A DNA stretch of 64,000 nucleotides from Jannaschia helgolandensis (GTDB lineage Bacteria > Pseudomonadota > Alphaproteobacteria > Rhodobacterales > Rhodobacteraceae), in assembly GCF_900109285.1 (NCBI RefSeq), contig NZ_FNZQ01000004.1, positions 124,001-188,000 of the forward strand, written 5' to 3'. Each line of letters opens with the position of its first letter. Within the stretch, counting starts at the first letter, position 1. The notes beneath the pieces were generated by a model. That model was not told the DNA's origin. It did no database searches and was given only the letters and a program-made list of their open reading frames with translations. Below, one piece after another: positions 1 through 64,000 of the stretch. Position numbers and translations under genes: made by a program.

Positions 1-291
1 GGGAATGGCGCAGTCGAAAATCGCCATCAGCATCGGCTCGTATTCGTCGCGCAGCGTGCGTTCCAGGTTCAGGGTGTTGAGATTGGCGCGGTCGCCCAGA
101 TCCTGCCCGGAACAGAAGGCCTTGCCCTTGCCCGTCATCACCAGAACGCGGGCGGTCTTTTCGGACTCGTGCACGGCGTGCAGGATTTCGGCGCGCATCT
201 GAGTCGACAGCGCGTTCAACACGTCGGGGCGCTGCAGGGTCAGCGTTGCGACACCGTCGCGTTCGCTGAGCCGGATCGTTTCATAGTCCAT
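1..291 (-). CDS. enoyl-CoA hydratase/isomerase family protein, PaaG-like (3' part outside window)
   Basis: The first 97 residues of a crotonase-fold enzyme are present; the rest lies left of the window. The N-terminus contains the crotonase signature TLQRPDVLNAL and the oxyanion-loop sequence GKAFCSGQDLGDR, which is closest to PaaG-type enzymes (1,2-epoxyphenylacetyl-CoA isomerase) among hydratases I know. Exact substrate cannot be fixed from this fragment. The start ATG at 291 fits the family N-terminus. It follows ccmH on the same strand after a 350-bp gap, so it is probably a separate transcription unit. A second, distinct crotonase gene is at 39686. Confidence 0.85.
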   Translation of the reverse strand, partial: MDYETIRLSERDGVATLTLQRPDVLNALSTQMRAEILHAVHESEKTARVLVMTGKGKAFCSGQDLGDRANLNTLNLERTLRDEYEPMLMAIFDCAIP

Positions 292-641
292 AGGGGTCTC
301 CGTCCACGTTCGCAGCGACCCTAGGGCGGGCCGCTGCACATCGCTAGCGGAACCTGACGGCACGGATCAGGGCACGACAGCCCGGATCGTCGCGCGCGGC
401 GTCGGTGTCGGGCGACGGTATTCGGCCCGTTCCACGCGCTGCCTGCGCCCCTTCCGCCCGCTGTGCCGCGCCAAAAAACCTGCGGCGCGCAAGACGGCGC
501 TCAGCAGGCTTCGATGCGCGGGAACGTATTCCAGCTGATTGCGCAGGAGATGTCTGAACCGGCAGACACCATTCAGAAAAAAGGTCACATCGCGTGGCAG
601 ATGGCATGCCTCGATTGGCTGCGGATCGCAGAGTCGAGTTA
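292..641. other. 350-bp gap without a supported gene
   Basis: This stretch lies between the start of the PaaG-like gene and the stop of ccmH. Open frames cross it on both strands, but their translations are arginine/alanine-rich, lack any recognisable domain and look like GC-rich noise. The only structure I see is the stem-loop just after ccmH, listed separately. Confidence 0.5.
610..638 (-). terminator. stem-loop just downstream of ccmH
   Basis: Two nested stems, CTCGA/TCGAG outside and CTGCG/CGCAG inside, lie 4 bp past the ccmH stop codon. There is no T-run on the minus-strand exit side, so it may be a 3'-end stabilising or Rho-assisted structure rather than a classical intrinsic terminator. 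Confidence 0.35.
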
Positions 642-1094
642 TCAGGTCAGCCTGTCGCCATCCATCAAAGCCTGCAAGCGCGCCTCTTCCTCTGGGTTCA
701 GGGCGGCGGGCGTGCCACGATGCCGCGTGATCGCCACGCCCGCGACCGCACCGCCCAGCAAAAACAGGGTGAGCGGCGCGATCCACAGGATCATGTTGAC
801 CCCGGTCATGGTCGGCTTCAGCAGGACATATTCACCGTAGCGCGCGACCATGTAATCGATGATTTCCGTATCGGTATCGCCCGCCACCAGCCGTTCACGG
901 AGCAGAATGCGCAACTCGGCGGCGAGGTCCGCGCCGCTTTCGTCGATATTTTCGTTCCGGCAGACCAGACAGCGCAATCCTTTCGACAGCTCGCGGGCCC
1001 GTGCCTCCAGCACCGGATCGTCCAACTGCTCGCCCGGTTCGACGGCAAGCGCAGGAGTGGCGGCAATCAGCGCGGCCAGGACCAACCCCCTCAT
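642..1094 (-). CDS. ccmH: cytochrome c-type biogenesis protein CcmH
   Basis: 150 residues. CcmH is a periplasmic thiol-redox protein of the system I cytochrome c maturation pathway; it reduces apocytochrome heme-binding cysteines and works with CcmF in heme ligation. Seen here: a signal peptide or N-terminal anchor (residues 1-17), the redox motif RCLVC (Cys42, Cys45) followed by RNENI, and a C-terminal membrane segment at about residues 98-121. The start ATG at 1094 overlaps the ccmF stop codon (ATGA), so the two genes are translationally coupled. Length is usual for the short, non-fused CcmH of alphaproteobacteria. Confidence 0.95.
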   Translation of the reverse strand: MRGLVLAALIAATPALAVEPGEQLDDPVLEARARELSKGLRCLVCRNENIDESGADLAAELRILLRERLVAGDTDTEIIDYMVARYGEYVLLKPTMTGVNMILWIAPLTLFLLGGAVAGVAITRHRGTPAALNPEEEARLQALMDGDRLT

Positions 1095-3064
1095 TCCGCT
1101 GGCACCCCACCGGTTGCGGGCGCCTTGCGCGCGCCTGCTGCCACGCGGTAGCGGCGGTCGGTCAGCGACAGCAATCCGCCCAGCGCCATGATGATCGCGC
1201 CGCCCCAGATCCAGTTGGCGAAGGGTTTGATATAGACCCGGATCGCCCAGCCGCCGCCTGTTTGCGCATCGCCGATCACGGCATAGACGTCGCGAGTCAG
1301 GCTGCTGTCGATCCCGGCCTCGGTCGTGGGCATCTGGGCGACGGGATAGATACGTTTTTCCGGAAACAGGTCGCCCAGCAGACGGCCGTTTTCCCAAGCC
1401 GTCAGATCGGCACGGGTGGCGACATAATTCGGGCCGCGCAACTGGGTCACGTCGTTCAGTACCACTTCGTATTTCCCGACCGTCAGCCGGTCACCGATGT
1501 CGAGGACCGCGATCCCTTCCTGCTGCCATGCGATCAGAGCGGCGACACCGAATACGGTGATACCCAGCCCCCCGTGCGCCAGCGCTTTACCCCAGTCTGC
1601 CCCCGGCAGTCGCGTGACACGACCCAGACGATCGGACCAGCGCCCGCGTCCCGTGCGCGTCGCCAGATCGACCACCGCACCCGCGAACAGCCAGACACCA
1701 AGGCCAGCACCCAGCGGCCCACCCAGGCTGCGTCCGGTTTGCATTGCCCAGACCAGTCCCATGACTGCCAGTGCCAGCACGGCCACGGGCCAGAGCACGC
1801 GCAGCACCCGGCCCCGCCCCCGCTTCCACGGCAGGATCGAGCCCACCGGCAGAATCGCGGCCAGAACGATCACGAAGGGGGTGAACGCCATATTGAAGAA
1901 GGGCGGCCCCACGGACAGTGTGCGTCCGAACGCCAGTTCAGCCACAAGTGGCCAGACAGTGCCCGTGAAGACCACGAAGGCGCTGACCACCAGCAGGAGA
2001 TTATTGGCCACAAGAGCCGATTCCCGGCTGACCACGCCGAACACGCCCTTGGCCTGCATCACAGGTGCGCGGACCGCATAGAGCAGCAGCGCGCCGCCGG
2101 TAAAGAAGCCGAGGATGGCCAGAATGAACACGCCGCGTTCGGGGTCGTTGGCGAAGGCGTGGACCGACGTCAACACGCCCGAGCGCACGATGAACGTCCC
2201 CACGAGTGAAAATCCGAACGCGAGAATTGCCAGCAGGATCGTCCAGGCCTTCAGCGCCTCGCGTTTTTCGACGACGATGGCGGAGTGCAGCAGGGCGGCG
2301 GCAATCAGCCAAGGCATGAAGCTGGCGTTTTCGACCGGGTCCCAGAACCAGAACCCGCCCCAGCCCAGTTCGTAATAGGCCCACCACGATCCCAGCGCGA
2401 TACCCACGGTCAGAAACAGCCATGCCGCCAGCGTCCACGGGCGGACCCAGCGGCCCCATGCGGCATCGACGCGGCCTTCGATCAGGGCAGCCACTGCAAA
2501 GCTGAACGACATGCTGAGGCCGACGTAGCCGAGGTAGAGAAACGGCGGGTGGAAGGCCAGGCCCGGATCTTGCAGCAGGGGATTCAGATCCTCACCGTTG
2601 AAGGGCGGAACGGGCATGCGGATGAAAGGGTTCGACGTGAACAAGATGAAGGCATAAAAAGCCACGCCGATGCTGGCCTGCACGGCCAGAACACGCGCCT
2701 TGAGCGTCGCGGGCAACTGCCCCCCGAACCAGGCCGCCGTCGCCCCAAACAGCGCGAGAATCAGCACCCACAACAGCAGCGATCCCTCATGGTTTCCCCA
2801 GACGCCGGTGACCTTGTAGAGCATCGGCTTGTCGGTATGGGAGTTCAGCACCACGAGCCGTAGCGAGAAGTCCGACGTCACGAAGGCATAGGTCAGTGCC
2901 GCAAAGGCAACGCCTACCAAAGCGACCTGCGCGGAGGCAGCGGGGCTGGCGACGGCCATCCATCCGCTCCATCCCTTCCACGCGCCGATCATCGGCACGA
3001 TCATCTGTACGATGGCGACCGCGAAGGCCGTTATCAGGGCGAAGTGTCCAAGTTCTGCAATCAT
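1091..3064 (-). CDS. ccmF: heme lyase CcmF/NrfE family subunit
   Basis: 657 residues, a polytopic inner-membrane protein that takes heme from holo-CcmE and attaches it to apocytochrome c. The tryptophan-rich heme-handling segment is visible (WGGFWFWDPVENASFMPW), as are conserved histidines in periplasmic loops and the C-terminal soluble domain before a last membrane helix. I chose ATG 3064 (MIAELGHFAL, the family N-terminus) over a longer in-frame start at 3121. It heads a ccmF-ccmH unit. Its partner ccmE is 5.5 kb away at 8584, and the holin/endolysin pair lies immediately upstream. An array of 19-bp repeats sits 70-142 bp upstream of the start. Confidence 0.96.
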   Translation of the reverse strand: MIAELGHFALITAFAVAIVQMIVPMIGAWKGWSGWMAVASPAASAQVALVGVAFAALTYAFVTSDFSLRLVVLNSHTDKPMLYKVTGVWGNHEGSLLLWVLILALFGATAAWFGGQLPATLKARVLAVQASIGVAFYAFILFTSNPFIRMPVPPFNGEDLNPLLQDPGLAFHPPFLYLGYVGLSMSFSFAVAALIEGRVDAAWGRWVRPWTLAAWLFLTVGIALGSWWAYYELGWGGFWFWDPVENASFMPWLIAAALLHSAIVVEKREALKAWTILLAILAFGFSLVGTFIVRSGVLTSVHAFANDPERGVFILAILGFFTGGALLLYAVRAPVMQAKGVFGVVSRESALVANNLLLVVSAFVVFTGTVWPLVAELAFGRTLSVGPPFFNMAFTPFVIVLAAILPVGSILPWKRGRGRVLRVLWPVAVLALAVMGLVWAMQTGRSLGGPLGAGLGVWLFAGAVVDLATRTGRGRWSDRLGRVTRLPGADWGKALAHGGLGITVFGVAALIAWQQEGIAVLDIGDRLTVGKYEVVLNDVTQLRGPNYVATRADLTAWENGRLLGDLFPEKRIYPVAQMPTTEAGIDSSLTRDVYAVIGDAQTGGGWAIRVYIKPFANWIWGGAIIMALGGLLSLTDRRYRVAAGARKAPATGGVPAE

Positions 3065-3134
3065 GGGGCCTGCCTTACGACAACAGCCGGTCGCAGCCAA
3101 TGGGGCGCGACCGGCGGTCACAGGCGAGCACGAT

Positions 3135-3206
3135 CACTTCCGCGTCAACTGGACACTTCCGCGTCAACTGGGCACTTCCGCGTCAACTGGACACTTCCGC
3201 GTCAAC
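3135..3206. repeat. 19-bp tandem repeat, about 3.8 copies
   Basis: The unit CACTTCCGCGTCAACTGGA is repeated head to tail at 3135, 3154, 3173 and, truncated to 15 bases, at 3192. The copies differ by one base (GGGC for GGAC). Read on the minus strand each copy contains TTGACG, a -35-like hexamer. The array lies between the holin stop (3211) and the ccmF start (3064). There are no spacers, so it is not a CRISPR array. Confidence 0.95.
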
Positions 3207-3210
3207 CCGA

Positions 3211-3720
3211 TCAGTCGCGGTCGGCTTGCCAATCGCTCAGCGCGGAATTTGCACTGTCATCATCCTCTCCGGCGATCCAGGCGGATTGCACGGGTTCGGG
3301 CCGTACGGGGATCGGGACTGTCGCGGGTGCCCGAAGATAATGCATCTCCCGTGCGCCGAAATAAAAACCGACGATCGCGCCAAGCAGCCACCACAGCGGG
3401 TCGGGCACATAGGCGAGCCCCCCCATCCGGGCGGCGAACCCCAATGGGTCGACCATCGCATAGACGAACAGGCCCAGCGTTCCCATTGCAAGCATCGGGC
3501 GCGGCAAACGGTTCAGCCCGTCGACGAACCGGTCGAACAGACCGCGCCGGTCCAGCGCGAACTCACTGCCCAGCTGCTCCAGTGCGGCTTTCTGCGCCTC
3601 GGCCCCCTGACGCTGCCCGTCGGTCGCGTTGGGCAGGAATACTTCGGCCACCCCCCGCGCCGCCCGGCCCAGCGCATCGACCGCGCCTGTGCCCGCGACG
3701 ATGCCCGACACTACCCCCAT
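3211..3720 (-). CDS. holin of the 3-TM gene-transfer-agent-release family
   Basis: 169 residues. Two clear hydrophobic segments (about 75-90 and 109-126) follow an amphipathic alanine-rich N-terminus, and the tail is polar and acidic. The order and sequence (GLNRLPRPMLAMGTLGLF, PDPLWWLLGAIVGFYFGAREM-like) match the rhodobacterial holin family named for gene transfer agent (GTA) release. Its role would be to permeabilise the inner membrane so the endolysin reaches peptidoglycan. It overlaps the upstream endolysin gene by 10 bp and is surely co-transcribed with it. No phage structural genes are nearby, which fits a GTA lysis cassette kept apart from the GTA head-tail cluster. Confidence 0.85.
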   Translation of the reverse strand: MGVVSGIVAGTGAVDALGRAARGVAEVFLPNATDGQRQGAEAQKAALEQLGSEFALDRRGLFDRFVDGLNRLPRPMLAMGTLGLFVYAMVDPLGFAARMGGLAYVPDPLWWLLGAIVGFYFGAREMHYLRAPATVPIPVRPEPVQSAWIAGEDDDSANSALSDWQADRD

Positions 3721-4322
3721 TTCGCCGTCCTTTCCGCATGCTCCGCCGCCGTCAGGTGATAGCGCGGCGAGATGAATGCCTCGGCTCGCGTGATCCAGCC
3801 GCCTTTGCCGCCATCCCTGCGGCGGGCGTATTTGCGCGACGACGGGCGCCGGTCGGCCAGCGCATAGTACCAGTTGCGCCGCGCGATGCCGTAGGCGTCG
3901 GCCAGGTGATCCGGCGCGGCGTCCTGCGCCGCACGGGCGGCGGCGGCAGTCCTGGGACCGATGCGCCCGTCGACCGAGACGCGATGCCCCATGCGCCCCA
4001 GCAGGCGTTGCAGGATACGGACCGCATTGGCCCCGGAATTGACCTGCATGTCGAAGACCGAGGCCTGCAACGCCTCGGGCAGTGTATCGATCCGGGCGCG
4101 ACGAAAATAATTGTCGATGAAAATGTCGACGGCGCGGGCGCGTGGCAGGGCGCGCACGTCGTCCGTATCGACATCCCCGTCGCCGTCGATATCGAGTCCC
4201 AGCGCCCGCATCGTATGGATGGTAACACCGTAATTGGTCGCCCCGCCCGGATCGTCCGGATCGTTGACATAGCCACCCTCGCGGGCGACGATTTCTTCTG
4301 CGATGGCACGAACCGACAACAT
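3711..4322 (-). CDS. GTA-type endolysin (glycoside hydrolase family 108 with PG-binding domain)
   Basis: 203 residues, a peptidoglycan hydrolase. The GH108 N-terminal signature EGGYVNDPDDPGGATNYG is at 15-32, with Glu15 the expected catalytic acid, and the C-terminal half matches the peptidoglycan-binding domain usually found with GH108. An unusual insert at residues 44-55 reads DIDGDGDVDTDD, a textbook EF-hand or dockerin-type calcium loop. I chose ATG 4322 because a strong GGGAGG ribosome site lies 7 nt upstream; a longer start at 4337 would swallow that site. It precedes and overlaps the holin gene. A CtrA-like box lies 54 nt upstream of the start. Confidence 0.88.
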   Translation of the reverse strand: MLSVRAIAEEIVAREGGYVNDPDDPGGATNYGVTIHTMRALGLDIDGDGDVDTDDVRALPRARAVDIFIDNYFRRARIDTLPEALQASVFDMQVNSGANAVRILQRLLGRMGHRVSVDGRIGPRTAAAARAAQDAAPDHLADAYGIARRNWYYALADRRPSSRKYARRRDGGKGGWITRAEAFISPRYHLTAAEHAERTAKWG

Positions 4323-4641
4323 GGCCCGACCTCCCATGCTCTGATTGCGTGAAAGCCAGAGGCTCGGGTCGAACGGTTAACGAAGCGTTATGGCAGCGCA
4401 CGGTCGGGGATCGTGAGGACCTGCACATCGCGGCCATGAACGTCAGCGATCATACCGACGTCGATGTTCGATGACGCCGGGGCAGGTCGCGAATGCAAGC
4501 AGCGCTGGTCCGGCATGCAGTCGAGGCCCGAGAGCCCGCCCAGGGACCATTCCGTATTTGTGTGCGTCATCGCACCGGAACGTGCAGGGTTCACACCGCC
4601 GTCCGGCATCGGTAAACCGCTAGCAAACAAGGGGGCACATC
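4323..4641. other. 319-bp divergent intergenic region between endolysin and fabD
   Basis: This region must hold the endolysin promoter (minus) and the fabD promoter (plus). A CtrA-like box at 4376-4391 is the clearest signal. An 80-codon open frame on the minus strand (4388-4630) is present but has no family resemblance and no convincing ribosome site, so I do not call it a gene. Confidence 0.5.
4376..4391 (-). promoter_or_regulatory. CtrA-like binding box upstream of the lysis genes
   Basis: On the minus strand the sequence is ATAA-N7-TTAAC, eight of nine fixed positions of the known CtrA consensus TTAA-N7-TTAAC. It ends 54 nt before the endolysin ATG, where a box overlapping a -35 region would lie. 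In Rhodobacter capsulatus CtrA is needed for expression of GTA lysis genes, which makes the placement meaningful; binding itself is inferred. Confidence 0.5.
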
Positions 4642-5580
4642 ATGAGCAGAGCATTCGTTTTTCCCGGTCAGGGCGCGCAGGCCATCGGCATGGGGCGCGA
4701 TCTTGCCGACGCCTATCCGACGGCCCGTGCCGTGTTTGACGAGGTGGACAGCGCCCTGCGCGAAAACCTTTCGGCCCTGATCTGGTCTGGCGAAGCCGAC
4801 GACCTGATGCTGACCCGCAACGCACAGCCTGCCCTGATGGCCACGTCGATCGCCGCCCTGCGTGCCCTGGAATCCGAAGGTATTACAGTCGCTGAACACG
4901 CTGCCGTCGTGGCCGGTCACAGTCTGGGCGAGTACACCGCATTGGTCGCCGCCGGGTCGATCACGCTGGCCGATGCGGCGCGTCTGTTGCGCATCCGCGG
5001 CGAGGCGATGCAAAACGCCGTCCCGGTCGGTATCGGTGCGATGGCCGCCCTTTTGGGACTGGACTTCGAGGCGGCGCAGTCCGTCGCCCGTGAAGCCGCC
5101 GAGGATCAGGTCTGTCAGGCCGCGAACGACAACGATCCGGGTCAGGTCGTCGTGTCGGGCCACCGCGAAGCGGTCGAGCGCGCGCTTGTCATCGCCAGGG
5201 ACAAGGGGGCGAAGCGTGCGATGTTGCTGCCCGTCTCCGCCCCGTTCCACTGCGATCTGATGGAACCTGCGGCCCGCGTCATGGCCGAGGCGCTGGACGA
5301 TGTGGACATCGCCGACCCCTCCGTGCCGCTGATCGCGAATGTCACGGCCCAGCCCGTTCAGGACGCCACTTCGATCAGGTCGCTGCTGGTCGATCAGATC
5401 ACCGGGTCGGTCCGCTGGCGCGAAAGCGTGGGCCGCATGGTCGAGATGGGCGTGACCGAGGTCTGGGAAATCGGGGCTGGCAAGGCTTTGTCCGGCATGA
5501 TCCGGCGCATCGACAAGGGTGTCGCGACGCGCGCCATCGGCACGGCTTCGGACGTGGCAGACGCAACTGCGTCGGTTTGA
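4642..5580 (+). CDS. fabD: malonyl-CoA:ACP transacylase
   Basis: 312 residues, usual length. It transfers the malonyl group from CoA to acyl carrier protein at the start of type II fatty acid synthesis. The N-terminal FPGQGAQ motif is at 7-13, the nucleophile elbow GHSLGE at 92-97 (Ser94), and the catalytic histidine lies in APFHCDLM near residue 201. A GGGGG-type ribosome site precedes the ATG. It is followed by fabG after 27 bp and acpP further on, forming a fatty acid synthesis cluster. Confidence 0.97.
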   Translation: MSRAFVFPGQGAQAIGMGRDLADAYPTARAVFDEVDSALRENLSALIWSGEADDLMLTRNAQPALMATSIAALRALESEGITVAEHAAVVAGHSLGEYTALVAAGSITLADAARLLRIRGEAMQNAVPVGIGAMAALLGLDFEAAQSVAREAAEDQVCQAANDNDPGQVVVSGHREAVERALVIARDKGAKRAMLLPVSAPFHCDLMEPAARVMAEALDDVDIADPSVPLIANVTAQPVQDATSIRSLLVDQITGSVRWRESVGRMVEMGVTEVWEIGAGKALSGMIRRIDKGVATRAIGTASDVADATASV

Positions 5581-5607
5581 GACATTCACATGAAGAAAGG
5601 CCAGCAG

Positions 5608-6345
5608 ATGTTTGATCTGACAGGAAAATGCGCACTGATTACCGGCGCGTCCGGCGGCATCGGCGCGGAAATTGCCCGCGCGCTGCATGGTCAAGGTGCC
5701 ACCGTTGGCCTGTCCGGCACACGCGAAGAACCGCTGAAGTCGCTGGCCTCCGATCTGGGCGAGCGGGCGCATATCCTGCCCTGCAACCTGTCGGATGCCG
5801 ATGCCGTCAACGCCCTGCCCAAACAGGCAATCGAGGCAATGGGATCGGTCGACATTCTGGTCAACAATGCCGGCATCACCCGCGACAACCTCTTCATGCG
5901 CATGTCCGAGGAGGAATGGGCCGACGTCATCAACGTCAACCTGACGTCGGCATTTCGCCTGTCCAAAGGCGTGTTGCGTGGCATGATGAAGGCGCGCTGG
6001 GGCCGCATCGTCAACATCAGCAGCATCGTGGGGGCAACCGGTAACCCCGGTCAGGGGAACTATGCCGCGTCCAAGGCGGGCATGGTCGGCATGGGAAAAT
6101 CGCTGGCCTATGAAGTCGCGTCGCGCAACATCACCGTCAACACCGTTGCCCCCGGTTTCATCGCCACGCCGATGACGGACAAGCTGACCGACGACCAGAA
6201 ATCCAAGATAAACGATCAGATTCCCGCCGGTCGAATGGGGACACCGGGCGAAATCGCAGCCGCCGTGACCTATCTTTCCAGCCAAGAAGCGGCTTATGTC
6301 ACAGGGGCGACGATTCACGTGAACGGCGGCATGGCCATGCTCTAG
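5608..6345 (+). CDS. fabG: 3-oxoacyl-[acyl-carrier-protein] reductase
   Basis: 245 residues, the standard FabG length when started at ATG 5608, which has a GAAAGG ribosome site 8 nt upstream (an in-frame ATG at 5590 would add six residues over that site). It is an NADPH-dependent short-chain dehydrogenase reducing 3-oxoacyl-ACP. Cofactor motif TGASGGIG is at 12-19, NNAG at about 86, and the catalytic set is Ser139, Tyr152 and Lys156 (YAASK). It lies between fabD and acpP. Confidence 0.97.
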   Translation: MFDLTGKCALITGASGGIGAEIARALHGQGATVGLSGTREEPLKSLASDLGERAHILPCNLSDADAVNALPKQAIEAMGSVDILVNNAGITRDNLFMRMSEEEWADVINVNLTSAFRLSKGVLRGMMKARWGRIVNISSIVGATGNPGQGNYAASKAGMVGMGKSLAYEVASRNITVNTVAPGFIATPMTDKLTDDQKSKINDQIPAGRMGTPGEIAAAVTYLSSQEAAYVTGATIHVNGGMAML

Positions 6346-6364
6346 GCCGCGCCGGACAAAGGAT

Positions 6365-6392
6365 TTGCCATCTTGCGCCTCCATGATATAGG
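6365..6392 (+). promoter_or_regulatory. candidate sigma-70 promoter of acpP
   Basis: TTGCCA at 6365-6370 and TATAGG at 6387-6392 are separated by 16 bp, 110 bp before the acpP start. A separate promoter for acpP would fit the 157-bp gap after fabG. Confidence 0.45.
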
Positions 6393-6502
6393 CGGCGCAC
6401 ACATTCGGGGGCGACCCCGAGGCCCGGCGTTTCGGGCAACCCGGCATGGGGTCACGGACATGCACACCCGCCCGAAATCGGGCATCGAGATGAGGTAGAG
6501 AC

Positions 6503-6736
6503 ATGAGCGACATCGAGGACCGGGTCCGCAAGAAAGTCGTCGAACATCTGGGCGTCGAGGAAGACAAGGTAACCGAGAATGCGTCGTTCATCGACGATCT
6601 TGGTGCCGACTCGCTCGACACCGTCGAGCTTGTGATGGCCTTCGAGGAAGAGTTCGGGATAGAGATCCCCGATGACGCCGCCGAGTCGATCCAGACATTC
6701 GGCGATGCGGTGACGTTCATCAAAGCGAACTCCTGA
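6503..6736 (+). CDS. acpP: acyl carrier protein
   Basis: 77 residues, acidic four-helix carrier of acyl intermediates in fatty acid synthesis. The 4'-phosphopantetheine attachment motif [12 protein letters not shown] places the modified serine at Ser37. The sequence [15 protein letters not shown] and the ending FIKANS are typical of the housekeeping ACP. It is followed by a strong intrinsic terminator. Confidence 0.98.
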
Positions 6737-6768
6737 TCCCATTCGATCCGTTTCGGATCGTTGGATCG

Positions 6769-6793
6769 AAGGCGCCCCACGGGGCGCCTTTTG
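6769..6793 (+). terminator. intrinsic terminator after acpP
   Basis: A perfect 9-bp GC-rich stem AGGCGCCCC/GGGGCGCCT with a two-base loop is followed by a short T-run. It ends the fab cluster 33 bp past the acpP stop. Confidence 0.85.
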
Positions 6794-6866
6794 CATGTCT
6801 GTCTGCATATCCCTGTCCCGCAGATTGGAATGGCACCGCATCCCGCACCGATGCTAGAAACCGGAC

Positions 6867-7739
6867 ATGACCTCGAATGTCGCCCGCGATATCACCTACG
6901 CGAACTCCGCCCGGACCCGGAGCGGCCGCATGGTCATTCGCGGACTGGAAATCCTGACCGGTCGCCATGCCCTGTTGCGTCGCGCGCGTGGGTATGACGA
7001 CGCCGTAGCCGAAGGCGCGATCTTCTGGGAGGAAATGGCCAGCCGCTACGGATTGTATCCCGATATCGTGCGCGGAACGCTGGACCTGATCCCGCGCGAA
7101 GGGCCGGTCGTCGTGGTTGCCAACCACCCCTATGGCATCCTCGACGGGCTGATGCTGTCGCTGCTGTTGTCGCGGGTGCGGCCGCAGGGGTTCAAGATCG
7201 TTGCCAACGACGTTTTCCTGCGTGCGCCCGATCTGGCTGATGCGATCCTGCCGGTTAGTTTCGACGACAGCCGGGCCGGTCAGGCGACCAATCTTTCCAT
7301 GCGCCGGAGTGCTCTGGCCTATCTGGCTGAAGGCGGCATCATCGGCGTCTTCCCAGGCGGTGCGGTTTCGACCCCGGTGAGGCCGTTCGGCCGGGCCCGC
7401 GATCCCTATTGGCGGGGGTTTTCGGCGAAGTTGATCCGGCAATCGGGTGCGACGGTCGTTCCTCTGCATTTTCAGGGATCGAATTCGCGCATGTTCCAGC
7501 TTGCCAGCCACATTCATGCAACGCTGCGGATGGGTCTTCTGGTCCGCGAATTCAGGGCGCGTGTCGACGGACCCGTTCGGGTGTCGGTCGGTGCACCGCT
7601 GCCACCCGGCGAAATCGCCGCGATTCCCGGAAATCAGGCAGATCTGATGGCGATTCTGCGCGCAAGGACTTATCTGGCCGGGCAGGAGGATGCCGCATTG
7701 GGCTTCGACTGGGATAAACAGAAAGCGGGCTGCACATGA
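6867..7739 (+). CDS. lysophospholipid acyltransferase (PlsC-like) family protein
   Basis: 290 residues. Belongs to the PlsC-like glycerolipid acyltransferase fold. The active-site block is NHPYGILDG at 86-94, i.e. a HX5D variant (His87, Asp93) instead of the canonical HX4D, as in a known subgroup with the NHPxGxxDG form. The FPGGAVS block around residue 161 is the expected glycerophosphate-binding loop. No obvious membrane anchor beyond hydrophobic patches. Substrate (lysophosphatidate, lyso-ornithine lipid or another lyso-lipid) cannot be told. Its 3' end leads straight into murI. Confidence 0.85.
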
Positions 7740-7761
7740 ATTCCACGACACCGGCCCGCGC

Positions 7762-8571
7762 ATGAGCGTCGGCATCTTCGACAGCGGCCTTGGCGGCCTG
7801 ACCATCTGGGATGCGGTGACGCGCCGGATGCCCGATCTTGCCGTTACCTATTATGGCGACAATGCCCATGCGCCCTATGGCGTGCGCGAGCCGGAGGCCA
7901 TCCACGACCTGACCCGCACCGCCGTCCATGACATGTGGGACATGGGCTGCGATCTGGTGGTTCTGGCCTGCAACACGGCATCGGCCGCCGCCCTGCGCCG
8001 GATGCAGGAGGCGGGGGTGCCCGAGGGCAAGCGCGTGCTGGGCGTCTTCGTCCCGCTGATCGAGGCGCTGACCGAACGCAATTGGGGCGACAACTCTCCG
8101 CCGCGCGAAGTCGATGTGAAACAGGTCGCGCTGTTCGCCACGCCCGCCACCGTCGCCAGTCGCGCATTTCAGCGCGAGCTGGCCTTTCGGGCCATCGGCG
8201 TCGACGTGGAGGCTCAGGCCTGCGGCGGTGTCGTCGATGCGATCGAGGACGGTGACATGATCCTGGCCGAGGCGCTGGTCCGGAGCCACGTCGACGCCCT
8301 GCGCCGCAAGATGCCCGTGCCGCAGGCCGCCGTTCTGGGCTGCACGCATTACCCGCTGGTGCAGGATGCGTTTCAGCGCGCGCTTGGCGAAAACGTGACC
8401 GTGTACAGTCAGGCGGATATTGTCGCCGCCAGCCTTACCGATTACCTGTCGCGCAGGCCCCACATGGCGCGCGGTGGTGTCTCGCGGATGTTGACGACCG
8501 GCGATCCCGAACAGGTCTCGGCCCGCGCCACGCAGTTTCTGCGCCGCCCCCTGTCGTTTGATGCCGCCTGA
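7762..8571 (+). CDS. murI: glutamate racemase
   Basis: 269 residues, converts L- to D-glutamate for peptidoglycan. The two catalytic cysteines are visible: Cys70 in LACNTAS and Cys194 in GCTHYPL; the N-terminal FDSGLGG loop is at 6-12. Start ATG 7762 gives the family N-terminus; the in-frame extension to 7690 overlaps the acyltransferase gene and is not family-like. It lies 22 bp after the acyltransferase stop and 12 bp before ccmE. Confidence 0.95.
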
Positions 8572-8583
8572 GGATACACGCCG

Positions 8584-9039
8584 ATGCGTTCGCTGAAAAA
8601 GACCCGCCGGATCCAGATCATCGTGATTGCGGCTGTCGCGCTGGCCGGGGCGACGGCCCTGATCGGCTATGGTTTCCGGGGCGGCATCCAGTTCTTCATG
8701 TCGCCCAGCGAAGTAACCGCCGCGCCGCCGCCGCCCGGCCAGGTGTTTCGCATCGGCGGCCTGGTCGAAGACGGCAGCCTGATCCGCGGCGAGGGCACTC
8801 AGATCACGTTTCGCGTCACCGACGGCGGCGCGTCTGTCCCCGTTACCTATACCGGCGTTCTGCCCGACCTGTTCGGCGAGGGCGAAGGCATGATCGGCAC
8901 CGGGCAGTATGTCGATGCGACGTTTCAGGCAACCGAGATCCTTGCGCGCCACGACGAGACCTACATGCCAAAGGAAGTGATCGACGCGCTTAAGGAACAG
9001 GGTGTGTATCAGGACCCCGACGCGGCCAGCGGAAGCTGA
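8584..9039 (+). CDS. ccmE: cytochrome c maturation heme chaperone CcmE
   Basis: 151 residues. CcmE is a membrane-anchored periplasmic chaperone that binds heme covalently through a histidine and hands it to CcmF. Seen: basic N-terminus with one membrane helix (about 10-31), an OB-fold domain (GLVEDGSL, GVLPDLFGEG) and the heme-binding motif HDETY with His123 and Tyr127. It is separated from ccmF-ccmH (642-3064) by the fab cluster and murI. Confidence 0.96.
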   Translation: MRSLKKTRRIQIIVIAAVALAGATALIGYGFRGGIQFFMSPSEVTAAPPPPGQVFRIGGLVEDGSLIRGEGTQITFRVTDGGASVPVTYTGVLPDLFGEGEGMIGTGQYVDATFQATEILARHDETYMPKEVIDALKEQGVYQDPDAASGS

Positions 9040-9045
9040 CTCCGG

Positions 9046-9933
9046 ATGTCATCACAGACCTTTGTGGCCGCGCTCTGGATGCTGGGCAGTGTGGCCAGTT
9101 TTTGCCTGATGGCCATCGCTGGGCGGGTCGTCAGCCCTGCGCTCGATACGTTCGAAATCATGCTCTACAGGTCGCTGACCGGCGTTGTGGTAGTTCTGGG
9201 GCTGGCCGTCGCGACCGGACGGATGGGTCAGGTTTCCCTGCGCCACATGCCGTTGCAGATCGTCCGCAACCTGGCACATTTCACAGGCCAGAACCTCTGG
9301 TTCCTCGCTATCACGATCGCCCCGCTGGCGCAGGTTTTCGCGGTCGAGTTCACTTCGCCGATCTGGGTGCTGCTGCTGGCACCGCTGGTCTTGGGCGAAC
9401 GGGTGCGCGGTGCTCAGATCGTGGTTGCCGTCGCAGGTTTCGCAGGCGTGCTGATCGTGGCGCAGCCGTTTTCGGGCAACGTCTCCATCGGCCTGCTGTT
9501 CGTCGGCATCGCCGCAGTGTTTTTCGCCATTACCAACCTTCTGACCCGCCGTCTGACGCGGACCGTGACGGTTACCGGCATCCTGTTCTGGCTGACGTCG
9601 CTGCAACTGCTGTTCGGGCTGGTCGCCGCCGGGTGGGACGGGGACATCGCGGTGCCGGACGAATCGCTTGTCGCCTGGGTCATCGCCATCGGCTTGGCCG
9701 GACTTGGCGCACACTGGTGCCTGACCAACGCACTGCGACTGGCCCCGGCCTCCACCATCATGCCGGTCGATTTTCTGCGCCTGCCGCTGATCGCGCTCGT
9801 CGGGACGTGGATCTATTCCGAGGCCCTTGATCCGATGGTGCTGATCGGTGGCACAGTGATTTTCAGTGCGGCCTGGATCAATCTTCACCTGGCCCGCCCG
9901 CCCAAGAGTCAGATTGTTGCGCGCGCGCCATAG
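9046..9933 (+). CDS. DMT-superfamily (EamA) transporter
   Basis: 295 residues, about ten membrane helices in two EamA repeats, the pattern of drug/metabolite exporters. The N-terminal LYRSLTG and the central repeat boundary (ITNLLTRRLTRT) fit the family. Substrate unknown. It starts 6 bp after ccmE and may be co-transcribed; this does not imply a role in cytochrome assembly. Confidence 0.88.
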   Translation: MSSQTFVAALWMLGSVASFCLMAIAGRVVSPALDTFEIMLYRSLTGVVVVLGLAVATGRMGQVSLRHMPLQIVRNLAHFTGQNLWFLAITIAPLAQVFAVEFTSPIWVLLLAPLVLGERVRGAQIVVAVAGFAGVLIVAQPFSGNVSIGLLFVGIAAVFFAITNLLTRRLTRTVTVTGILFWLTSLQLLFGLVAAGWDGDIAVPDESLVAWVIAIGLAGLGAHWCLTNALRLAPASTIMPVDFLRLPLIALVGTWIYSEALDPMVLIGGTVIFSAAWINLHLARPPKSQIVARAP

Positions 9934-10100
9934 TTCAGGACCGCAGCAAATTAGTAAGATTTGTGACGTAGGGTCTTATTTGACCGAATCCGCTGCAGAA
10001 TCCATCGCTTTCGTCATCAGTAACCGTGCGGCCGGGAAGAGGAAGCTCGCCGTTCGGTCCATGCCCCTTCATGGGGGGCACCACAAGGGATGAGAACCAT

Positions 10101-11216
10101 ATGAATCGTCTCACACTCGCCGTTGTCGCGGCGACCGTCAGCACGTCCGGCGCATTTGCCGGAGGGCTGGATCGTTCTAACCAGGCCACCGGCATCATCT
10201 TCAAGGAAGGCACCTATGCCGAGTTGAACTTCGGCTATGTCGCGCCTTCGGTCGACGGCACGGACCGGAACATCGGTGCGGGCGCAGGCGCCAGCGGTGA
10301 TGTTGCGGATAACTTCTTCCAAGGCTCTTTCGGCTATAAGCAGGACCTGAGCGACAAGCTTTCCTTCGCAATCATCGTGGATCAGCCCTACGGCGCCGAC
10401 ATCGCCTATCCGGTGGGCGGAAGCGTGAACCTAGGTGGCACCACGGCCACGCTCAACTCGCGCTCCATCACCGGTATGCTTCGCTACAAAATCAACAATC
10501 GCTTCAGCGTTCTCGGCGGTATCCGGGCGCAGGATATCGACGCCGCGGTGACGCTGAACGGTGCCGCATACGGCCCGGCCGCGGGCTACGCCGCCGATTT
10601 CGATGGCGATACCGGCTTCGGCTACCAGTTGGGTGCCGCCTACGAGATCCCCGAGATCGCGCTGCGCGTTGCGGTGACCTACTTCTCCGAGATCGACCAT
10701 ACCCTCGACACCATTGAAAGCGGCCCCGGTGGCGCGCCCAGGGCCGCTGGTCCGGACACGCCGCTGACCACCCCGCAGGCCCTCAACATCGACTTCCAGA
10801 CCGGCGTCGCGGCCGATACGCTGGTGTTCGGTGGCGTGCGCTGGGCCGACTATAGCGAAGTGAAGGTTCGCCCGTCCGGTCTGGGCGGCAGCAGCCTGAC
10901 CGACATCGACGATTTCTACCGCCTGACCCTCGGGGTCGGTCGCAAGTTCAGCGAGCAGTTCTCCGGCGCGATCTCGCTGACCTACGAGGAAGGTGGCGAC
11001 GATCTGGTCTCGCCGCTTGGGCCGACGAACGGGCAATTTGGTCTGACCGTGGGTGGGACCTACTCGATCCAGAATGTCGAACTGACGGCGGGTATCAACT
11101 ACACGCGCTTTGGTGACAGCAATCCGCGCACCGCCGGTGCTACGCCGGTCGCCGCCGCCGACTTCACGGACAACGACGCCATAGGCGTCGGCTTCAGGAT
11201 CGGTTACAGCTTCTGA
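10101..11216 (+). CDS. FadL/OmpP1-family outer membrane protein
   Basis: 371 residues. A signal peptide (1-20, cut after AFA) is followed by a beta-rich sequence of alternating strands ending in the terminal aromatic GYSF expected of outer-membrane barrels. The family imports long-chain fatty acids or other hydrophobic compounds. The mature N-terminus (GGLDRSNQATGIIFKEG) resembles rhodobacterial FadL-like proteins. ATG 10101 has an AAGGGATGAG ribosome region; the longer frame to 10026 is not used. A terminator follows. Confidence 0.85.
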   Translation: MNRLTLAVVAATVSTSGAFAGGLDRSNQATGIIFKEGTYAELNFGYVAPSVDGTDRNIGAGAGASGDVADNFFQGSFGYKQDLSDKLSFAIIVDQPYGADIAYPVGGSVNLGGTTATLNSRSITGMLRYKINNRFSVLGGIRAQDIDAAVTLNGAAYGPAAGYAADFDGDTGFGYQLGAAYEIPEIALRVAVTYFSEIDHTLDTIESGPGGAPRAAGPDTPLTTPQALNIDFQTGVAADTLVFGGVRWADYSEVKVRPSGLGGSSLTDIDDFYRLTLGVGRKFSEQFSGAISLTYEEGGDDLVSPLGPTNGQFGLTVGGTYSIQNVELTAGINYTRFGDSNPRTAGATPVAAADFTDNDAIGVGFRIGYSF

Positions 11217-11240
11217 CCTTTCCGCACCACCTGACGACCG

Positions 11241-11270
11241 AAGCGCCCCGTCTCCGCGACGGGGCGCTTT
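11241..11270 (+). terminator. intrinsic terminator after the FadL-like gene
   Basis: A 12-bp perfect stem AAGCGCCCCGTC/GACGGGGCGCTT with a five-base loop lies 25 bp after the stop codon, followed by a short T-run. Confidence 0.8.
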
Positions 11271-11328
11271 GCGTTTGGTGCATGTTCCGGGTGGTGCAGG
11301 TGATCGTGCAGCAGTAGCGGTGGCGGTG

Positions 11329-12267
11329 ATGACCATTGCCTCCTCCACCCTGTCCGGTCCCACCCTGTCCAGTCGGGCCTGGGTCGAACTGATCCTGCTG
11401 TCTTTCATCTGGGGCGGCAGTTTTCTGGCCGTCCGCATCGCGCTGGACGAAATCCCCTTTGTCACCACAGTCGCCTTCCGGGTGGGCATCGCGGCGCTGG
11501 TCCTTTGGGTCTATGTCGCAATCCGTCGCCTGCCGGTGCCGCGCGATCCGCGCATCTGGGGCGCCCTGCTGATGATGGGGCTGCTCAATAACGTCCTGCC
11601 GTTCAGCCTGATGGCCTGGGGTCAGCTGCATATCGAAACCGGGCTGACCTCGATCCTGAACGCGGGCACCGCGGTGTTCGGCGTTCTGGCCGCGGCGATC
11701 TTCCTTGCCGACGAGCGTCTGACGGTGCGGCGCGCCATCGGCGTAGGCCTTGGATTTCTGGGCGTGACGATAGCCATCGGTCTGGAAAACCTTGCCAATT
11801 TCGATATTCGCTCGGCGGCGCAACTGGCCGTCGTGGCGGGCACTATCTGCTATGCCCTCGCGGGCGTCTGGGCGCGAGTGAACCTGCGCGGCCTTGCGCC
11901 ACAGGTTTCGGCAGCCGGAATGCTGACCGGCTCCAGCCTGGTGATGATCCCGGCGGCACTGTGGATCGACGGACCGGTTATGCCGCAGCAGACCGATACG
12001 ATCCTGGCCATCGCCTATTACGCGGTGATCGCCACGGCAGTCGCCTATCTGCTGTATTTCCGCGTGCTGGCCATCGCCGGCAGTGGCAATACCATGCTCT
12101 GCACCCTGATGGTCGCACCTGTCGCCATCCTTCTGGGTGCCTGGGTGCGCGGCGAGGTTCTGTCACCCAACGTCTATGCCGGGTTTGCCCTGCTGACCCT
12201 TGGCCTTCTGATCATGGATGGCCGCCTGTTGCACCGATTGCGGGCGCGCGCTACGTCACGGCGATGA
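11329..12267 (+). CDS. DMT-superfamily (EamA) transporter
   Basis: 312 residues with about ten hydrophobic segments in two EamA repeats (SFIWGGSFLAVRIAL in the first, YYAVIATAVAYLLYF in the second). Probably an inner-membrane exporter of amino acids or metabolites; substrate unknown. ATG 11329 is chosen because an in-frame TTG at 11269 would lie inside the preceding terminator. The stop codon overlaps the start of the next gene (ATGA). Confidence 0.87.
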   Translation: MTIASSTLSGPTLSSRAWVELILLSFIWGGSFLAVRIALDEIPFVTTVAFRVGIAALVLWVYVAIRRLPVPRDPRIWGALLMMGLLNNVLPFSLMAWGQLHIETGLTSILNAGTAVFGVLAAAIFLADERLTVRRAIGVGLGFLGVTIAIGLENLANFDIRSAAQLAVVAGTICYALAGVWARVNLRGLAPQVSAAGMLTGSSLVMIPAALWIDGPVMPQQTDTILAIAYYAVIATAVAYLLYFRVLAIAGSGNTMLCTLMVAPVAILLGAWVRGEVLSPNVYAGFALLTLGLLIMDGRLLHRLRARATSRR

Positions 12268-13118
12268 TCTACGACAGCCCGCAGGCCTGGCGGCAGGCCC
12301 CCGACAAGCGCATCACCTTTTTCGGCATGTCCGGGCTGGGGAAGACCCATCTGTCGCAAATCCTGCGCGGCAACGGGGATTGGTTTCATTATTCCATCGA
12401 TTACCGCATCGGCACCGCCTATATGGGCGAGCACATCAACGACAACCTCAAGCGTCACGCCATGCGGGAGCCGTTTCTGGCCAAGCTTCTGCGTACCGAC
12501 AGCATCTATATCGGGTCGAACATCACCTTCGGGAACCTGAGTCCGCTGGCGACGTTTCTGGGCCAACCCGGCGATCCGGCCAGGGGCGGCCTGCCTTTCG
12601 ACGAATACGCGCGGCGGCAGGAATTGCACCATCGGGCCGAAGTGAACGCCCTGCTGGATACGCCGTTCTTCATCGAACGGGCGCGCGACATCTATGGCTA
12701 TGACAATTTCGTCTGCGATACCGGCGGGTCCATCTGCGAAGTCATCGACCCCGAAGACCCGGAAGATCCGGTGATGGCGACTTTGGCCGCGAATTCCCTG
12801 CCCGTCTGGATCGAAGGCACGCCCGATCACGTCGAAACGCTGGTCGCGCGATTTGCCCACGACCCCAAGCCGATGTGCTATCGACCGGAATTCCTGAACG
12901 AAAAATGGGCCAGACACGGGGGCGAAGATGTCGACCCCAATGAATTCGCCATCGCGACCTATCGCGACGCCATCATGGCACGACATCCGCGATACGCCGC
13001 GATGGCGCGCAACTGGGGCGTGACGGTGGCCGCCGCCGACGTGGCGACAACGCGGGATGCCAGCGATGTGACCGCGCTTGTGGCCGAAGCCATTGGCAAA
13101 CGGCGCGGGCGAACCTAA
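12264..13118 (+). CDS. P-loop ATPase/GTPase of unknown function
   Basis: 284 residues. A Walker A motif GMSGLGKT is at 21-28 after a short beta strand (RITFF). Other visible blocks are IDYRIGTAYMG, YDNFVCDTGGSICEV (a candidate Walker B/switch region) and EGTPDHVETLVARF. I know related single-domain proteins only as conserved hypotheticals of alphaproteobacteria. It overlaps the preceding transporter by 4 bp and is soluble. Function not assigned. Confidence 0.75.
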   Translation: MIYDSPQAWRQAPDKRITFFGMSGLGKTHLSQILRGNGDWFHYSIDYRIGTAYMGEHINDNLKRHAMREPFLAKLLRTDSIYIGSNITFGNLSPLATFLGQPGDPARGGLPFDEYARRQELHHRAEVNALLDTPFFIERARDIYGYDNFVCDTGGSICEVIDPEDPEDPVMATLAANSLPVWIEGTPDHVETLVARFAHDPKPMCYRPEFLNEKWARHGGEDVDPNEFAIATYRDAIMARHPRYAAMARNWGVTVAAADVATTRDASDVTALVAEAIGKRRGRT

Positions 13119-13168
13119 CTCTGCCCCTCCCCACCGTCTATTCCTGACCTTCGGACACAGATCGACCC

Positions 13169-14083
13169 ATGCCCATCACCCTGCCCCGCGACCTGCCCGC
13201 CTATGACGTGCTCGACGACGAAGGCGTGATGGTTCTGTCGGAAGATGCGGCCACGCATCAGGACATCCGTCCGCTGCGGATTGGCCTGCTGAACCTGATG
13301 CCGATGAAGATCACGACCGAAACGCAGTTTGCCCGGCTGATCGGCGCGACGCCGTTGCAGATCGATCTGACCCTGATCCGCATGACCGAACACCAGTCGC
13401 GTCATACGTCCCCCGCCCATATGGAGGAATTCTACCGGACCTTTCAGGACGTGAAGCACGAGAAATTCGACGGTCTGGTCATCACCGGCGCACCCATCGA
13501 ACATCTGCCGTTCGAAGAGGTCACCTATTGGGACGAGCTGCGGCAGATCATGGACTGGACCCAGACCAACGTGCATTCCACCTTTGGCGTCTGCTGGGGC
13601 GGCATGGCGATGGCGTGGCACTTCCATGGGGTTGAAAAACACATGCTGGACCGCAAGGCTTTCGGCTGTTTCCGGGTGTCGAACGAAGACCCGTCGTCGC
13701 CCTATCTGCGCGGGTTTTCCGACGAATGCGTGATCCCGGTGTCGCGCTGGACCGAAGTGCGCCGCGACGAGGTCGAGGCGGCAGGCATGAAGGTGCTGCT
13801 GGGGTCCGAGGAAACCGGTCCCTGCCTGATCGAGGATACCGCCCACCGCGCCGTGCATATCTTCAATCACTTCGAATACGACAGCGACACGTTGCAGACC
13901 GAGTACGAACGCGACGTCGCCATGGGCACGCCGATCAACATACCGGGGCATTACTACCCGAACGACGATCCGCGACGTAAACCGCTCAATCGCTGGAGAA
14001 GTCACGCGCACCTTCTATATGGCAACTGGATCAACCAGATTTACCAGACCACGCATTATGATATCTCGCAGATTGGCCGTTAA
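13169..14083 (+). CDS. metA: homoserine O-acetyltransferase (MetA family)
   Basis: 304 residues, class-I glutamine-amidotransferase-like fold, activates homoserine for methionine synthesis. Catalytic Cys142 lies in FGVCWGG, with His234 and Glu236 in IFNHFEYD. Residue 111 is Glu ([12 protein letters not shown]); in this family Glu at this position goes with acetyl-CoA use, Gly with succinyl-CoA, so I favour the acetyltransferase name. Ends overlapping the next gene by 26 bp. Confidence 0.93.
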
Positions 14084-15059
14084 GGGCGGGGTGGCGACCC
14101 TTGCCGCGAAACTCGGAGGCACCGCGCTGGAGCGCCGGGCCGCCGCGCGCGAAGCCCGTTTCGAAGCCGCATTTCCCCCCGAGGGTGAAATTCTGGACGT
14201 GACGTTCAACGGCAATTCGGTCCCTGTCCACGCGGTTGTGCGTGGCGTTGGCCCGGATTTGATCCTGATCCATGGGGCATCCGGCAGTTCACGGGAATTC
14301 ACCTTTGACATGATCGACCGGTTGTCGGACCGCTATCGGTGCATCGCCTTCGACCGACCCGGTCTGGGCTATACCGGCCATACCGATCCCAGATACGCCG
14401 CCGTGTTCAGCTCCGAAGCGGAATCCCCGGCCGAGCAGGCCGCCCTGCTGGCCACGGCCTATGCCAAGATCGGCACGCTGAAAGGCGATGGGCGTGCGCC
14501 GCTGGTGCTGGGACACAGCTTCGGCGGAACCGTCGCACTGGCCTGGGGTCTGGACCAACCTGCGCGCGCCCTGATCCTGCTGGCAGCCGCGTCGAACCGC
14601 TGGAAAGGTGGCCTCGGACCGCTTTATGCCCTCAATGCCTCCGCTCCGGGCGGCGCCCTCGCCGTGCCCCTTCTGACCGCCACCGTAAGTATCGACCGGC
14701 TGCGCGCCATTACCGAAGGCATCTTTGCGCCCGATGCCATGCCCGACGGGTATTTCGCCCATGTCGGCGCGCAACTGATCCTGCGGCGCGACGGTCTGCG
14801 GTCCAATGCGCGGCAGGTAAACGGGTTGAAACCCCACGTCCTCGCGATGGAACAACGCTATCGCGACCTGACCCTGCCGGTCGAGATGGTGCATGGCACC
14901 GCCGACACCATCGTTCCCGTCGACATTCATGCGAACGTCCTGATCGACATGCTTCCGAACGGCAACCTGACCCTTCTGGACGGCATCGGCCACATGCCGC
15001 ACCACGCCGACCCCGAAGCGGTCGTCGCCGCCATCGACCGCGCCGCCGTTCGCAGCTGA
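14058..15059 (+). CDS. alpha/beta hydrolase
   Basis: 333 residues. Seen: oxyanion region LIHGASGSS at about 70-78, nucleophile elbow GHSFGG (Ser154), and a C-terminal GIGHMPHH with the catalytic histidine near 312; [10 protein letters not shown] gives the likely acid. The N-terminus ([19 protein letters not shown]) looks like a signal or anchor. Start ATG 14058 lies inside the end of metA; an earlier in-frame ATG (14019) is possible. Substrate unknown. Confidence 0.85.
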
Positions 15060-15157
15060 CACTTTGTCTTTGCTTCTGAAGTATTCCGGGGGCCGTGAAG
15101 GCAGACCCACTGTCGCGCCGTTGCGGCACACGCTATGTCTCGGGAAAGGAGTTCCGT

Positions 15158-16030
15158 ATGTCCAAACCCTTCGACGCCGCCATAACCAGGTTCTTTGAGG
15201 ACGAGGCCCCGAAGGATATCCGCAAGGCCATTGAAAAAGCGGACAAGAAGGACATCCTGATCGATGATTTTCCGTATGATGAATGGATGGACAAGGACGA
15301 CTATGAAGATCAGCTCAATGCGCTTCAGATCGAACTGGTCAAGTGTCAGGCCTGGGTGCGGGACAGCGGCGCGCGGGTCATTGTCGTGTTCGAAGGCAGG
15401 GATGCCGCCGGTAAGGGCGGCACGATCAAACGCTTCCGCCAAAACCTGAACCCCCGCGTCGCCCGCACCGTCGCCCTGTCTAAACCGTCGGAAACCGAGG
15501 CCGGGCAATGGTATTTCCAACGCTATGTCGAACATCTGCCGACGGCGGGTGAAATGGTCCTGTTCGACCGCTCGTGGTATAATCGAGCCGTCGTGGAAAA
15601 GGTCTTCGGCTTTTGCACTGATGCGCAGCGCGAGACTTTCTTCGACCAGGCTCCCGATTTCGAAGCGATGCTGACCCAGGATGGCATCACACTGGTGAAG
15701 CTGTGGCTGAATGTCGGACGCGCCGAGCAGTTGCGCCGGTTCCTCGCGCGCGAGGATGACCACCTGAAGCAGTGGAAGCTGTCGATGATCGACGTCAAGG
15801 GACTGGCCAGGTGGGACGCCTATACCGATGCAATCGCCGAGACGTTCGAGCGCACCCACACCGACACCGCACCATGGACCGTCGTGCGTTCAGACGACAA
15901 GCGTCGCGCCCGCCTGAACGCGATCCGCAGCGTGCTGATACAGGTGGATTACGCCGGACGCGACGACAAGGCGCTAAGGATCGACGACAAGATCGCCGGT
16001 CGGCCTGAGCTTTGGCTGAACGGTGCCTAA
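15158..16030 (+). CDS. ppk2: polyphosphate kinase 2
   Basis: 290 residues. PPK2 transfers phosphate between polyphosphate and nucleoside diphosphates. Walker A is GRDAAGKGG (80-88) and the lid/Walker B region FDRSWYNR is at 137-144; [16 protein letters not shown] is also typical of class I PPK2. ATG 15158 has an AAAGGAG site 7 nt upstream. The stop overlaps the GTG start of the following TetR regulator, suggesting coupling. Confidence 0.94.
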
Positions 16031-16640
16031 ACGCGGCTATCACCATGGTAACCTGCGGCAGGCGCTGGTCGACGCCGCGTTGTCGTTGATTACCGAAAAA
16101 GGACCGACCGGGTTCACTCTGTCCGAGGCGGCCAAGCAGGCAGGCGTCACCCCGGCGGCAGTCTATCGGCATTTCGAGGGTCGCGAACAGCTGATCATCG
16201 AATGCGCATTACAGGGGCACGAGATTTTCGGCGACCTGATGGACTTCGCCTACAAGAATGGCCAGCCCTCGGCCCTGGCGGCGTTCGAGGCGACGGGCCG
16301 CGCCTATCTGGCCTTTGCGCGCAAGTATCCGGGCCACTATATGGCGATGTTCGAATCCGGCCTGTCCCGCCATGCCACGCCCGAATTGTCGCGCGCCGTC
16401 GGTCGATCGCGTGGCGTTCTGGAGAAAGCCGCCGAGGCCCTGTCGCAGCACATCCCCGAAGACCGCCGCCCGCCCGCGACGATGTTCTCTTCGCACATCT
16501 GGGCTATGTCGCACGGCGTGGTAGAGCTGTTCGCGCGCGGCAACCCCGGTGGAAACGCCCCCTTCCCGCCCGAGGATCTGCTGGAGGCCGGGATCGGGAT
16601 TTATCTGCGCGGACTGGGGTTGGTCGCGCCGGATTCTTGA
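16023..16640 (+). CDS. TetR/AcrR-family transcriptional regulator
   Basis: 205 residues with a GTG start overlapping the ppk2 stop by 8 bp. The N-terminal helix-turn-helix is clear ([21 protein letters not shown], starting near residue 36). The C-terminal ligand domain with [14 protein letters not shown] belongs to the WHG type. It probably regulates nearby genes or itself; no operator was identified. Confidence 0.9.
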
Positions 16641-16654
16641 TCCTCGGGTGGCGG

Positions 16655-16713
16655 AACGAGGGGCGCCGCCCCTCGCACTCCCCGGGATATTTCTACCAAG
16701 AGGACAGCGGGAG
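16655..16713. repeat. palindromic REP-like element between TetR gene and xseA
   Basis: A perfect 8-bp hairpin CGAGGGGC/GCCCCTCG (16657-16675) is followed by CACTCCCCGGGATATTTCTA. I recall very similar hairpin-plus-CCCGGGATATTT elements as dispersed intergenic repeats in Rhodobacteraceae. Here it separates two convergent genes and could act as a bidirectional terminator. Confidence 0.6.
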
Positions 16714-16714
16714 G

Positions 16715-18274
16715 CTAAAACAGCTTGCCCTGATCCGGGGGCGTCTGCTTCGCACGGGGTTTTGCACGCGACTCGCCGGTCGCCACATCGACTGTCTGCT
16801 TGCCTGCGAACTCGATCCTCAATGTCGGCTTGTTGCGGGCAGTGGCGGCGTCGGTGACGATCTCATCGCCAGCGCGGATTACCGCAAAGCCACGTTCCAG
16901 CGTGCGCTCGTAGCCCAGCGAAACACGCATGCGATCCAGCGCTTCCAGCCGATCCCGCGCACGGGTCTGGCGCGTCGTGGCCGTCGTCACGAATCGTGAC
17001 GCAAGAGCCTGCAACCGCGTCTCGCCCTGTCGTACCTGTCGCAGCAGCGGGGCGAATCGCAACGCAGTCGCCCAGCGATCGAGATCGCGGCGTTTCGCGG
17101 CCTGTGCGCGGGGCAATGCCTGTGCCAGCCGCATCGATATTTCGGCCAACCTGCGCCGCCGCTCGGCCACCGCGCCGGTCAGTGCGGCGGGCGTGATGCG
17201 GCCTTCCATCCGCGACAGGGCGACGCGGGCCCGGTCCGTCCGCGCGCGCAGGGCGGCGGGTAAACGGTCGGTGGCCAGATCCAGCCGCTGCCGCGCACTC
17301 GCCAGCAGCGCCTCGGGCCGAGGCAGGCCACGCGACAAGTCGGTCAGCCGCTGTCCCCGCGCCGCCACCAAGGCTCGCGCCGCCCGCATCTGACGCATCC
17401 CCAGACCGTCGACATGCGCCATCAGGTCCAACCGCATCGGCACCGCCATTTCGGCGGCAGCGGTTGGCGTCGGCGCACGCCGGTCGGCAGCATGGTCGAT
17501 CAGCGTAGTGTCCGTTTCGTGTCCAACGGCGGAAATCAGGGGGATCGCGCTGTCGGCGGCCGCGCGGACCACGATTTCCTCGTTGAAGCCCCAGAGATCC
17601 TCGATCGAGCCACCGCCACGCGCGACGATCAGAAGATCGGGCCTCGGGATCGCGCCATCCAGGGTCAGCGCGTTGAACCCGCGGATGGCATTGGCAATTT
17701 CAGGGGCCGATGCCTTGCCCTGCACCGCCACCGGCCAGATCAGAACATGGCGCGGAAACCGCTCACGCAACCGATGCAGGATGTCGCGGATCACCGCACC
17801 CTGCGGCGAGGTGATGACGCCGATCACGCCCGGCAGAAATGGGATCGGCCGTTTGCGTGACGGCTCGAACAGCCCCTCGGCGGCCAGCGCCAGGCGCCGT
17901 TTTTCCAGCATCGCCATCAGCGCGCCAGCGCCCGCGACCTCCATCGCGTCGACGTTCAGGTTGTATTTCGATTGCGCGCCGAAGCCCGACAGCTTGCCGG
18001 TGACGATAACCTCCATGCCTTCTTCCGGTTCCACCGAAAGCTGACTTATCTGGCCCTTCCACGTGGTGCAGGCCAGCACGTTCCGGTCATCCTTGATATC
18101 GTAGTAGAGGTGCCCGGACCGCGCCCGGAAGATGCGCCCGATCTCGCCGCGCACGCGGATGCGCCCGAAGCTGTCCTCCAGCGTGCGTTTCACCGCGCCC
18201 GAGATTTCGGAAACGGTGTATTCCGCTTCGTTGCGGCGTGGCGCGGGGCCGGAATCGTCGATCAGATCGTCCAT
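16715..18274 (-). CDS. xseA: exodeoxyribonuclease VII large subunit
   Basis: 519 residues. It degrades single-stranded DNA with the small subunit XseB. An N-terminal OB-fold (VSEISGAVKRTLEDSFGRIRV region, HLYYDIKD) is followed by the catalytic core with VITSPQGAVIRDILHRL, ARGGGSIEDLWGFNEE and SAVGHETDTTLIDHAADRRAPTP split motifs, and a long coiled-coil arginine-rich C-terminal region. Convergent with the TetR gene, divergent from purD. Confidence 0.95.
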   Translation of the reverse strand: MDDLIDDSGPAPRRNEAEYTVSEISGAVKRTLEDSFGRIRVRGEIGRIFRARSGHLYYDIKDDRNVLACTTWKGQISQLSVEPEEGMEVIVTGKLSGFGAQSKYNLNVDAMEVAGAGALMAMLEKRRLALAAEGLFEPSRKRPIPFLPGVIGVITSPQGAVIRDILHRLRERFPRHVLIWPVAVQGKASAPEIANAIRGFNALTLDGAIPRPDLLIVARGGGSIEDLWGFNEEIVVRAAADSAIPLISAVGHETDTTLIDHAADRRAPTPTAAAEMAVPMRLDLMAHVDGLGMRQMRAARALVAARGQRLTDLSRGLPRPEALLASARQRLDLATDRLPAALRARTDRARVALSRMEGRITPAALTGAVAERRRRLAEISMRLAQALPRAQAAKRRDLDRWATALRFAPLLRQVRQGETRLQALASRFVTTATTRQTRARDRLEALDRMRVSLGYERTLERGFAVIRAGDEIVTDAATARNKPTLRIEFAGKQTVDVATGESRAKPRAKQTPPDQGKLF

Positions 18275-18377
18275 TTGGCGGTTCTAGCGCGCCAGGTCAG
18301 CGGTCACCATACCGGCGCGCTTGTCCTCGTGCCGTGCCAACCCTACACCGCCCCTGTCGGATACGAAGGGGCGCGTC

Positions 18378-19634
18378 ATGAACATTCTGATCCTCGGCAG
18401 TGGCGGGCGCGAACATGCGCTGGCCTGGGCGGTTTTGCAGAACCCGAAGTGCGACCGCCTGATCGTGGCCCCGGGCAACGCGGGGATAGCCCAGATCGCG
18501 GAATGTGCGGCACTGGACATTCTGGACGGGTCCGCCGTCGCCACCTTTGCCGATGAAGAAAGCGTGGACTTCGTGATCGTCGGGCCGGAAGCGCCGCTGG
18601 CGGCGGGCGTGTCGGATGCTCTGACTGCCGCAGGAATCGCGGTGTTCGGGCCGTCGGCGGCGGCAGCGAAACTGGAGGCGTCAAAGGCCTTCACCAAGGA
18701 AATCTGCGCCGCCGTGAATGCGCCCACCGCAGCCTATGGCCGGTTCGACGATCTGGAGGCGGCACGGGCCTATCTGGCGGATCAACCGCTCCCCATCGTC
18801 ATCAAGGCCGATGGGCTGGCCGCTGGCAAAGGCGTCACCGTCGCTGCCACCATCGAGGAGGCAGAGGGCGCATTGACCGATATCTTCGGCGGCGTCCACG
18901 GCAAGGCCGATGTGGTGATAGAAGCCTTCCTGCGCGGCGAAGAGGCCAGTTTTTTCTGCCTTGTAGACGGCGAAACGGTCCTGCCTTTCGGCACCGCGCA
19001 GGACCACAAGCGGGTCGGCGACGGCGACACCGGGCCGAACACCGGCGGCATGGGCGCCTATTCCCCGGCCCCGGTCATGACGCCACAGGTCGAGGCCCGC
19101 GCGCTCGATGAAATCGTCCGTCCGACGATGATCGAGATGGTCCGGCGCGGCACGCCGATGCGCGGCGTCCTGTTCGTCGGCTTGATGATCGAGGATGGCG
19201 CACCCAGCCTGGTTGAATACAACGTCCGTTTCGGCGACCCGGAGTGCCAGTGCCTGATGATGCGCCTTGGCGGTCAGGTGCTGGACCTGTTGCTGGCCTG
19301 CGCCGAGGGGCGGTTGGACGGCGCGCAGGTGCATTGGGCCGACGATCACGCGATCTGCATCGTGATGGCAGCTCAAGGCTATCCCGGTGCCTATGCCAAG
19401 GGGACGGCAATCGGCGGGCTGGACGCCCTGCCCGCCGACAGTCGCAACATGGTGTTCCACGCCGGAACCGCGCTGGCCGACGGACGCATGGTGGCCAATG
19501 GCGGACGCGTGCTGGGAGTGACCACACGAGGCGATGATCTGTCGGACGCGCGCGACCGGGCTTATGCGGTGGTCGATGCGGTGGATTGGCCGGAGGGGTT
19601 TTGCCGCCGCGACATCGGCTGGCGCGCACTGTGA
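18378..19634 (+). CDS. purD: phosphoribosylamine--glycine ligase
   Basis: 418 residues. ATP-grasp enzyme of de novo purine synthesis making glycinamide ribonucleotide. N-terminal MNILILGSGGREHALAW, the ATP-grasp core KADGLAAGKGVTVA, and NTGGMGAYSPAP are diagnostic. Start ATG 18378 follows GAAGGGG; the longer frame to 18321 is not family-like. Its stop overlaps the GTG start of the DoxX gene. Confidence 0.96.
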   Translation: MNILILGSGGREHALAWAVLQNPKCDRLIVAPGNAGIAQIAECAALDILDGSAVATFADEESVDFVIVGPEAPLAAGVSDALTAAGIAVFGPSAAAAKLEASKAFTKEICAAVNAPTAAYGRFDDLEAARAYLADQPLPIVIKADGLAAGKGVTVAATIEEAEGALTDIFGGVHGKADVVIEAFLRGEEASFFCLVDGETVLPFGTAQDHKRVGDGDTGPNTGGMGAYSPAPVMTPQVEARALDEIVRPTMIEMVRRGTPMRGVLFVGLMIEDGAPSLVEYNVRFGDPECQCLMMRLGGQVLDLLLACAEGRLDGAQVHWADDHAICIVMAAQGYPGAYAKGTAIGGLDALPADSRNMVFHAGTALADGRMVANGGRVLGVTTRGDDLSDARDRAYAVVDAVDWPEGFCRRDIGWRAL

Positions 19635-19999
19635 CATGGACCCGGCCCGCTGTGATTGTCGCGCGCGTCCTGATCGGCGCGCTGTTTGCCGCCGGTGCCG
19701 TGCAGAAGGCGGTCGAACCCGAGGCGGCGGCGGGGCTGCTGCGCGGTCTGGGCCTGCCCGGCGCGTTTGTCTGGCCCGCGCTGATCTATAACGCGGCAGC
19801 AGCGGCGGCCCTGTTCGCGGGCTGGCGAGTGGTGCCGGTGGCCTTGTCGCTGGCGGCGTATTCTGCCCTGACCAGTCTCTTTCATCTGATCCCGGACGAT
19901 CCGTGGCAGATGTCGATCTTCGTCAAGAACTGGGCCATCGCGGGCGGATGCCTTGCGCTGGCGGTGGCCGCACGGCAATCGGACACGGCGGAGGCCTGA
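19631..19999 (+). CDS. DoxX family membrane protein
   Basis: 122 residues with four hydrophobic segments and the family pattern ARVLIGALFAAGAVQKAVEPE near the N-terminus and a LFHLIPDDPWQMSIFVKN loop. GTG 19631 is chosen as start because it forms a GTGA overlap with the purD stop. DoxX-like proteins are small inner-membrane proteins, some linked to redox enzymes; role here unknown. Confidence 0.8.
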   Translation: MTWTRPAVIVARVLIGALFAAGAVQKAVEPEAAAGLLRGLGLPGAFVWPALIYNAAAAAALFAGWRVVPVALSLAAYSALTSLFHLIPDDPWQMSIFVKNWAIAGGCLALAVAARQSDTAEA

Positions 20000-20052
20000 A
20001 GGCCATTCCCACCCATCCCGTCGCTTCTGCCGAGCAAAAATCGCTTCTTGAG

Positions 20053-20081
20053 GCGGGTTTTCGAAGGGTTTTCGAAACCGC
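20053..20081. repeat. imperfect hairpin made of a 10-bp direct repeat
   Basis: GGTTTTCGAA occurs twice, at 20056 and 20067, within an imperfect inverted repeat bounded by GCGG and CCGC. It lies in the 170-bp gap between the convergent DoxX and M20 genes and may be a bidirectional terminator, though no T-run follows. Confidence 0.4.
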
Positions 20082-20169
20082 TGCAAGCGTCACTTTCTTC
20101 GCGGCACCAATGACAACCAGAGCATCGGCAGTCCGTGAGGTCGCGTTCTTCTCAGGCGGCAGTCCCGGA

Positions 20170-21546
20170 TCAGGCGATCCGGCCCAGCACCCGCGCCCAG
20201 CTTCGGATGCCCTTGTGGAAACTCTGGACGTCGTATTTCTCGTTCGGAGAATGTATCGCGTCATCGTCCCTGGCAAAGCCGGTCAACAAGGATTCCATTC
20301 CCAGCACCTGCTGAAAATAACCCGCGATTGGAATCGACCCACCGGCACCGACGAAGGCCGCCTGATGGCCCCATTCCTCGGTCAGGGCCAGCTGCGTGGC
20401 GGCAAAGATCGGGCTGTCTGTCGCCATGGTCGATGCGGGCGCGGCTCCATGGTCCTTGAAGGTGACGTGGCAATCGGGCGGCATCTGCGCGATCACCCAA
20501 TCGCGGAACGCCTCGCGCAGACGCAGAGGGTCCTGCCCGCCGACCAGACGGAAGCTGACCTTGGCCGTCGCCGCAGAGGGCAGGACGGTCTTGAATCCAG
20601 CCCCGGTATATCCAGCCGAAATGCCGTTGATTTCCGCTGTGGGCCGCGACCAGAGCTGTTCCAGTCCCGTGCGCCCGACCTCGCCCGCCGGATGCGACAG
20701 GCCGATGTCTCCCAGGAAAGCTTCGGTCGAGAAGCCAAGGTCTTTCCAACCCTGCTTGACCTGACTCGGCGGCTCGCCCACGCCGTCGTAAAATCCCGGA
20801 ATCGCAACTCGGCCCTGATCGTCATGCAGATTGCCCAGGATGCGCGTCAATACGCGGGCCGGGTTAATCGCCGGACCGCCGTAGATGCCGGAATGCAGAT
20901 CGCGGTCGGGGCCCGTGATCGTCAATTCCTCGCCAAGAAGCCCGCGCAGTGTGGTGACGATCGCAGGCACGCGGTCGTCGTACAGTCCGCTGTCGCAGAT
21001 CAGCGCCAGTTCGGCGGTCAGCTCCTCCTTGTTGGCCTTGAGAAACGGGACAAGCGAAGGCGAACCCGATTCCTCCTCTCCCTCGAACAGGATGGTAATG
21101 CGGCAGGGCAGTCCGCCGGTTTCATCTTTCCAGGCACGGCAGGCTTCCAGAAACGTCATCAACTGGCCCTTGTCGTCGCTGGCCCCCCGCCCCCGGATGA
21201 CCGGGCCGCGCGGCGTCTGGTCTATAGCCGGGTCGAAAGGGTCGCGGTTCCACAAGGACAGCGGATCGACCGGCTGCACGTCGTAATGGCCATAGAACAG
21301 AACATGACGATCGCCTGCCCCGCCATGCGCCACGACCATCGGATGTCCCGGTGTGGTTCGTTTGCTGGCGTCGAAGCCCAGATGCGTCAACTCCGCCACC
21401 AGCCAATCGGCGGCGGTCTCGCAATCGTCGTCATGTTCGGGATCCGTCGAGATCGAGGGGATGCGCAAAAGCTCCTTCAGTCGGTCCTGCGCGCGGGACT
21501 GGTCGGCATCGATACGGTCGAGGATGGCGGGAATGGGATCGGTCAT
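20170..21546 (-). CDS. M20-family dipeptidase/metallopeptidase
   Basis: 458 residues. Metal ligands of the M20 family are visible: His87 and Asp89 in FYGHYDVQP, Asp124 in GASDDKG, and Glu157-159 in FEGEEESGS. A dimerisation domain lies between about 210 and 360. The long lid and ASDDKG sequence match the cytosolic dipeptidase type rather than ArgE or DapE. Start ATG 21546 (MTDPIPAILDRID) gives the family N-terminus; longer in-frame starts extend into the divergent gene. Confidence 0.9.
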   Translation of the reverse strand: MTDPIPAILDRIDADQSRAQDRLKELLRIPSISTDPEHDDDCETAADWLVAELTHLGFDASKRTTPGHPMVVAHGGAGDRHVLFYGHYDVQPVDPLSLWNRDPFDPAIDQTPRGPVIRGRGASDDKGQLMTFLEACRAWKDETGGLPCRITILFEGEEESGSPSLVPFLKANKEELTAELALICDSGLYDDRVPAIVTTLRGLLGEELTITGPDRDLHSGIYGGPAINPARVLTRILGNLHDDQGRVAIPGFYDGVGEPPSQVKQGWKDLGFSTEAFLGDIGLSHPAGEVGRTGLEQLWSRPTAEINGISAGYTGAGFKTVLPSAATAKVSFRLVGGQDPLRLREAFRDWVIAQMPPDCHVTFKDHGAAPASTMATDSPIFAATQLALTEEWGHQAAFVGAGGSIPIAGYFQQVLGMESLLTGFARDDDAIHSPNEKYDVQSFHKGIRSWARVLGRIA

Positions 21547-21654
21547 GGGGCCTCCGGCACAGTTCGCGCCAAGGGTGCGCCGGGTTTCGGGGGCTGTCCA
21601 GAGGCGACGTCCCGCGCTAGAAGCACCGGACCCTGCCAATTCACGAGGCCCGAC

Positions 21655-22221
21655 ATGATCCGCGCGACCCTGATTGCCCTGCTGACGCTTTCCCTGCCTG
21701 CCGCTCTGCCTGCGGTCGCGCAACAGGTTCCCGATCAGGCCACCGCCAAACGCATGCTGTTTTCCACACGCAACTCGCAGATCGTCATCACCCGGCAACC
21801 ATTCCTGTCCGCAGCAGACCTTGCCACGCTTCAGAAGATGCCGAAGGTCGCAGAGCTGAAATATTACGGCGCCCTTGCCGCCAGCCCCGCCGAGGGGTTG
21901 CAGTCCGCTCAGACACGGGGGGCCTTCAACTTCCATTCCATCGAGGATGCCCGTGCCGCCGCCTTGTCCGGCTGCGGCGCCAGCTGCGTTCTGGTGGCCG
22001 AAATCTATCCTCGCCGATACCAGCCCGGTCGTCCCCTGACGCTCAGCCAGGATGCCTCGCGCATCGTGAAGGGACGCGATTTCCGCCGCGCGGGAGCGAA
22101 TGCCGCCCTGGCGATCAGCCCGGCGACCGGCGCATGGGGTCTGGGCGATGGCGGAGCGGCTGCAACAGCCAGTTGTGCTGCCAAGGGTGCGCGCGATTGT
22201 GAAGTCGCCGTCAGCCGATAA
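21655..22221 (+). CDS. exported hypothetical protein, DUF4189-like C-terminus
   Basis: 188 residues with a signal peptide (1-23, cut near AVAQQ). The C-terminus (ALAISPATGAWGLGD...AASCAAKGARDCEVAV-like) resembles the DUF4189 pattern of small cysteine-bearing exported proteins; two further cysteines occur in SGCGASCVLVAE. Located just upstream of hemA, a position where homologous small proteins occur in relatives; these are sometimes mislabelled as aminolevulinate synthase. No enzymatic motif is seen. Confidence 0.7.
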   Translation: MIRATLIALLTLSLPAALPAVAQQVPDQATAKRMLFSTRNSQIVITRQPFLSAADLATLQKMPKVAELKYYGALAASPAEGLQSAQTRGAFNFHSIEDARAAALSGCGASCVLVAEIYPRRYQPGRPLTLSQDASRIVKGRDFRRAGANAALAISPATGAWGLGDGGAAATASCAAKGARDCEVAVSR

Positions 22222-22238
22222 TCTTTGCGCGACAATCT

Positions 22239-22252
22239 GTGATCTATATCAA
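22239..22252 (+). promoter_or_regulatory. FNR/FnrL-type binding site upstream of hemA
   Basis: GTGAT-CTAT-ATCAA matches the FNR consensus TTGAT-N4-ATCAA at nine of ten positions and lies 90 bp before the hemA ATG. In Rhodobacter hemA is known to be controlled by FnrL in response to oxygen, which supports the call. Confidence 0.65.
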
Positions 22253-22342
22253 GGCCGCACCTTGTCGTAGACGCTAGGCATCGGGTGATACGCCCTTTAA
22301 CATCCGACAAAAGACGGCCCCACGGCAAAGGAACCGAAGCGC

Positions 22343-23587
22343 ATGACGGAAAAGACGGCACCCTCGGGATACGATTTCGCCCTGGATCGCGCGCTGAAGG
22401 CGCTCCACGACGAAGGCCGGTACCGGACGTTCATCGATATCGAACGCCGCCGCGGTCAGTTCCCCCATGCCGTCTGGACCCGCGCCGACGGGTCGGAACA
22501 GGATATAACCGTCTGGTGCGGCAACGATTATCTGGGCATGGGCCAGCACCCCGTCGTCCTGTCGGCGATGCACGACGCATTGAGGGCGACCGGTGCCGGG
22601 TCTGGCGGCACGCGCAACATTTCCGGCACGACAGTTTATCACAAGCAACTGGAGGCCGAGCTGTCCGACCTGCACGGCAAGGAAGCCGCGCTGGTATTCA
22701 CCTCGGCCTACATCGCGAACGACGCCACGCTGTCGACATTGCCCAGGCTCTTTCCGGGACTGATCATCTATTCCGATGCGCTGAACCATGCCTCGATGAT
22801 CGAAGGCGTGCGTCGCAATGGCGGACAGAAACGCATCTTCCGACACAACGACGTATCGCATCTGCGCGAATTGCTGGCCGCCGACGACCCTGCCGCGCCA
22901 AAGCTGATCGCCTTCGAATCGATTTATTCGATGGACGGCGATTTCGGTCCAATTGCCGAGATTTGCGATCTGGCCGACGAATTCGGCGCGCTGACCTATA
23001 TCGACGAGGTGCATGCCGTCGGAATGTACGGTCGCCGGGGCGCGGGTGTGTGCGAACGTGACGGGCTGATGCACCGAATCGACATTATCAACGGCACATT
23101 GGCCAAGGCCTATGGCGTGATGGGCGGCTATATCGCCGCCTCGGCCAAGATGTGCGATGCGGTGCGGTCCTATGCGCCGGGCTTTATCTTCACAACCTCG
23201 CTGCCACCGGCCATCGCCGCCGGTGCCGCCGCCAGCGTCGCGCACCTGAAAACCGATCAGGCCCTGCGCGACCTGCACCAGGAACGCGCTGCCGTGCTGA
23301 AGCTGCGCCTGCGCGGGCTGGGCCTGCCGATCATCGACCACGGCAGCCATATCGTGCCCGTGCATGTCGGCGATCCGATCAAATGCAAGATGATTTCGGA
23401 CCGGCTGCTGTCGGATCACGGGGTCTATTGCCAGCCGATCAACTTTCCAACCGTGCCGCGCGGCACCGAACGTCTGCGGTTCACGCCGTCGCCGGTTCAT
23501 ACGCCGCCCATGATGGATGCATTGGTCCGCGCAATGGACGATCTCTGGTCGCATTGTGCGCTGAATCGCGCTCAAGCCGCAGGATAA
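22343..23587 (+). CDS. hemA: 5-aminolevulinate synthase
   Basis: 414 residues. PLP enzyme condensing glycine and succinyl-CoA to 5-aminolevulinate, the first step of tetrapyrrole synthesis in alphaproteobacteria. Seen: [36 protein letters not shown], and the PLP lysine Lys255 in [15 protein letters not shown]. Usual length. A putative FnrL box lies upstream, so oxygen control is likely. Supplies heme to the c-type cytochromes matured by the ccm genes in this window. Confidence 0.97.
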
Positions 23588-23723
23588 GCATTATCGTGCA
23601 TTGTGCCTTATTTTCTGGTAGCCTAAGCGTGCAGTAGATCTCCGATGGGGAGTCGGGGTCTAAATCATAAGCGGAAACGCGCACGTTAATGAGGCGCGTC
23701 CAGAGATTGCGGGGCAGGCCCAT

Positions 23724-25049
23724 ATGTTTGGCCGAAAGAGCAAGTTTCTATCAAGAGTCGACAATCCGTCACGGGGTTACGACAGTTTCGAGTTGCGTCT
23801 AGGCGATGAAATGCGGGGCGAACGAGCCACGCAGGGAAAGTCGCTGATGGATGTTCAGCGCGAATTGCGCATCAAGGCCAGTTACATCGCCGCCATCGAA
23901 AATACCGACCTGTCGGCTTTCGATTCGCTGTCGTTCGTCGCAGGCTATGTGCGCAGCTACGCGCGTTATCTGGACCTGGAACCCGAGATCGTTTTCGCCC
24001 GCTTTTGCGAGGAATCGGGGTTCGGCGGCTTCTCGGCCCTGAAACCGATGGAATCGGAAGTGTCGCGCCGGCAAGCCATTTTCGACCAGCCGATCGCCAA
24101 GGCCAAAGCCTTCAACGTCGGCACCCGGACCAAGCCGGCCGTCGCGATGGATCCGCTGATGGGCTCGGGCAATCTCTTTGCCAACAAGTCTCGTCCGGTC
24201 TTCGCCGGGTTCGAACCGGGCGCGCTGGGTTCGCTTGCCGTGCTGGTCGCGCTGGCCGGCGGACTGGGGTATGGTGGTTGGACCGTGGTGCAGGAAATCC
24301 AGCGTGTGCAGGTTGCGCCTGTCGAACAGGCACCCGAACTGATCGCTGAACTTGACCCCCTGGCCCCCGCTACGCTGCAACTGTCCGCTCCGGAAGATAC
24401 CGGCGTTCCCGCTCAGTCGCAGGACGCGCTGGCGCGGTTGTATCGGCCGCAGGCGCTGGACGTGCCGATCATGACGGCCCGCGACGCGCCGATTTCGACC
24501 ATTTCACCCGGCAGCTTCGGTGCGCTGGCCGCGGCCGAACGCTCCGGCCTTGATGGCCCGGACGCGAGTTCCGAGGTGATCAACGCCTCGATCAACGCTG
24601 CCCTCATCGAAGCCATGAGCGGTGAAGCCCCCGATGCCTTGTCTGGCCCCGTGACTCCGCGTGTCCTGGCAGATGCCCCCGATGCAGTGGTCCTTGTGGC
24701 CGTGCGCTCGGCTTGGGTGCGTGTCCGGTCTGCGGACGGCGATACGCTGTTCGAGAAGATTCTGGACCCCGGCGACACCTACGAAGTCCCTGTGGCCGAA
24801 GCCCCGGCCACCCTTCGGACCGGTAATTCCGGCGCGCTGTACCTGTCCGTCGCGGGGCAGACGTTCGGCCCCGTCGCCCCCGGCCCGCAGGTCGTGTCGA
24901 ATGTCGCGCTCGACGCCGCATCGGTGCGCGACAACTACACCGTCGCCAACCTTGAAGACGACAGCGACCTGGCCCGCGTCGTCGCCGAGCTGGAGGTCGA
25001 TCCGGCCCTGCCCGGTGGTCCCGATCTGGTGGCCGCGCCCGTCGAATGA
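23724..25049 (+). CDS. RodZ-like helix-turn-helix membrane protein
   Basis: 441 residues. The N-terminal Cro-type HTH (about 23-95, LMDVQRELRIKASYIAAIE) is followed by a single membrane helix (168-187) and a periplasmic tail ending in a DUF4115-type domain (ILDPGDTYEVP, SGALYLSVAGQTFGP). This is the RodZ plan, which links MreB to the cell-shape machinery. Placement directly upstream of ispG matches many proteobacteria. The middle periplasmic part is low-complexity alanine/proline-rich. Confidence 0.85.
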   Translation: MFGRKSKFLSRVDNPSRGYDSFELRLGDEMRGERATQGKSLMDVQRELRIKASYIAAIENTDLSAFDSLSFVAGYVRSYARYLDLEPEIVFARFCEESGFGGFSALKPMESEVSRRQAIFDQPIAKAKAFNVGTRTKPAVAMDPLMGSGNLFANKSRPVFAGFEPGALGSLAVLVALAGGLGYGGWTVVQEIQRVQVAPVEQAPELIAELDPLAPATLQLSAPEDTGVPAQSQDALARLYRPQALDVPIMTARDAPISTISPGSFGALAAAERSGLDGPDASSEVINASINAALIEAMSGEAPDALSGPVTPRVLADAPDAVVLVAVRSAWVRVRSADGDTLFEKILDPGDTYEVPVAEAPATLRTGNSGALYLSVAGQTFGPVAPGPQVVSNVALDAASVRDNYTVANLEDDSDLARVVAELEVDPALPGGPDLVAAPVE

Positions 25050-25134
25050 TGGTGCGGCATAGGGGGTGCCGGTTGCGCCCTCTGCGCCCAGATATTACCT
25101 GTGACACGAATTCTGCGACCTGAGGTCCCTGCCC

Positions 25135-26265
25135 GTGTCCGACACCCTTCATTCCATTCGTCCCTGGCGCCAGATCGACCGCCGCAAGAGCCGTCAGATC
25201 ATGGTCGGCAACGTGCCTGTCGGCGGTGATGCCCCGATCACCGTGCAGACGATGACCAATACGTTGACCACGGATGTCGCTGGCACAATCGCACAGGTTC
25301 AGGCCGCCGCAGATGCCGGGGCCGATATCGTCCGCATCTCGGTCCCGGACGAGGCATCTTCGAAAGCATTGAAGGACATCGTTGCCGAAGTGACGGTGCC
25401 CATCGTGGCCGACATCCACTTCCATTATCGCCGCGGTATCGAAGCCGCCGAAGCCGGGGCCGCATGCCTGCGGATCAACCCCGGCAACATCGGCGATACC
25501 GCCCGTGTGCGCGAGGTAATCGCCGCCGCGCGCGATCACGGTTGCAGCATCCGCATCGGCGTCAATGCCGGTTCGCTTGAGAAGCATCTTCTTGACAAGT
25601 ATGGCGAACCCTGCCCCGACGCGATGATCGAAAGCGGGCTGGACCATATTCGCATCCTCGAAGACAACGACTTCCGCAACTACAAGATCAGCTGCAAGGC
25701 GTCCGACGTCTTCATGGCCGCCGCCGCCTATCAGGGGCTGGCCGAGCAGACCGATGCCCCCATCCATCTTGGCATCACAGAGGCCGGGGGGCTGGTCTCC
25801 GGTACGATCAAATCGGCCATCGGGCTGGGCAACCTGTTGTGGATGGGGATCGGCGACACGATCCGTGTCTCGCTCTCCGCCGATCCTGTGGAGGAGGTGA
25901 AGGTCGGTTACGAGATCCTGAAATCGCTGGGTCTGCGGCATCGGGGCGTCAATATCATCAGCTGCCCCAGCTGTGCGCGCCAGGGGTTCGATGTCATCAA
26001 GACGGTCGAAAAGCTGGAGCGTCGGCTGGAACACATCAGGACGCCGATGTCGCTGTCGATCATCGGTTGCGTCGTCAACGGTCCGGGCGAGGCGCTGATG
26101 ACCGACGTCGGCTTCACCGGCGGCGGCAATGGTTCGGGCATGGTTTACCTGGCGGGCAAGCAGAACCACAAATTATCGAACGACCAGATGGTTGACCACA
26201 TCGTCGAACAGGTCGAGGCGCGTGCTGCGGCGATCGAGACCGGGACTGCGCAGGCGGCAGAATGA
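25135..26265 (+). CDS. ispG: 4-hydroxy-3-methylbut-2-enyl diphosphate synthase (flavodoxin)
   Basis: 376 residues. Iron-sulfur enzyme of the MEP isoprenoid pathway. The 4Fe-4S ligands are visible as Cys277 and Cys280 (CPSC), Cys312 (GCVVNGPGE) and the unusual ligand Glu319. TIM-barrel start has [11 protein letters not shown] and [12 protein letters not shown] start at 25135, 85 bp after rodZ. Convergent with egtD, leaving 4 bp between stops. Confidence 0.96.
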
Positions 26266-26269
26266 TCGT

Positions 26270-27202
26270 CTAGGCGGGTCGCAGTACCGCGACAGCGAAT
26301 TGTTCGCGATCGTCGGTCAACATCGTCTCAACCTGCCAGCCTGCCTTTCCGGCCATATCCGACAGTGAATCCGGCGTGTATTTCCGACAGCTTTCCGTAT
26401 GGATCGTCTCACCCTCGGCAAATGTGATCACCTGACTGTCGAGCCTGACGGATTGCGCCTTTCGCGACACCAGATGCATCTCGATCCGGGCCGGGTTTTC
26501 GCACCACCGCGCTTGGTGCGTGAAGCCATCGATGTCAAAATTCGCATGAACTTCGGCGTTCAACCGTCTGAGAATGTTCAAGTTGAATTCTGCCGTCACG
26601 CCTTGCGTGTCGTCATAGGCGGCAATCAGGGCGGGGATCGGTTTGACCAGGTCGGCACCCAGAATGAACCCGCAAACGCCGTTCCAGTCACGGGCCCGCG
26701 CCAACAGGGAGATCGCGTCAACCGGCTCCAGATTGCCGATAGTCGAACCTGGGAAGAACCCGACCTTCGCAATTCCGTCCATTGAATGCGGCAAATCGAT
26801 GGGTGCAGTAAAATCGCCCACGACCGGATGGATCGCCAACCGGGGATAGCGCGCGCGCAGGTCCTTCGCTGTCGCAAGCAGAAAGTCTTCCGAAATGTCG
26901 ATGGGCACGTAACTTGCGAAATGGTGGCCCGCATCCAGCAGAGTCCGCGTCTTGACCGATGCGCCTGATCCCAGTTCGACCAGCGCACCGCCGTCGGGCA
27001 CTGTGTCCACCAGCGTGTCGGCATTGGCGCGCAGGATCGAAGCCTCGGTGCGGGTCGGATAATACTCCGGCAGCTGCGTGATCTGTTCGAACAGTTCGGA
27101 CCCGCGCCGGTCATAGAACCATTTGGGGCTAAGGTGTTTCTGCGGGGCGGTCAGGCCGGCCAGCGCATCGTCCAGAAGCTCGGAATTGGCAATATCCTTC
27201 AT
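26270..27202 (-). CDS. egtD: L-histidine N(alpha)-methyltransferase
   Basis: 310 residues. SAM-dependent methyltransferase making hercynine, first step of ergothioneine synthesis. Diagnostic blocks: SPKWFYDRRGSELFEQIT, LPEYYPTRTE, the SAM loop LVELGSGASVKTR, GFFPGSTIGN and TESCRKYTP. Its start overlaps the egtB stop by one base, so the two genes form an operon transcribed from upstream of egtB. Confidence 0.94.
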   Translation of the reverse strand: MKDIANSELLDDALAGLTAPQKHLSPKWFYDRRGSELFEQITQLPEYYPTRTEASILRANADTLVDTVPDGGALVELGSGASVKTRTLLDAGHHFASYVPIDISEDFLLATAKDLRARYPRLAIHPVVGDFTAPIDLPHSMDGIAKVGFFPGSTIGNLEPVDAISLLARARDWNGVCGFILGADLVKPIPALIAAYDDTQGVTAEFNLNILRRLNAEVHANFDIDGFTHQARWCENPARIEMHLVSRKAQSVRLDSQVITFAEGETIHTESCRKYTPDSLSDMAGKAGWQVETMLTDDREQFAVAVLRPA

Positions 27203-28452
27203 CAGACGTCCCGCGCCAATCTCAGGCCCATCATCTGCCAGCGTTGGTGGGGATAGAAGAAGGTGCGGTAGGTCGGGCGCATCTGGTCGCGGGCCGTGGC
27301 ACAGGACCCGCCGCGCAGGACCATCTGGTTGACCATGAATTTACCGTTATATTCGCCTAGCGCGCCTTCCGGCGGGCGGAACCCTGGATAGGGCGTGAAG
27401 GGCGAGGCAGTCCATTCCCAGACGTCGCCCCAGACACCCTGCCCCGGCATCGGGCGCAACTGGCCGTGATCGAGGAAATTACCGTTGATCGGCGTGTCGC
27501 GAAACGCCAACTCGTGTTCCACTTCGGTCGGCAGGCGCGCCCCTGCCCAGCGGGCGAAGGCCTCCGCCTCGTAATAGCTGACGTGAACGACCGGCGCATC
27601 CAGTGCCAAGGGTTGCGCGCCGCGCAGTGTGAACGTCCACCATTCGCCGTCCTGTTGCCACCAGTAAAGCGGATGTTCCCAGCTTTCACGGGTGGCGACC
27701 GCATGCCCTTCCATCAGCCAGTGGCGCGCGTCGCCATAGCCGTCGTCTTCCATGAAGTCGATCCAGTCGCGGTTGGTTACAGGGCGGTCGGCGATGTCGT
27801 AAGCGGGTGCAAAGACCGGGTGGCGCGGCTGTTCGCAGTCGTAGGCGAAGCCTTTCCCGTCATGCCCGATCTCGACCAGCCCGCCGTCGTGGCGCGTGAA
27901 TGTGAGCGGAACTTCGGACGTCACCGGCAGAGGCTCGGGGTCGCGATAGGCGGGCAGAAGAGGGTTGAACGAAAGCCCGTGCAGCAGGTCGGTGACCAAC
28001 AATTCCTGGTGCTGCATCTCATGATGGCAGCCCAGTTCCACCAGACTGGCGATATCATCTGCGTCATCACGGTTCGACGATAGCAGTCCGGCCAGTGCCT
28101 CGTCGACATGGGCGCGATATCCGGCGACTTCGGCGCAATCCGGACGGCTGACCATGCCGCGCCGGTCACGGGCGTGGCGCGGCCCGGCTTGCGTATAATA
28201 GCTGTTGAACAGGAAGGCGAAGCGGTCGTCGGGGCTTACATAATCGGGCAAACGGGGCTTCAGGATGAACTCTTCGAAGAACCACGTCGTATGCGCCAGA
28301 TGCCATTTCGCGGGGGAGGCATCCTCCATAGATTGCAGCATCATGTCTTCGGGACGCAGGCGTTCCGTCAGGTTGGTCGTGCGATGGCGCGTACGCTCGA
28401 ACAACGACAGAGCTTCGGGCGGGGCAAGCGGGGCTGGGGCAATGGCGGCCAT
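27202..28452 (-). CDS. egtB: ergothioneine biosynthesis protein EgtB (sulfoxide synthase)
   Basis: 416 residues. Non-heme iron enzyme that joins hercynine to a thiol using oxygen. N-terminal DinB-like domain supplies the iron histidines: His51 (KWHLAHTTWFFEE) and the HX3HXE group in HHEMQHQE (143-150). The C-terminal FGE-sulfatase-like domain has VSYYEAEAFARWAGARLPTE and LRGGSCAT. With egtD it forms a two-gene pathway; no egtA/egtC is adjacent, so the sulfur donor (cysteine or gamma-glutamylcysteine) is open. Confidence 0.94.
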   Translation of the reverse strand: MAAIAPAPLAPPEALSLFERTRHRTTNLTERLRPEDMMLQSMEDASPAKWHLAHTTWFFEEFILKPRLPDYVSPDDRFAFLFNSYYTQAGPRHARDRRGMVSRPDCAEVAGYRAHVDEALAGLLSSNRDDADDIASLVELGCHHEMQHQELLVTDLLHGLSFNPLLPAYRDPEPLPVTSEVPLTFTRHDGGLVEIGHDGKGFAYDCEQPRHPVFAPAYDIADRPVTNRDWIDFMEDDGYGDARHWLMEGHAVATRESWEHPLYWWQQDGEWWTFTLRGAQPLALDAPVVHVSYYEAEAFARWAGARLPTEVEHELAFRDTPINGNFLDHGQLRPMPGQGVWGDVWEWTASPFTPYPGFRPPEGALGEYNGKFMVNQMVLRGGSCATARDQMRPTYRTFFYPHQRWQMMGLRLARDV

Positions 28453-28544
28453 GGGGCTCCTCCAGAATCTGAGCGAACCTCATACTTAGGTCATCTCATT
28501 CAGATTGCCCGTTACCGTTTTGTGTCATGGCCATTGTGCGCGGA

Positions 28545-29846
28545 TCAACGCTCCGGCAGCAGGCCCTTCGGCGAGAATCGTAGCACCAGCAACAGGATGA
28601 CACCCATCGTCAGCAGACGCATATGTGCTACCGACGCCAGCAGATGCCCCTTGAGCCAGAAGCCATCGGCCATGCCCGCCGTCACCCCCTCCATCAGAAG
28701 CGCACCAAGCGGTTCGACCTGAACCCAGAGCCACCAGATCAGAAAACCGCCCAGCACCGAGCCCCAGTTGTTGCCCGACCCGCCGACGATCACCATCACC
28801 CAGATCAGGAAGGTATAGCGCAGTGGCTGATAGGTGCCGGGCGTCAGCTGCCCGTCCAGCGTCGTCATCATCGCCCCAGCCAGTCCTACGACGGCGGATC
28901 CAAGAATGAAGATCTGCAGATGACGGGCGGTAACGTCCTTGCCCATCGCTTCGGCCGCCACCTCGTTGTCGCGGATGGCGCGCATCATTCGCCCCCACGG
29001 AGAGGCGAGCGCGGCCTGCGTCAGCCAGATTAGGAGCAGGAGCACGACGCCGAACAGGCCCGCGTAGGCCAGCTTGACCGCAATGGTCGACGCAGTAACC
29101 GGGTCGGCATCCAGTCCGGTCGCGAAATTTCTGAACCCGGACGATGCCTGAAGGTCGATTTCGTAGGGAACAGGGCGCGGCAGGCCGATGACGTTCTTGA
29201 CGCCGCGAGCCAGCCAATCCTCGTTCTTCATAATGGCAATGACGATTTCGGCGATGCCCAGCGTTGCGATGGCCAGGTAATCGGACCGCAGGCCCAGGGC
29301 CGTCTTGCCGATCACCCAGGCCGCGCCTGCCGCCAGCAAACCGCCGACGGGCCAAGCGAGAAGCACTGGCAGGCCAAGTCCGCCGATGTTGCCCGCACTG
29401 GCCGGATTGACCGCCTCGACCGCTTCGACACCGGGGTCCAGAACCGCGCGGAACACGAAGAAGCCGACCAGCAGGATCGCCGCCGTGATCCAGCCGCGAT
29501 AGGTTTTCAGCCTCCGGTATGCCATGATCGCCGCGATCACCGTTGCCGCGCCAAGGGCCAGGCCGCCGACAACGCGTAAACCGCCCGCTGCCAGGGCTTC
29601 GGTATTCGGCGGCGTCGAGACCAGCACAGTGCCCAGACCGCCAAGCGCAACGAACCCCATGATGCCGACGTTGAACAGCCCGGCATAGCCCCACTGCATA
29701 TTGACGCCGAGCGCCATGATCGCCGAGATCAGGCCCATATTGAAGATCGTCAGTGCGACATTCCACGACTGGATGAAGCCGGTCCCGACGAACAGTACCG
29801 CCACGAGGGAAAACAGGGCGACCACGCGGATGTTATAGCTGCTCAT
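28545..29846 (-). CDS. livM: branched-chain amino acid ABC transporter permease LivM
   Basis: 433 residues, about ten membrane helices. LivM-type permease with the coupling sequence SPWGRMMRAIRDNEVAAEAMGKD and the end LRFSPKGLLPER. Longer than the common 320-350 residues because of an N-terminal and a periplasmic insertion (LDPGVEAVEAVNPASAGN). Start ATG overlaps the livH stop. Last gene of the liv operon. Confidence 0.93.
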   Translation of the reverse strand: MSSYNIRVVALFSLVAVLFVGTGFIQSWNVALTIFNMGLISAIMALGVNMQWGYAGLFNVGIMGFVALGGLGTVLVSTPPNTEALAAGGLRVVGGLALGAATVIAAIMAYRRLKTYRGWITAAILLVGFFVFRAVLDPGVEAVEAVNPASAGNIGGLGLPVLLAWPVGGLLAAGAAWVIGKTALGLRSDYLAIATLGIAEIVIAIMKNEDWLARGVKNVIGLPRPVPYEIDLQASSGFRNFATGLDADPVTASTIAVKLAYAGLFGVVLLLLIWLTQAALASPWGRMMRAIRDNEVAAEAMGKDVTARHLQIFILGSAVVGLAGAMMTTLDGQLTPGTYQPLRYTFLIWVMVIVGGSGNNWGSVLGGFLIWWLWVQVEPLGALLMEGVTAGMADGFWLKGHLLASVAHMRLLTMGVILLLVLRFSPKGLLPER

Positions 29847-30853
29847 ACCGATTTCCCCGCAAACAGTCCCGTGGGCCGGAACAGCAACACGATTATCAGG
29901 ATAACGAAGCTGACCGCGAACTTGTAATCGGTGGACAGAAGCTGGATCAGGCCGTCCGGCTCCAACGCCTCTGGCATCAGATAGCCCAGCACCTTTTTCA
30001 ACGGATAGGTGATGGTGACTTCGGCGAATGCGATCAGGAATCCACCTGCGATGGCCCCCACCGGGGAGCCGAGGCCGCCAACGATGGCCGAGGCGAAAAT
30101 CGGCAGAAGAAGCTGGAAATAAGTGAACGGCTTGAAGCTTTTGTCGAGACCGTAAAGCGTGCCCGCGATCGTCGCCAAGGCAGCCACGATCAACCAGGTA
30201 TACATCACCACGCGTTCGGGGTTGATGCCCGACAGCAGAGCCAGATCTTCGTTGTCGGAATAGGCGCGCATCGACTTGCCAGTGCGGGTCCGGTTCAGGA
30301 ACCAGAACAGGATCGCGACCACGATCACTGCCACCACAACGGTGATGACCTGCGTCGTCTTGATTGCCATCCCCTCGTCCAGACCGGTCATTCGTTTGAA
30401 ATCGCCCGCAGTTATCAGAAAGCGTGCGCCATCTGAAAACAACTGATCGTCCGGCCCGATGATGAAACGGACAAGCCCGTTCATCACGAACATCACCCCC
30501 AGCGAGGCGATCACGAAGGTTACCGGCACGGCCTTTTTCGTACGGTAGAATTTATAGACCACCCGGTCCGTACCAAGCAGCAGCAGCCCCGTCACCGCGA
30601 TCCCGATCGGAAGCGCCAGAAGTGCCGTGGGCAAAGGCCCGGCGGAAATTCCAATCGCCTGAAACCCCCATGTTGTCAGGATCACCGCCATCGTCCCAAA
30701 GGCCATCGTGTCACCATGGGCGAAATTGGAAAACCGCAGGATGCCATAGATCAGCGTGACGCCAAGCGCGCCGAGTGCCAGTTGCGCGCCGTATGCCGTG
30801 GCCGGAATGAGAACGAAGTTCGCGAGGCTTACCAGCGCGTTGAGCGGTTCCAT
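29843..30853 (-). CDS. livH: branched-chain amino acid ABC transporter permease LivH
   Basis: 336 residues, about eight membrane helices. LivH-type permease; RTGKSMRAYSDNEDLALLSGI is the coupling loop that contacts the ATPase, and GGLGSPVGAIAGG lies in the membrane near the C-terminus. Followed by livM with a 4-bp overlap. Separated from livF by a small exported-protein gene. Confidence 0.93.
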   Translation of the reverse strand: MEPLNALVSLANFVLIPATAYGAQLALGALGVTLIYGILRFSNFAHGDTMAFGTMAVILTTWGFQAIGISAGPLPTALLALPIGIAVTGLLLLGTDRVVYKFYRTKKAVPVTFVIASLGVMFVMNGLVRFIIGPDDQLFSDGARFLITAGDFKRMTGLDEGMAIKTTQVITVVVAVIVVAILFWFLNRTRTGKSMRAYSDNEDLALLSGINPERVVMYTWLIVAALATIAGTLYGLDKSFKPFTYFQLLLPIFASAIVGGLGSPVGAIAGGFLIAFAEVTITYPLKKVLGYLMPEALEPDGLIQLLSTDYKFAVSFVILIIVLLFRPTGLFAGKSV

Positions 30854-30893
30854 CAGGACGTGTCCTCAGAGGTCGGATAGGGGGTGCGGTCGG

Positions 30894-31253
30894 TCAACGC
30901 AGCACGCAGGTTCCGCGCGCGACCGGGGCCAGCAGGGCAGATCCGTCGCTGCGCTTGATCGTCAGGATGACCGGGCCGGAGATACCATCGGTGAACCGCG
31001 CGGTATCGTTCGTCAGCGCGCCTTGCAGGCGGAATTCCTCGGACGAGGTGGTGACCGTCGCCGAACCGGAGCGCAACCCGCCGCTTTCGTCATTCACGGT
31101 CAGCCGAACCTGCGCGCTGCGCGGGGCGGACGCGAATGTGCAGACCCAGTTGACGACACCGGCATTGTCCCAGGCATCGTCGCTGGCTCCGCTGGCCATC
31201 GTGGCCATCGTGGTCACAGTCAAAATCGCGGCCGTGTGTAAAAATCGGGACAT
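30894..31253 (-). CDS. small exported hypothetical protein inside the liv operon
   Basis: 119 residues with a signal peptide (1-22) and two cysteines (VCTFASAP and the ending GTCVLR) that could form a disulfide; the mature part is beta-rich. A GGAGG ribosome site precedes ATG 31253, giving good reason to believe translation. It sits between livF (3 bp) and livH (40 bp) on the same strand. Not part of known Liv transporters; function unknown. Confidence 0.75.
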   Translation of the reverse strand: MSRFLHTAAILTVTTMATMASGASDDAWDNAGVVNWVCTFASAPRSAQVRLTVNDESGGLRSGSATVTTSSEEFRLQGALTNDTARFTDGISGPVILTIKRSDGSALLAPVARGTCVLR

Positions 31254-31256
31254 ATC

Positions 31257-32078
31257 TTATCCTCCAAGAAAGCTGCGGCGGACTTCGGGGTCAGCCAGAA
31301 GCTCTTCACCCGTGCCAGTGTGGGCATTCCGCCCCTGCACCAGAACATACCCGCGATCCGCTATTTCCAAAGCCTGCCGGGCATTCTGTTCGACCATCAG
31401 GATCGGAATGCCGGTACGCGCGACCTCGATGATGCGGTCGAACAATTCGTCCATGACGATGGGACTGACCCCTGCCGTAGGCTCGTCCAGCATAAGGACT
31501 TTGGGCTTGGTCATCAGGGCACGCCCGACGGCGACCTGCTGACGCTGGCCGCCAGACAATTCGCCAGCGGGCTGACGGCGCTTGTCGCGCAGGATTGGAA
31601 ACAGGTCATAGATCTGTTCCATCGTTTGCCGGAAGTCATCGCGACGGATGAAAGCCCCCATCTCAAGGTTTTCCTCGACCGTCATGGAGGTGAAGATATT
31701 GGATGTCTGCGGCACGAACCCCATGCCCCGGACAACACGGTCCTGCGGCGACAGGGCGGTGATATCCTCGCCGTCCAGCCGAACGCTGCCCTTCCGCAGG
31801 TTCAGCATCCCGAACACGGCTTTCATACCGGTGGACTTGCCCGCGCCGTTTGGACCGACGATTACGGCGATTTCGCCCGGATCGACGGCAATCGTGCAAT
31901 CGTGCAGGATGTCTGGCCCCTGCCCGTAACCGCCTGTCATGCTGTCGCCGACCAGAAAGGCGTTCGTCGTCTCGACCCGGTCGGCGGGCGCGCTGCCCTG
32001 CTCCATCGTGCTGCCGCCGGGCCGGGTGATCGACCGGTCCTTGTTGCCGCGGCTGTCCTGCCAGTCATTCCTGGTCAT
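31257..32078 (-). CDS. livF: branched-chain amino acid ABC transporter ATP-binding protein LivF
   Basis: 273 residues. ABC ATPase with Walker A GPNGAGKST, signature ELSGGQRQQVAVGRAL, Walker B VLMLDEPTAGVSP and switch VEQNARQAL. The approximately 35-residue N-terminal extension before the ABC core is longer than usual; an internal ATG at 32006 is an alternative start. The chosen ATG overlaps the livG stop (ATGA). Confidence 0.93.
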   Translation of the reverse strand: MTRNDWQDSRGNKDRSITRPGGSTMEQGSAPADRVETTNAFLVGDSMTGGYGQGPDILHDCTIAVDPGEIAVIVGPNGAGKSTGMKAVFGMLNLRKGSVRLDGEDITALSPQDRVVRGMGFVPQTSNIFTSMTVEENLEMGAFIRRDDFRQTMEQIYDLFPILRDKRRQPAGELSGGQRQQVAVGRALMTKPKVLMLDEPTAGVSPIVMDELFDRIIEVARTGIPILMVEQNARQALEIADRGYVLVQGRNAHTGTGEELLADPEVRRSFLGG

Positions 32079-32866
32079 GCGCTGGCCCCGGCAAGCTGAT
32101 CCTTGTTCTTCAGGCCGGTGCCCAGATAGGCCTCGATCACCTGTTCATTGGCCTTGATCTCGGCCAGCGAACCTTCGGCCAGCACGTGCCCTTCGGCCAT
32201 ACAGATGACATGGTCGCTGATCCGGCCGATGAAATCCATGTCGTGTTCGATGACGACAAACGTGTAGTTCCGTTCCTGGTTCAGCCGCAGAATCGCATCG
32301 GCAATCGTGTTCAGCAGGGTCCGGTTCACGCCCGCGCCGACCTCGTCCAGAAAAACGATCTTCGCTTCGACCATCATCGTGCGGCCCAGCTCCAGCAGCT
32401 TCTTCTGCCCGCCCGAAATCTGGCCTGCCCGTTGGTCGGCAAGGTGTGTGATCGTCAAGAACTCCAGCACTTCATCCGCTTTTGCCCGCAACGCGCGCTC
32501 CTCGTCGGCAATGCGCTTGCGCCCGAACCATGTGTTCCACAGACCCTCTCCGGACTGGTCGCCCGGCACCACCATCAGATTCTCGCGACAGGTCATCGAA
32601 CTGAACTCATGGGCGATCTGGAATGTCCGCAGCAGACCCTTGTGGAAAAGCTCGTGCGGCGGCAGGCCGCTGATGTCTTCGCCCGCCATCGTGACCGTGC
32701 CCGATGTCGGTTTAAGAACGCCAGCTATCACATTGAAAAGTGTTGTTTTTCCCGCGCCGTTCGGACCTATAAGCCCGGTGATCGTGCCCGGCTCGATCCG
32801 CAGCGTCGCACCGTCCACGGCCCGGAAGCCGCCGAAATGGCGATGCAGGTCGGTGACCTCGATCAT
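32075..32866 (-). CDS. livG: branched-chain amino acid ABC transporter ATP-binding protein LivG
   Basis: 263 residues. ABC ATPase with Walker A GPNGAGKTT, signature QISGGQKKLLELGRTMM, and Walker B IVFLDEVGAGVN, where the usual Pro after Asp-Glu is Val, a feature frequent in LivG. Ends with the LivG-type C-terminus VIEAYLGTG. Follows livJ after a hairpin. Confidence 0.93.
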   Translation of the reverse strand: MIEVTDLHRHFGGFRAVDGATLRIEPGTITGLIGPNGAGKTTLFNVIAGVLKPTSGTVTMAGEDISGLPPHELFHKGLLRTFQIAHEFSSMTCRENLMVVPGDQSGEGLWNTWFGRKRIADEERALRAKADEVLEFLTITHLADQRAGQISGGQKKLLELGRTMMVEAKIVFLDEVGAGVNRTLLNTIADAILRLNQERNYTFVVIEHDMDFIGRISDHVICMAEGHVLAEGSLAEIKANEQVIEAYLGTGLKNKDQLAGASA

Positions 32867-32891
32867 GTCTGTTCCCCCGATTAGACAAACA

Positions 32892-32912
32892 GCCCCGGCA
32901 GAGTGCCGGGGC
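32892..32912 (-). terminator. intercistronic hairpin between substrate-binding gene and livG
   Basis: A 9-bp perfect stem GCCCCGGCA/TGCCGGGGC with a three-base loop lies 23 bp after the stop of the binding-protein gene. Only a broken T-run follows on the minus strand. Such hairpins often give partial termination or mRNA protection so that the binding protein is made in excess. Confidence 0.6.
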
Positions 32913-32935
32913 CGTTCGATCGCGTCAAAGTAGGA

Positions 32936-34126
32936 TCAGCGGTAGCCTACGACCACCAACTCACCATTCTCGAAAGTGACTTCACGGTAGTTGCCCGCCG
33001 ATTCACCGGGTCCGATCAGTTCTACAGCCGAGGCACCGACGTAATCGATGTCGCCGCCGTCCTTGAGGATCTGCAGACCCTTGGCCAATTCGCCGGGCAG
33101 GATCTGCTCGCCGGGGGCGTTGGCGACGTCCATCACACTGTCCTTATAGGCTGCCGGGTCTGTGGACCCTGCCGCCTGCATGGCCAGCAGGATGAGGGCC
33201 GCGGCATCATAGGCTTCGGCCGAAAACGGCGAGGTGCCGTCATAATCCGCAGCCGAGGCCATGTCCTGATAAAGCTTCGCGCCGGGGCTGTCGGTTCCGG
33301 GGTTCTGGCCGGTCGAGCCGTCGATCTCCGAGCCGAAGTTGTCGACCAGAGCCTGTGAAATCATGCCGTCCGGGAAGTGGAAAGTGTCGAACGCACCCGA
33401 GTCGATGGACGCGCGCACGATGCCCGAACCGCCCTGATCGACATAGCCCGCGACGACCAGACGGTCGCCCCCGGCCGCGGCCAGCGCGCCGACTTCGGCC
33501 GAGTAATCCGCCTTGCCGTCCTCGTGCGCGGCCGAGATCGTGACCTCGCCACCGGCTTCCTCGAACGCGGTCTGGAACGCATCGGCCAGACCCTTGCCGT
33601 AGTCGTTGTTGGTATAGGTCAGCGCGACGCTCTCGATGCCCTTGTCCATCAGGATTTCCGTCATGATGACACCCTGACGCGCATCCGAGGGGGCGGTGCG
33701 GAAGAACAATCCGTTGTCTTCGGCGGTCGACAGACCGGGGCTGGTGGCCGAGGGCGAGATCATCACGATACCGTTCGGCACGGCGACGTTCGACAGCATG
33801 GCACCCGTGACGCCCGAACAATCGGCGCCCACGATGCCCACGACACCATCGCCGGTGATCAGACGCTCGGTCGCCGATGTGGCAGCAGCGGCGTCGATGC
33901 AGGTGCTGTCGGCGCGCACCGGCTCGACCATGACGCCATCCAGCAACATGCCCGAATCCGAGACTTCCGACATCGCCATTTCGGCACCGGCGGCCATAGC
34001 GGGTGCCAGTGATTCAAGCGGACCCGTAAAGCCCAGGACGACTCCAAGCTTGATGGGGCTGTGCGCGTCCGCGAAGGCGGCTGTCGTGGCCAGCGTCGCG
34101 GCTGTAGCCAGCAAAAACTTTCTCAT
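32936..34126 (-). CDS. branched-chain amino acid ABC transporter substrate-binding protein
   Basis: 396 residues, periplasmic type I binding protein (LivJ/LivK class). Signal peptide 1-19 (cut after AFA), then IKLGVVLGFTGPLESLAPAM, a GIVGADCSGVTGAM hinge loop and YTNNDYGKGLADAFQ. First gene of the liv operon; ATG 34126 is preceded by GGGAG. The ligand is probably a branched-chain or other aliphatic amino acid. Confidence 0.93.
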   Translation of the reverse strand: MRKFLLATAATLATTAAFADAHSPIKLGVVLGFTGPLESLAPAMAAGAEMAMSEVSDSGMLLDGVMVEPVRADSTCIDAAAATSATERLITGDGVVGIVGADCSGVTGAMLSNVAVPNGIVMISPSATSPGLSTAEDNGLFFRTAPSDARQGVIMTEILMDKGIESVALTYTNNDYGKGLADAFQTAFEEAGGEVTISAAHEDGKADYSAEVGALAAAGGDRLVVAGYVDQGGSGIVRASIDSGAFDTFHFPDGMISQALVDNFGSEIDGSTGQNPGTDSPGAKLYQDMASAADYDGTSPFSAEAYDAAALILLAMQAAGSTDPAAYKDSVMDVANAPGEQILPGELAKGLQILKDGGDIDYVGASAVELIGPGESAGNYREVTFENGELVVVGYR

Positions 34127-34249
34127 ATGTATTCTCCCGGTTGGCGACTCTTTCTCGAGTCTTGGGAAGGGAGGGTATGCAGCATCCTGCCGAGATGAAA
34201 GCCATGATATGAACGGTTCGCAAATTTTTATCTCTGCGAAAATGGGACG

Positions 34250-35089
34250 TTACAGAGAAATCCCCTGTCTCCCCGCCAGATCGACAAAGAATTGCCAGGC
34301 CACCCGTCCCGAACGCGACCCACGCGTCGCCTGCCATTCGACCGCCTGGGCGCGCAGGTCGGCGTCCGAAACGGTCACGCCGTAAGCATCGCAATAGCCC
34401 CGGATCATTGCCAGATAGGCGTCCTGATCGCAGGCGTGAAATCCCAGCCACAGGCCGAATCGGTCGGACAGCGATACCTTCTCCTCGACCGCTTCCGACG
34501 GATTGATGGCCGACCCGCGCTCGTTCTCGATCATGTCGCGGGGCATCAGATGGCGACGGTTCGACGTGGCATAGAAGATCACGTTATCGGGCCGCCCTTC
34601 GATCCCGCCGTCCAGCACCGCTTTCAGCGACTTGTATGCCGCGTCATCATGGCTGAAGCTCAGGTCGTCGCAATACAGCACGAACCGGTGCGGCACATCG
34701 CGCAACACGTGCAACAGGTTTCCGACGGTCTGGATATCCTCGCGCTGCAACTCGACCAGTTTCAGTCCAGTTTCCTCAAGATCGCCGTGGACAGCCTTGA
34801 CAAGGCTTGATTTTCCCATTCCCCGCGCACCCCAGAGCAGGGCATTGTTGGCGGGCAACCCCTCGGCGAACCGGCGGGTATTATCCAGAAGCGTATCGCG
34901 CGCCCGGTCGATACCCAACAACAGGTTCAGGGGGATGCGGTTCGGACTTGGCACCGGCAACAGGCGGTCGGGTGCCGTGTCCCAGACATAGGCCGATGCA
35001 CTCCAGTCCGGCGCTGCGAACGGCGCGGGCGCCAGACGATCCAGCGCCGCGGCGATCCGATCCAGCGCATCACCCTGCCCGTCGCTCAA
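34250..35089 (-). CDS. DUF815-family ATP-binding protein
   Basis: 279 residues. AAA-type ATPase with Walker A GARGMGKSS (87-95) and Walker B LYCDDLSF near 140; TSNRRHLMPRDM and LSDRFGLWLGF are DUF815 signatures. Molecular role not known. Its start overlaps the tatC stop (ATGA), so it is the last gene of the tat unit. Confidence 0.9.
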   Translation of the reverse strand: MSDGQGDALDRIAAALDRLAPAPFAAPDWSASAYVWDTAPDRLLPVPSPNRIPLNLLLGIDRARDTLLDNTRRFAEGLPANNALLWGARGMGKSSLVKAVHGDLEETGLKLVELQREDIQTVGNLLHVLRDVPHRFVLYCDDLSFSHDDAAYKSLKAVLDGGIEGRPDNVIFYATSNRRHLMPRDMIENERGSAINPSEAVEEKVSLSDRFGLWLGFHACDQDAYLAMIRGYCDAYGVTVSDADLRAQAVEWQATRGSRSGRVAWQFFVDLAGRQGISL

Positions 35090-35934
35090 AACGTCTCGTC
35101 CTCGTCCAGCAGGCCTTCTTCGCGCATCCGCTTTTCACGCTGCCGTTCGACCATACGCACCAGCCAGATCGAAATTTCGTAAAGCCCGAAGACCACCACG
35201 AACAGGATCAGCTGCGTCACCACGTCGGGCGGTGTCACGAGGGCTGCGACCAAAAGGATGCCGACCACGGCATATTTGCGCACACCGGCCAGTCCGGCGG
35301 AACTGACCAGTCCCGCCTTGCCCATCAGCGTCAGCAGGACCGGAAGCTGAAAACACAGACCAAAGGCCACGATCATCTTGAGCGAGATGTCGAGCGACTC
35401 GTTCACCTTGCCCTGAAACACGATGCCGATGCCCGACGCGCTGACGCCGTCGGCTCCTTCGGCCACCAGTGCGGCCAAAAGGGACGCGGCATCCGCGAAC
35501 CCGAGGAAAAACTGCATCGCCAAAGGCACGACCACGAAATGCGCGAAGGCCGCGCCGAGGACGAACAACAGGGGTGAGGCAATCAGGAACGGCAGGAACG
35601 CATTCTTTTCCTGCTTGTAGAGACCGGGTGCCACGAACCGCCACAACTGATGCGCGATGACGGGAAACGACAGGATCAGCCCGCCCACGACCGACACGCG
35701 GATCAGGGTAAAGAAATACTCCTGAGGGGCGGTATAGATCATCGTCGGGTTCGGGTTGCCCAGCGACCGCATGGTATTTTCAATCGGCAAAAGCAGAAAT
35801 TTCAGAATCTGCTCGGCCACGATGAAAGACAGGATCATACCGATCAGGAACGCCGCGACGGACCAGATCAGCCGGGTCCGAAGCTCCGCCAGATGCTCGA
35901 TCAGCGGGGCGGAGCTGTCGTCCATCTCGCTCAT
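35086..35934 (-). CDS. tatC: Sec-independent protein translocase TatC
   Basis: 282 residues, six membrane helices. Receptor core of the twin-arginine translocase for folded proteins. N-terminal PLIEHLAELRTRLIWS contains the conserved HLxELRxR block, and FVAPGLYKQEKNAFLPF the cytoplasmic loop. Somewhat longer than E. coli TatC owing to a periplasmic insertion (AALVAEGADGVSASG). Overlaps tatB by 4 bp. Confidence 0.95.
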   Translation of the reverse strand: MSEMDDSSAPLIEHLAELRTRLIWSVAAFLIGMILSFIVAEQILKFLLLPIENTMRSLGNPNPTMIYTAPQEYFFTLIRVSVVGGLILSFPVIAHQLWRFVAPGLYKQEKNAFLPFLIASPLLFVLGAAFAHFVVVPLAMQFFLGFADAASLLAALVAEGADGVSASGIGIVFQGKVNESLDISLKMIVAFGLCFQLPVLLTLMGKAGLVSSAGLAGVRKYAVVGILLVAALVTPPDVVTQLILFVVVFGLYEISIWLVRMVERQREKRMREEGLLDEDETF

Positions 35935-36572
35935 GCCTTACCCTCCGACTTGGCCGGAGAAGGCTTCTTCGCCGCGGGCTTGCGGGCCGCGGGCTTCTTG
36001 GCGGCGGGCTTCTTGGCGGCGGGTTTGCGGGCCGCGGGCGCCTTTGGGGCGGCAGATTTCGCTGCGGCGGGCTTGGCAGCGGCCTGTTTCGGTTTGGTCT
36101 GCTTACGCGGGGCCTGCTTGGGCGCGGCCGCAGCCGGATCGGGCACCAGATCCGGCTCGTCCGACATCTCGGCGGCTTCGGCTGCCAAGCGCGCCTCGGC
36201 GCGAGCGGCGGTTGCCGCCTGGATCTTGTCGCGCGCGGCGGCGCGGTCCGGACTCAGGCCCGCGTCGGGCTTGGCGGCCTTTCCATCGGCTTCGTCGGGG
36301 TTCCAGGCGCTCAACTCGCCCGTGGCGTCCTTGATGGCATCAAGCCCGAACTGCTTGGGATCGGCCGCTTTGCGCAAATCACCCGCGATATCCTTCACAC
36401 CGCTGTCCTCGGCCGCGTCATTCATCGCGGTCTGGAATTCGCGGGCCATCTTTCGGGCCTTGCCGGTGAACTCACCCAGCGTACGGAACATGCGCGGCAG
36501 ATCCTTCGGACCCACCACGATCAGGGCGACGACGCCGATGACCAGCAATTCGCTCCAGCCGATGTCGAACAT
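35931..36572 (-). CDS. tatB: Sec-independent protein translocase TatB
   Basis: 213 residues. N-terminal membrane helix MFDIGWSELLVIGVVALIVVG-type followed by the conserved PKDLPRMFRTLGEF amphipathic helix; partner of TatC in substrate recognition. The last 65 residues are a lysine/alanine/proline-rich tail built on PAAKK/PAARK repeats that looks like a histone H1 or nucleic-acid-binding tail; much longer and more basic than in E. coli TatB. Confidence 0.94.
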   Translation of the reverse strand: MFDIGWSELLVIGVVALIVVGPKDLPRMFRTLGEFTGKARKMAREFQTAMNDAAEDSGVKDIAGDLRKAADPKQFGLDAIKDATGELSAWNPDEADGKAAKPDAGLSPDRAAARDKIQAATAARAEARLAAEAAEMSDEPDLVPDPAAAAPKQAPRKQTKPKQAAAKPAAAKSAAPKAPAARKPAAKKPAAKKPAARKPAAKKPSPAKSEGKA

Positions 36573-36593
36573 GTCAGCGCCCCTGGGTCGCGA

Positions 36594-36854
36594 TCAGACC
36601 TTGTCCTTCTTCGCCGCTTCCGGCGTCACGTCGCGCGCGGCGGTCCCGTCTGCCAGTGCCGGATCGGCGGCAGTGGACGTGGTGGCCGTGGTATCGGGTT
36701 CATCGTCCTTCGAGCCGTCCGCGACGCCTTTCTTGAAGGACGTGATGCCCTTGCCGACTTCGCCCATCAGCGAGGAAATCTTGCCCCGACCGAATAGCAC
36801 AAGAACGACGACGGCGATAAGAAGAAGGCCCGGCAGGCCAATGTTGTTGAGCAT
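36594..36854 (-). CDS. tatA: Sec-independent protein translocase TatA
   Basis: 86 residues. Single N-terminal membrane helix ([18 protein letters not shown]), the [23 protein letters not shown] amphipathic region split by the usual glycine hinge, and an acidic tail. It oligomerises to form the translocation pore. ATG 36854 is the family start; longer in-frame frames upstream are not used. First gene of tatA-tatB-tatC-DUF815. Confidence 0.94.
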
Positions 36855-36975
36855 GGTAAGTCTCCCTCGAAGGGGCCTCTCGACAGGCCCGCAGTCTGCG
36901 TTTCGGACATTACTTACGCATTGAGGCGGGCACATGAAAGCGCCCGCACGCAAATTTGCTTGGGTCTCGCGATGA

Positions 36976-38169
36976 TCAGCGCAGCAAGGGGGCCGGGTCG
37001 ATCGCATCGAAGCCGCGCCGCACCTCGAAGTGCAGGAACGCCGGGTTGCCGCCGCCAACACTGGCGACGCGCTGACCCGCAGTGATCGAATCGCCCTTGG
37101 ACACACGGATGTCCTTGATGTTCGCATAGACCGTCAGCAACCCGTCGGGATGGCGCAGCACCAGGATCGGTACCTGATCGGTATCCCGCGTGATCGCGGC
37201 GACGGAGCCCCCGGCGGCCGCCAGAACGGCAGTGCCCTCGGCGGCACGTATGTCTATGCCTTCAATACCGTCCGAAAACGAACGCAGCACCTCGCCCGAT
37301 ACCGGCCTGCGCAGCCCGGTGGTCGCGGCGGAGGCAGCAGGAGCGGCGGTGGCGGCGGCAGGGGTGACGGGCTGAGCCGCGGGTTCAGGCGCGCTGGCCG
37401 CCGTGCGGAACTGATCGAGGTTCGGACTGTCGGGCAGCGCCTCTGCTTCGATCGTCTCGGGCAGGGCCGAACTGGCCGAAGGCGGCAGCGGAGCACCGGA
37501 CCCCAATCCCGAACCGGCCGTCGCCACCTGTTCTGCGCCGTCGGTGCCGATCACCAACGGGATCAGCAGATACTGGCCTTCGCGGACAGCCAGATCGGTG
37601 CCCAGGCCGTTCCAGTCCGCCAGAGAAGCCGGGCTAACGCCGTATAGACGTGCGATGGAAAATGCCGTCTCGCCACGGGCGACGCGGTGACGGACCGGTT
37701 CCTGCCCGTCTTGCACGGCGACCTGCGCCGGGGCGTTGCCGCCCGATGCGCGATCAATGGCGGCACCCGCGATCGAGGTGATGTCAGGGCGCCCGTTCGT
37801 CCCGGACGCGCCGGGCACGATGCGGCTCGGCAAGGCCAGAACCGCGTCCTTGTTCAGGCGGCTGTCTGGCTCCATCCCGTTGAAACGGGCCAGTTCGGTG
37901 GCGGAATATCCGATGCGGCCAGCGACAGACGTGACCGTATCGCCGCGTCGCGCCACGACGACCTGATAATTCGGATAGGTGATAAGACCATTCGCATCGG
38001 GCGATGGCCGTTCAGCGACCGAACGTTGCACCCCTTCAGACGTGTCGATCGTGCCAGCCTGATTTCGTAGATCGAAGTCGAGGTTCCCTGACTGGAATTC
38101 CGCGCATCCCGCAAGGACGCCCACACCCATCAGAAGCCCCACCCATGCGGTTCTGCCTGTTCTGGACAT
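36976..38169 (-). CDS. NlpD-like LysM/M23-domain lipoprotein
   Basis: 397 residues. Lipobox LAGC at the end of the signal peptide, two LysM repeats ([20 protein letters not shown] region and [19 protein letters not shown] region), an alanine/proline-rich linker and a C-terminal M23 domain. Zinc ligands are not conserved: the HxxxD site reads EGIDI and only FLHFEVR remains, so it is likely a catalytically dead amidase activator like NlpD/EnvC. It lies after surE-pcm, matching the surE-pcm-nlpD order of E. coli. ATG 38169 has an AGGGGG site. Confidence 0.88.
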
Positions 38170-38212
38170 CACTGTCCCCCTGTCACTGCCCAAATTCGGG
38201 ATGCCACGTCCT

Positions 38213-38848
38213 TTAGTCGTGTTCCACCCCCTCCACCAATGGCACGAAGCGCACTGGCGAAAGTTCGTCGTAATCGTATCCGTCCGGCGTGCGCGTCACC
38301 TTGATCAGCATCTGGATGTGATCCGACACGCCCACCGGTACCACCATGCTACCCCCGATACGCAGCTGTGCCAACAGCGGACCGGGCGGATCTTCGGCAG
38401 CGGCAGTAACAAGAATGCGGTCGAAGGGTGCCTGTTCGGGCAGACCGAAACTGCCATCGCCGGTGATCTGGGTGATGTTCGACAGACCCATCGCCTGATG
38501 ATTCCGCTGAGCGATCCGCGTCAGGGCGCGGTGGCGTTCGACGGTATAGACCCGCCGCGCCAGATGCGACAGGATCGCGGACTGATATCCGGTGCCGGTC
38601 CCTACCTCCAGCACCTTGTCGCGCGGCTGCACGTCCAGCGCCTGTGTCATCAGGCCAACCACGCTGGGCTGGCTGATGGTCTGGCCGACCGCGACCGGCA
38701 GTGGCACGTCGTCATAGGCCCGCGCTGCGAATGTCTCGGTCACGAAGAGCGCGCGGTCCACCAGTTCCATCGCCGTCAGAACGCGCGCATCCGTCACGCC
38801 GCGCGATCGCAGAGACAGTTGTAGGCGCATGGTGTTTTCGGGTGTCAC
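38213..38848 (-). CDS. pcm: protein-L-isoaspartate O-methyltransferase
   Basis: 211 residues. Repairs isoaspartyl residues in aged proteins with SAM. The SAM loop [12 protein letters not shown] and [26 protein letters not shown] are diagnostic. The longest frame begins with GTG 38848 after a GAGG site; ATG 38830 is an alternative. Starts 6 bp after the surE stop. Confidence 0.93.
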
Positions 38849-38854
38849 GGAACC

Positions 38855-39649
38855 TCAGTCGCTGTATTTTGGAAAAGCGATCCGAAGATCGTCCAGCGCG
38901 GCGGCGTCGGTCAGGTCGCACCGCATCGGAGTGACCGACACCCAGCCATCCATGTTGGCCTTGACGTCGGTGCCGGGCTGCGTCGCCTCGGCCTGCGCGG
39001 ACCCCTTGATCCAGAGATACTTGCGACCCGAGGGTGCGGTCTGCGGCGCGACCGACATGCGTGCGTCGCCGCGATAGCCTTGCGCCACTGCCGCCAGACC
39101 GCGCACCCGTTGGGCGGGGCACGGCGGAAAGTTGACGTTGTAGAACAGTTTGTAGGCATCGCCGCCCCAAGGCGCGTCGGCCCACAGACGCCTGACGCAG
39201 TCTGCACCGTGTTCGGCGGCCGCTTCGAAGGGATTGTCCAGGTGGACGTTGTCAGGGCCATAGAACTGCGACAAGGCGATGCCGCGGATACCCTGCAACG
39301 CCGCCTCCATCGCGGCGCCGATGGTGCCGGAATAGACCGTGTTCTCGCCCGCGTTGTTGCCCCGGTTCACGCCCGACAACACCAGATCGACCGGCCCGTC
39401 GACCAGATCGCCCAGGCCCGCCAGAACGCAATCCGCAGGCGCGCCTTCCAGCGCAAACCGGCGCGGGCCAAGCTGACTGATCATCGACGGCTTGACATAG
39501 TTGATGCAGTGCCCGACGCCCGACTGCTCGAACGCGGGCGCAACGGTCCAGACTTCGCCGTCGTCGCCCGCCACGGCGGTGGCGATGTCGTGCAGCACGG
39601 CCAGACCCGGAGCCGAGATGCCGTCGTCGTTGGTGATCAAAATGCGCAT
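38855..39649 (-). CDS. surE: 5'/3'-nucleotidase SurE
   Basis: 264 residues. Metal-dependent phosphatase acting on nucleoside monophosphates. N-terminal ITNDDGISAPG with metal-binding Asp8 and Asp9, SGVNRGNNAGENTVYSGT, and YYNVNFP-like YNVNFPP. First gene of surE-pcm-nlpD-like. Usual length. Confidence 0.95.
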   Translation of the reverse strand: MRILITNDDGISAPGLAVLHDIATAVAGDDGEVWTVAPAFEQSGVGHCINYVKPSMISQLGPRRFALEGAPADCVLAGLGDLVDGPVDLVLSGVNRGNNAGENTVYSGTIGAAMEAALQGIRGIALSQFYGPDNVHLDNPFEAAAEHGADCVRRLWADAPWGGDAYKLFYNVNFPPCPAQRVRGLAAVAQGYRGDARMSVAPQTAPSGRKYLWIKGSAQAEATQPGTDVKANMDGWVSVTPMRCDLTDAAALDDLRIAFPKYSD

Positions 39650-39685
39650 GAAAGCCCCTTTCGCCCTCCTGTTATGTTGCCGGGG

Positions 39686-40471
39686 TCACTGCGTCCAGCG
39701 GGGCGCGCGCTTTTCCAGAAAGGCCTGTATCCCCTCTGCCGTGTCGTCGTCCGCCAGATTGGCAACCATCGCATCACGAGTCAGGTGATAAGCCGCCTCC
39801 ACGGGCAATTCGGCCTGGGCATGGAACACGCCCTTGCCGATACGCACGGCGGTCGACAGCTTTTCCGCGACCTTGCGCGCAATGGCCGCTACCGCGTCAT
39901 CCAGCGCGGATTGCGGCACGGCGCGATTTATCAGCCCAGCCGCGACTGCCTCGGGCGCGGTCAGGAAGGCACCCGTCGACAGCATCTCGAACGCTCGCTT
40001 TCGTCCGACATTGCGGGTCAGGGCGACCATGGGCGTGGAACAGAACAGACCGATATCGACCCCGTTCACACCGAACTCCGCGTCCTGGGACGCAATCGCC
40101 ATGTCACAGGTTGCCACCAACTGACAGCCGGCGGCGGTGGCGAGGCCGTGGACACGCGCGATCACCGGCTGGGGCAGGGTCTGGATGGCGGCCATCACGG
40201 CGCTGCAGCGGTCAAACAAATCGCCAAAAGCAGCCGCCCCGCCGTCCTCGTGCTGGCGCATGTCCTGCATTTCGCGAAGGTTGTGTCCGGCACAGAATGC
40301 TCGGCCCGCCGCGCGCAGGACGACGACGCGGGACGACCCTTCCGAAATGTCTGACAATTGATCGCGCAGGGCGGCCAGCATTGCATCCGAGAGGGAATTG
40401 AGTGTGCCGGGGTCATTCAGCGTCAGGGTCGTAATGCCATCGGCGTCGGCCCGAAGTAAAATGTCAGACAT
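39686..40471 (-). CDS. enoyl-CoA hydratase family protein
   Basis: 261 residues, crotonase fold. The oxyanion loop is AAGRAFCAGHNLREMQ, and the second active-site region is HGLATAAGCQLVATCDMAIA. The position of the usual second catalytic Glu (after GVDIGLF) is not a clear acid, so hydratase activity is uncertain and an isomerase or other crotonase role is possible. ATG 40471 has a GAGGAGG site; a longer frame to 40528 covers that site. Confidence 0.88.
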   Translation of the reverse strand: MSDILLRADADGITTLTLNDPGTLNSLSDAMLAALRDQLSDISEGSSRVVVLRAAGRAFCAGHNLREMQDMRQHEDGGAAAFGDLFDRCSAVMAAIQTLPQPVIARVHGLATAAGCQLVATCDMAIASQDAEFGVNGVDIGLFCSTPMVALTRNVGRKRAFEMLSTGAFLTAPEAVAAGLINRAVPQSALDDAVAAIARKVAEKLSTAVRIGKGVFHAQAELPVEAAYHLTRDAMVANLADDDTAEGIQAFLEKRAPRWTQ

Positions 40472-40527
40472 TTGAAATCCTCCTCGATCCGTGGCGATAA
40501 GGGTGCGACCGGAACGGGGGGGATGCA

Positions 40528-40977
40528 ATGACGGAAATGACTGGGCCGAAAACGACCGGGCTGAAAATGGATGCGCGCGCGCTGCAACGGTTTCTGTCGG
40601 CCGAATTCCTGCAGGTGGCCGAGGATTTCACGCTGGACCGCGTCGATATGGATGGCCTGACTGTTCGCATGACAGTCGCCGACCGGCATCTGCGCCCCGG
40701 CGGCACGGTGTCCGGGCCGTCGATGTTCGCGCTGGCCGATGTGGGCGTCTATCTGGCGATCCTGTCGCGGATCGGCCCGGTCGCGCTGGCTGTGACGACA
40801 AATTGCTCCATCGACTTCATGCGCAAACCCGTCGCCGGGGCCGACCTGATCTGCGAGGTGCGGATCCTCAAACTGGGGCGCGCGCTGGCGGTGGGGGATT
40901 GTCTGCTCCGATCGGAAGGCGACGCCCGCCCCGTAGCGCGGGCGACACTGACTTATTCCATCCCGTCCGTATCCTGA
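40528..40977 (+). CDS. PaaI-family thioesterase
   Basis: 149 residues, hotdog fold. Blocks RPGGTVSGPSMFALADVGVY and TTNCSIDFMRKPVAGADL are typical of PaaI-type acyl-CoA thioesterases. It is divergent from the hydratase gene (56 bp apart), so both may act in acyl-CoA metabolism. Converges with the next gene with 2 bp between stops. Confidence 0.88.
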   Translation: MTEMTGPKTTGLKMDARALQRFLSAEFLQVAEDFTLDRVDMDGLTVRMTVADRHLRPGGTVSGPSMFALADVGVYLAILSRIGPVALAVTTNCSIDFMRKPVAGADLICEVRILKLGRALAVGDCLLRSEGDARPVARATLTYSIPSVS

Positions 40978-40979
40978 CG

Positions 40980-41279
40980 TCATTCGGTGCGGCAGGTCAC
41001 GGCGGCGATACGATCCACATTTTCTGGCGCAATGCTGTTGAAGACGGCAATGCCGGTTCCGGTGCTGACAGTGGAATTGGCCAAAGGCTCTCCTTCGGCA
41101 TCTTCCGCAAGACAGTAGAGGACCGTGTTTTCGGCATCGTCTCCCGTCATGGTTTCGACGGCGCATTCGACTCCGCCTGCGGTGGCTTTGCAGTCCAGTG
41201 TATCGAGATCGGCTTCGGGATCGACCGGCTGCGCCAGGGCGGAACCGGCAGAGAGGGCGAGGATCAGAAGGGGTCGCAT
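40980..41279 (-). CDS. small exported hypothetical protein
   Basis: 99 residues with a signal peptide (1-16, cut after ALA) and four cysteines (LDCKA, VECAV, YCLAED, TCRTE) in the mature part, likely two disulfides. No family recognised. Converges with the thioesterase gene. Confidence 0.7.
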   Translation of the reverse strand: MRPLLILALSAGSALAQPVDPEADLDTLDCKATAGGVECAVETMTGDDAENTVLYCLAEDAEGEPLANSTVSTGTGIAVFNSIAPENVDRIAAVTCRTE

Positions 41280-41414
41280 GGCTGGCTCCGTCGTTTGTTG
41301 ATGCGGCTCAACGCAAAAGCCGCGTCGACGGTTCGCTCAAATCTTGTGCCCCGCATAAAAAAGGACCGGGTGTCCGCAGACGACCCGGCCCAGGGGGGGA
41401 AGTGTCCGGACGCC

Positions 41415-41642
41415 TCATGCGCGCCAGAACGGCTTTGCCACCTCGTGCAGCACTTCGGCGGTGGTCAGACCGATATCGGGATATTGTATCGCATCGAGAC
41501 GCTTGAGCCCGGCGCGCGTCCGCGCCCGTGTCTCCCATTTGGCCAGCGTCGATCCGGCGGCAATCAGCGCAGTGGCGACTGGCGAAGCGCCGGAGACAGC
41601 GTATGCGTTGAGGGCGGGGTGATCGAATGCGAGGGCCGTCAT
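41415..41642 (-). CDS. DUF1127-like small protein
   Basis: 75 residues. The middle and end (WETRARTRAGLKRLDAIQYP-like, DIGLTTAEVLHEVAKPFWR) fit the arginine-rich DUF1127 pattern. Such proteins in alphaproteobacteria affect phosphate, RNA turnover or swarming phenotypes; the role here is not known. ATG 41642 has an AAAGGAA ribosome site. Divergent from the MocR regulator, sharing a 107-bp region full of ATACAA motifs, so probably regulated by it. Confidence 0.75.
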   Translation of the reverse strand: MTALAFDHPALNAYAVSGASPVATALIAAGSTLAKWETRARTRAGLKRLDAIQYPDIGLTTAEVLHEVAKPFWRA

Positions 41643-41673
41643 GGTCTGTTCCTTTCGGGATATAACCTTGTGC

Positions 41674-41687
41674 TTGTATTGATACAA
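41674..41687. promoter_or_regulatory. TTGTAT-TG-ATACAA palindrome, candidate MocR operator
   Basis: A perfect 6-bp inverted repeat with a two-base spacer. Further GATACAAT, GATACATT and AATACAAT copies follow at about 41713, 41742 and 41756, up to the regulator start codon. MocR proteins bind such direct/inverted repeats; the palindrome and repeats lie exactly between the divergent genes. Confidence 0.5.
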
Positions 41688-41749
41688 TTTCACCGCTAGG
41701 GTGTGATTTATAGATACAATCTTCCCGCACCCGAATCCAGCGATACATT

Positions 41750-43198
41750 GTGATGAATACAATTCCGGATACGAATGTAATTCAGGTCTCGTTCGGCGAG
41801 GATTCCCGGCCAAAGTATGCGGTGCTGGAATCCGCCGTGCGGGCCGCCATCGACCGGGGCGCCCTGCCCCCCGGCACCCGCCTGCCCCCGGTGCGCGAAC
41901 TGGCATGGAAGATCGGCGTCACGCCGGGCACCGTCGCCCGGGCCTATAGCCGCCTGACGGACAAGGGCATCCTGAGTGCCGCAGTCGGGCGCGGGACATA
42001 TGTAGCGGAGCCGGTCAGTGCCCGGCCTGCCCCACTGATCGCCGATGTGATCGAGGACATGATCGAGGTCGACTCGATCCCGCATCGCACCGGCGGCGAC
42101 AGCTATGAGGTCAACCTTTTCTCGCCGCATCTGCCTGCGAAAGGACAACATCTTCTGATCCGGAAACTGCTCGCTCAAGTGGCCGAAAATCCGCCGTCGG
42201 GCATGATGCACTATCCCAGTCGCGGTGGGGCGCAGGCAGCGCGCGAAGGCGTTCTGGCCTGGCTCGACAACACGCCGCTCGGCCCGGTGAGCGAGTCGGA
42301 CATCGTTCTGACCCATGGCGGGCAAAGCGCCATTTTCCAGGTCCTGCAGACCGTGCTGACCGGATCGAAGCCGACCGTTCTGGTCGAGGCGCTGTCCTAT
42401 CCGGGGTTCCGCCGTGCCGCGCAGGCATTGCGCGCCAATGTCGTGCCTGTCGCGATGGACCGTCATGGCATCGTCCCCGAAGCGCTGGCGGAAGCGGCGC
42501 AGGGATGCGACGCGCAGGTCCTCTGCACTTCCCCGGAAGTTCACAACCCGACCTGCATCTTCACGCCGGAGACCCGGCGGCTGGAAATCGTCGAGGTCGC
42601 CCGCGCCCACAACCTTCAGATCATGGAGGACGATTGCTACCGAATGGGCCGGTCGCAGGCCGCCTGCTATCGCAGATTGGCACCGGAACGGGGCTGGTAT
42701 GTCTCCTCGATCGCAAAAACGGTAACCCCGGCGCTGCGTTTCGGGTTCGCCATTGCGCCCGGCGACTGGACGCCCGCGCTGCGGCGGTCGGCGGAACACG
42801 GCTATTTCGGCCTGGGAACCCCGCTGACCGATCTGGCGGGGCTGTTGCTGCCGCATCCTGATCTGCCGGGACAAAGCGCCGCCGCACGGGCCGAGGTCAA
42901 TCGTTATATCCAGACCGCCGCGAACCATCTTGGCGGCTATGACCTGAACTGGCGTATGGATGTGCCGTTCCTCTGGCTGACCCTGCCCGGAGGGTGGCGC
43001 GCCGGCGCCTTCTGCCAGGCCGCAGCCGGCCGTGGCGTCCGCATCCGCGCCGCCGAGGAGTTTGCGGCCCGCGACGACCATACGCCCCATGCCGTGCGGC
43101 TGGCGATCAATGCGGGCGTCAGCCTGACCAGCTTCGAAGCGGCGATCCGGCGTCTGCGCGACCTGCTGGACAACCCATCGGAGCGGATTGGGGTCTGA
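41750..43198 (+). CDS. MocR/GntR-family transcriptional regulator with aminotransferase domain
   Basis: 482 residues. N-terminal GntR winged helix (about 20-88, LPPVRELAWKIGVTPGTVARAY) followed by a class-I aminotransferase-like domain (about 115-470). The PLP lysine is probably in SSIAKTVTPALRFGF. These regulators sense PLP or amino compounds. GTG 41750 is directly followed by ATG 41753; either can be the start. Divergent from the DUF1127 gene, which is the most likely target besides itself. Confidence 0.9.
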   Translation: MMNTIPDTNVIQVSFGEDSRPKYAVLESAVRAAIDRGALPPGTRLPPVRELAWKIGVTPGTVARAYSRLTDKGILSAAVGRGTYVAEPVSARPAPLIADVIEDMIEVDSIPHRTGGDSYEVNLFSPHLPAKGQHLLIRKLLAQVAENPPSGMMHYPSRGGAQAAREGVLAWLDNTPLGPVSESDIVLTHGGQSAIFQVLQTVLTGSKPTVLVEALSYPGFRRAAQALRANVVPVAMDRHGIVPEALAEAAQGCDAQVLCTSPEVHNPTCIFTPETRRLEIVEVARAHNLQIMEDDCYRMGRSQAACYRRLAPERGWYVSSIAKTVTPALRFGFAIAPGDWTPALRRSAEHGYFGLGTPLTDLAGLLLPHPDLPGQSAAARAEVNRYIQTAANHLGGYDLNWRMDVPFLWLTLPGGWRAGAFCQAAAGRGVRIRAAEEFAARDDHTPHAVRLAINAGVSLTSFEAAIRRLRDLLDNPSERIGV

Positions 43199-43268
43199 AC
43201 GGATGGGGTAAAATAAAACCCCATTCGTAAACAACTGATTATACTGTTTTATTACAATATTTTGCGCG

Positions 43269-43296
43269 TTGACGCCGTCAATGCCGCCTCTATAAG
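43269..43296 (+). promoter_or_regulatory. sigma-70 promoter of rplM-rpsI
   Basis: TTGACG at 43269-43274 and TATAAG at 43291-43296 with 16-bp spacing, about 54 bp before the rplM start. Position and match suit a strong ribosomal protein promoter. Confidence 0.7.
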
Positions 43297-43349
43297 GCCT
43301 CCATGCGGGGCTTGGCCCCATCGTCATTCACCCAGAGAAGGGCAAGGCC

Positions 43350-43811
43350 ATGAAGACCTTTACCATGACCCCCGACCTGATCGACAAGAAATGGATCCTG
43401 ATCGACGCCGAAGGCGTGGTTCTGGGGCGTCTTGCGTCAGTCATCGCCACGCGCCTGCGCGGCAAGCACAAGGCGACATTCACGCCGTCCATGGACATGG
43501 GCGACAATGTGATCGTGATCAACGCCGACAAGGTGCAGATCACCGGCAACAAGCGTGAAAAGCCGCATTACCGGCACACAGGATACCCCGGTGGTATCAA
43601 GTCGCGCACGACGCAGGAAATTCTGGATGGCAAGTTCCCCGAGCGGGTCGTCATGCAGGCGGTCAAGCGGATGCTGCCCGGCAACAAGCTGTCGCGTCAC
43701 ATCATGACGAACTTGCGCGTCTATGCCTCCGCCGACCACCCGCACGAGGCGCAGTCGCCCGAAGTGCTGGACGTCAAATCGATGAACCCCAAGAACCACA
43801 GGAGCGCTTGA
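43350..43811 (+). CDS. rplM: 50S ribosomal protein L13
   Basis: 153 residues. Typical L13: [44 protein letters not shown] and [14 protein letters not shown]. Two bases separate its stop from the rpsI start. Usual rplM-rpsI operon. Confidence 0.98.
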
Positions 43812-43813
43812 GC

Positions 43814-44332
43814 ATGGCCGAGCAACTGAACTCCCTCGAAGACCTCAAGGGCGCCGTCGACACTTCCGGTTCGACCGCCTCCACTGACGGTGGCGAGACT
43901 GTCCTGCTGGACACCTCCGCCCCGCGCGAGCCTGTCCGCGACGAGCTGGGCCGCAGCTATGCCACCGGCAAGCGCAAGGATGCCGTCGCCCGCGTCTGGA
44001 TCAAGCCCGGTTCCGGCAAGGTTGTCGTCAACGGCAAGGACGTGAACACGTATTTCGCGCGTCCCGTGCTCCAGATGATCCTGAAGCAGCCGTTCGAGAT
44101 CACCGACCGCGAAGGTCAGTTCGATGTCATGGCGACCGTCAAGGGCGGTGGTCTGACCGGACAGGCCGGTGCCGTGAAGCACGGTGTCTCCAAGGCCCTG
44201 CAACTGTATGAACCCGGTCTGCGCGGCGCGTTGAAAGCGGCAGGTTTCCTGACCCGCGACAGCCGTGTCGTCGAGCGGAAGAAATACGGTAAGGCCAAGG
44301 CCCGCAAGAGCTTCCAGTTCTCCAAGCGCTAA
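43814..44332 (+). CDS. rpsI: 30S ribosomal protein S9
   Basis: 172 residues. C-terminal part is canonical S9 ([31 protein letters not shown], ending RKSFQFSKR). About 45 extra residues at the N-terminus, acidic and serine/threonine-rich, are common in alphaproteobacterial S9. ATG 43814 has AGGAGCG upstream; a TTG two codons earlier overlaps the rplM stop and is not favoured. Followed by a terminator. Confidence 0.97.
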
Positions 44333-44360
44333 GTCTCGGCCTCGCATTGCGATTGTCGAA

Positions 44361-44385
44361 GGGTCCGCCATGTGCGGGCCCTTTT
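44361..44385 (+). terminator. intrinsic terminator after rpsI
   Basis: Stem GGGTCCGC/GCGGGCCC with one G-T pair and a five-base loop, followed by TTTT, 28 bp past the stop codon. Confidence 0.75.
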
Positions 44386-44501
44386 CGCATACCCCTGGGC
44401 CGTTGGCTGCCATCGTTTAGCCTGCGCCGAACCCCGCGCAGACGACATGGATTTGCGCTGAGCATTGCAGGACGACCGTTCATGCGGCTCTATCGCTGCA
44501 A

Positions 44502-44822
44502 ATGGCCCGTTTCATCTTCACCCGTATCCTTCTGTTCATCATCGCCGTCTGCGGCTGGGCGCTGGTCGGGTTCGGAACCATGATCGCCGGACGCGGCGTG
44601 TTCCTTTATGCGATGGACCCGGTGCTGATGGGCACCGGCGGCGGACTGGCAATCGGCGGCTTGCTGGTGGTGGCTCAGACACTGGCGGCGCGGGTTCAGG
44701 TCGTCACGGCGGAAACCACGGCGGCGATCCTTGCGCGACTGGACGCGCAGGCCAAGGCGACGGTACCGGCCCTGCACCGCAATACGGGTCTACGGGCCAC
44801 GCCCCGTCAAACCGGCGACTGA
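44502..44822 (+). CDS. small membrane protein of unknown function
   Basis: 106 residues with two hydrophobic segments (about 6-30 and 41-61) and a helical polar tail (VVTAETTAAILARLDAQA). No family recognised. It lies 42 bp upstream of the polyamine-type transporter operon on the same strand and might be co-transcribed. Confidence 0.65.
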   Translation: MARFIFTRILLFIIAVCGWALVGFGTMIAGRGVFLYAMDPVLMGTGGGLAIGGLLVVAQTLAARVQVVTAETTAAILARLDAQAKATVPALHRNTGLRATPRQTGD

Positions 44823-44864
44823 TACGGGTGACCACTTGCGAAGGCGACAAACGTCGCGCATGAC

Positions 44865-45785
44865 ATGCGTTATCGCTTGGGGGTGCCGTTGGATCAGGAC
44901 AGCAAACGCGGATTGACGCTGATCGCGCCGCCGTTCCTTTATGCGGTCGCGTTGATGGCGGGTCCGATGCTGGCCATCGTGCTGTTCAGCTTCTGGACGC
45001 AGGATTACCTGACCATCGACCGCACCCTGACCCTGGCCAATTACCGCGAGGCGCTGACCGACCCGATCTATCGCGCCATCATGGGACGCAGCCTTTGGAT
45101 TTCGGGGCTGGTGACGCTGATCACCGTTCTGCTGGCCTTTCCGGTCGCCTATTACGTCAGCTTTCGCGTGCGTCCTGACCGAAAAAGCCTGTGGCTGTTC
45201 CTGATCACCATTCCGTTCTGGACAAGTTACCTGCTGCGGATATTCCTGTGGAAGGTGATCCTGGGCTACAATGGCGTGTTGAATTCGATTCTGGATTACA
45301 TCAACGTCCCGCTGGAAGCCTTTGGAAATGCAACTGGAATCCTCTGGATGCAGGAGGGGCTCAGCGCGCCGCTCTATTCGGCCAGCGCCGTCGTCCTGAC
45401 CCTGTCCCACGCCTTTGCGCCCTTCGCCATCCTGCCGATTTTCGTAGCCCTGGAGAAGATCGACCGCAGCCTGCTGGAGGCGGCACGCGACCTGGGCGAA
45501 ACCGCGCTTACCGCATTCTTTCGTGTGACCCTGCCACTGGCCGCGCCGGGCATCGTGGCCGCGCTGCTGATCGTGTTCATCCCGACAGTCGGGGATTATG
45601 TCACCCCGGCGCAGGTCGGCGGGCCCGGCGGGCTGATGATCGCCAACATGATCCAGACGCAGTTTCTGGGTCTCAACAACGCGCCGATGGGCGCAACACT
45701 GGCGGTAATCGCCATGATACTGGTCACGATCATCGCGCTCGCCACGGTCTGGCTGGCGCGCAGACTGGCCGGGGGACCGCGCTGA
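44865..45785 (+). CDS. polyamine-type ABC transporter permease (PotB-like)
   Basis: 306 residues, six membrane helices. ABC permease with the coupling EAARDLGETALTAFFRVTLPLAAPGIVA, the EAA loop of spermidine/putrescine-type systems; TIPFWTSYLLRIFLW is typical of PotB. Overlaps the next permease by one base. Confidence 0.88.
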   Translation: MRYRLGVPLDQDSKRGLTLIAPPFLYAVALMAGPMLAIVLFSFWTQDYLTIDRTLTLANYREALTDPIYRAIMGRSLWISGLVTLITVLLAFPVAYYVSFRVRPDRKSLWLFLITIPFWTSYLLRIFLWKVILGYNGVLNSILDYINVPLEAFGNATGILWMQEGLSAPLYSASAVVLTLSHAFAPFAILPIFVALEKIDRSLLEAARDLGETALTAFFRVTLPLAAPGIVAALLIVFIPTVGDYVTPAQVGGPGGLMIANMIQTQFLGLNNAPMGATLAVIAMILVTIIALATVWLARRLAGGPR

Positions 45786-46582
45786 TGCTGCGTTTCTATG
45801 TATTCGCCTTCCTTCTGTTCCTCTATGCGCCGATCCTGCTGTTGCCGGTGTTCGCCTTCAATTCGGGCACGGTGATTGCTTTCCCGCTGGATGGATTCAC
45901 GCTGGACTGGTTCGCCGAGCTCTGGACCAATGCGGAGCTGCATCGCGCGCTGGGCAATTCACTGATGGTCGCGGGCGCCTCGTCGGTGCTGTCGGTATTG
46001 CTGGGATTGGCGGCGGCGCGGGCCAACGTGCGCTATCGTTTTCCGGGCAAGGCGGCGGCGCTTGGTCTGGTGATGCTGCCACTCGTGCTGCCCGAGATCA
46101 TCGTTGCGACGTCGCTTCTGGTGGTGGTTGTCCGGTTCTTCGGCTGGTCGCTGTCGCTCTGGACCGTCGTCGCGGCGCATGTCCTGATCAGCACGCCCTT
46201 TGCGATTGCCATCCTGAACGCCAGCTTTCAGGCCCTCGATCCGGCGCTCGAAGAAGCGGCCATCGATCTGGGCGAGACCCGTGCCTCGACCTTCCGGCTG
46301 ATTACCCTGCCTCTGATCATGCCGGGCATCGTGGCCGCGCTGCTGATCTGTTTCACGATCTCGCTCGACGAATTCATCATCGCGTTCTTCCTGACCGGCA
46401 GCGACACCACCCTGCCCGTCTATATCTGGTCGCTGCTGCGGTTTCCGAAACTGCTGCCCGTCATCATGGCGCTGGGCACGATCCTCGTGCTTGTGTCGGT
46501 GCTGATCCTGACGCTGGCCGAATGGAACCGCCGCCGTGGCATCGCGCGCATGGGTGGCAAAGATACCGGAGGGTTTCTGTGA
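45785..46582 (+). CDS. polyamine-type ABC transporter permease (PotC-like)
   Basis: 265 residues, six membrane helices, EAA loop EEAAIDLGETRASTFRLI, and the PotC-like FTISLDEFIIAFFLTG. ATG 45785 shares its first base with the preceding stop (TGATG). Its own stop overlaps the GTG of the ATPase gene. Confidence 0.88.
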   Translation: MLRFYVFAFLLFLYAPILLLPVFAFNSGTVIAFPLDGFTLDWFAELWTNAELHRALGNSLMVAGASSVLSVLLGLAAARANVRYRFPGKAAALGLVMLPLVLPEIIVATSLLVVVVRFFGWSLSLWTVVAAHVLISTPFAIAILNASFQALDPALEEAAIDLGETRASTFRLITLPLIMPGIVAALLICFTISLDEFIIAFFLTGSDTTLPVYIWSLLRFPKLLPVIMALGTILVLVSVLILTLAEWNRRRGIARMGGKDTGGFL

Positions 46583-47676
46583 CCGAATTACATGCGCGCG
46601 CATCCGGAGATGTGCTGATTCATCTGACAGGCATCCAGAAATACTATGGCGATTATCATGCCCTGCGCGGCATCGACCTGGACATCCGCGCGGGCGAGTT
46701 CTTCTCCCTGCTGGGGCCGTCGGGGTGCGGCAAGACGACGTTGCTGCGCGTGATCGCGGGGTTCGAGGATGTATCCGGGGGCACTGTCGTCATCTCGGAT
46801 CGGGATATGACCAAGCTGTCGCCCAACAAGCGGCCCACCAATATGGTGTTCCAGTCCTATGCCATTTTCCCTCATCTGAGCGTTACGCAGAACGTCGGAT
46901 TCGGCTTGCGCAAACGGTCGGACCTGAATGCCGAAGCCAAGGCCCGGCTGGTCGCGGAGGCACTCGACATGGTCGGGCTTGGCGGCTTTGGCGGGCGGGC
47001 GGCCAACGCACTGTCCGGGGGGCAGCGGCAACGGGTCGCGCTGGCCCGTGCGCTGGTGCTGCGGCCCAAGGTTCTGCTGCTGGACGAGCCGCTGAGCGCG
47101 CTGGACAAGAAGATGCGCGAACAGATGCAGGTGGAATTGATCCGCCTGCAACGGCAGGTCGGCATCACCTTCATTCTTGTCACCCACGACCAGGAGGAGG
47201 CGCTGGTCATGTCCGACCGCATTGCCGTCATGTTCGAGGGCGAGATCGCGCAACTGGCCGAGGCCGAGGATCTGTATCGCAGGCCCGTCAGCCGCCGCGT
47301 GGCCGAATTCATCGGCACGATGAACTTCCTGCCCGCGACGGTCGACGACGACGTGGTAGAAGTCGCGGGGCTGGGCAAGATCGTGGTGGACGACCTGCAG
47401 TCGATCGCGACGACCGACGGGGAGCCGGTAGTCGGGTTCCGGCCCGAAACCGCCACTCTCCTGTTTCCGGGGCAGACGTCGGAGGGCCGGGTGGCGGACG
47501 GCAGCGTCACCGAAGTGGTCTATTACGGAGATATGACCTATTACGATGTCCGGCTGGACGGGTGCGATGCCCCGGTGCGGATCTCCATGCGCAACGTGTT
47601 CGGGCGGCCCGTGCTGGATATCGGCACACAGGCGCGGCTGGCCTGGTCGCCGGGCGCTCTGACACTGTTTCGCTGA
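46579..47676 (+). CDS. polyamine-type ABC transporter ATP-binding protein (PotA-like)
   Basis: 365 residues. ABC ATPase with Walker A GPSGCGKTT, signature LSGGQRQRVALARAL, Walker B VLLLDEPLSALD and switch VTHDQEEAL, followed by a C-terminal TOBE domain. GTG start 46579. Gene order permease-permease-ATPase without a periplasmic binding protein within at least 3 kb on either side; the substrate (spermidine, putrescine or a related compound) is therefore uncertain. Confidence 0.88.
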   Translation: MTELHARASGDVLIHLTGIQKYYGDYHALRGIDLDIRAGEFFSLLGPSGCGKTTLLRVIAGFEDVSGGTVVISDRDMTKLSPNKRPTNMVFQSYAIFPHLSVTQNVGFGLRKRSDLNAEAKARLVAEALDMVGLGGFGGRAANALSGGQRQRVALARALVLRPKVLLLDEPLSALDKKMREQMQVELIRLQRQVGITFILVTHDQEEALVMSDRIAVMFEGEIAQLAEAEDLYRRPVSRRVAEFIGTMNFLPATVDDDVVEVAGLGKIVVDDLQSIATTDGEPVVGFRPETATLLFPGQTSEGRVADGSVTEVVYYGDMTYYDVRLDGCDAPVRISMRNVFGRPVLDIGTQARLAWSPGALTLFR

Positions 47677-47697
47677 TTTGTCCGGGAAAGATGACGT

Positions 47698-48546
47698 ATG
47701 ACACTGACTGTCTTCCTTGCGGTACTCGGTGCGGCGGCCCTGCATGCAGTCTGGAATGCGATGGTCAAGGGCGGCAGCGACAAGCTGTTGGGCATGGCCG
47801 GTATCATGCTGGGTCACGTTCCCTTCGCGCTGGCCAGCCTGCTTTTCGTCCCCTTGCCCGCCGCCGGGGCCCTGCCATGGATGGTTGGCGGAATGGCGCT
47901 GCATTTCGGGTATCAGATGTTCCTGATCAACTCCTACCGGATCGGCGATCTGACGCAGGTCTATCCTATCGCCCGCGGGTCCGCGCCCCTGATCGTGGCC
48001 GCCGTTTCAGTCGTGCTGTTGGGCGTCGACCTTGCGCCGACGGAGCTTCTCGCTGTCCTGATCATCGGGCTTGGGATCGTCAGTTTGGGACTGGCCCGGC
48101 ATGCGGACGGGCTTCGCAACGGACGCGCCGCGTTTCTGGCGCTTGTCACGGGTGGGTTCATCGCGGGGTATTCGCTGGTCGACGGCACCGGCGCGCGGGC
48201 CGCGGGCACCGCCGTGGGCTATTACGCATGGCTTTCCATAGGGAACGCGGCGATGATGGCGCTCTATCTCGCACTGCGGTCACCTGGCACGTTCCGGCAA
48301 CTCGCCGGACCGGGGCAAAGGACCTTCTGGATCGGTGGCGGCGCATCTTTTGTGGCCTACGCCATTGTCACATGGGCCTTCACGCAGGCCCCGATCGCCC
48401 TTGTCACCGCCCTGCGCGAGACGTCGATCATCTTCGCGCTGTTCATCGGTGTCATGATCCTGCGAGAGCCTCTGAACCTGATGAAGGTCTTTTCGACCAT
48501 GACGACCCTGCTGGGTGCGGCCCTGCTGCGTTGGGCGCGGACCTGA
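47698..48546 (+). CDS. DMT-superfamily (EamA) transporter
   Basis: 282 residues, about ten membrane helices in two repeats (LHAVWNAMVKGGSDKL; VYPIARGSAPLIVA; ALRETSIIFALFIGV). The VYPIARG motif marks an EamA subgroup of putative exporters. Starts 21 bp after the ABC ATPase gene, so it may belong to that operon; substrate unknown. Confidence 0.87.
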   Translation: MTLTVFLAVLGAAALHAVWNAMVKGGSDKLLGMAGIMLGHVPFALASLLFVPLPAAGALPWMVGGMALHFGYQMFLINSYRIGDLTQVYPIARGSAPLIVAAVSVVLLGVDLAPTELLAVLIIGLGIVSLGLARHADGLRNGRAAFLALVTGGFIAGYSLVDGTGARAAGTAVGYYAWLSIGNAAMMALYLALRSPGTFRQLAGPGQRTFWIGGGASFVAYAIVTWAFTQAPIALVTALRETSIIFALFIGVMILREPLNLMKVFSTMTTLLGAALLRWART

Positions 48547-48644
48547 CGGCGCGGCAGCGGGCGAGACTGCGTCGCGCCAACGCTTGATCCTGTCGCTGCG
48601 GCGGGCCACGATGCACCAGACAGCAAGGCAACCCGGAGATCCCC

Positions 48645-49106
48645 ATGCGACACGTGCTATTTATGGCGTTCCTGCTGCTCGTCCCGCTCGGTGCAATGGC
48701 GCAGACGCTTTACGTGGCGCGGACCGACGACGGGTATCTGAATATGCGAGCCGGTCCCGGCACGCGATTCGACGTCATCCGCCGCCTGTCCCCCGGCGAC
48801 CGCGTGGACGTAGAGGAGACGCTGGGCAAATGGTACAATATCCGCCTGTCGTCCGGCGAACGTGGCTGGGTGTCGGGCAATTATCTGGAACGCGGGGAAA
48901 AGCGGGCGGGCAATGTGCTGTTCGTCAAGCAGACCTCCGACGGATATCTGAACTTCCGCGCCGGTCCCGGCACCAGCCACCGCATCCTGCGCCGCGTCTA
49001 TCCGGGCGACCGGCTGGTTCCGTTGCGGACCCAGGGCGACTGGATCGCCGTGCGCCACGCCACCGGGGCCGAAGGATGGGTGCATGGCGCCTACGTGTCG
49101 CGCTAA
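48645..49106 (+). CDS. exported protein with two bacterial SH3 domains
   Basis: 153 residues. Signal peptide (1-19, cut after AMA) followed by two SH3_3 repeats, each with DGYLNxRAGPGT and GWVxGxYxxR elements. Likely a periplasmic cell-wall or protein-binding module. Its stop codon overlaps the rnd stop by 4 bp (convergent). Confidence 0.85.
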   Translation: MRHVLFMAFLLLVPLGAMAQTLYVARTDDGYLNMRAGPGTRFDVIRRLSPGDRVDVEETLGKWYNIRLSSGERGWVSGNYLERGEKRAGNVLFVKQTSDGYLNFRAGPGTSHRILRRVYPGDRLVPLRTQGDWIAVRHATGAEGWVHGAYVSR

Positions 49107-50260
49107 AGCGACACGATCCGAACTTCGTTACCCTTGCAGGCCAGCGCGATCTGGCCTTCGCACAGGCGCAGGGCATCGGCCCCGAAGACCTCGCCCCGCC
49201 ATCCCCTGGCCCAATCGCCAGCCCGCTCACCCGCCGCGATGTCGTCCAGATCGGATGCCGTGGCAATCAGCTTGGACGCGACGCCCGCCTGTTCCGCCTT
49301 GGCCTTGAGCAGCACGCGCAGCAGGTCGGCCAAAGCGGCATTGATCTGGTCGCGGCTTTTCTGGTCGGGCAGTTTGGGCATGTCTTCACGCGGGATCGTC
49401 TGCCCCGTGGCCACGGCGGCAAGGATGCCGTCGGCGATCGGACCTTTCCGGGCCTCGCGCAGCAAAAGACGGGCCTTGGACAAATCGCCCGCGTCCCTGG
49501 GCTTCATCGAGACCAGTTCCAGCAGGGCATCGTCCTTGTAGACGCGTGTGCGCGGCACGTTGTTCGACTGGGCATAGGTCTCGCGGAAGGCGGCCAGTTC
49601 GCGCGCGATGGCGACGTAGCGCGGCGACGGGTTCCGCATCTTGAGACGCTTCCACGCGCTGCGCGGCTCCACCCGATACGTGGCGGGGTCGCGCAGGATA
49701 TCCAGTTCCTCCTCGACCCAGGCCTGGCGGCCGGATTTTTCCAGCTCCGCGGCCAGATATTCATAGATCACCCGCAGATGCGTCACGTCGGCCAGCGCAT
49801 AGATCTTCTGCGCGTCCGACAACGGACGGCGCGACCAGTCGGTGAAACGCGAGGATTTGTCGATCTGCGCCTTGGCGACCTTGCGGGCCAGCGTCTCGTA
49901 TCCGACCTGTTCGCCGAAGCCGCAGACCATCGCCGCGACCTGCGTGTCGAACAGCGGCGCGGGGATGGTGTCGCCTTCGATGGCGAAGATTTCAAGATCC
50001 TGACGGGCAGCATGGAATACCTTCACGACGGAGGTATCGCGGAACAAGTCATACAACGGCGCAAGGTCGATGCCGTCGGCCAGCGGATCGACCAGAACGG
50101 CATCGGTCTCGCCATCGCCGGGATAGGCCAGCTGCACGAGGCAGAGTTTCGAATAATACGTCCGCTCGCGCAGGAATTCCGTGTCGACGGTGACGTAGGG
50201 GGCTTTCGCGGCCTCGGCGCAGAAGGCGGCAAGCGCCTCGGTCGTGGTCAGCGTTGTAAT
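49103..50260 (-). CDS. rnd: ribonuclease D (unusual start codon)
   Basis: About 385 residues. 3'-5' exoribonuclease acting on tRNA precursors. The DEDD catalytic core begins with VDTEFLRERTYYSKLCLVQLA, and an HRDC domain lies further on (ARELAAFRETYAQSNNVPR). An in-frame GTG at 50137 would remove the first catalytic Asp and Glu, so the true start must be upstream, but between there and the in-frame stop at about 50313 there is no ATG, GTG or TTG. ATT at 50260 gives the family length; ATT 50275 has a GAAAGG site 8 nt upstream; CTG 50251 is a third option. Start position is uncertain. Confidence 0.88.
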   Translation of the reverse strand: MTTLTTTEALAAFCAEAAKAPYVTVDTEFLRERTYYSKLCLVQLAYPGDGETDAVLVDPLADGIDLAPLYDLFRDTSVVKVFHAARQDLEIFAIEGDTIPAPLFDTQVAAMVCGFGEQVGYETLARKVAKAQIDKSSRFTDWSRRPLSDAQKIYALADVTHLRVIYEYLAAELEKSGRQAWVEEELDILRDPATYRVEPRSAWKRLKMRNPSPRYVAIARELAAFRETYAQSNNVPRTRVYKDDALLELVSMKPRDAGDLSKARLLLREARKGPIADGILAAVATGQTIPREDMPKLPDQKSRDQINAALADLLRVLLKAKAEQAGVASKLIATASDLDDIAAGERAGDWARGWRGEVFGADALRLCEGQIALACKGNEVRIVSL

Positions 50261-50311
50261 CTGCGAGGCGGAAATGGCGGCGACCTTTCGGAACGGATGT
50301 GTCGGGCCGGT

Positions 50312-50929
50312 CTAGTTGATATTCACAACAGGGGGAAGGTCCAGCCGGGTGCGGTCGCCACCCGCGAAACGGCGCAGGACGGCGGGGTAAAGCCGATGCT
50401 CCTGAATCAAGACGCGGGCCGCCAGCGTATCGGGCGTATCGTCCGGCAGGACGGGCACGCGGGCCTGCCCCAGAATGGGGCCGTCGTCCAATTCGGCAGT
50501 GACTTCGTGAACCGAACATCCCGCCTGCGCATCGCCTGCGTCTATGGCGCGGGCATGGGTGTGAAGGCCCTTGTAGAGCGGCAGGAGAGAGGGGTGAATG
50601 TTCAGCATCCGGCCCTGCCAGGCGCGGGTGAAACCGGGGGTCAGAATGCGCATGAACCCGGCCAGCGCGATAATATCGGGGGCGTCTTCGGCCAGACGGG
50701 TCAGCAAGGCGGACTCGAACGCGGCACGGTCCGGAAAGGTGCGGTGGTCGATGGCGGCGGTCGGGATACCCAGGGCGGCGGCGCGTGCCAGCCCGCCCGC
50801 GTCGGGGTCGTTCGACAGCACCAGACAGGGCCGCGCCGGGTGGTCACCCGTCATATCGCGGGCCAGAACCTCCATGTTGGAGCCGCCACCGGAAATCAGG
50901 ATCGCGACTTTTTTCGCACTGCCGCTCAC
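50312..50929 (-). CDS. purN: phosphoribosylglycinamide formyltransferase
   Basis: 205 residues. Transfers formyl from 10-formyl-THF in purine synthesis. [42 protein letters not shown] (catalytic Asn/His) and the [15 protein letters not shown] motif are diagnostic. GTG start overlaps the purM stop (GTGA). Longer ORFs upstream in this frame lie antisense to none of its homology and are not used. Confidence 0.95.
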
Positions 50930-51975
50930 CAGCGCGGATCGCCGGTATAGCGGATGCCTGCGCCGTCGGTGACCGTGCCCAGACAAGCGACGGTTTCGCC
51001 CTGACCCGTCAGCACTTCGGCCAGCGCGTCCGCGCGGTCGGCGGACACGACCACAACCATGCCGATACCGCAGTTGAAGGTCTTGAGCATCTCGTACCGC
51101 GCGATGCCCCCGGCCTGTGCAAGCCAGCCGAAGACGCCGGGTGCCTCCCAGGAGGACAGATCGATATCGGCACCCAGGCCATCGGGCAGGATGCGGGGCA
51201 GGTTTTCGGTCAACCCGCCGCCGGTGATATGGGCCAGCGCGTGGACCCCGCCCGCACGGATCGCGGCAAGCGCGGGTAACACGTAAAGTCGCGTCGGCGT
51301 CAGCAGGGCCGCGCCCAGCGTGGCATCGGCGAAGGGTGCGGGATCGTTCCACGTCAGCCCCGCGTGCTCCGCCACCCGGCGCACCAGACTGAACCCGTTG
51401 GAATGCACCCCGTCCGAGCGCAGGCCCAGTAACACGTCGCCCGCAGCGACCCCTGCGGGCAAGTCGCTGCCCCGCTCCATCGCGCCGACCGCGAACCCGG
51501 CAAGGTCGAAATCGCCCGCGTGATACATGCCGGGCATCTCGGCCGTCTCACCTCCGATCAGGGCGCAGCGGCTGGCCACGCAACCCGCCGCGATGCCTTC
51601 GACGATCTGCGCCGCGTCTTCGGTGACCAGCTTGCCTGTGGCGAAGTAGTCGAGGAAGAACAACGGCTCCGCCCCCTGGCACACCAGATCGTTGACGCAC
51701 ATCGCCACGAGGTCGATGCCGACCGTGTCCATCCGTCCCGTATCGATCGCCAGCCGCAGTTTGGTGCCGACACCGTCAGTCGCCGCGACAAGGATAGGAT
51801 CGGAATAACCCGCGCCCTTCAGGTCGAACAGCGCGCCGAACCCACCCAGACCGGCCATCGTTCCGGGCCGCTCGGTGGCTTTCGCAGCGGGCTTGATACG
51901 ATCGACAAGGGCGTTGCCCGCGTCGATATCCACGCCTGCATCGGCATAGGTGAGGCCATTATTCGTCATCGTCAT
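50926..51975 (-). CDS. purM: phosphoribosylformylglycinamidine cyclo-ligase
   Basis: 349 residues. AIR synthetase of purine synthesis. Signatures: [67 protein letters not shown] and [16 protein letters not shown]. First gene of a purM-purN operon, with a 4-bp overlap. Confidence 0.96.
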
Positions 51976-52077
51976 CCCGACCTATCTGTTTGTCGGCTGC
52001 GGCGTATCAGCCGGGGCAGTTCGCATCAATGGTGCAAGCTTGACGGCGGGTGAGGGTTTGCCTGAAATGCGCCCGAT

Positions 52078-52974
52078 ATGAGGTTCGATATGGAATTGAT
52101 GGACATCTACGGTGCCTTCTTCGGGATGCAATCGCTGCTGGCACCGGAATATATCGTGCCCGCCATGATCTTTGCTTTCGGCCTGTGGCTGTGGCGGCGA
52201 CCGGGAATCGGGTTCTGGGCCTGGCTGACGCCCCGGTCGATCTGGGGTCACAGGTCGAACCGGCTGGACCTGATCCTGTTCGGGATCGGGCGTCTGCTGG
52301 TGCTGTCGGGTCTGCTGACGCGACTGACGGTGACGCCGTTCATCGCCACCTGGGTCGCCGACGCGATCGGCAGCGGAGCGGTCGAGATGTCTCCCTGGAC
52401 GCTGGCCGCACTGATGTTCGTGGTGGGCGACCTGACGCTTTACTGGATGCACCGCGTGCTGCATGGCTGGTCCGCGATCTGGCCCCTGCATGCGCTGCAT
52501 CACAGCGCCGAAGTGATGACCCCTTTGACCGCCTATCGCCATCACCCCCTGATGCAGCTGATCGTTCCGCTGGGTTATTCCGCGGTGATCGGCATCGTGT
52601 CCGGTCTGGCGATCGGCGTGCTGGATGCGGGACCCACGGTGGCGGAAATCGCCGGGGTGAATGCCTTTCTGGTAATCAGTCACGCGGCTTTGGCCAACTT
52701 CCGGCACAGTCATGTCTGAATCGGCTATGGTCCGGTGCTGGAGCGGTTGTTCATCTCGCCGGCGCAACATCAGATCCACCATTCCACCCTGCCCCGACAT
52801 CACGGGCGCAACTTTGGCGAGGTCCTGTCGGTTTGGGACTGGATGTTCGGCACGCTCTATCTGACGCAGGGCATCGAAGTTGTGCAGTTCGGGTTGGAGG
52901 ATGAGCCGAAGCTCACCACTCATACCCTGCGCGCGGCCCTGTGGGAGCCGCTGCGGCGTCTTGGGCGTGGCTGA
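52078..52974 (+). pseudogene. sterol desaturase (fatty acid hydroxylase) family gene with in-frame TGA
   Basis: Reading one frame from 52078 to 52974 gives a 298-codon membrane di-iron hydroxylase with all expected histidine clusters: HRVLH (125-129), HALHH (138-142), HSH (210-212) and HQIHH (231-235). Codon 214, TGA at 52717-52719, interrupts it in the sequence NFRHSHV-stop-IGYGPVLERL, where the family usually has Trp (TGG). Upstream and downstream parts are in the same frame and both well conserved, so this looks like a recent point nonsense mutation. An internal ATG (52735) could restart, but would yield only the last histidine cluster. Confidence 0.82.
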
Positions 52975-52976
52975 AG

Positions 52977-53189
52977 CTATTCGTCCGTTGTCGTCGCGCT
53001 CGTGTCCGTCGCAGCCCGGCTGCCAGCGAAGATTGCCGCGCCGATGACGATGATGGCGGCGATCAGGAAGCCGCCGTTGCTGTCGGACCCGCCGCTGGAC
53101 GGCGCGGGCTGAAGCACGCCTGCGTTGCCGGAGCCGAGGGACAGACTGCCGATCAGAACGGCGGCAGCAAGGGTTTTCGTCAACTTCAT
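52977..53189 (-). CDS. small exported membrane-anchored hypothetical protein
   Basis: 70 residues: signal peptide (about 1-22), short glycine/serine-rich stretch, then a membrane helix (FLIAAIIVIGAAIFAG) and a threonine/acidic end. ATG 53189 has a CGGAG site; a longer in-frame ATG at 53258 is not supported. No family recognised. Confidence 0.65.
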   Translation of the reverse strand: MKLTKTLAAAVLIGSLSLGSGNAGVLQPAPSSGGSDSNGGFLIAAIIVIGAAIFAGSRAATDTSATTTDE

Positions 53190-53321
53190 GAAAATACTCC
53201 GGTTGTGCGCGTGGACCTTAGGAACGACATGACGCTGCGGCAAGCGTAAACGCCTCATGAAATTCTCTCGGTGATTGATATTCTGCTTGATGGGACAGGC
53301 GGTTTCGCAGGTCAGAAACCT

Positions 53322-53744
53322 TCAGCCGCGCAGCACAGCCTTTGCCCCCATCGTCACGAAGAACCTGTTCACCAGCACCGACATGACGAAAACCACAGCC
53401 ATGATCGCCATCAGCGTCAACATGGCCCCGGTGTCCAGTTGGAAACCCGGCAGCGCGACCAGTGCGAATATGGCGATCGCCAGTTGCAGGGCCAGCGCGA
53501 TAAGCCCGCCGAATACCGCGAATCGCCAGGCCGCAGCACTGTCGGGCACCGCGCCGATGGCCCGGCCCCAGCCTTGACCGGCGGCGAGTGCGGCGATCAT
53601 AGGGGGAATGATCGCTATGGCACCGGAGGGAATCGCCACTGCGAAAACCTGCACGACGATCATGCCGAGTGCGGTCAGCGCAATATGCGTCCCGACAAGA
53701 ACCAGGGTATATCGGACCAGAAATGGTGTTCGCGCGTCGGTCAT
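53322..53744 (-). CDS. ABZJ_00895-like membrane protein
   Basis: 140 residues, four membrane helices. The pattern IIPPMIAALAAGQGWGRA and AWRFAVFGGLIALALQL resembles the small-protein family named ABZJ_00895; the assignment is from memory of the motif and is tentative. Function unknown. ATG 53744 has AGGAG upstream. Confidence 0.7.
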   Translation of the reverse strand: MTDARTPFLVRYTLVLVGTHIALTALGMIVVQVFAVAIPSGAIAIIPPMIAALAAGQGWGRAIGAVPDSAAAWRFAVFGGLIALALQLAIAIFALVALPGFQLDTGAMLTLMAIMAVVFVMSVLVNRFFVTMGAKAVLRG

Positions 53745-53798
53745 CCTGTGTCTCCTGTCTTGACCCCTCCGGGCCATCTGGTATCGCATCGACCCAGG

Positions 53799-53875
53799 GG
53801 GCCTGTAGCTCAATTGGTTAGAGCAGGGCGCTCATAACGCCTTGGTTGCGGGTTCAAGTCCTGCCGGGCCTACCA
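53799..53875 (+). tRNA. tRNA with CAT anticodon (Met or lysidine-type Ile)
   Basis: 77 nt with encoded CCA. Acceptor GGGCCTG/CGGGCCT, D-arm with TAGCTC, anticodon loop CTCATAA on stem GGGCG/CGCCT, T-arm GGTTCAAGTCC. The body closely resembles E. coli ileX (CTTGGT...GGTTCAAGTCC) more than elongator tRNA-Met, so it may be tRNA-Ile2 whose C34 becomes lysidine. A tRNAscan/TFAM check with TilS context would settle it. Confidence 0.93.
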
Positions 53876-53903
53876 TATTCCCCCTGCCCCGCGCGCCGTC
53901 CGA

Positions 53904-55211
53904 TCAGCGCGGCACGACGATCTCGGCTTTCAGGCCGCCCAGGTCGGAGACCCCGAGCCGCAAGGCTCCGCCATGCGCGCGGGCCACATCGCGTACGATG
54001 CTCAGACCCAGACCTACGTTACCGGATGTATTGGAGCGCGCTGCATCCAGCCGAGCAAAGGGGCGCATCGCCTCCATATGGTCCTTGCGTGCGATACCCG
54101 GCCCGTCATCCTCGACCACGATCACGATGGACGAGGTGGCAAGCTGCATCGATACCCGCACCTCAACTCCGTATCTCAGCGCATTCTTGACAAGGTTCGC
54201 AACCGCGCGGCGCATCCCGTCGGGAAAGATATCCGCTTCAACCGGGATGCCCGTGACCCGCAGGTCGCGCCCGGGCGCAGCCATCGCAACGGCTTCGCGG
54301 ACCAGTGAAAGAACCTCGGTGCGGGTCCGTTCGTCCGTTGCGCTTTCGCGCGCGAAGTCGAGGAAGGTGTCGATGATCCGCTCCATTGCATCGACGTCGT
54401 CGGCCAGCGCCTGTGCCTCGGCCGAGTCCATCATCGACAGCTCCAGTTTCATCCTGGTCAGCGGCGTCCTGAGATCGTGGCTGACACCCGAGAGCAGGAG
54501 CGTGCGTTGTTCGATATGGCGATCTATCCGGGCGCGCATGTCCAGAAACGCCATGCCCGCCGCCCGCACCTCGGTCGCACCGGAAGGACGGTAGTCCGTC
54601 ATCTGGCCGCGCCCGAAGGCCTGGGCCGCGCGGGCCAGACGGCGAATCGGGCGGATCTGGCCGCGCATGAACAGAAAGGACACCGCCGTCATCAGGATCG
54701 CGGTTCCGAACATCAGCACCAAAAGCTGATGCGGATTTGCCGTCGAGACTTCGTTGCGGGAAAACATCAGGCCGGTCCCGTCCGCGAACCCCAGGCGCAC
54801 CTTCTTGCGATCGGTGCGCGTGTCGATGGTCACCAGATCGGGAAAGCGGCTCATCAGCGTGTCGCGCATTGCACGGCCTGACAGATCCCAGAACCGCGTC
54901 ATCATGGCATCGGGCGGGTCGACAAACGCGATCTCCAGCGGTTCTCCCAGTTCCGGTCGCGACCGGACGAGGGTGATTTCGCGCGCCATGTTGGATGTCA
55001 TCTGAACCGTGGCATCCTCGTAATGGCGTTGCAGGAACATCACCGCCACGGCAAGCTGGATCGCGACGACCGGAACGATCAGGATCAGCGCGGCGCGGGC
55101 ATAAAAGCTGCGTGGCAACCAGCGGCGCAGCAAGCTGCTGCGATACGTGTCCGAACGGACGGGGTCGTGTCCGGGACGATCGAGACCGGAAGGATCCAGA
55201 GGAGTGTACAT
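53904..55211 (-). CDS. EnvZ-like sensor histidine kinase
   Basis: 435 residues. Two membrane helices (about 40-60 and 165-182) flank a periplasmic sensor domain; a HAMP domain follows, then the H-box SHDLRTPLTRMKLEL with His245 and the ATPase N/G boxes (NLVKNALRYG, DDGPGI, GLGLSIVRDVARAHGG). Closest to EnvZ-type osmosensor kinases. No response regulator is adjacent. The annotated ATG 55211 shares bases with the start of the divergent hydrolase gene, and no good ribosome site is near it. Confidence 0.9.
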   Translation of the reverse strand: MYTPLDPSGLDRPGHDPVRSDTYRSSLLRRWLPRSFYARAALILIVPVVAIQLAVAVMFLQRHYEDATVQMTSNMAREITLVRSRPELGEPLEIAFVDPPDAMMTRFWDLSGRAMRDTLMSRFPDLVTIDTRTDRKKVRLGFADGTGLMFSRNEVSTANPHQLLVLMFGTAILMTAVSFLFMRGQIRPIRRLARAAQAFGRGQMTDYRPSGATEVRAAGMAFLDMRARIDRHIEQRTLLLSGVSHDLRTPLTRMKLELSMMDSAEAQALADDVDAMERIIDTFLDFARESATDERTRTEVLSLVREAVAMAAPGRDLRVTGIPVEADIFPDGMRRAVANLVKNALRYGVEVRVSMQLATSSIVIVVEDDGPGIARKDHMEAMRPFARLDAARSNTSGNVGLGLSIVRDVARAHGGALRLGVSDLGGLKAEIVVPR

Positions 55212-56094
55212 GACCGAAAGCTACCCCTCCGACGGCCGGGTTGGAAGCGATCTGATCCGGGTATTGGCTCCGAACCCCTCGCCCATGACCGCCGAGGGGA
55301 CGAACACCTTCGTCCTGGGCCGGTCCGATGTCGCCATCATTGATCCGGGTCCAGCCCTGGACGCGCATCTGGATGCAGTGGAACGGGCGGTGGCGGGCCG
55401 CCGGGTTATCGCGATCCTGATTACACATTCGCATCTGGACCATTCTCCCGCCGCAAAACCGCTGTCGCGCCGGCTGCAAGCGCCGGTGCTGGGGTTCGGC
55501 CCGTCGACGGCAGGCCGCACACCTGAGATGGAGGCTCTAACGGGTCTGGGTGGCGGAGAAGGCGTGGACCACGATTTCATGCCGGATCGGCTGTTGTCGT
55601 CGGGCGATCTCGTTTCAGGGGACGGTTGGTCGCTGCGCGCACACTGGACGCCCGGACATATGGCCAACCACCTGTCCTTTGAATGGGCAGAAGCGGCGAC
55701 CGTATTCACCGGTGATACCGTTATGGGTTGGGCCAGCACGATGATTTCCCCGCCCGATGGCGATCTGGGGCAGTTCATGGACGCGCTGGACAGTCTGGAG
55801 CGGCTGGAAGCGAAGGTGTTTCATCCCGGCCACGGCGGACCGGTTCATGCCCCCGCCGCCCGCTGCCGCGCCTTGCGAGACCACCGGCAGGCCCGCACTG
55901 CGGCGATTCTGATGGCGCTGGACCAGACCCACACGATCCCGGGCATCGTGGCACAGATCTATGCCGACACCCCTCCCGCCCTTCTGGGGGCAGCGGGCCG
56001 CAATGTGCTGGCCCATCTTCTTCACCTGATTCAGCAGGGCCTGGTCACAGCCACCCCGGTAGCGGGCCCCGACGCATGCTACAGTCGCGCATGA
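55210..56094 (+). CDS. metallo-beta-lactamase-fold hydrolase
   Basis: 294 residues. The zinc-binding motif THSHLDHS (His73, His75, Asp77, His78), the later TPGHMANH and FTGDTVMG, and HPGHGG complete the MBL set. The C-terminal helical domain (IPGIVAQIYAD) matches LACTB2-like/hydroxyacylglutathione hydrolase-like proteins. ATG 55210 has GAGGAG upstream. Substrate unknown; hydrolase of thioesters or nucleic acids are both possible. Confidence 0.87.
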   Translation: MTESYPSDGRVGSDLIRVLAPNPSPMTAEGTNTFVLGRSDVAIIDPGPALDAHLDAVERAVAGRRVIAILITHSHLDHSPAAKPLSRRLQAPVLGFGPSTAGRTPEMEALTGLGGGEGVDHDFMPDRLLSSGDLVSGDGWSLRAHWTPGHMANHLSFEWAEAATVFTGDTVMGWASTMISPPDGDLGQFMDALDSLERLEAKVFHPGHGGPVHAPAARCRALRDHRQARTAAILMALDQTHTIPGIVAQIYADTPPALLGAAGRNVLAHLLHLIQQGLVTATPVAGPDACYSRA

Positions 56095-56165
56095 CACCCT
56101 GCACAAAAATACCACGCGCCCCCCTTGCGCCACGCGCCGCGCTTGGCTAATCCCGCCCTCGGTAT

Positions 56166-56240
56166 TCCGGCGTAGCTCAGCGGTAGAGCAGTTGACTGTT
56201 AATCAATTGGTCGTAGGTTCGATCCCTACCGCCGGAGCCA
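56166..56240 (+). tRNA. tRNA-Asn (GTT)
   Basis: 75 nt with encoded CCA. Acceptor TCCGGCG/CGCCGGA, anticodon loop CTGTTAA with anticodon GTT, T-arm AGGTTCGATCC. Complete and intact; the 3' part is the likely attachment core for the element that begins just downstream. Confidence 0.97.
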
Positions 56241-56269
56241 ATTAACTACTTGATAGTTAAGCAAAATGA

Positions 56270-56294
56270 GCGAACCTTCGGGTTCGCCTTTTTT
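56270..56294 (+). terminator. intrinsic terminator after tRNA-Asn
   Basis: Perfect 7-bp stem GCGAACC/GGTTCGC with a TTCG tetraloop, followed by C and six Ts, 29 bp past the tRNA. Can also serve the converging gene at 56332. Confidence 0.9.
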
Positions 56295-56316
56295 CGATTT
56301 TGCAACGATTTTGCAA
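56295..56316. repeat. 11-bp tandem duplication next to the island boundary
   Basis: CGATTTTGCAA occurs twice in a row immediately after the terminator, followed by CG. It lies between tRNA-Asn and the first island gene. Confidence 0.7.
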
Positions 56317-56331
56317 CGGATACGCTCTGCC

Positions 56332-56898
56332 TTAAGAGCCAGCGCGGATAATTCCAACACGCCCGGGATGCTGAGCTTTCTCGTTTTCACGCCACTGAAA
56401 CTCAACCTCGACAGGGATCCGATGCTTATCGGCCAAGCGGCTGACCTCTTTCCAAGCGTCTGGCGCAGACTGCCCTTGGATTGAGATTCCGACCTCGGGA
56501 TAGTATCGGTAACCTTCTTCTTCGTATGGTTCGGTTTTAGCAGGGACTTGGACCTCATTGGCAAGACGATCTGATGCTATGCCTTTCGACTTCACGCGCT
56601 TTACTATCTCTAGCAGAAGTCCAGCCCAGTTCAGCTTTTCGAGAGTTTTGCCGTCCATCCTCGCCGAGAGAATACGCGTAAAGAACAAGCCGGGCGCAGG
56701 TTCAAAAAACGTCGCATGGTTTCCGCTCTCGGCCTCCTCGGTCTGCTCTTCGCCTATGTCACGCTCTAGATCGAGCGAATCCATCTTTTCTCGAACCAAT
56801 TTTTCAATCGTCTTCGATGGCGTTTCCGCGCCTAGCCAAGTCGCGATGGATTTAAGGTCTACGAACGTGGCGTCGCTGATTCTGATTACGGGCATCAT
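56332..56898 (-). CDS. unrecognised protein with ribbon-helix-helix-like N-terminus
   Basis: 188 residues. The first 40 (PVIRISDATFVDLKSIATWL, then KTIEKLVREKMDS) look like the short beta-helix-helix DNA-binding fold seen in MetJ/Arc and SeqA N-termini. A highly acidic linker follows, then a C-terminal domain with FFTRILSARMDGK, EEEGYRYYPEVGISIQGQ and RENEKAQHPGRVGI. I do not recognise the C-terminal family. It is divergent from the PLD nuclease, with an inverted-repeat operator between them. Best guess: controller or accessory protein of the restriction locus. SD AAGGAG at good spacing. Confidence 0.7.
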   Translation of the reverse strand: MMPVIRISDATFVDLKSIATWLGAETPSKTIEKLVREKMDSLDLERDIGEEQTEEAESGNHATFFEPAPGLFFTRILSARMDGKTLEKLNWAGLLLEIVKRVKSKGIASDRLANEVQVPAKTEPYEEEGYRYYPEVGISIQGQSAPDAWKEVSRLADKHRIPVEVEFQWRENEKAQHPGRVGIIRAGS

Positions 56899-56927
56899 AT
56901 TGATCTCCTTCTAGCCAATATAGGATT

Positions 56928-56955
56928 TATGTAACATATTCCGCCCTTCAGTCAA
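56928..56955 (-). promoter_or_regulatory. sigma-70 promoter of the ribbon-helix-helix-like gene
   Basis: On the minus strand TTGACT (56955-56950) and TACATA (56933-56928) are 16 bp apart, 30 bp before the start codon. The -10 hexamer lies inside the left arm of the inverted repeat at 56929-56970, so a repressor bound there would block it. Confidence 0.6.
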
Positions 56956-56970
56956 GGCAATATGTTACAT
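56929..56970. promoter_or_regulatory. 12-bp perfect inverted repeat, operator candidate
   Basis: ATGTAACATATT (56929-56940) and its exact inverse AATATGTTACAT (56959-56970) are separated by 18 bp. Each arm is itself near-palindromic (ATGT-A-ACAT). It sits between two divergent genes, ends 7 bp before the nuclease ATG and overlaps the opposite promoter. Confidence 0.8.
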
Positions 56971-56977
56971 ATTCTGG

Positions 56978-58258
56978 ATGCAGCAAATCGCACCGATATT
57001 CGCGTTGCCAGAACTGACTAGGACGCAGTACAACCGAAAGAAATTACACAGCTTTTGGAGCGCGGTCTTGAGATACTTGGACAGTTCGACTCGAAATGTA
57101 GATCAGGCACTCGGGCACTGGATCGAAAATGAGCCCACGACGTCAGTATCTCACCTTAGGCTTCAAACAGGCTATTTCTCGATCAATGGGCTAAGTGCTT
57201 TCGGAGGCATAATAGCGGAGCTAGTTGGCGCGGACCTTCCGGTTTCAGCAGTCGTTGGCTCCAATGATAGGGACACCACAAAAAGTGACGTTGAGAACCT
57301 TATTAGCTTAGTTGGATGCCCGCGACCAAACGCTCGAGTCTGCATTGTAAGCTACTCGGGAGGATTATTTCACCCAAAGGTTGTTCATCTTACTAGAGCT
57401 GATGGCAGTCAGTTAGCCTACGTCGGTTCCGCAAATTTGACCCCTGCCGGTGTGGGTGCTGGCAACATAGAAGCAGGTGTTTTGCTTGATACTAACGATG
57501 GTGACCCTGTTGCCGTTTTGGATGACATTGCGAGCAGGATAGATGGGTGGTTCGCCCCCTCCCTGCCTGCGGCATCCATCATAAAGACCCGCGCTGATGT
57601 CCAAAAATGCTTAGATGATGGGATTCTGGGACTGATCAAGCCACCAAGAAAATCGATTGCAGGCGTTGGAGGTACTTCCTCAGGCCCGTCAAAACCGACG
57701 TTGTCACCGCTGAAGACTTTTGCGCCAATAGCTTCCAGCAGCCCCAGTTCCGCTGCTGCTACTAGTCCTTCATCTGCACCGACTGTATCGGCACCCTCCG
57801 CGCCAACGTACTCGCTTGGTGGACAGGATGTGCTAGTCGCCGAAATCGGAGGCGGTGCGCGATGGAAGCAAGCTAATTTTCCTATCGCTATCATGCAGAA
57901 TTATTTTGGCGTGAATCCGGTCGCCAACGATCAGATAAGATTGCACGAAGTGGCGGCCAGCGGTGCTGTTACCAATGCAGTCGATACTCAAGTGGTCAAC
58001 GTCAAAAGCCAAAACTACAGAATGGAACTCTTAGCCGTTGCAGGTATCTCATATCCTGCATCGGGCCGACCGATTGGCATTTTCAAGAAAATCGCATCAA
58101 AAGAGTTTCGCTACAGAGTATTCATGCCGGGCGATCCCGCCCACGCAACTCTTGCAGGTTACCTCAGCGCAAAATACGCCGGGCCGTCGCATCATTTAAA
58201 GCGTGTAATTATCGACAATAGTGAACTTCAAAACCTGTGGTCGGCGTGTCCTGTCTAG
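56978..58258 (+). CDS. PLD-fold nuclease, BfiI-like restriction endonuclease candidate
   Basis: 426 residues. N-terminal nuclease domain with His132 and Lys134 (FHPKVVHL), Asn153 (GSANLT) and Glu165 (GNIEAG). The H-x-K-x18-N-x11-E spacing closely matches the active site of BfiI (His105, Lys107, Asn125, Glu136), a metal-independent type IIS enzyme. A serine/alanine/proline linker (about 230-280) leads to a C-terminal domain (GGGARWKQANFPIAIMQNYF) that would be the DNA-recognition part, as in BfiI. Two methyltransferase genes follow. No ribosome site before ATG 56978; possibly a leaderless transcript. Stop is 2 bp from the converging methyltransferase stop. Confidence 0.8.
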   Translation: MQQIAPIFALPELTRTQYNRKKLHSFWSAVLRYLDSSTRNVDQALGHWIENEPTTSVSHLRLQTGYFSINGLSAFGGIIAELVGADLPVSAVVGSNDRDTTKSDVENLISLVGCPRPNARVCIVSYSGGLFHPKVVHLTRADGSQLAYVGSANLTPAGVGAGNIEAGVLLDTNDGDPVAVLDDIASRIDGWFAPSLPAASIIKTRADVQKCLDDGILGLIKPPRKSIAGVGGTSSGPSKPTLSPLKTFAPIASSSPSSAAATSPSSAPTVSAPSAPTYSLGGQDVLVAEIGGGARWKQANFPIAIMQNYFGVNPVANDQIRLHEVAASGAVTNAVDTQVVNVKSQNYRMELLAVAGISYPASGRPIGIFKKIASKEFRYRVFMPGDPAHATLAGYLSAKYAGPSHHLKRVIIDNSELQNLWSACPV

Positions 58259-58260
58259 AT

Positions 58261-59643
58261 TTAGCGACACACGAAGAGATACTCAGCGTCAAAGGACACT
58301 TCTTTATTTAGGTCTGTACGGTTTAGTCGGCTGTGGGAAAACTCACCAACCGACTCCACATCAACACTCGCAAAAAAGGACGTCGCAATCGAACGGATTT
58401 GGTCAATCGTCATGACTCGAGGATGTGCGTTCTTTTCAGAAGCGTAGGGTGAATACGAAAGAACCAATGGAACTCTCCGTTCGGCAACCTTAGAAAATAG
58501 TTTCTCGAAAGCCAGAGGTGCTTGGGATCGAATGCAGAATGGGGATTGATGGCGATCCATACGATATACTCCACGACTTGGACCTGTTTTCCCATGAGCA
58601 GTATTCGTTGAAATCTTAGGGTCGTCACGAAGAGCAAGTGTTTCCAACACATGATAGAACCGGCTGTAGTGATCTCGCGTATAGGGCGGATCAGCGTACA
58701 CCACCGACTCGTGAAACTCAGGCGAAGAGAGGAAGTCAGAATAATCCGACCTGATTGCCCTATTATCAAATTTAGACGCCTTGAGATTCAAGAACTTTTC
58801 CAAGTTCAAAAGATATATCTCAAATGTGCTCTTGTAACGATCTCTTGCCGATTGACTATAAAGTGACTTCTTGACTTGGCCGTGTTTGTCTCGCGGCCTT
58901 AATGGCTGCGCGAATTGCTTCCCAACCGTGTTTACAATCTCACTTGCGGTGGCGAGAGCGGCAGCAACCAAGACTACCCTCTGCTCCAGTGGTGCGTGAT
59001 TTGCAGCATCAAGAATCGCGTCCAGCTCAGCGGCCTGCCGATACGAAAAATAGACCCCTCCAAAGTGCCTCAACGCCATTGTGGAACGTGGATCTTTGTT
59101 TATCGGCTCGTCCAATCGCCTTCGACATTCTAAAAGAGCACGCCCAATTTCTGATCCAGAGCGATCTGCGCAAGAAGTAAGGATTGGCCCAGCTTCTATA
59201 AGGGAAGCAAGCCCCTCTGGGTCCCCGTCCGCAGCCCTACGCAGCAGTTTCTCCTCCAACTCAATCATGGGCATTGCCGACCGCAGGCCGCCAGATGCTT
59301 TTGAGATATCAAGGGCTTTGGAGAGGTTCTCACGAACCATTGGGATGGGAAGTTCGACCGGATTCAGCAGAGCGCCACAAATTACCCTTGAGTACTCTTG
59401 TATGTCTACTGACGTTACTGGGCGCGACTGCGCCAGCCAAGCCGAGACTGTACCAGAGCCCGCGAACAGGTCACAGGCGGCGCTGCCGCTGGATGACACG
59501 CTATCAATTGCTTCCTGCACGGTGCGCAAAACACGCAACTTGCTACCAAGGTAGTGGATGGGGCGCCAACCGGAACTTGCCAAGCCATCATCTTTCTTCT
59601 CAGGGCCGTGGTCCGGCAGGGCTTTGGATGGCGACATTTCCAT
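58261..59643 (-). CDS. D12-class (alpha) DNA N6-adenine methyltransferase
   Basis: 460 residues. Motif X IHYLGSKLRVL (29-39), motif I DLFAGSGTVS (58-67) and motif IV DPPY at 318-321 (VVYADPPYTRDHYSRF) come in the alpha-class order, with a 200-residue target-recognition region between I and IV, larger than in Dam. Likely protects one strand of an asymmetric site. Converges with the nuclease gene and diverges from the second methyltransferase 94 bp away. Confidence 0.88.
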   Translation of the reverse strand: MEMSPSKALPDHGPEKKDDGLASSGWRPIHYLGSKLRVLRTVQEAIDSVSSSGSAACDLFAGSGTVSAWLAQSRPVTSVDIQEYSRVICGALLNPVELPIPMVRENLSKALDISKASGGLRSAMPMIELEEKLLRRAADGDPEGLASLIEAGPILTSCADRSGSEIGRALLECRRRLDEPINKDPRSTMALRHFGGVYFSYRQAAELDAILDAANHAPLEQRVVLVAAALATASEIVNTVGKQFAQPLRPRDKHGQVKKSLYSQSARDRYKSTFEIYLLNLEKFLNLKASKFDNRAIRSDYSDFLSSPEFHESVVYADPPYTRDHYSRFYHVLETLALRDDPKISTNTAHGKTGPSRGVYRMDRHQSPFCIRSQAPLAFEKLFSKVAERRVPLVLSYSPYASEKNAHPRVMTIDQIRSIATSFFASVDVESVGEFSHSRLNRTDLNKEVSFDAEYLFVCR

Positions 59644-59737
59644 GTTGTTCGATTCTCATACTTTGTTTAAGGTGCTACTGTATGTGGTAGTTCAGTAGAA
59701 CCCAAGCGCGATATCAGGAAAACAGGGGAGCAGTAGA

Positions 59738-60874
59738 GTGTTAGATCAGACGGATTCCGCCATCCACAGAGACTTGATTAAGGGCGGTTGTCTGTCTGAA
59801 CGCAAGAAGCTGACGTTAGGGACGGCTGGTCCAAGGTCTGTTCTAGTACAGGGACACAATGACCAAGTGTTGGATGCGATTGGTAGCGATCTCGAAGAAA
59901 AAATTCGCTGCATTTACATTGACCCCCCTTACAACAACATGGAAAATTACGAACACTACGATGATCGGGACACGCATGAAGTATGGCTTGAGAAGCTCTC
60001 TAACCACGTTAGAAAGCTTAGCCGTCTACTCACGCGAGACGGTAGTTTATGGATTTCAATCGATGACCGTCAAGTTCATTATCTCAAAGTTGAACTAGAC
60101 CGAATATTCGGGCGAGCAAATTTCGTCTCAACCATTATTTGGGAGCATCGAAAAACGCGAGAAAATCGAAAAGTATTTTCGAACAACCATGAATATATTC
60201 TAGTTTATGCTAGGAATGCTGCTGCTTTTAAGAAGCGGCGCAATCCACTTCCTTATAATGAAGAGGCGAAGAGTAGATTTAAAAACCCGGACGGTGACCA
60301 TCGCGGACCTTGGCAATCGATCTCTCTAAATGTTCAAGCTGGTCACGCGACTAAAAGCCAATTCCATGAGATCGTTGCACCCAACGGTCGAAAGCACAAT
60401 CCTCCCTCTGGCAGGTGTTGGGTGTATACTTCAGAGCGAGTTCAGCAATTGACAGCGGATAATCGGATTTGGTTTGGCAAAGATGGCACCGGTGTCCCTA
60501 GACTAAAGCGTTTCTTGAGCGAAATGAATACTGGCCTTACGCCTCACACGCTTTGGAGTGCTGACGAAGTTGGCACGACAGATTCTGCTAAAAAAGAAAT
60601 CAAAAGGCTCTTTCCTGATGAAGCGGTCTTCGATACGCCAAAGCCAGTCGAATTGATATCAAGGATTATCAACATCGCGGCAGACCCCGGTGACATTATA
60701 CTTGATAGCTTCTTGGGATCAGGAACAACAGCAGCGGCAGCCTTGCAAAATGGTATGCGCTTTGTCGGCATCGAAAGAGGCGATCACGTCGTCTCGCTTT
60801 GCCATCGTCGCCTTATGCCACTTGTTGCGAAACACAAAGCAAAGGTGAAGTTCTTTGAGCTTCCGGCAAAGTAA
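59738..60874 (+). CDS. beta-class DNA methyltransferase (Type III Mod-like, N6-adenine or N4-cytosine)
   Basis: 378 residues. Motif IV IDPPYN (61-66) precedes motif I DSFLGSGTT (323-331), the beta-class order; WISIDDRQVHYLKVELD and SNNHEYILVYAR are shared with Mod-type and related site-specific methyltransferases. Too short to be a full type III Mod and no Res helicase follows. GTG start 59738 with AGGGGAG upstream. Likely modifies the strand not covered by the D12 enzyme. Confidence 0.88.
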   Translation: MLDQTDSAIHRDLIKGGCLSERKKLTLGTAGPRSVLVQGHNDQVLDAIGSDLEEKIRCIYIDPPYNNMENYEHYDDRDTHEVWLEKLSNHVRKLSRLLTRDGSLWISIDDRQVHYLKVELDRIFGRANFVSTIIWEHRKTRENRKVFSNNHEYILVYARNAAAFKKRRNPLPYNEEAKSRFKNPDGDHRGPWQSISLNVQAGHATKSQFHEIVAPNGRKHNPPSGRCWVYTSERVQQLTADNRIWFGKDGTGVPRLKRFLSEMNTGLTPHTLWSADEVGTTDSAKKEIKRLFPDEAVFDTPKPVELISRIINIAADPGDIILDSFLGSGTTAAAALQNGMRFVGIERGDHVVSLCHRRLMPLVAKHKAKVKFFELPAK

Positions 60875-60982
60875 CGGTAGTAGAGTTTCCATCAGCGCCA
60901 TAATAGAAGCTACAACCGCCTAGCAGCGCGCGTCTAAGGCGCGTTGCAGGCTGGCAGGCGAACGATGCCCAGAACATCGAGA

Positions 60983-61004
60983 CGCGCATCAGCGCGCGAT
61001 TTTT
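60983..61004 (+). terminator. weak terminator-like hairpin after the methyltransferase gene
   Basis: Short CGCGC/GCGCG stem with a four-base loop, then CGATTTTT, about 110 bp past the stop codon. The 209-bp gap from 60875 to 61083 holds nothing else I can support. Confidence 0.35.
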
Positions 61005-61083
61005 CAGGGGTGTTTGCCCGCGTCTCGTGCGCTTCGTCGGGCGACGGCGGGTGCAATAGGCACGAGCACGACGACAGCGACGG

Positions 61084-61386
61084 TTAGAACGGGTCCTGTC
61101 CTTCATCCTCGTCGGGCACCTTGGGGTTCTCGTCTGGCGGCCTGTTCACTTGGTCGCGCATAATCTGTGGCACCCACAGGTTATACTTTATCGCGTCTAC
61201 GATCAATTTCTCGCGCCTAAGATTGCGCCTCGCGAGCTCCTTTTCGGACGCTCCTGCAAGATAATTCGACCCGGGCGGAAACAACGTGCCGTGTCCTTCG
61301 GCACTGAGTAGCGCCTTGAACTCCTTCTCGACCTTCTTGCGACGCCGGTACTCTGGGTTGTTGCTGGGTATGTTTTTATTCGCCAT
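61084..61386 (-). CDS. small phage hypothetical protein
   Basis: 100 residues, soluble, highly charged, with a lysine/arginine-rich N-terminus (PEYRRRKKVEKEFKALLSAEG) and a proline/acid-rich end. No family recognised. Same strand as and 36 bp downstream of the terminase nuclease gene. Confidence 0.65.
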   Translation of the reverse strand: MANKNIPSNNPEYRRRKKVEKEFKALLSAEGHGTLFPPGSNYLAGASEKELARRNLRREKLIVDAIKYNLWVPQIMRDQVNRPPDENPKVPDEDEGQDPF

Positions 61387-61422
61387 ACGGGAATAATTAC
61401 GGCGACCAGTGAGAATGGCAAC

Positions 61423-62139
61423 CTAAAACATCCCAACCAGCCTGCCGACCTGAATGTTCTGCGGCGTCAGGTATTGCGACGCGAAGGCCGCAACGATCAA
61501 GGCAATGCCCGTGTCGCCGTGGCCAGAGGCGTTTCGCGCCTGCGTGATGATCTGGTTGCCTGCCGCAGTGGTCTGCGTCGTGAACGAGGCCAGGTCCTCC
61601 TCGATCTCTTTCCGCATCGCAAGGTCGTGGGCAAACTTGAGGTCGCCCGATGCGAACAGGACGGCAAGGTTCTCGATCATCAGCGTCTTGGCCGCGTTGA
61701 CGTATCGCCCGGAGCGTCGCCACTCTTGGCCCCCGGTCATTTGGACAGCGGTGTGATCGACCGACTGCTCGTGCAGCATGTCTGACACCACGCGCCCGAT
61801 GCTCGTGCCGTCGATGATCAATTCCGACTTGCCCCCGAATGGCGGCGCATTCCGAAGGCGGATCAGGTAATCCACGACACTGACATACGACACGCCCTTG
61901 AACTTGTCCGCGAAGACCACTGTCCGCTCGCGCGGGCCGAGTTTGACCCGGCTCCCATCAGCAATTGGCAACTGCTGATCCTTGACGACCACGGCAGACG
62001 AGAAGTCGTTCGCTTGCCCAAGGTCCGCGCCGACGAAGTATCTGACAAAACCTGTCACTCTCTCGATAGCTGGGTCCATGTTGGTTTCGTTGATCACGCG
62101 CCCGTCTGGCATGTGGACTAGGTTCAGAATCTCGGACAT
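61423..62139 (-). CDS. terminase large subunit, nuclease domain as separate protein
   Basis: 238 residues. RNase-H/RuvC-like nuclease fold with acidic residues Asp39 (FVGADLGQANDFSSAVVV), Asp110 (LIIDGTSIG) and Asp209 (GHGDTGIALIVAAF) in the order expected of the TerL C-terminal nuclease. No ATPase domain. ATG 62139 has a perfect AGGAGG at 7 nt, and the gene overlaps the ATPase gene by 16 bp in another frame, so a deliberate two-gene terminase is likelier than a broken one. It would cut concatemeric DNA during packaging. Confidence 0.82.
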   Translation of the reverse strand: MSEILNLVHMPDGRVINETNMDPAIERVTGFVRYFVGADLGQANDFSSAVVVKDQQLPIADGSRVKLGPRERTVVFADKFKGVSYVSVVDYLIRLRNAPPFGGKSELIIDGTSIGRVVSDMLHEQSVDHTAVQMTGGQEWRRSGRYVNAAKTLMIENLAVLFASGDLKFAHDLAMRKEIEEDLASFTTQTTAAGNQIITQARNASGHGDTGIALIVAAFASQYLTPQNIQVGRLVGMF

Positions 62140-62909
62140 ATCGCGGCCTCCTGTGAAGTGGCATTCTCGATGGTAGAAAGGTCGAAGTAGGACAGGCCAT
62201 CCGACAGAAACTCGCACATGACCTCCTGACGGAAGCGGGTTGCCGAAAGTTGCGACCGCAGTCGTTCGATGCGGGATGCAAGGCGCGGTATGGACGTGCC
62301 GGGAACCTTGATCCTGTGAACGTTGTCCTTGGGTTCGAGGAACAGCGATGCGAATAGGTTGTTCTTTCCGGCGGGCGTGCTGGCGTAGAAGGTCTGCCCG
62401 TTGTCGCGCAGCATCGGCAGGATCGACACGACGACATCCTCGCCGCCGTTCGCGCCGGGGAGATATGCCATCTCGTCAACCAGCAGCAGGTCAGCCGTGT
62501 AGCCCCGGATCGTCGCACCGGATGCAGGCACAGCGATGAACCGCCCGCCGTTGCTACATTCGATTTCCGTCTGCGTCGCGCGTTCGACCACGAGGTCCGT
62601 CGCGCGCAGATATGCCTGAACCTTGCGGGTGATCTCGCGCGTTTGACGTTCCGCAGGAGCAACGCAGATGATCGTGCCGCCGCGCTTCAACTCGCGGACC
62701 CCGCGTGTCGCAAGAACGCATGACTTGCCCGCCTGACGGCACACGAGCAGCGCGACTGTCTGCGCGTTCGACGTGATCGCCTCGACCTGCCAAGGATCGA
62801 CATGGGTGGCGGACGGCACCTCCTGACGCAGGAAGTGCAGCATTTCCGCGCCCGGATCGAGGTCACGTTCGATCAGGCTGCAAAAGTCGTGGAGACCATC
62901 AAAAGGCAT
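62124..62909 (-). CDS. terminase large subunit, ATPase domain as separate protein
   Basis: 261 residues. Walker A-like CRQAGKS (57-63), Walker B LLLVDEMAYL (DE at 145-146) and coupling motif ASTPAGK, with an adenine-binding Gln near 41: the packaging ATPase half of TerL. Ends soon after the ATPase core (FRQEVMCEFLSDGLSYFD); the nuclease half is the next gene. Overlaps the upstream small gene by 11 bp. Confidence 0.88.
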   Translation of the reverse strand: MPFDGLHDFCSLIERDLDPGAEMLHFLRQEVPSATHVDPWQVEAITSNAQTVALLVCRQAGKSCVLATRGVRELKRGGTIICVAPAERQTREITRKVQAYLRATDLVVERATQTEIECSNGGRFIAVPASGATIRGYTADLLLVDEMAYLPGANGGEDVVVSILPMLRDNGQTFYASTPAGKNNLFASLFLEPKDNVHRIKVPGTSIPRLASRIERLRSQLSATRFRQEVMCEFLSDGLSYFDLSTIENATSQEAAICPRF

Positions 62910-63141
62910 CGCGACGCTCCGCGAGGCGCATCAGGTGGCATTGAGTGCAGTCGCCATGCTCATTCCGTGGCGAGACATGTCCGCGTTTACACGCCTTGCC
63001 CGTGAAGAACAGTTTACCACCTTCGGCCAGCATCACGCTCCGACAATGCGGCAGACGCGCCCAATCGGCATTGCTCACTTTCGTCGCGACGGCGACCCGG
63101 CGACCATGTGAGTGCCAACCTTCAAAAATGCGATGAGTCAT
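62899..63141 (-). CDS. small zinc-knuckle-like phage protein
   Basis: 80 residues. C-terminal CKRGHVSPRNEHGDCTQC gives C-x3-H-x9-C-x2-C (Cys51, His55, Cys65, Cys68), a probable zinc-binding module common in phage proteins that sometimes precede HNH nucleases. No nuclease motif is seen here. Overlaps both neighbours by a few bases between the terminase genes. Confidence 0.65.
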   Translation of the reverse strand: MTHRIFEGWHSHGRRVAVATKVSNADWARLPHCRSVMLAEGGKLFFTGKACKRGHVSPRNEHGDCTQCHLMRLAERRDAF

Positions 63142-63713
63142 AGCACGGTGTCCTCTTTAGTGACGGACAGGACGTGGTGACGCATCCGACGCAGCAGCGG
63201 TTCGCGCGCGGCTGGTACTTCGGCACATACTTCTTGAAGTATGGTTCGCAGTACGACCCATTCCTTGCTTTCGGCCAGCGACACGTTGACCGTCAGATTG
63301 GTGGCCAGCTTGCCCTGCATGGTTGCAATGTCGCGCAGCACCTTCCGCAGCCCCTCCATCGCGGCCAGCGCGAAGGAGTCATCCTCGCTCTGTTCCGCTT
63401 TGGTGATCAGGCGTTCGACCCGCATCGCCAAGGACTCGTAGGTCATGGCAATGTCCATGCGGTCCTGATTGATCACCTCCGTGTTTGTTTCGATGGTTGC
63501 AACGCGGGATTCTGCGAGGATCGAACGGCGCATTTCTTCGGTGATCTTGTCGTCGCGGTAGCGGGCGACTGTGGTGTAATCGACGCCTAGCCGCCGTGCG
63601 ATCTCGGCAAGGGTGCGCCGATTGAGGACAATATCCTTGATGATCTCGTTCTTGTCCGCGCGCATGTCGATCACGGCACGCCGCCCGCTATTTTTGTTTC
63701 CGCCCTGTGCCAC
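63138..63713 (-). CDS. terminase small subunit-like protein
   Basis: 191 residues. N-terminal helix-turn-helix (RTLAEIARRLGVDYTTVARYR at about 33-53) followed by a long helical region, the usual layout of DNA-binding small terminase subunits. Placement immediately upstream of the large-subunit genes supports it. GTG start 63713 with GGAG upstream. Confidence 0.7.
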   Translation of the reverse strand: MAQGGNKNSGRRAVIDMRADKNEIIKDIVLNRRTLAEIARRLGVDYTTVARYRDDKITEEMRRSILAESRVATIETNTEVINQDRMDIAMTYESLAMRVERLITKAEQSEDDSFALAAMEGLRKVLRDIATMQGKLATNLTVNVSLAESKEWVVLRTILQEVCAEVPAAREPLLRRMRHHVLSVTKEDTVL

Positions 63714-63715
63714 GA

Positions 63716-64000
63716 TCAGGACTCCGCGTTCGCCGCGCGCTCCATGAGGTCGAACTTGGTGCGGGCGTGCGGGGGCAATTCGTCGGGCGAGCGGAAGGTC
63801 TTAATAGTGTAACCGTCTTGCTCGGCACGCATACGGCGACCGATGATGCCCTTGCCCGTCTCCATGTCGGCGCGCAGGTAGCGGACCCGCTCATGCGTGT
63901 CGTCGAAGGTGAACGTCTTCGACTGAACCACGTCGCCTTTGCCCGTATTGCGGATGGTGGGATCGTCACTGCCGTCGATCACGGTGAGGGTCGCGCCTGC
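63716..64000 (-). CDS. phage hypothetical protein (5' end outside window)
   Basis: The frame is open to the window edge; a GTG at 63982 is possible but the sequence before it (TLTV) looks continuous with coding. About 94 residues visible, soluble, with DDTHERVRYLRADMETGKG. No family recognised. Same strand and 2 bp from the small-terminase gene. Confidence 0.55.
   Translation of the reverse strand, partial: AGATLTVIDGSDDPTIRNTGKGDVVQSKTFTFDDTHERVRYLRADMETGKGIIGRRMRAEQDGYTIKTFRSPDELPPHARTKFDLMERAANAES

What the first reader, a model, noticed from the sequence alone, without database searches (positions are those of the whole stretch)
56332..60874. Candidate BfiI-like type IIS restriction-modification locus in a tRNA-Asn island
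A nuclease of the PLD fold has catalytic residues spaced like BfiI (H-x-K ... N ... E), followed by a linker and a separate C-terminal domain, the same two-domain plan. Beside it are two methyltransferases of different classes (D12 alpha-class and beta-class), as needed to protect both strands of an asymmetric site. Metal-independent PLD restriction enzymes are few in the described literature, and I know of none with this exact arrangement: convergent D12 gene, divergent beta-class gene, and a ribbon-helix-helix-like protein as the fourth member. The residue match and the gene neighbourhood are seen; the restriction function is inferred.
Basis: partly seen in the sequence, partly recalled or inferred. 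Interest (0 to 1): 0.82.

Follow-up and report, generated by a model that had tools for sequence, protein, structure and literature searches.

The report
BfiI-like restriction-modification cassette on mobile island
A bacterial DNA-cutting enzyme of a rare, probably metal-free type sits beside the two enzymes that would mark the cell's own DNA as safe; the same three-gene set turns up in distant bacteria, so it looks like a little-studied branch of a known anti-virus defence.

Summary
A PLD-fold nuclease gene lies convergent to an alpha-class (D12) methyltransferase gene, with a beta-class gene beyond, in a low-G+C stretch beside tRNA-Asn. The nuclease family's profile has BfiI as best solved relative (2.2e-8), and the model's best fold match is BfiI. 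The C-terminal domain alone (pLDDT 87) matches B3 recognition domains. HxK...N...E is invariant in 13 of 13. In 12 of 12 genome loci and one plasmid the homologue sits with both methyltransferases; in 25 control regions with other PLD proteins, D12 occurs in 0. So this is a three-gene, BfiI-like restriction-modification cassette; activity and target are inferred.

Corrections: the arrangement is not unique. The ribbon-helix-helix gene is no conserved member, though an operator-like repeat separates it from the nuclease gene. The nuclease probably starts at TTG 57068. The carrier is a 13.4-kb integrase-bearing element in tandem with a second. New against BfiI: both methyltransferases carry DPPY, and the B3 domain matches no Pfam family.

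The parts
56166..56240 (+). tRNA-Asn (GTT), integration target; its 3' part is the left attachment site
   Evidence: repeats of its 3' end at C8:193595 and C8:198850
56194..56241 (.). 48-base attachment core (left copy), repeated exactly at two further places downstream
56332..56898 (-). ribbon-helix-helix-like protein (fold read by eye), NCBIfam NF047386 (named 'T4SS effector SepA family'); possible local regulator, not a conserved part of the cassette
   Evidence: (E 1.5e-69)
56928..56971 (.). operator-like inverted repeat TATGTAACATATT / AATATGTTACATA; each arm holds the near-palindrome TATGTWACATA
   Evidence: the 11-mer occurs at 3 places in the 3.56-Mb genome, two of them here
57068..58258 (+). 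PLD-B3 restriction endonuclease (396 aa from TTG 57068; ORF open from ATG 56978)
57131..57499 (+). part of the N-terminal PLD nuclease domain matched by Pfam RE_NgoFVII (residues 52-174 from ATG 56978); H132-x-K134, N153, E165
57809..58258 (+). C-terminal B3-like DNA-recognition domain
   Evidence: (pLDDT 87.2, pTM 0.85)
58261..59643 (-). alpha-class (D12) DNA methyltransferase, DPPY motif, adenine-N6 expected
59644..59737 (.). intergenic region between the starts of the two divergent methyltransferase genes
59738..60874 (+). beta-class DNA methyltransferase, DPPY motif, adenine-N6 expected; GTG start with GGGGAG upstream
61423..62909 (-). two overlapping ORFs with the C- and N-terminal parts of a terminase large subunit: phage-type part of the carrier element
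63138..63713 (-). HTH protein, weak match to phage DNA-binding / terminase small subunit families

Best explanation
A three-gene type IIS-like restriction-modification cassette of the BfiI kind, carried as cargo by a tyrosine-integrase element in tRNA-Asn. The nuclease's C-terminal B3-like domain reads a short asymmetric site. Two chains dimerise through their PLD domains, each giving one HxK motif, so that one metal-independent active site forms; it would cut each strand in turn at a fixed distance from the site through a phospho-histidine intermediate. The D12 methyltransferase marks one strand of the site and the beta-class enzyme the other, both probably as N6-methyladenine, protecting the host. 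Shown: gene content, conserved residues, domain folds by prediction, conserved three-gene linkage, carrier element. Inferred: dimer, metal independence, asymmetric site, cleavage outside the site, one methyltransferase per strand, defence function.
For: PLD restriction domain above Pfam cut-off; RE_NgoFVII at E<=0.1 in 12 of 13 homologues and PLDc_2 in 13 of 13. The profile of 13 homologues finds BfiI 2c1l first in the PDB (2.2e-8; SauUSI next). The Foldseek best hit of the full model is BfiI (1.2e-8, 422 columns). The C-terminal domain alone: LlaJI.R1 B3 2.3e-6, BfiI C-terminal domain with DNA 9.1e-6, then UbaLAI B3 and plant B3 domains. H, K, N, E invariant in 13 of 13; motif found in 14 of 14 with plasmid L006. 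Relatives of both methyltransferases adjacent in 12 of 12 genome loci and in the Acinetobacter plasmid. DPPY in both enzymes in 14 of 14 loci. Pairwise identities of the three proteins correlate across 14 loci (Mantel p 0.018, 0.013, 0.0005). No other shared neighbour ORF of 90 aa or more except between two Pelagibacteraceae loci. Control: in 25 regions around other PLD proteins of 23 Pseudomonadota genomes the C-terminal domain is found in 0, D12 in 0, a beta-enzyme relative in 2 (E 2.8e-22 and 1.9e-12), while the window's own element shows all three. In BfiI two methylases each modify one strand (PMC4267653, passage).
Against: No activity, methylation or cleavage data. Fold matches are moderate (TM 0.56-0.61 for the C-terminal domain against BfiI's), the PLD part of the model is only fair (10-residue means about 50-84) and full-length pTM is 0.41. 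By sequence alone the single window protein finds no BfiI, and the C-terminal profile finds no PDB sequence up to E 10. The modules also occur apart: the C-terminal domain without a nuclease beside other methyltransferases (Paenarthrobacter plasmid), and a related PLD protein without this C-terminal domain beside another DNA methyltransferase (Salipiger plasmid). The beta enzyme's best PADLOC models are type III methyltransferases. Identity correlations include near-duplicate loci and say nothing of function.
Confidence: 0.87

Rival explanations
1. ATP-dependent system of the CglI/NgoAVII kind: PLD-B3 R-protein that needs a helicase-like N-protein to cut.
For: R.NgoAVII has the same PLD-B3 plan (PMC4267653 passages) and is a weak sequence match (0.097).
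Against: CglI and NgoAVII have one C5-cytosine methyltransferase and an ATPase. Here there are two amino-methyltransferases, and no further neighbour ORF is shared between loci except between two Pelagibacteraceae. BfiI scores far better than NgoAVII.
Confidence: 0.06
2. Two-strand modification system whose nuclease is inactive or serves another task (modification-dependent or regulatory PLD protein).
For: Only homology and conserved residues support cleavage; PLD domains also occur in DrmC and in ATP-dependent enzymes such as SauUSI.
Against: Catalytic residues invariant in 13 of 13 homologues (five phyla by my reading of the record titles) and constant pairing with two methyltransferases argue for a classical restriction-modification set.
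Confidence: 0.05
3. Four-gene system in which the ribbon-helix-helix protein is the dedicated controller of the nuclease gene.
For: Divergent gene with an operator-like inverted repeat between its start and the nuclease start; the 11-mer occurs at only 3 places in the genome, the third inside a terminator-like loop.
Against: No relative of the gene among the neighbour ORFs of the other 13 loci; the five loci of its relatives in three other genomes lack the 11-mer.
Confidence: 0.3

Closest known systems
BfiI / BmrI (type IIS, ACTGGG)
   Same: N-terminal PLD domain with H-x-K...N...E, C-terminal B3-like domain, two methyltransferases in the system
   Different: Related by profile and fold only; BfiI's methyltransferases are two N4-cytosine enzymes (recalled from Sapranauskas et al. 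2000, not held), here alpha and beta enzymes with DPPY; the window's C-terminal domain matches no Pfam family at E<=1; target unknown
CglI / NgoAVII / NgoFVII PLD enzymes
   Same: PLD-B3 R-protein plan in CglI and NgoAVII; Pfam RE_NgoFVII covers the PLD part
   Different: CglI and NgoAVII use one C5 methyltransferase and an ATPase; no such shared partner here
LlaJI-type systems (H. pylori LlaJI.R1; LlaJI family on an E. coli plasmid)
   Same: LlaJI.R1's B3 domain is the best fold match to the C-terminal domain alone; an E. coli plasmid LlaJI-family locus carries a full-length relative of the D12 enzyme (E 2.8e-138); asymmetric target in LlaJI
   Different: McrBC-like restriction subunits instead of a PLD enzyme; L. 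lactis LlaJI has two 5mC enzymes
SauUSI
   Same: PLD domain, second-best PDB relative
   Different: ATP-dependent endonuclease (PMC7913695, start of abstract in the listing); its type IV class is recalled

Membership tests
BfiI-like type IIS restriction-modification | N-terminal PLD domain with HxK and N and E partners | tested here: met
BfiI-like type IIS restriction-modification | C-terminal B3-like recognition domain | tested here: met
   predicted structure only:
BfiI-like type IIS restriction-modification | two separate methyltransferases, one per strand | tested here: inconclusive
   two enzymes present and conserved; strand assignment untested
BfiI-like type IIS restriction-modification | both methyltransferases of N4-cytosine type (BfiI; recalled) | tested here: not met
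   DPPY in both, alpha and beta motif order; chemistry itself not assayed
BfiI-like type IIS restriction-modification | metal-independent cleavage outside an asymmetric site | not testable with these tools
   needs purified enzyme
BfiI-like type IIS restriction-modification | homodimer with one active site | not tested
   no dimer model was made
CglI/NgoAVII ATP-dependent systems | helicase-like N-protein and C5 methyltransferase | tested here: not met
   no further shared neighbour; methyltransferases are amino type
Type III restriction-modification | Mod plus Res helicase-nuclease | tested here: not met
   beta enzyme resembles Mod, but no Res match was listed for the cassette's proteins (for the beta enzyme 25 of 69 PADLOC rows shown)
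DISARM (DrmC) | DrmC equivalog match | tested here: not met
   21.1 bits against a cut-off of 133

The most novel reading that the evidence does not exclude
The cassette represents an uncharacterised clade of metal-independent type IIS enzymes spread over at least five phyla (by record titles) on plasmids and islands. Its own B3 sequence family has a nearly fixed read-out surface (RWKQANF and other residues invariant in 13 of 13), paired with one alpha and one beta adenine methyltransferase. It would read one shared, so far unknown asymmetric target, and in this strain would be set under a ribbon-helix-helix operator switch and carried by a phage-like element that uses it to exclude competitors.
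Probability: 0.35. Interest if true: 0.58.

Novelty: new variant of a known kind. Interest (0 to 1): 0.42.

Why it matters
Few metal-independent restriction enzymes have been characterised: a 2012 paper counts BfiI, BmrI and PabI and adds LlaKI (PMC4392985 passages), although the 2014 review says that REBASE BLAST gives over 40 putative PLD enzymes (PMC4081073 passage). A conserved family with 13 further examples in distant bacteria gives ready material for new cutters, for B3 specificity (bacterial against plant B3 folds), and for testing how one active site cuts two strands. It also shows a PLD-B3 nuclease combined with an alpha/beta pair of probable adenine methyltransferases.

Tried and rejected
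phmmer of the single nuclease against the PDB gave only chance matches; the profile of homologues was needed. The first genome-contig scan with the single protein found no relative; the alignment scan found 12 loci. Phage records: no match at E<=1e-3. Viral contigs: one PLD-only match, L028. Type III, CglI-like, DISARM and LlaJI readings were considered and set aside (see membership test). A shared fourth gene was sought among 127 neighbour ORFs (90 aa or more, mechanical picks; six hand-picked ones for the window) of 14 loci: none except between the two Pelagibacteraceae. The operator 11-mer was sought in the five loci that hold relatives of the ribbon-helix-helix gene: absent in all five (L033-L037, two of them overlapping). 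PDB second-look aligner not available. The recognition sequence could not be inferred and was not guessed. Papers: PMC3973309 and PMC4267654 (BfiI and NgoAVII structures) are not held. Paper searches listed no paper on this gene combination (listings capped at 19 of 19, 20 of 68, 20 of 57, 10 of 17 and 10 of 18); only listings and the passages cited were seen, no paper was read whole, and REBASE was not at hand.
Full report
Observation. Pfam gives RE_NgoFVII for the nuclease (6.2e-6, above its gathering score), MethyltransfD12 for 58261-59643 and N6_N4_Mtase for 59738-60874. The block has G+C 0.497 against 0.637 for the host part of the window, where 4.5-kb stretches range from 0.614 to 0.663. 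tRNA-Asn is at 56166-56240.

Gene start. ATG 56978 has no evident ribosome-binding site. TTG 57068, in frame, has GGAG at 57057-57060. In the closest homologue (L016) the first in-frame start codon after a stop is the matching TTG. From TTG the HPK motif lies at residue 102; in the 13 other loci it lies at 99-117. In the structure model residues 1-39 (numbering from ATG) are below pLDDT 50. Against this, the tblastn match to L016 runs about ten residues upstream of its TTG, beyond any standard start there.

Relatives. tblastn in plasmids found 3 records. The 11-kb Acinetobacter pittii plasmid has nuclease, D12 and beta genes in the same order and orientation. A Paenarthrobacter plasmid has only the C-terminal domain as a separate protein beside other methyltransferases. 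A Salipiger plasmid has a PLD relative without this C-terminal domain, beside another DNA methyltransferase. A scan of genome contigs with a three-sequence alignment of the nuclease gave 12 loci. In all 12, hmmsearch finds relatives of the D12 and the beta enzyme next to the nuclease. The hosts by record title are Fertoeibacter, Knoellia, Micavibrio, Limnohabitans, two Pelagibacteraceae, Natronincola, Phycisphaerae, two Prevotella, a Bacillota MAG and a Clostridiales MAG; that is five phyla by my own knowledge of the names. Counting the window and the plasmid, 5 of 14 loci have the nuclease convergent with D12 (window, L006, L016, L017, L018) and 9 of 14 have all three genes in one direction (coordinates). 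The scan patterns came from the nuclease alone, so the methyltransferase linkage is not a product of the search; but the plasmid and Micavibrio sequences that shaped the patterns already had it. The count is a lower bound on abundance. In even samples the full-length nuclease is rare: the window's own and G319 in 385 class genomes, and in 398 Pseudomonadota genomes only the window's own match spans the whole profile, the others covering the PLD part.

Unit of inheritance. Among 127 other ORFs around 14 loci, no pair of loci shares a gene except the two Pelagibacteraceae, which share 11 matches. Pairwise identities correlate between the three proteins (Spearman 0.40, 0.45, 0.60; Mantel p 0.018, 0.013, 0.0005), with the caveat of near-duplicate loci. 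As a control, the 13-sequence profile matched 24 of 398 Pseudomonadota genomes, the window's own included. Around the matches in the 23 others I took 25 regions, 21 of them 13 kb and 4 shorter because of contig ends. The C-terminal domain is found in 0 of 25, D12 in 0 of 25, and a beta-enzyme relative in 2 of 25 (L079, 2.8e-22; L072, 1.9e-12), while the window's element scored alongside shows all three. So the methyltransferase pair goes with this nuclease family, not with PLD domains in general.

Catalysis. H132, K134, N153 and E165 (numbering from ATG) are invariant in 13 of 13. BfiI has H105-x-K107, N125 and E136 (PMC4081073 passage). The spacing H to N is 21 here and 20-22 in the 13 others, N to E is 12 here and 11-12, against 20 and 11 in BfiI from those residue numbers. 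The 13-sequence profile has BfiI (2c1l) as its best PDB sequence (2.2e-8), then SauUSI (7.2e-7); R.NgoAVII is weak (0.097). By single sequence no relative appears.

Recognition domain. The full model (pLDDT 64.6, pTM 0.41) has BfiI as best Foldseek hit over 422 columns; the global TM-score is low (0.25), as expected for an uncertain placing of domains. The C-terminal domain modelled alone reaches pLDDT 87.2 and pTM 0.85. Its best hits are LlaJI.R1 B3 (2.3e-6, TM 0.60/0.67), BfiI C-terminal domain with cognate DNA (9.1e-6, TM 0.61/0.56), BfiI itself (2.5e-5), UbaLAI B3 (7.4e-3) and then plant B3 domains. No PDB sequence matches it up to E 10, and in the window protein no Pfam family covers it at E<=1. 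It is therefore a B3-like domain by predicted fold, in a sequence family of its own.

Methyltransferases. In the window, D12 has motif I DLFAGSG then DPPY (alpha order); the other has DPPY then LGSGT (beta order). DPPY is kept in both enzymes in 14 of 14 loci; my strict motif I patterns were met in only part of the 14. This predicts adenine-N6 methylation by both, an inference from motif type. BfiI's system also has two methylases, one per strand (PMC4267653 passage); that they are N4-cytosine enzymes is recalled. The D12 family has a full-length relative beside a LlaJI-family nuclease on an E. coli plasmid, which hints that methyltransferase and B3 modules are exchanged between PLD-type and LlaJI-type systems; the C-terminal profile itself did not find a B3 domain in that plasmid's restriction proteins (best E 0.12).

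The fourth gene. 56332-56898 belongs to NCBIfam NF047386, far above its cut-off (233 vs 110 bits). The family name, 'T4SS effector SepA family', fits poorly with a ribbon-helix-helix-like N-terminus, which I read from the sequence and did not test. The family occurs in 4 of 190 class genomes, over its cut-off in 3. It is not a conserved member of the cassette. Still, a perfect 13-base inverted repeat with 18 bases between the arms lies between the two divergent genes (56928-56971), and its core TATGTWACATA occurs at only 3 places in 3.56 Mb, the third in what looks like a terminator loop. The core is absent from the five loci of the gene's relatives in three other genomes. Of the 13 other cassettes, none was seen with this repeat upstream of the nuclease; a few have other short repeats there. 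A local operator is plausible; its binder is unproven.

Carrier. A 48-base core ending the tRNA-Asn gene is repeated exactly at C8:193576-193623 and C8:198831-198878. This bounds two tandem elements of 13,382 and 5,255 bases, each with a tyrosine integrase next to its right repeat. The first carries the cassette at its tRNA end, a terminase large subunit in two overlapping ORFs and a weak small-subunit-like HTH protein. The cassette block's G+C (0.497) differs from the rest of its element (0.592) and from the host (0.637), so it was probably acquired by the element separately. No capsid gene was matched among the proteins scanned (which covered the main ORFs only).

Verdict. A BfiI-like restriction-modification cassette, best read as a new variant of a known kind: same nuclease plan, different methyltransferase pair, own B3 family, unknown target. 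The 2014 review already says that over 40 putative PLD enzymes were found in REBASE, so some of these may be listed there; I could not check.

Noticed in passing
L038:13596-18878 (C8:193595-198877, right of the window): A second element of 5.3 kb with its own tyrosine integrase sits in tandem behind the first, using the same tRNA-Asn core.
   Followed up: partly
61423-62217 and 62124-62909: Terminase large subunit appears as two overlapping ORFs in different frames; decay, frameshift or sequencing error not told apart.
   Followed up: no
L007:998-6456: Stand-alone B3-like domain protein beside two methyltransferases (N-6 DNA methylase and a site-specific one) on a Paenarthrobacter plasmid, with an AAA ATPase divergent to them: possibly a different system that uses the same reader.
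   Followed up: partly
L011:4839-10667: E. coli plasmid LlaJI-family system with two D12 adenine methylases, the first a full-length relative of the window's D12 enzyme.
   Followed up: partly
56332-56898: Family name 'T4SS effector SepA' on a ribbon-helix-helix-like protein within a mobile island; the name may be over-extended.
   Followed up: partly
L015:3932-8179: Vibrio plasmid beta methyltransferase about 50% identical to the window's, paired with a DEAD/DEAH helicase instead of a PLD nuclease.
   Followed up: no
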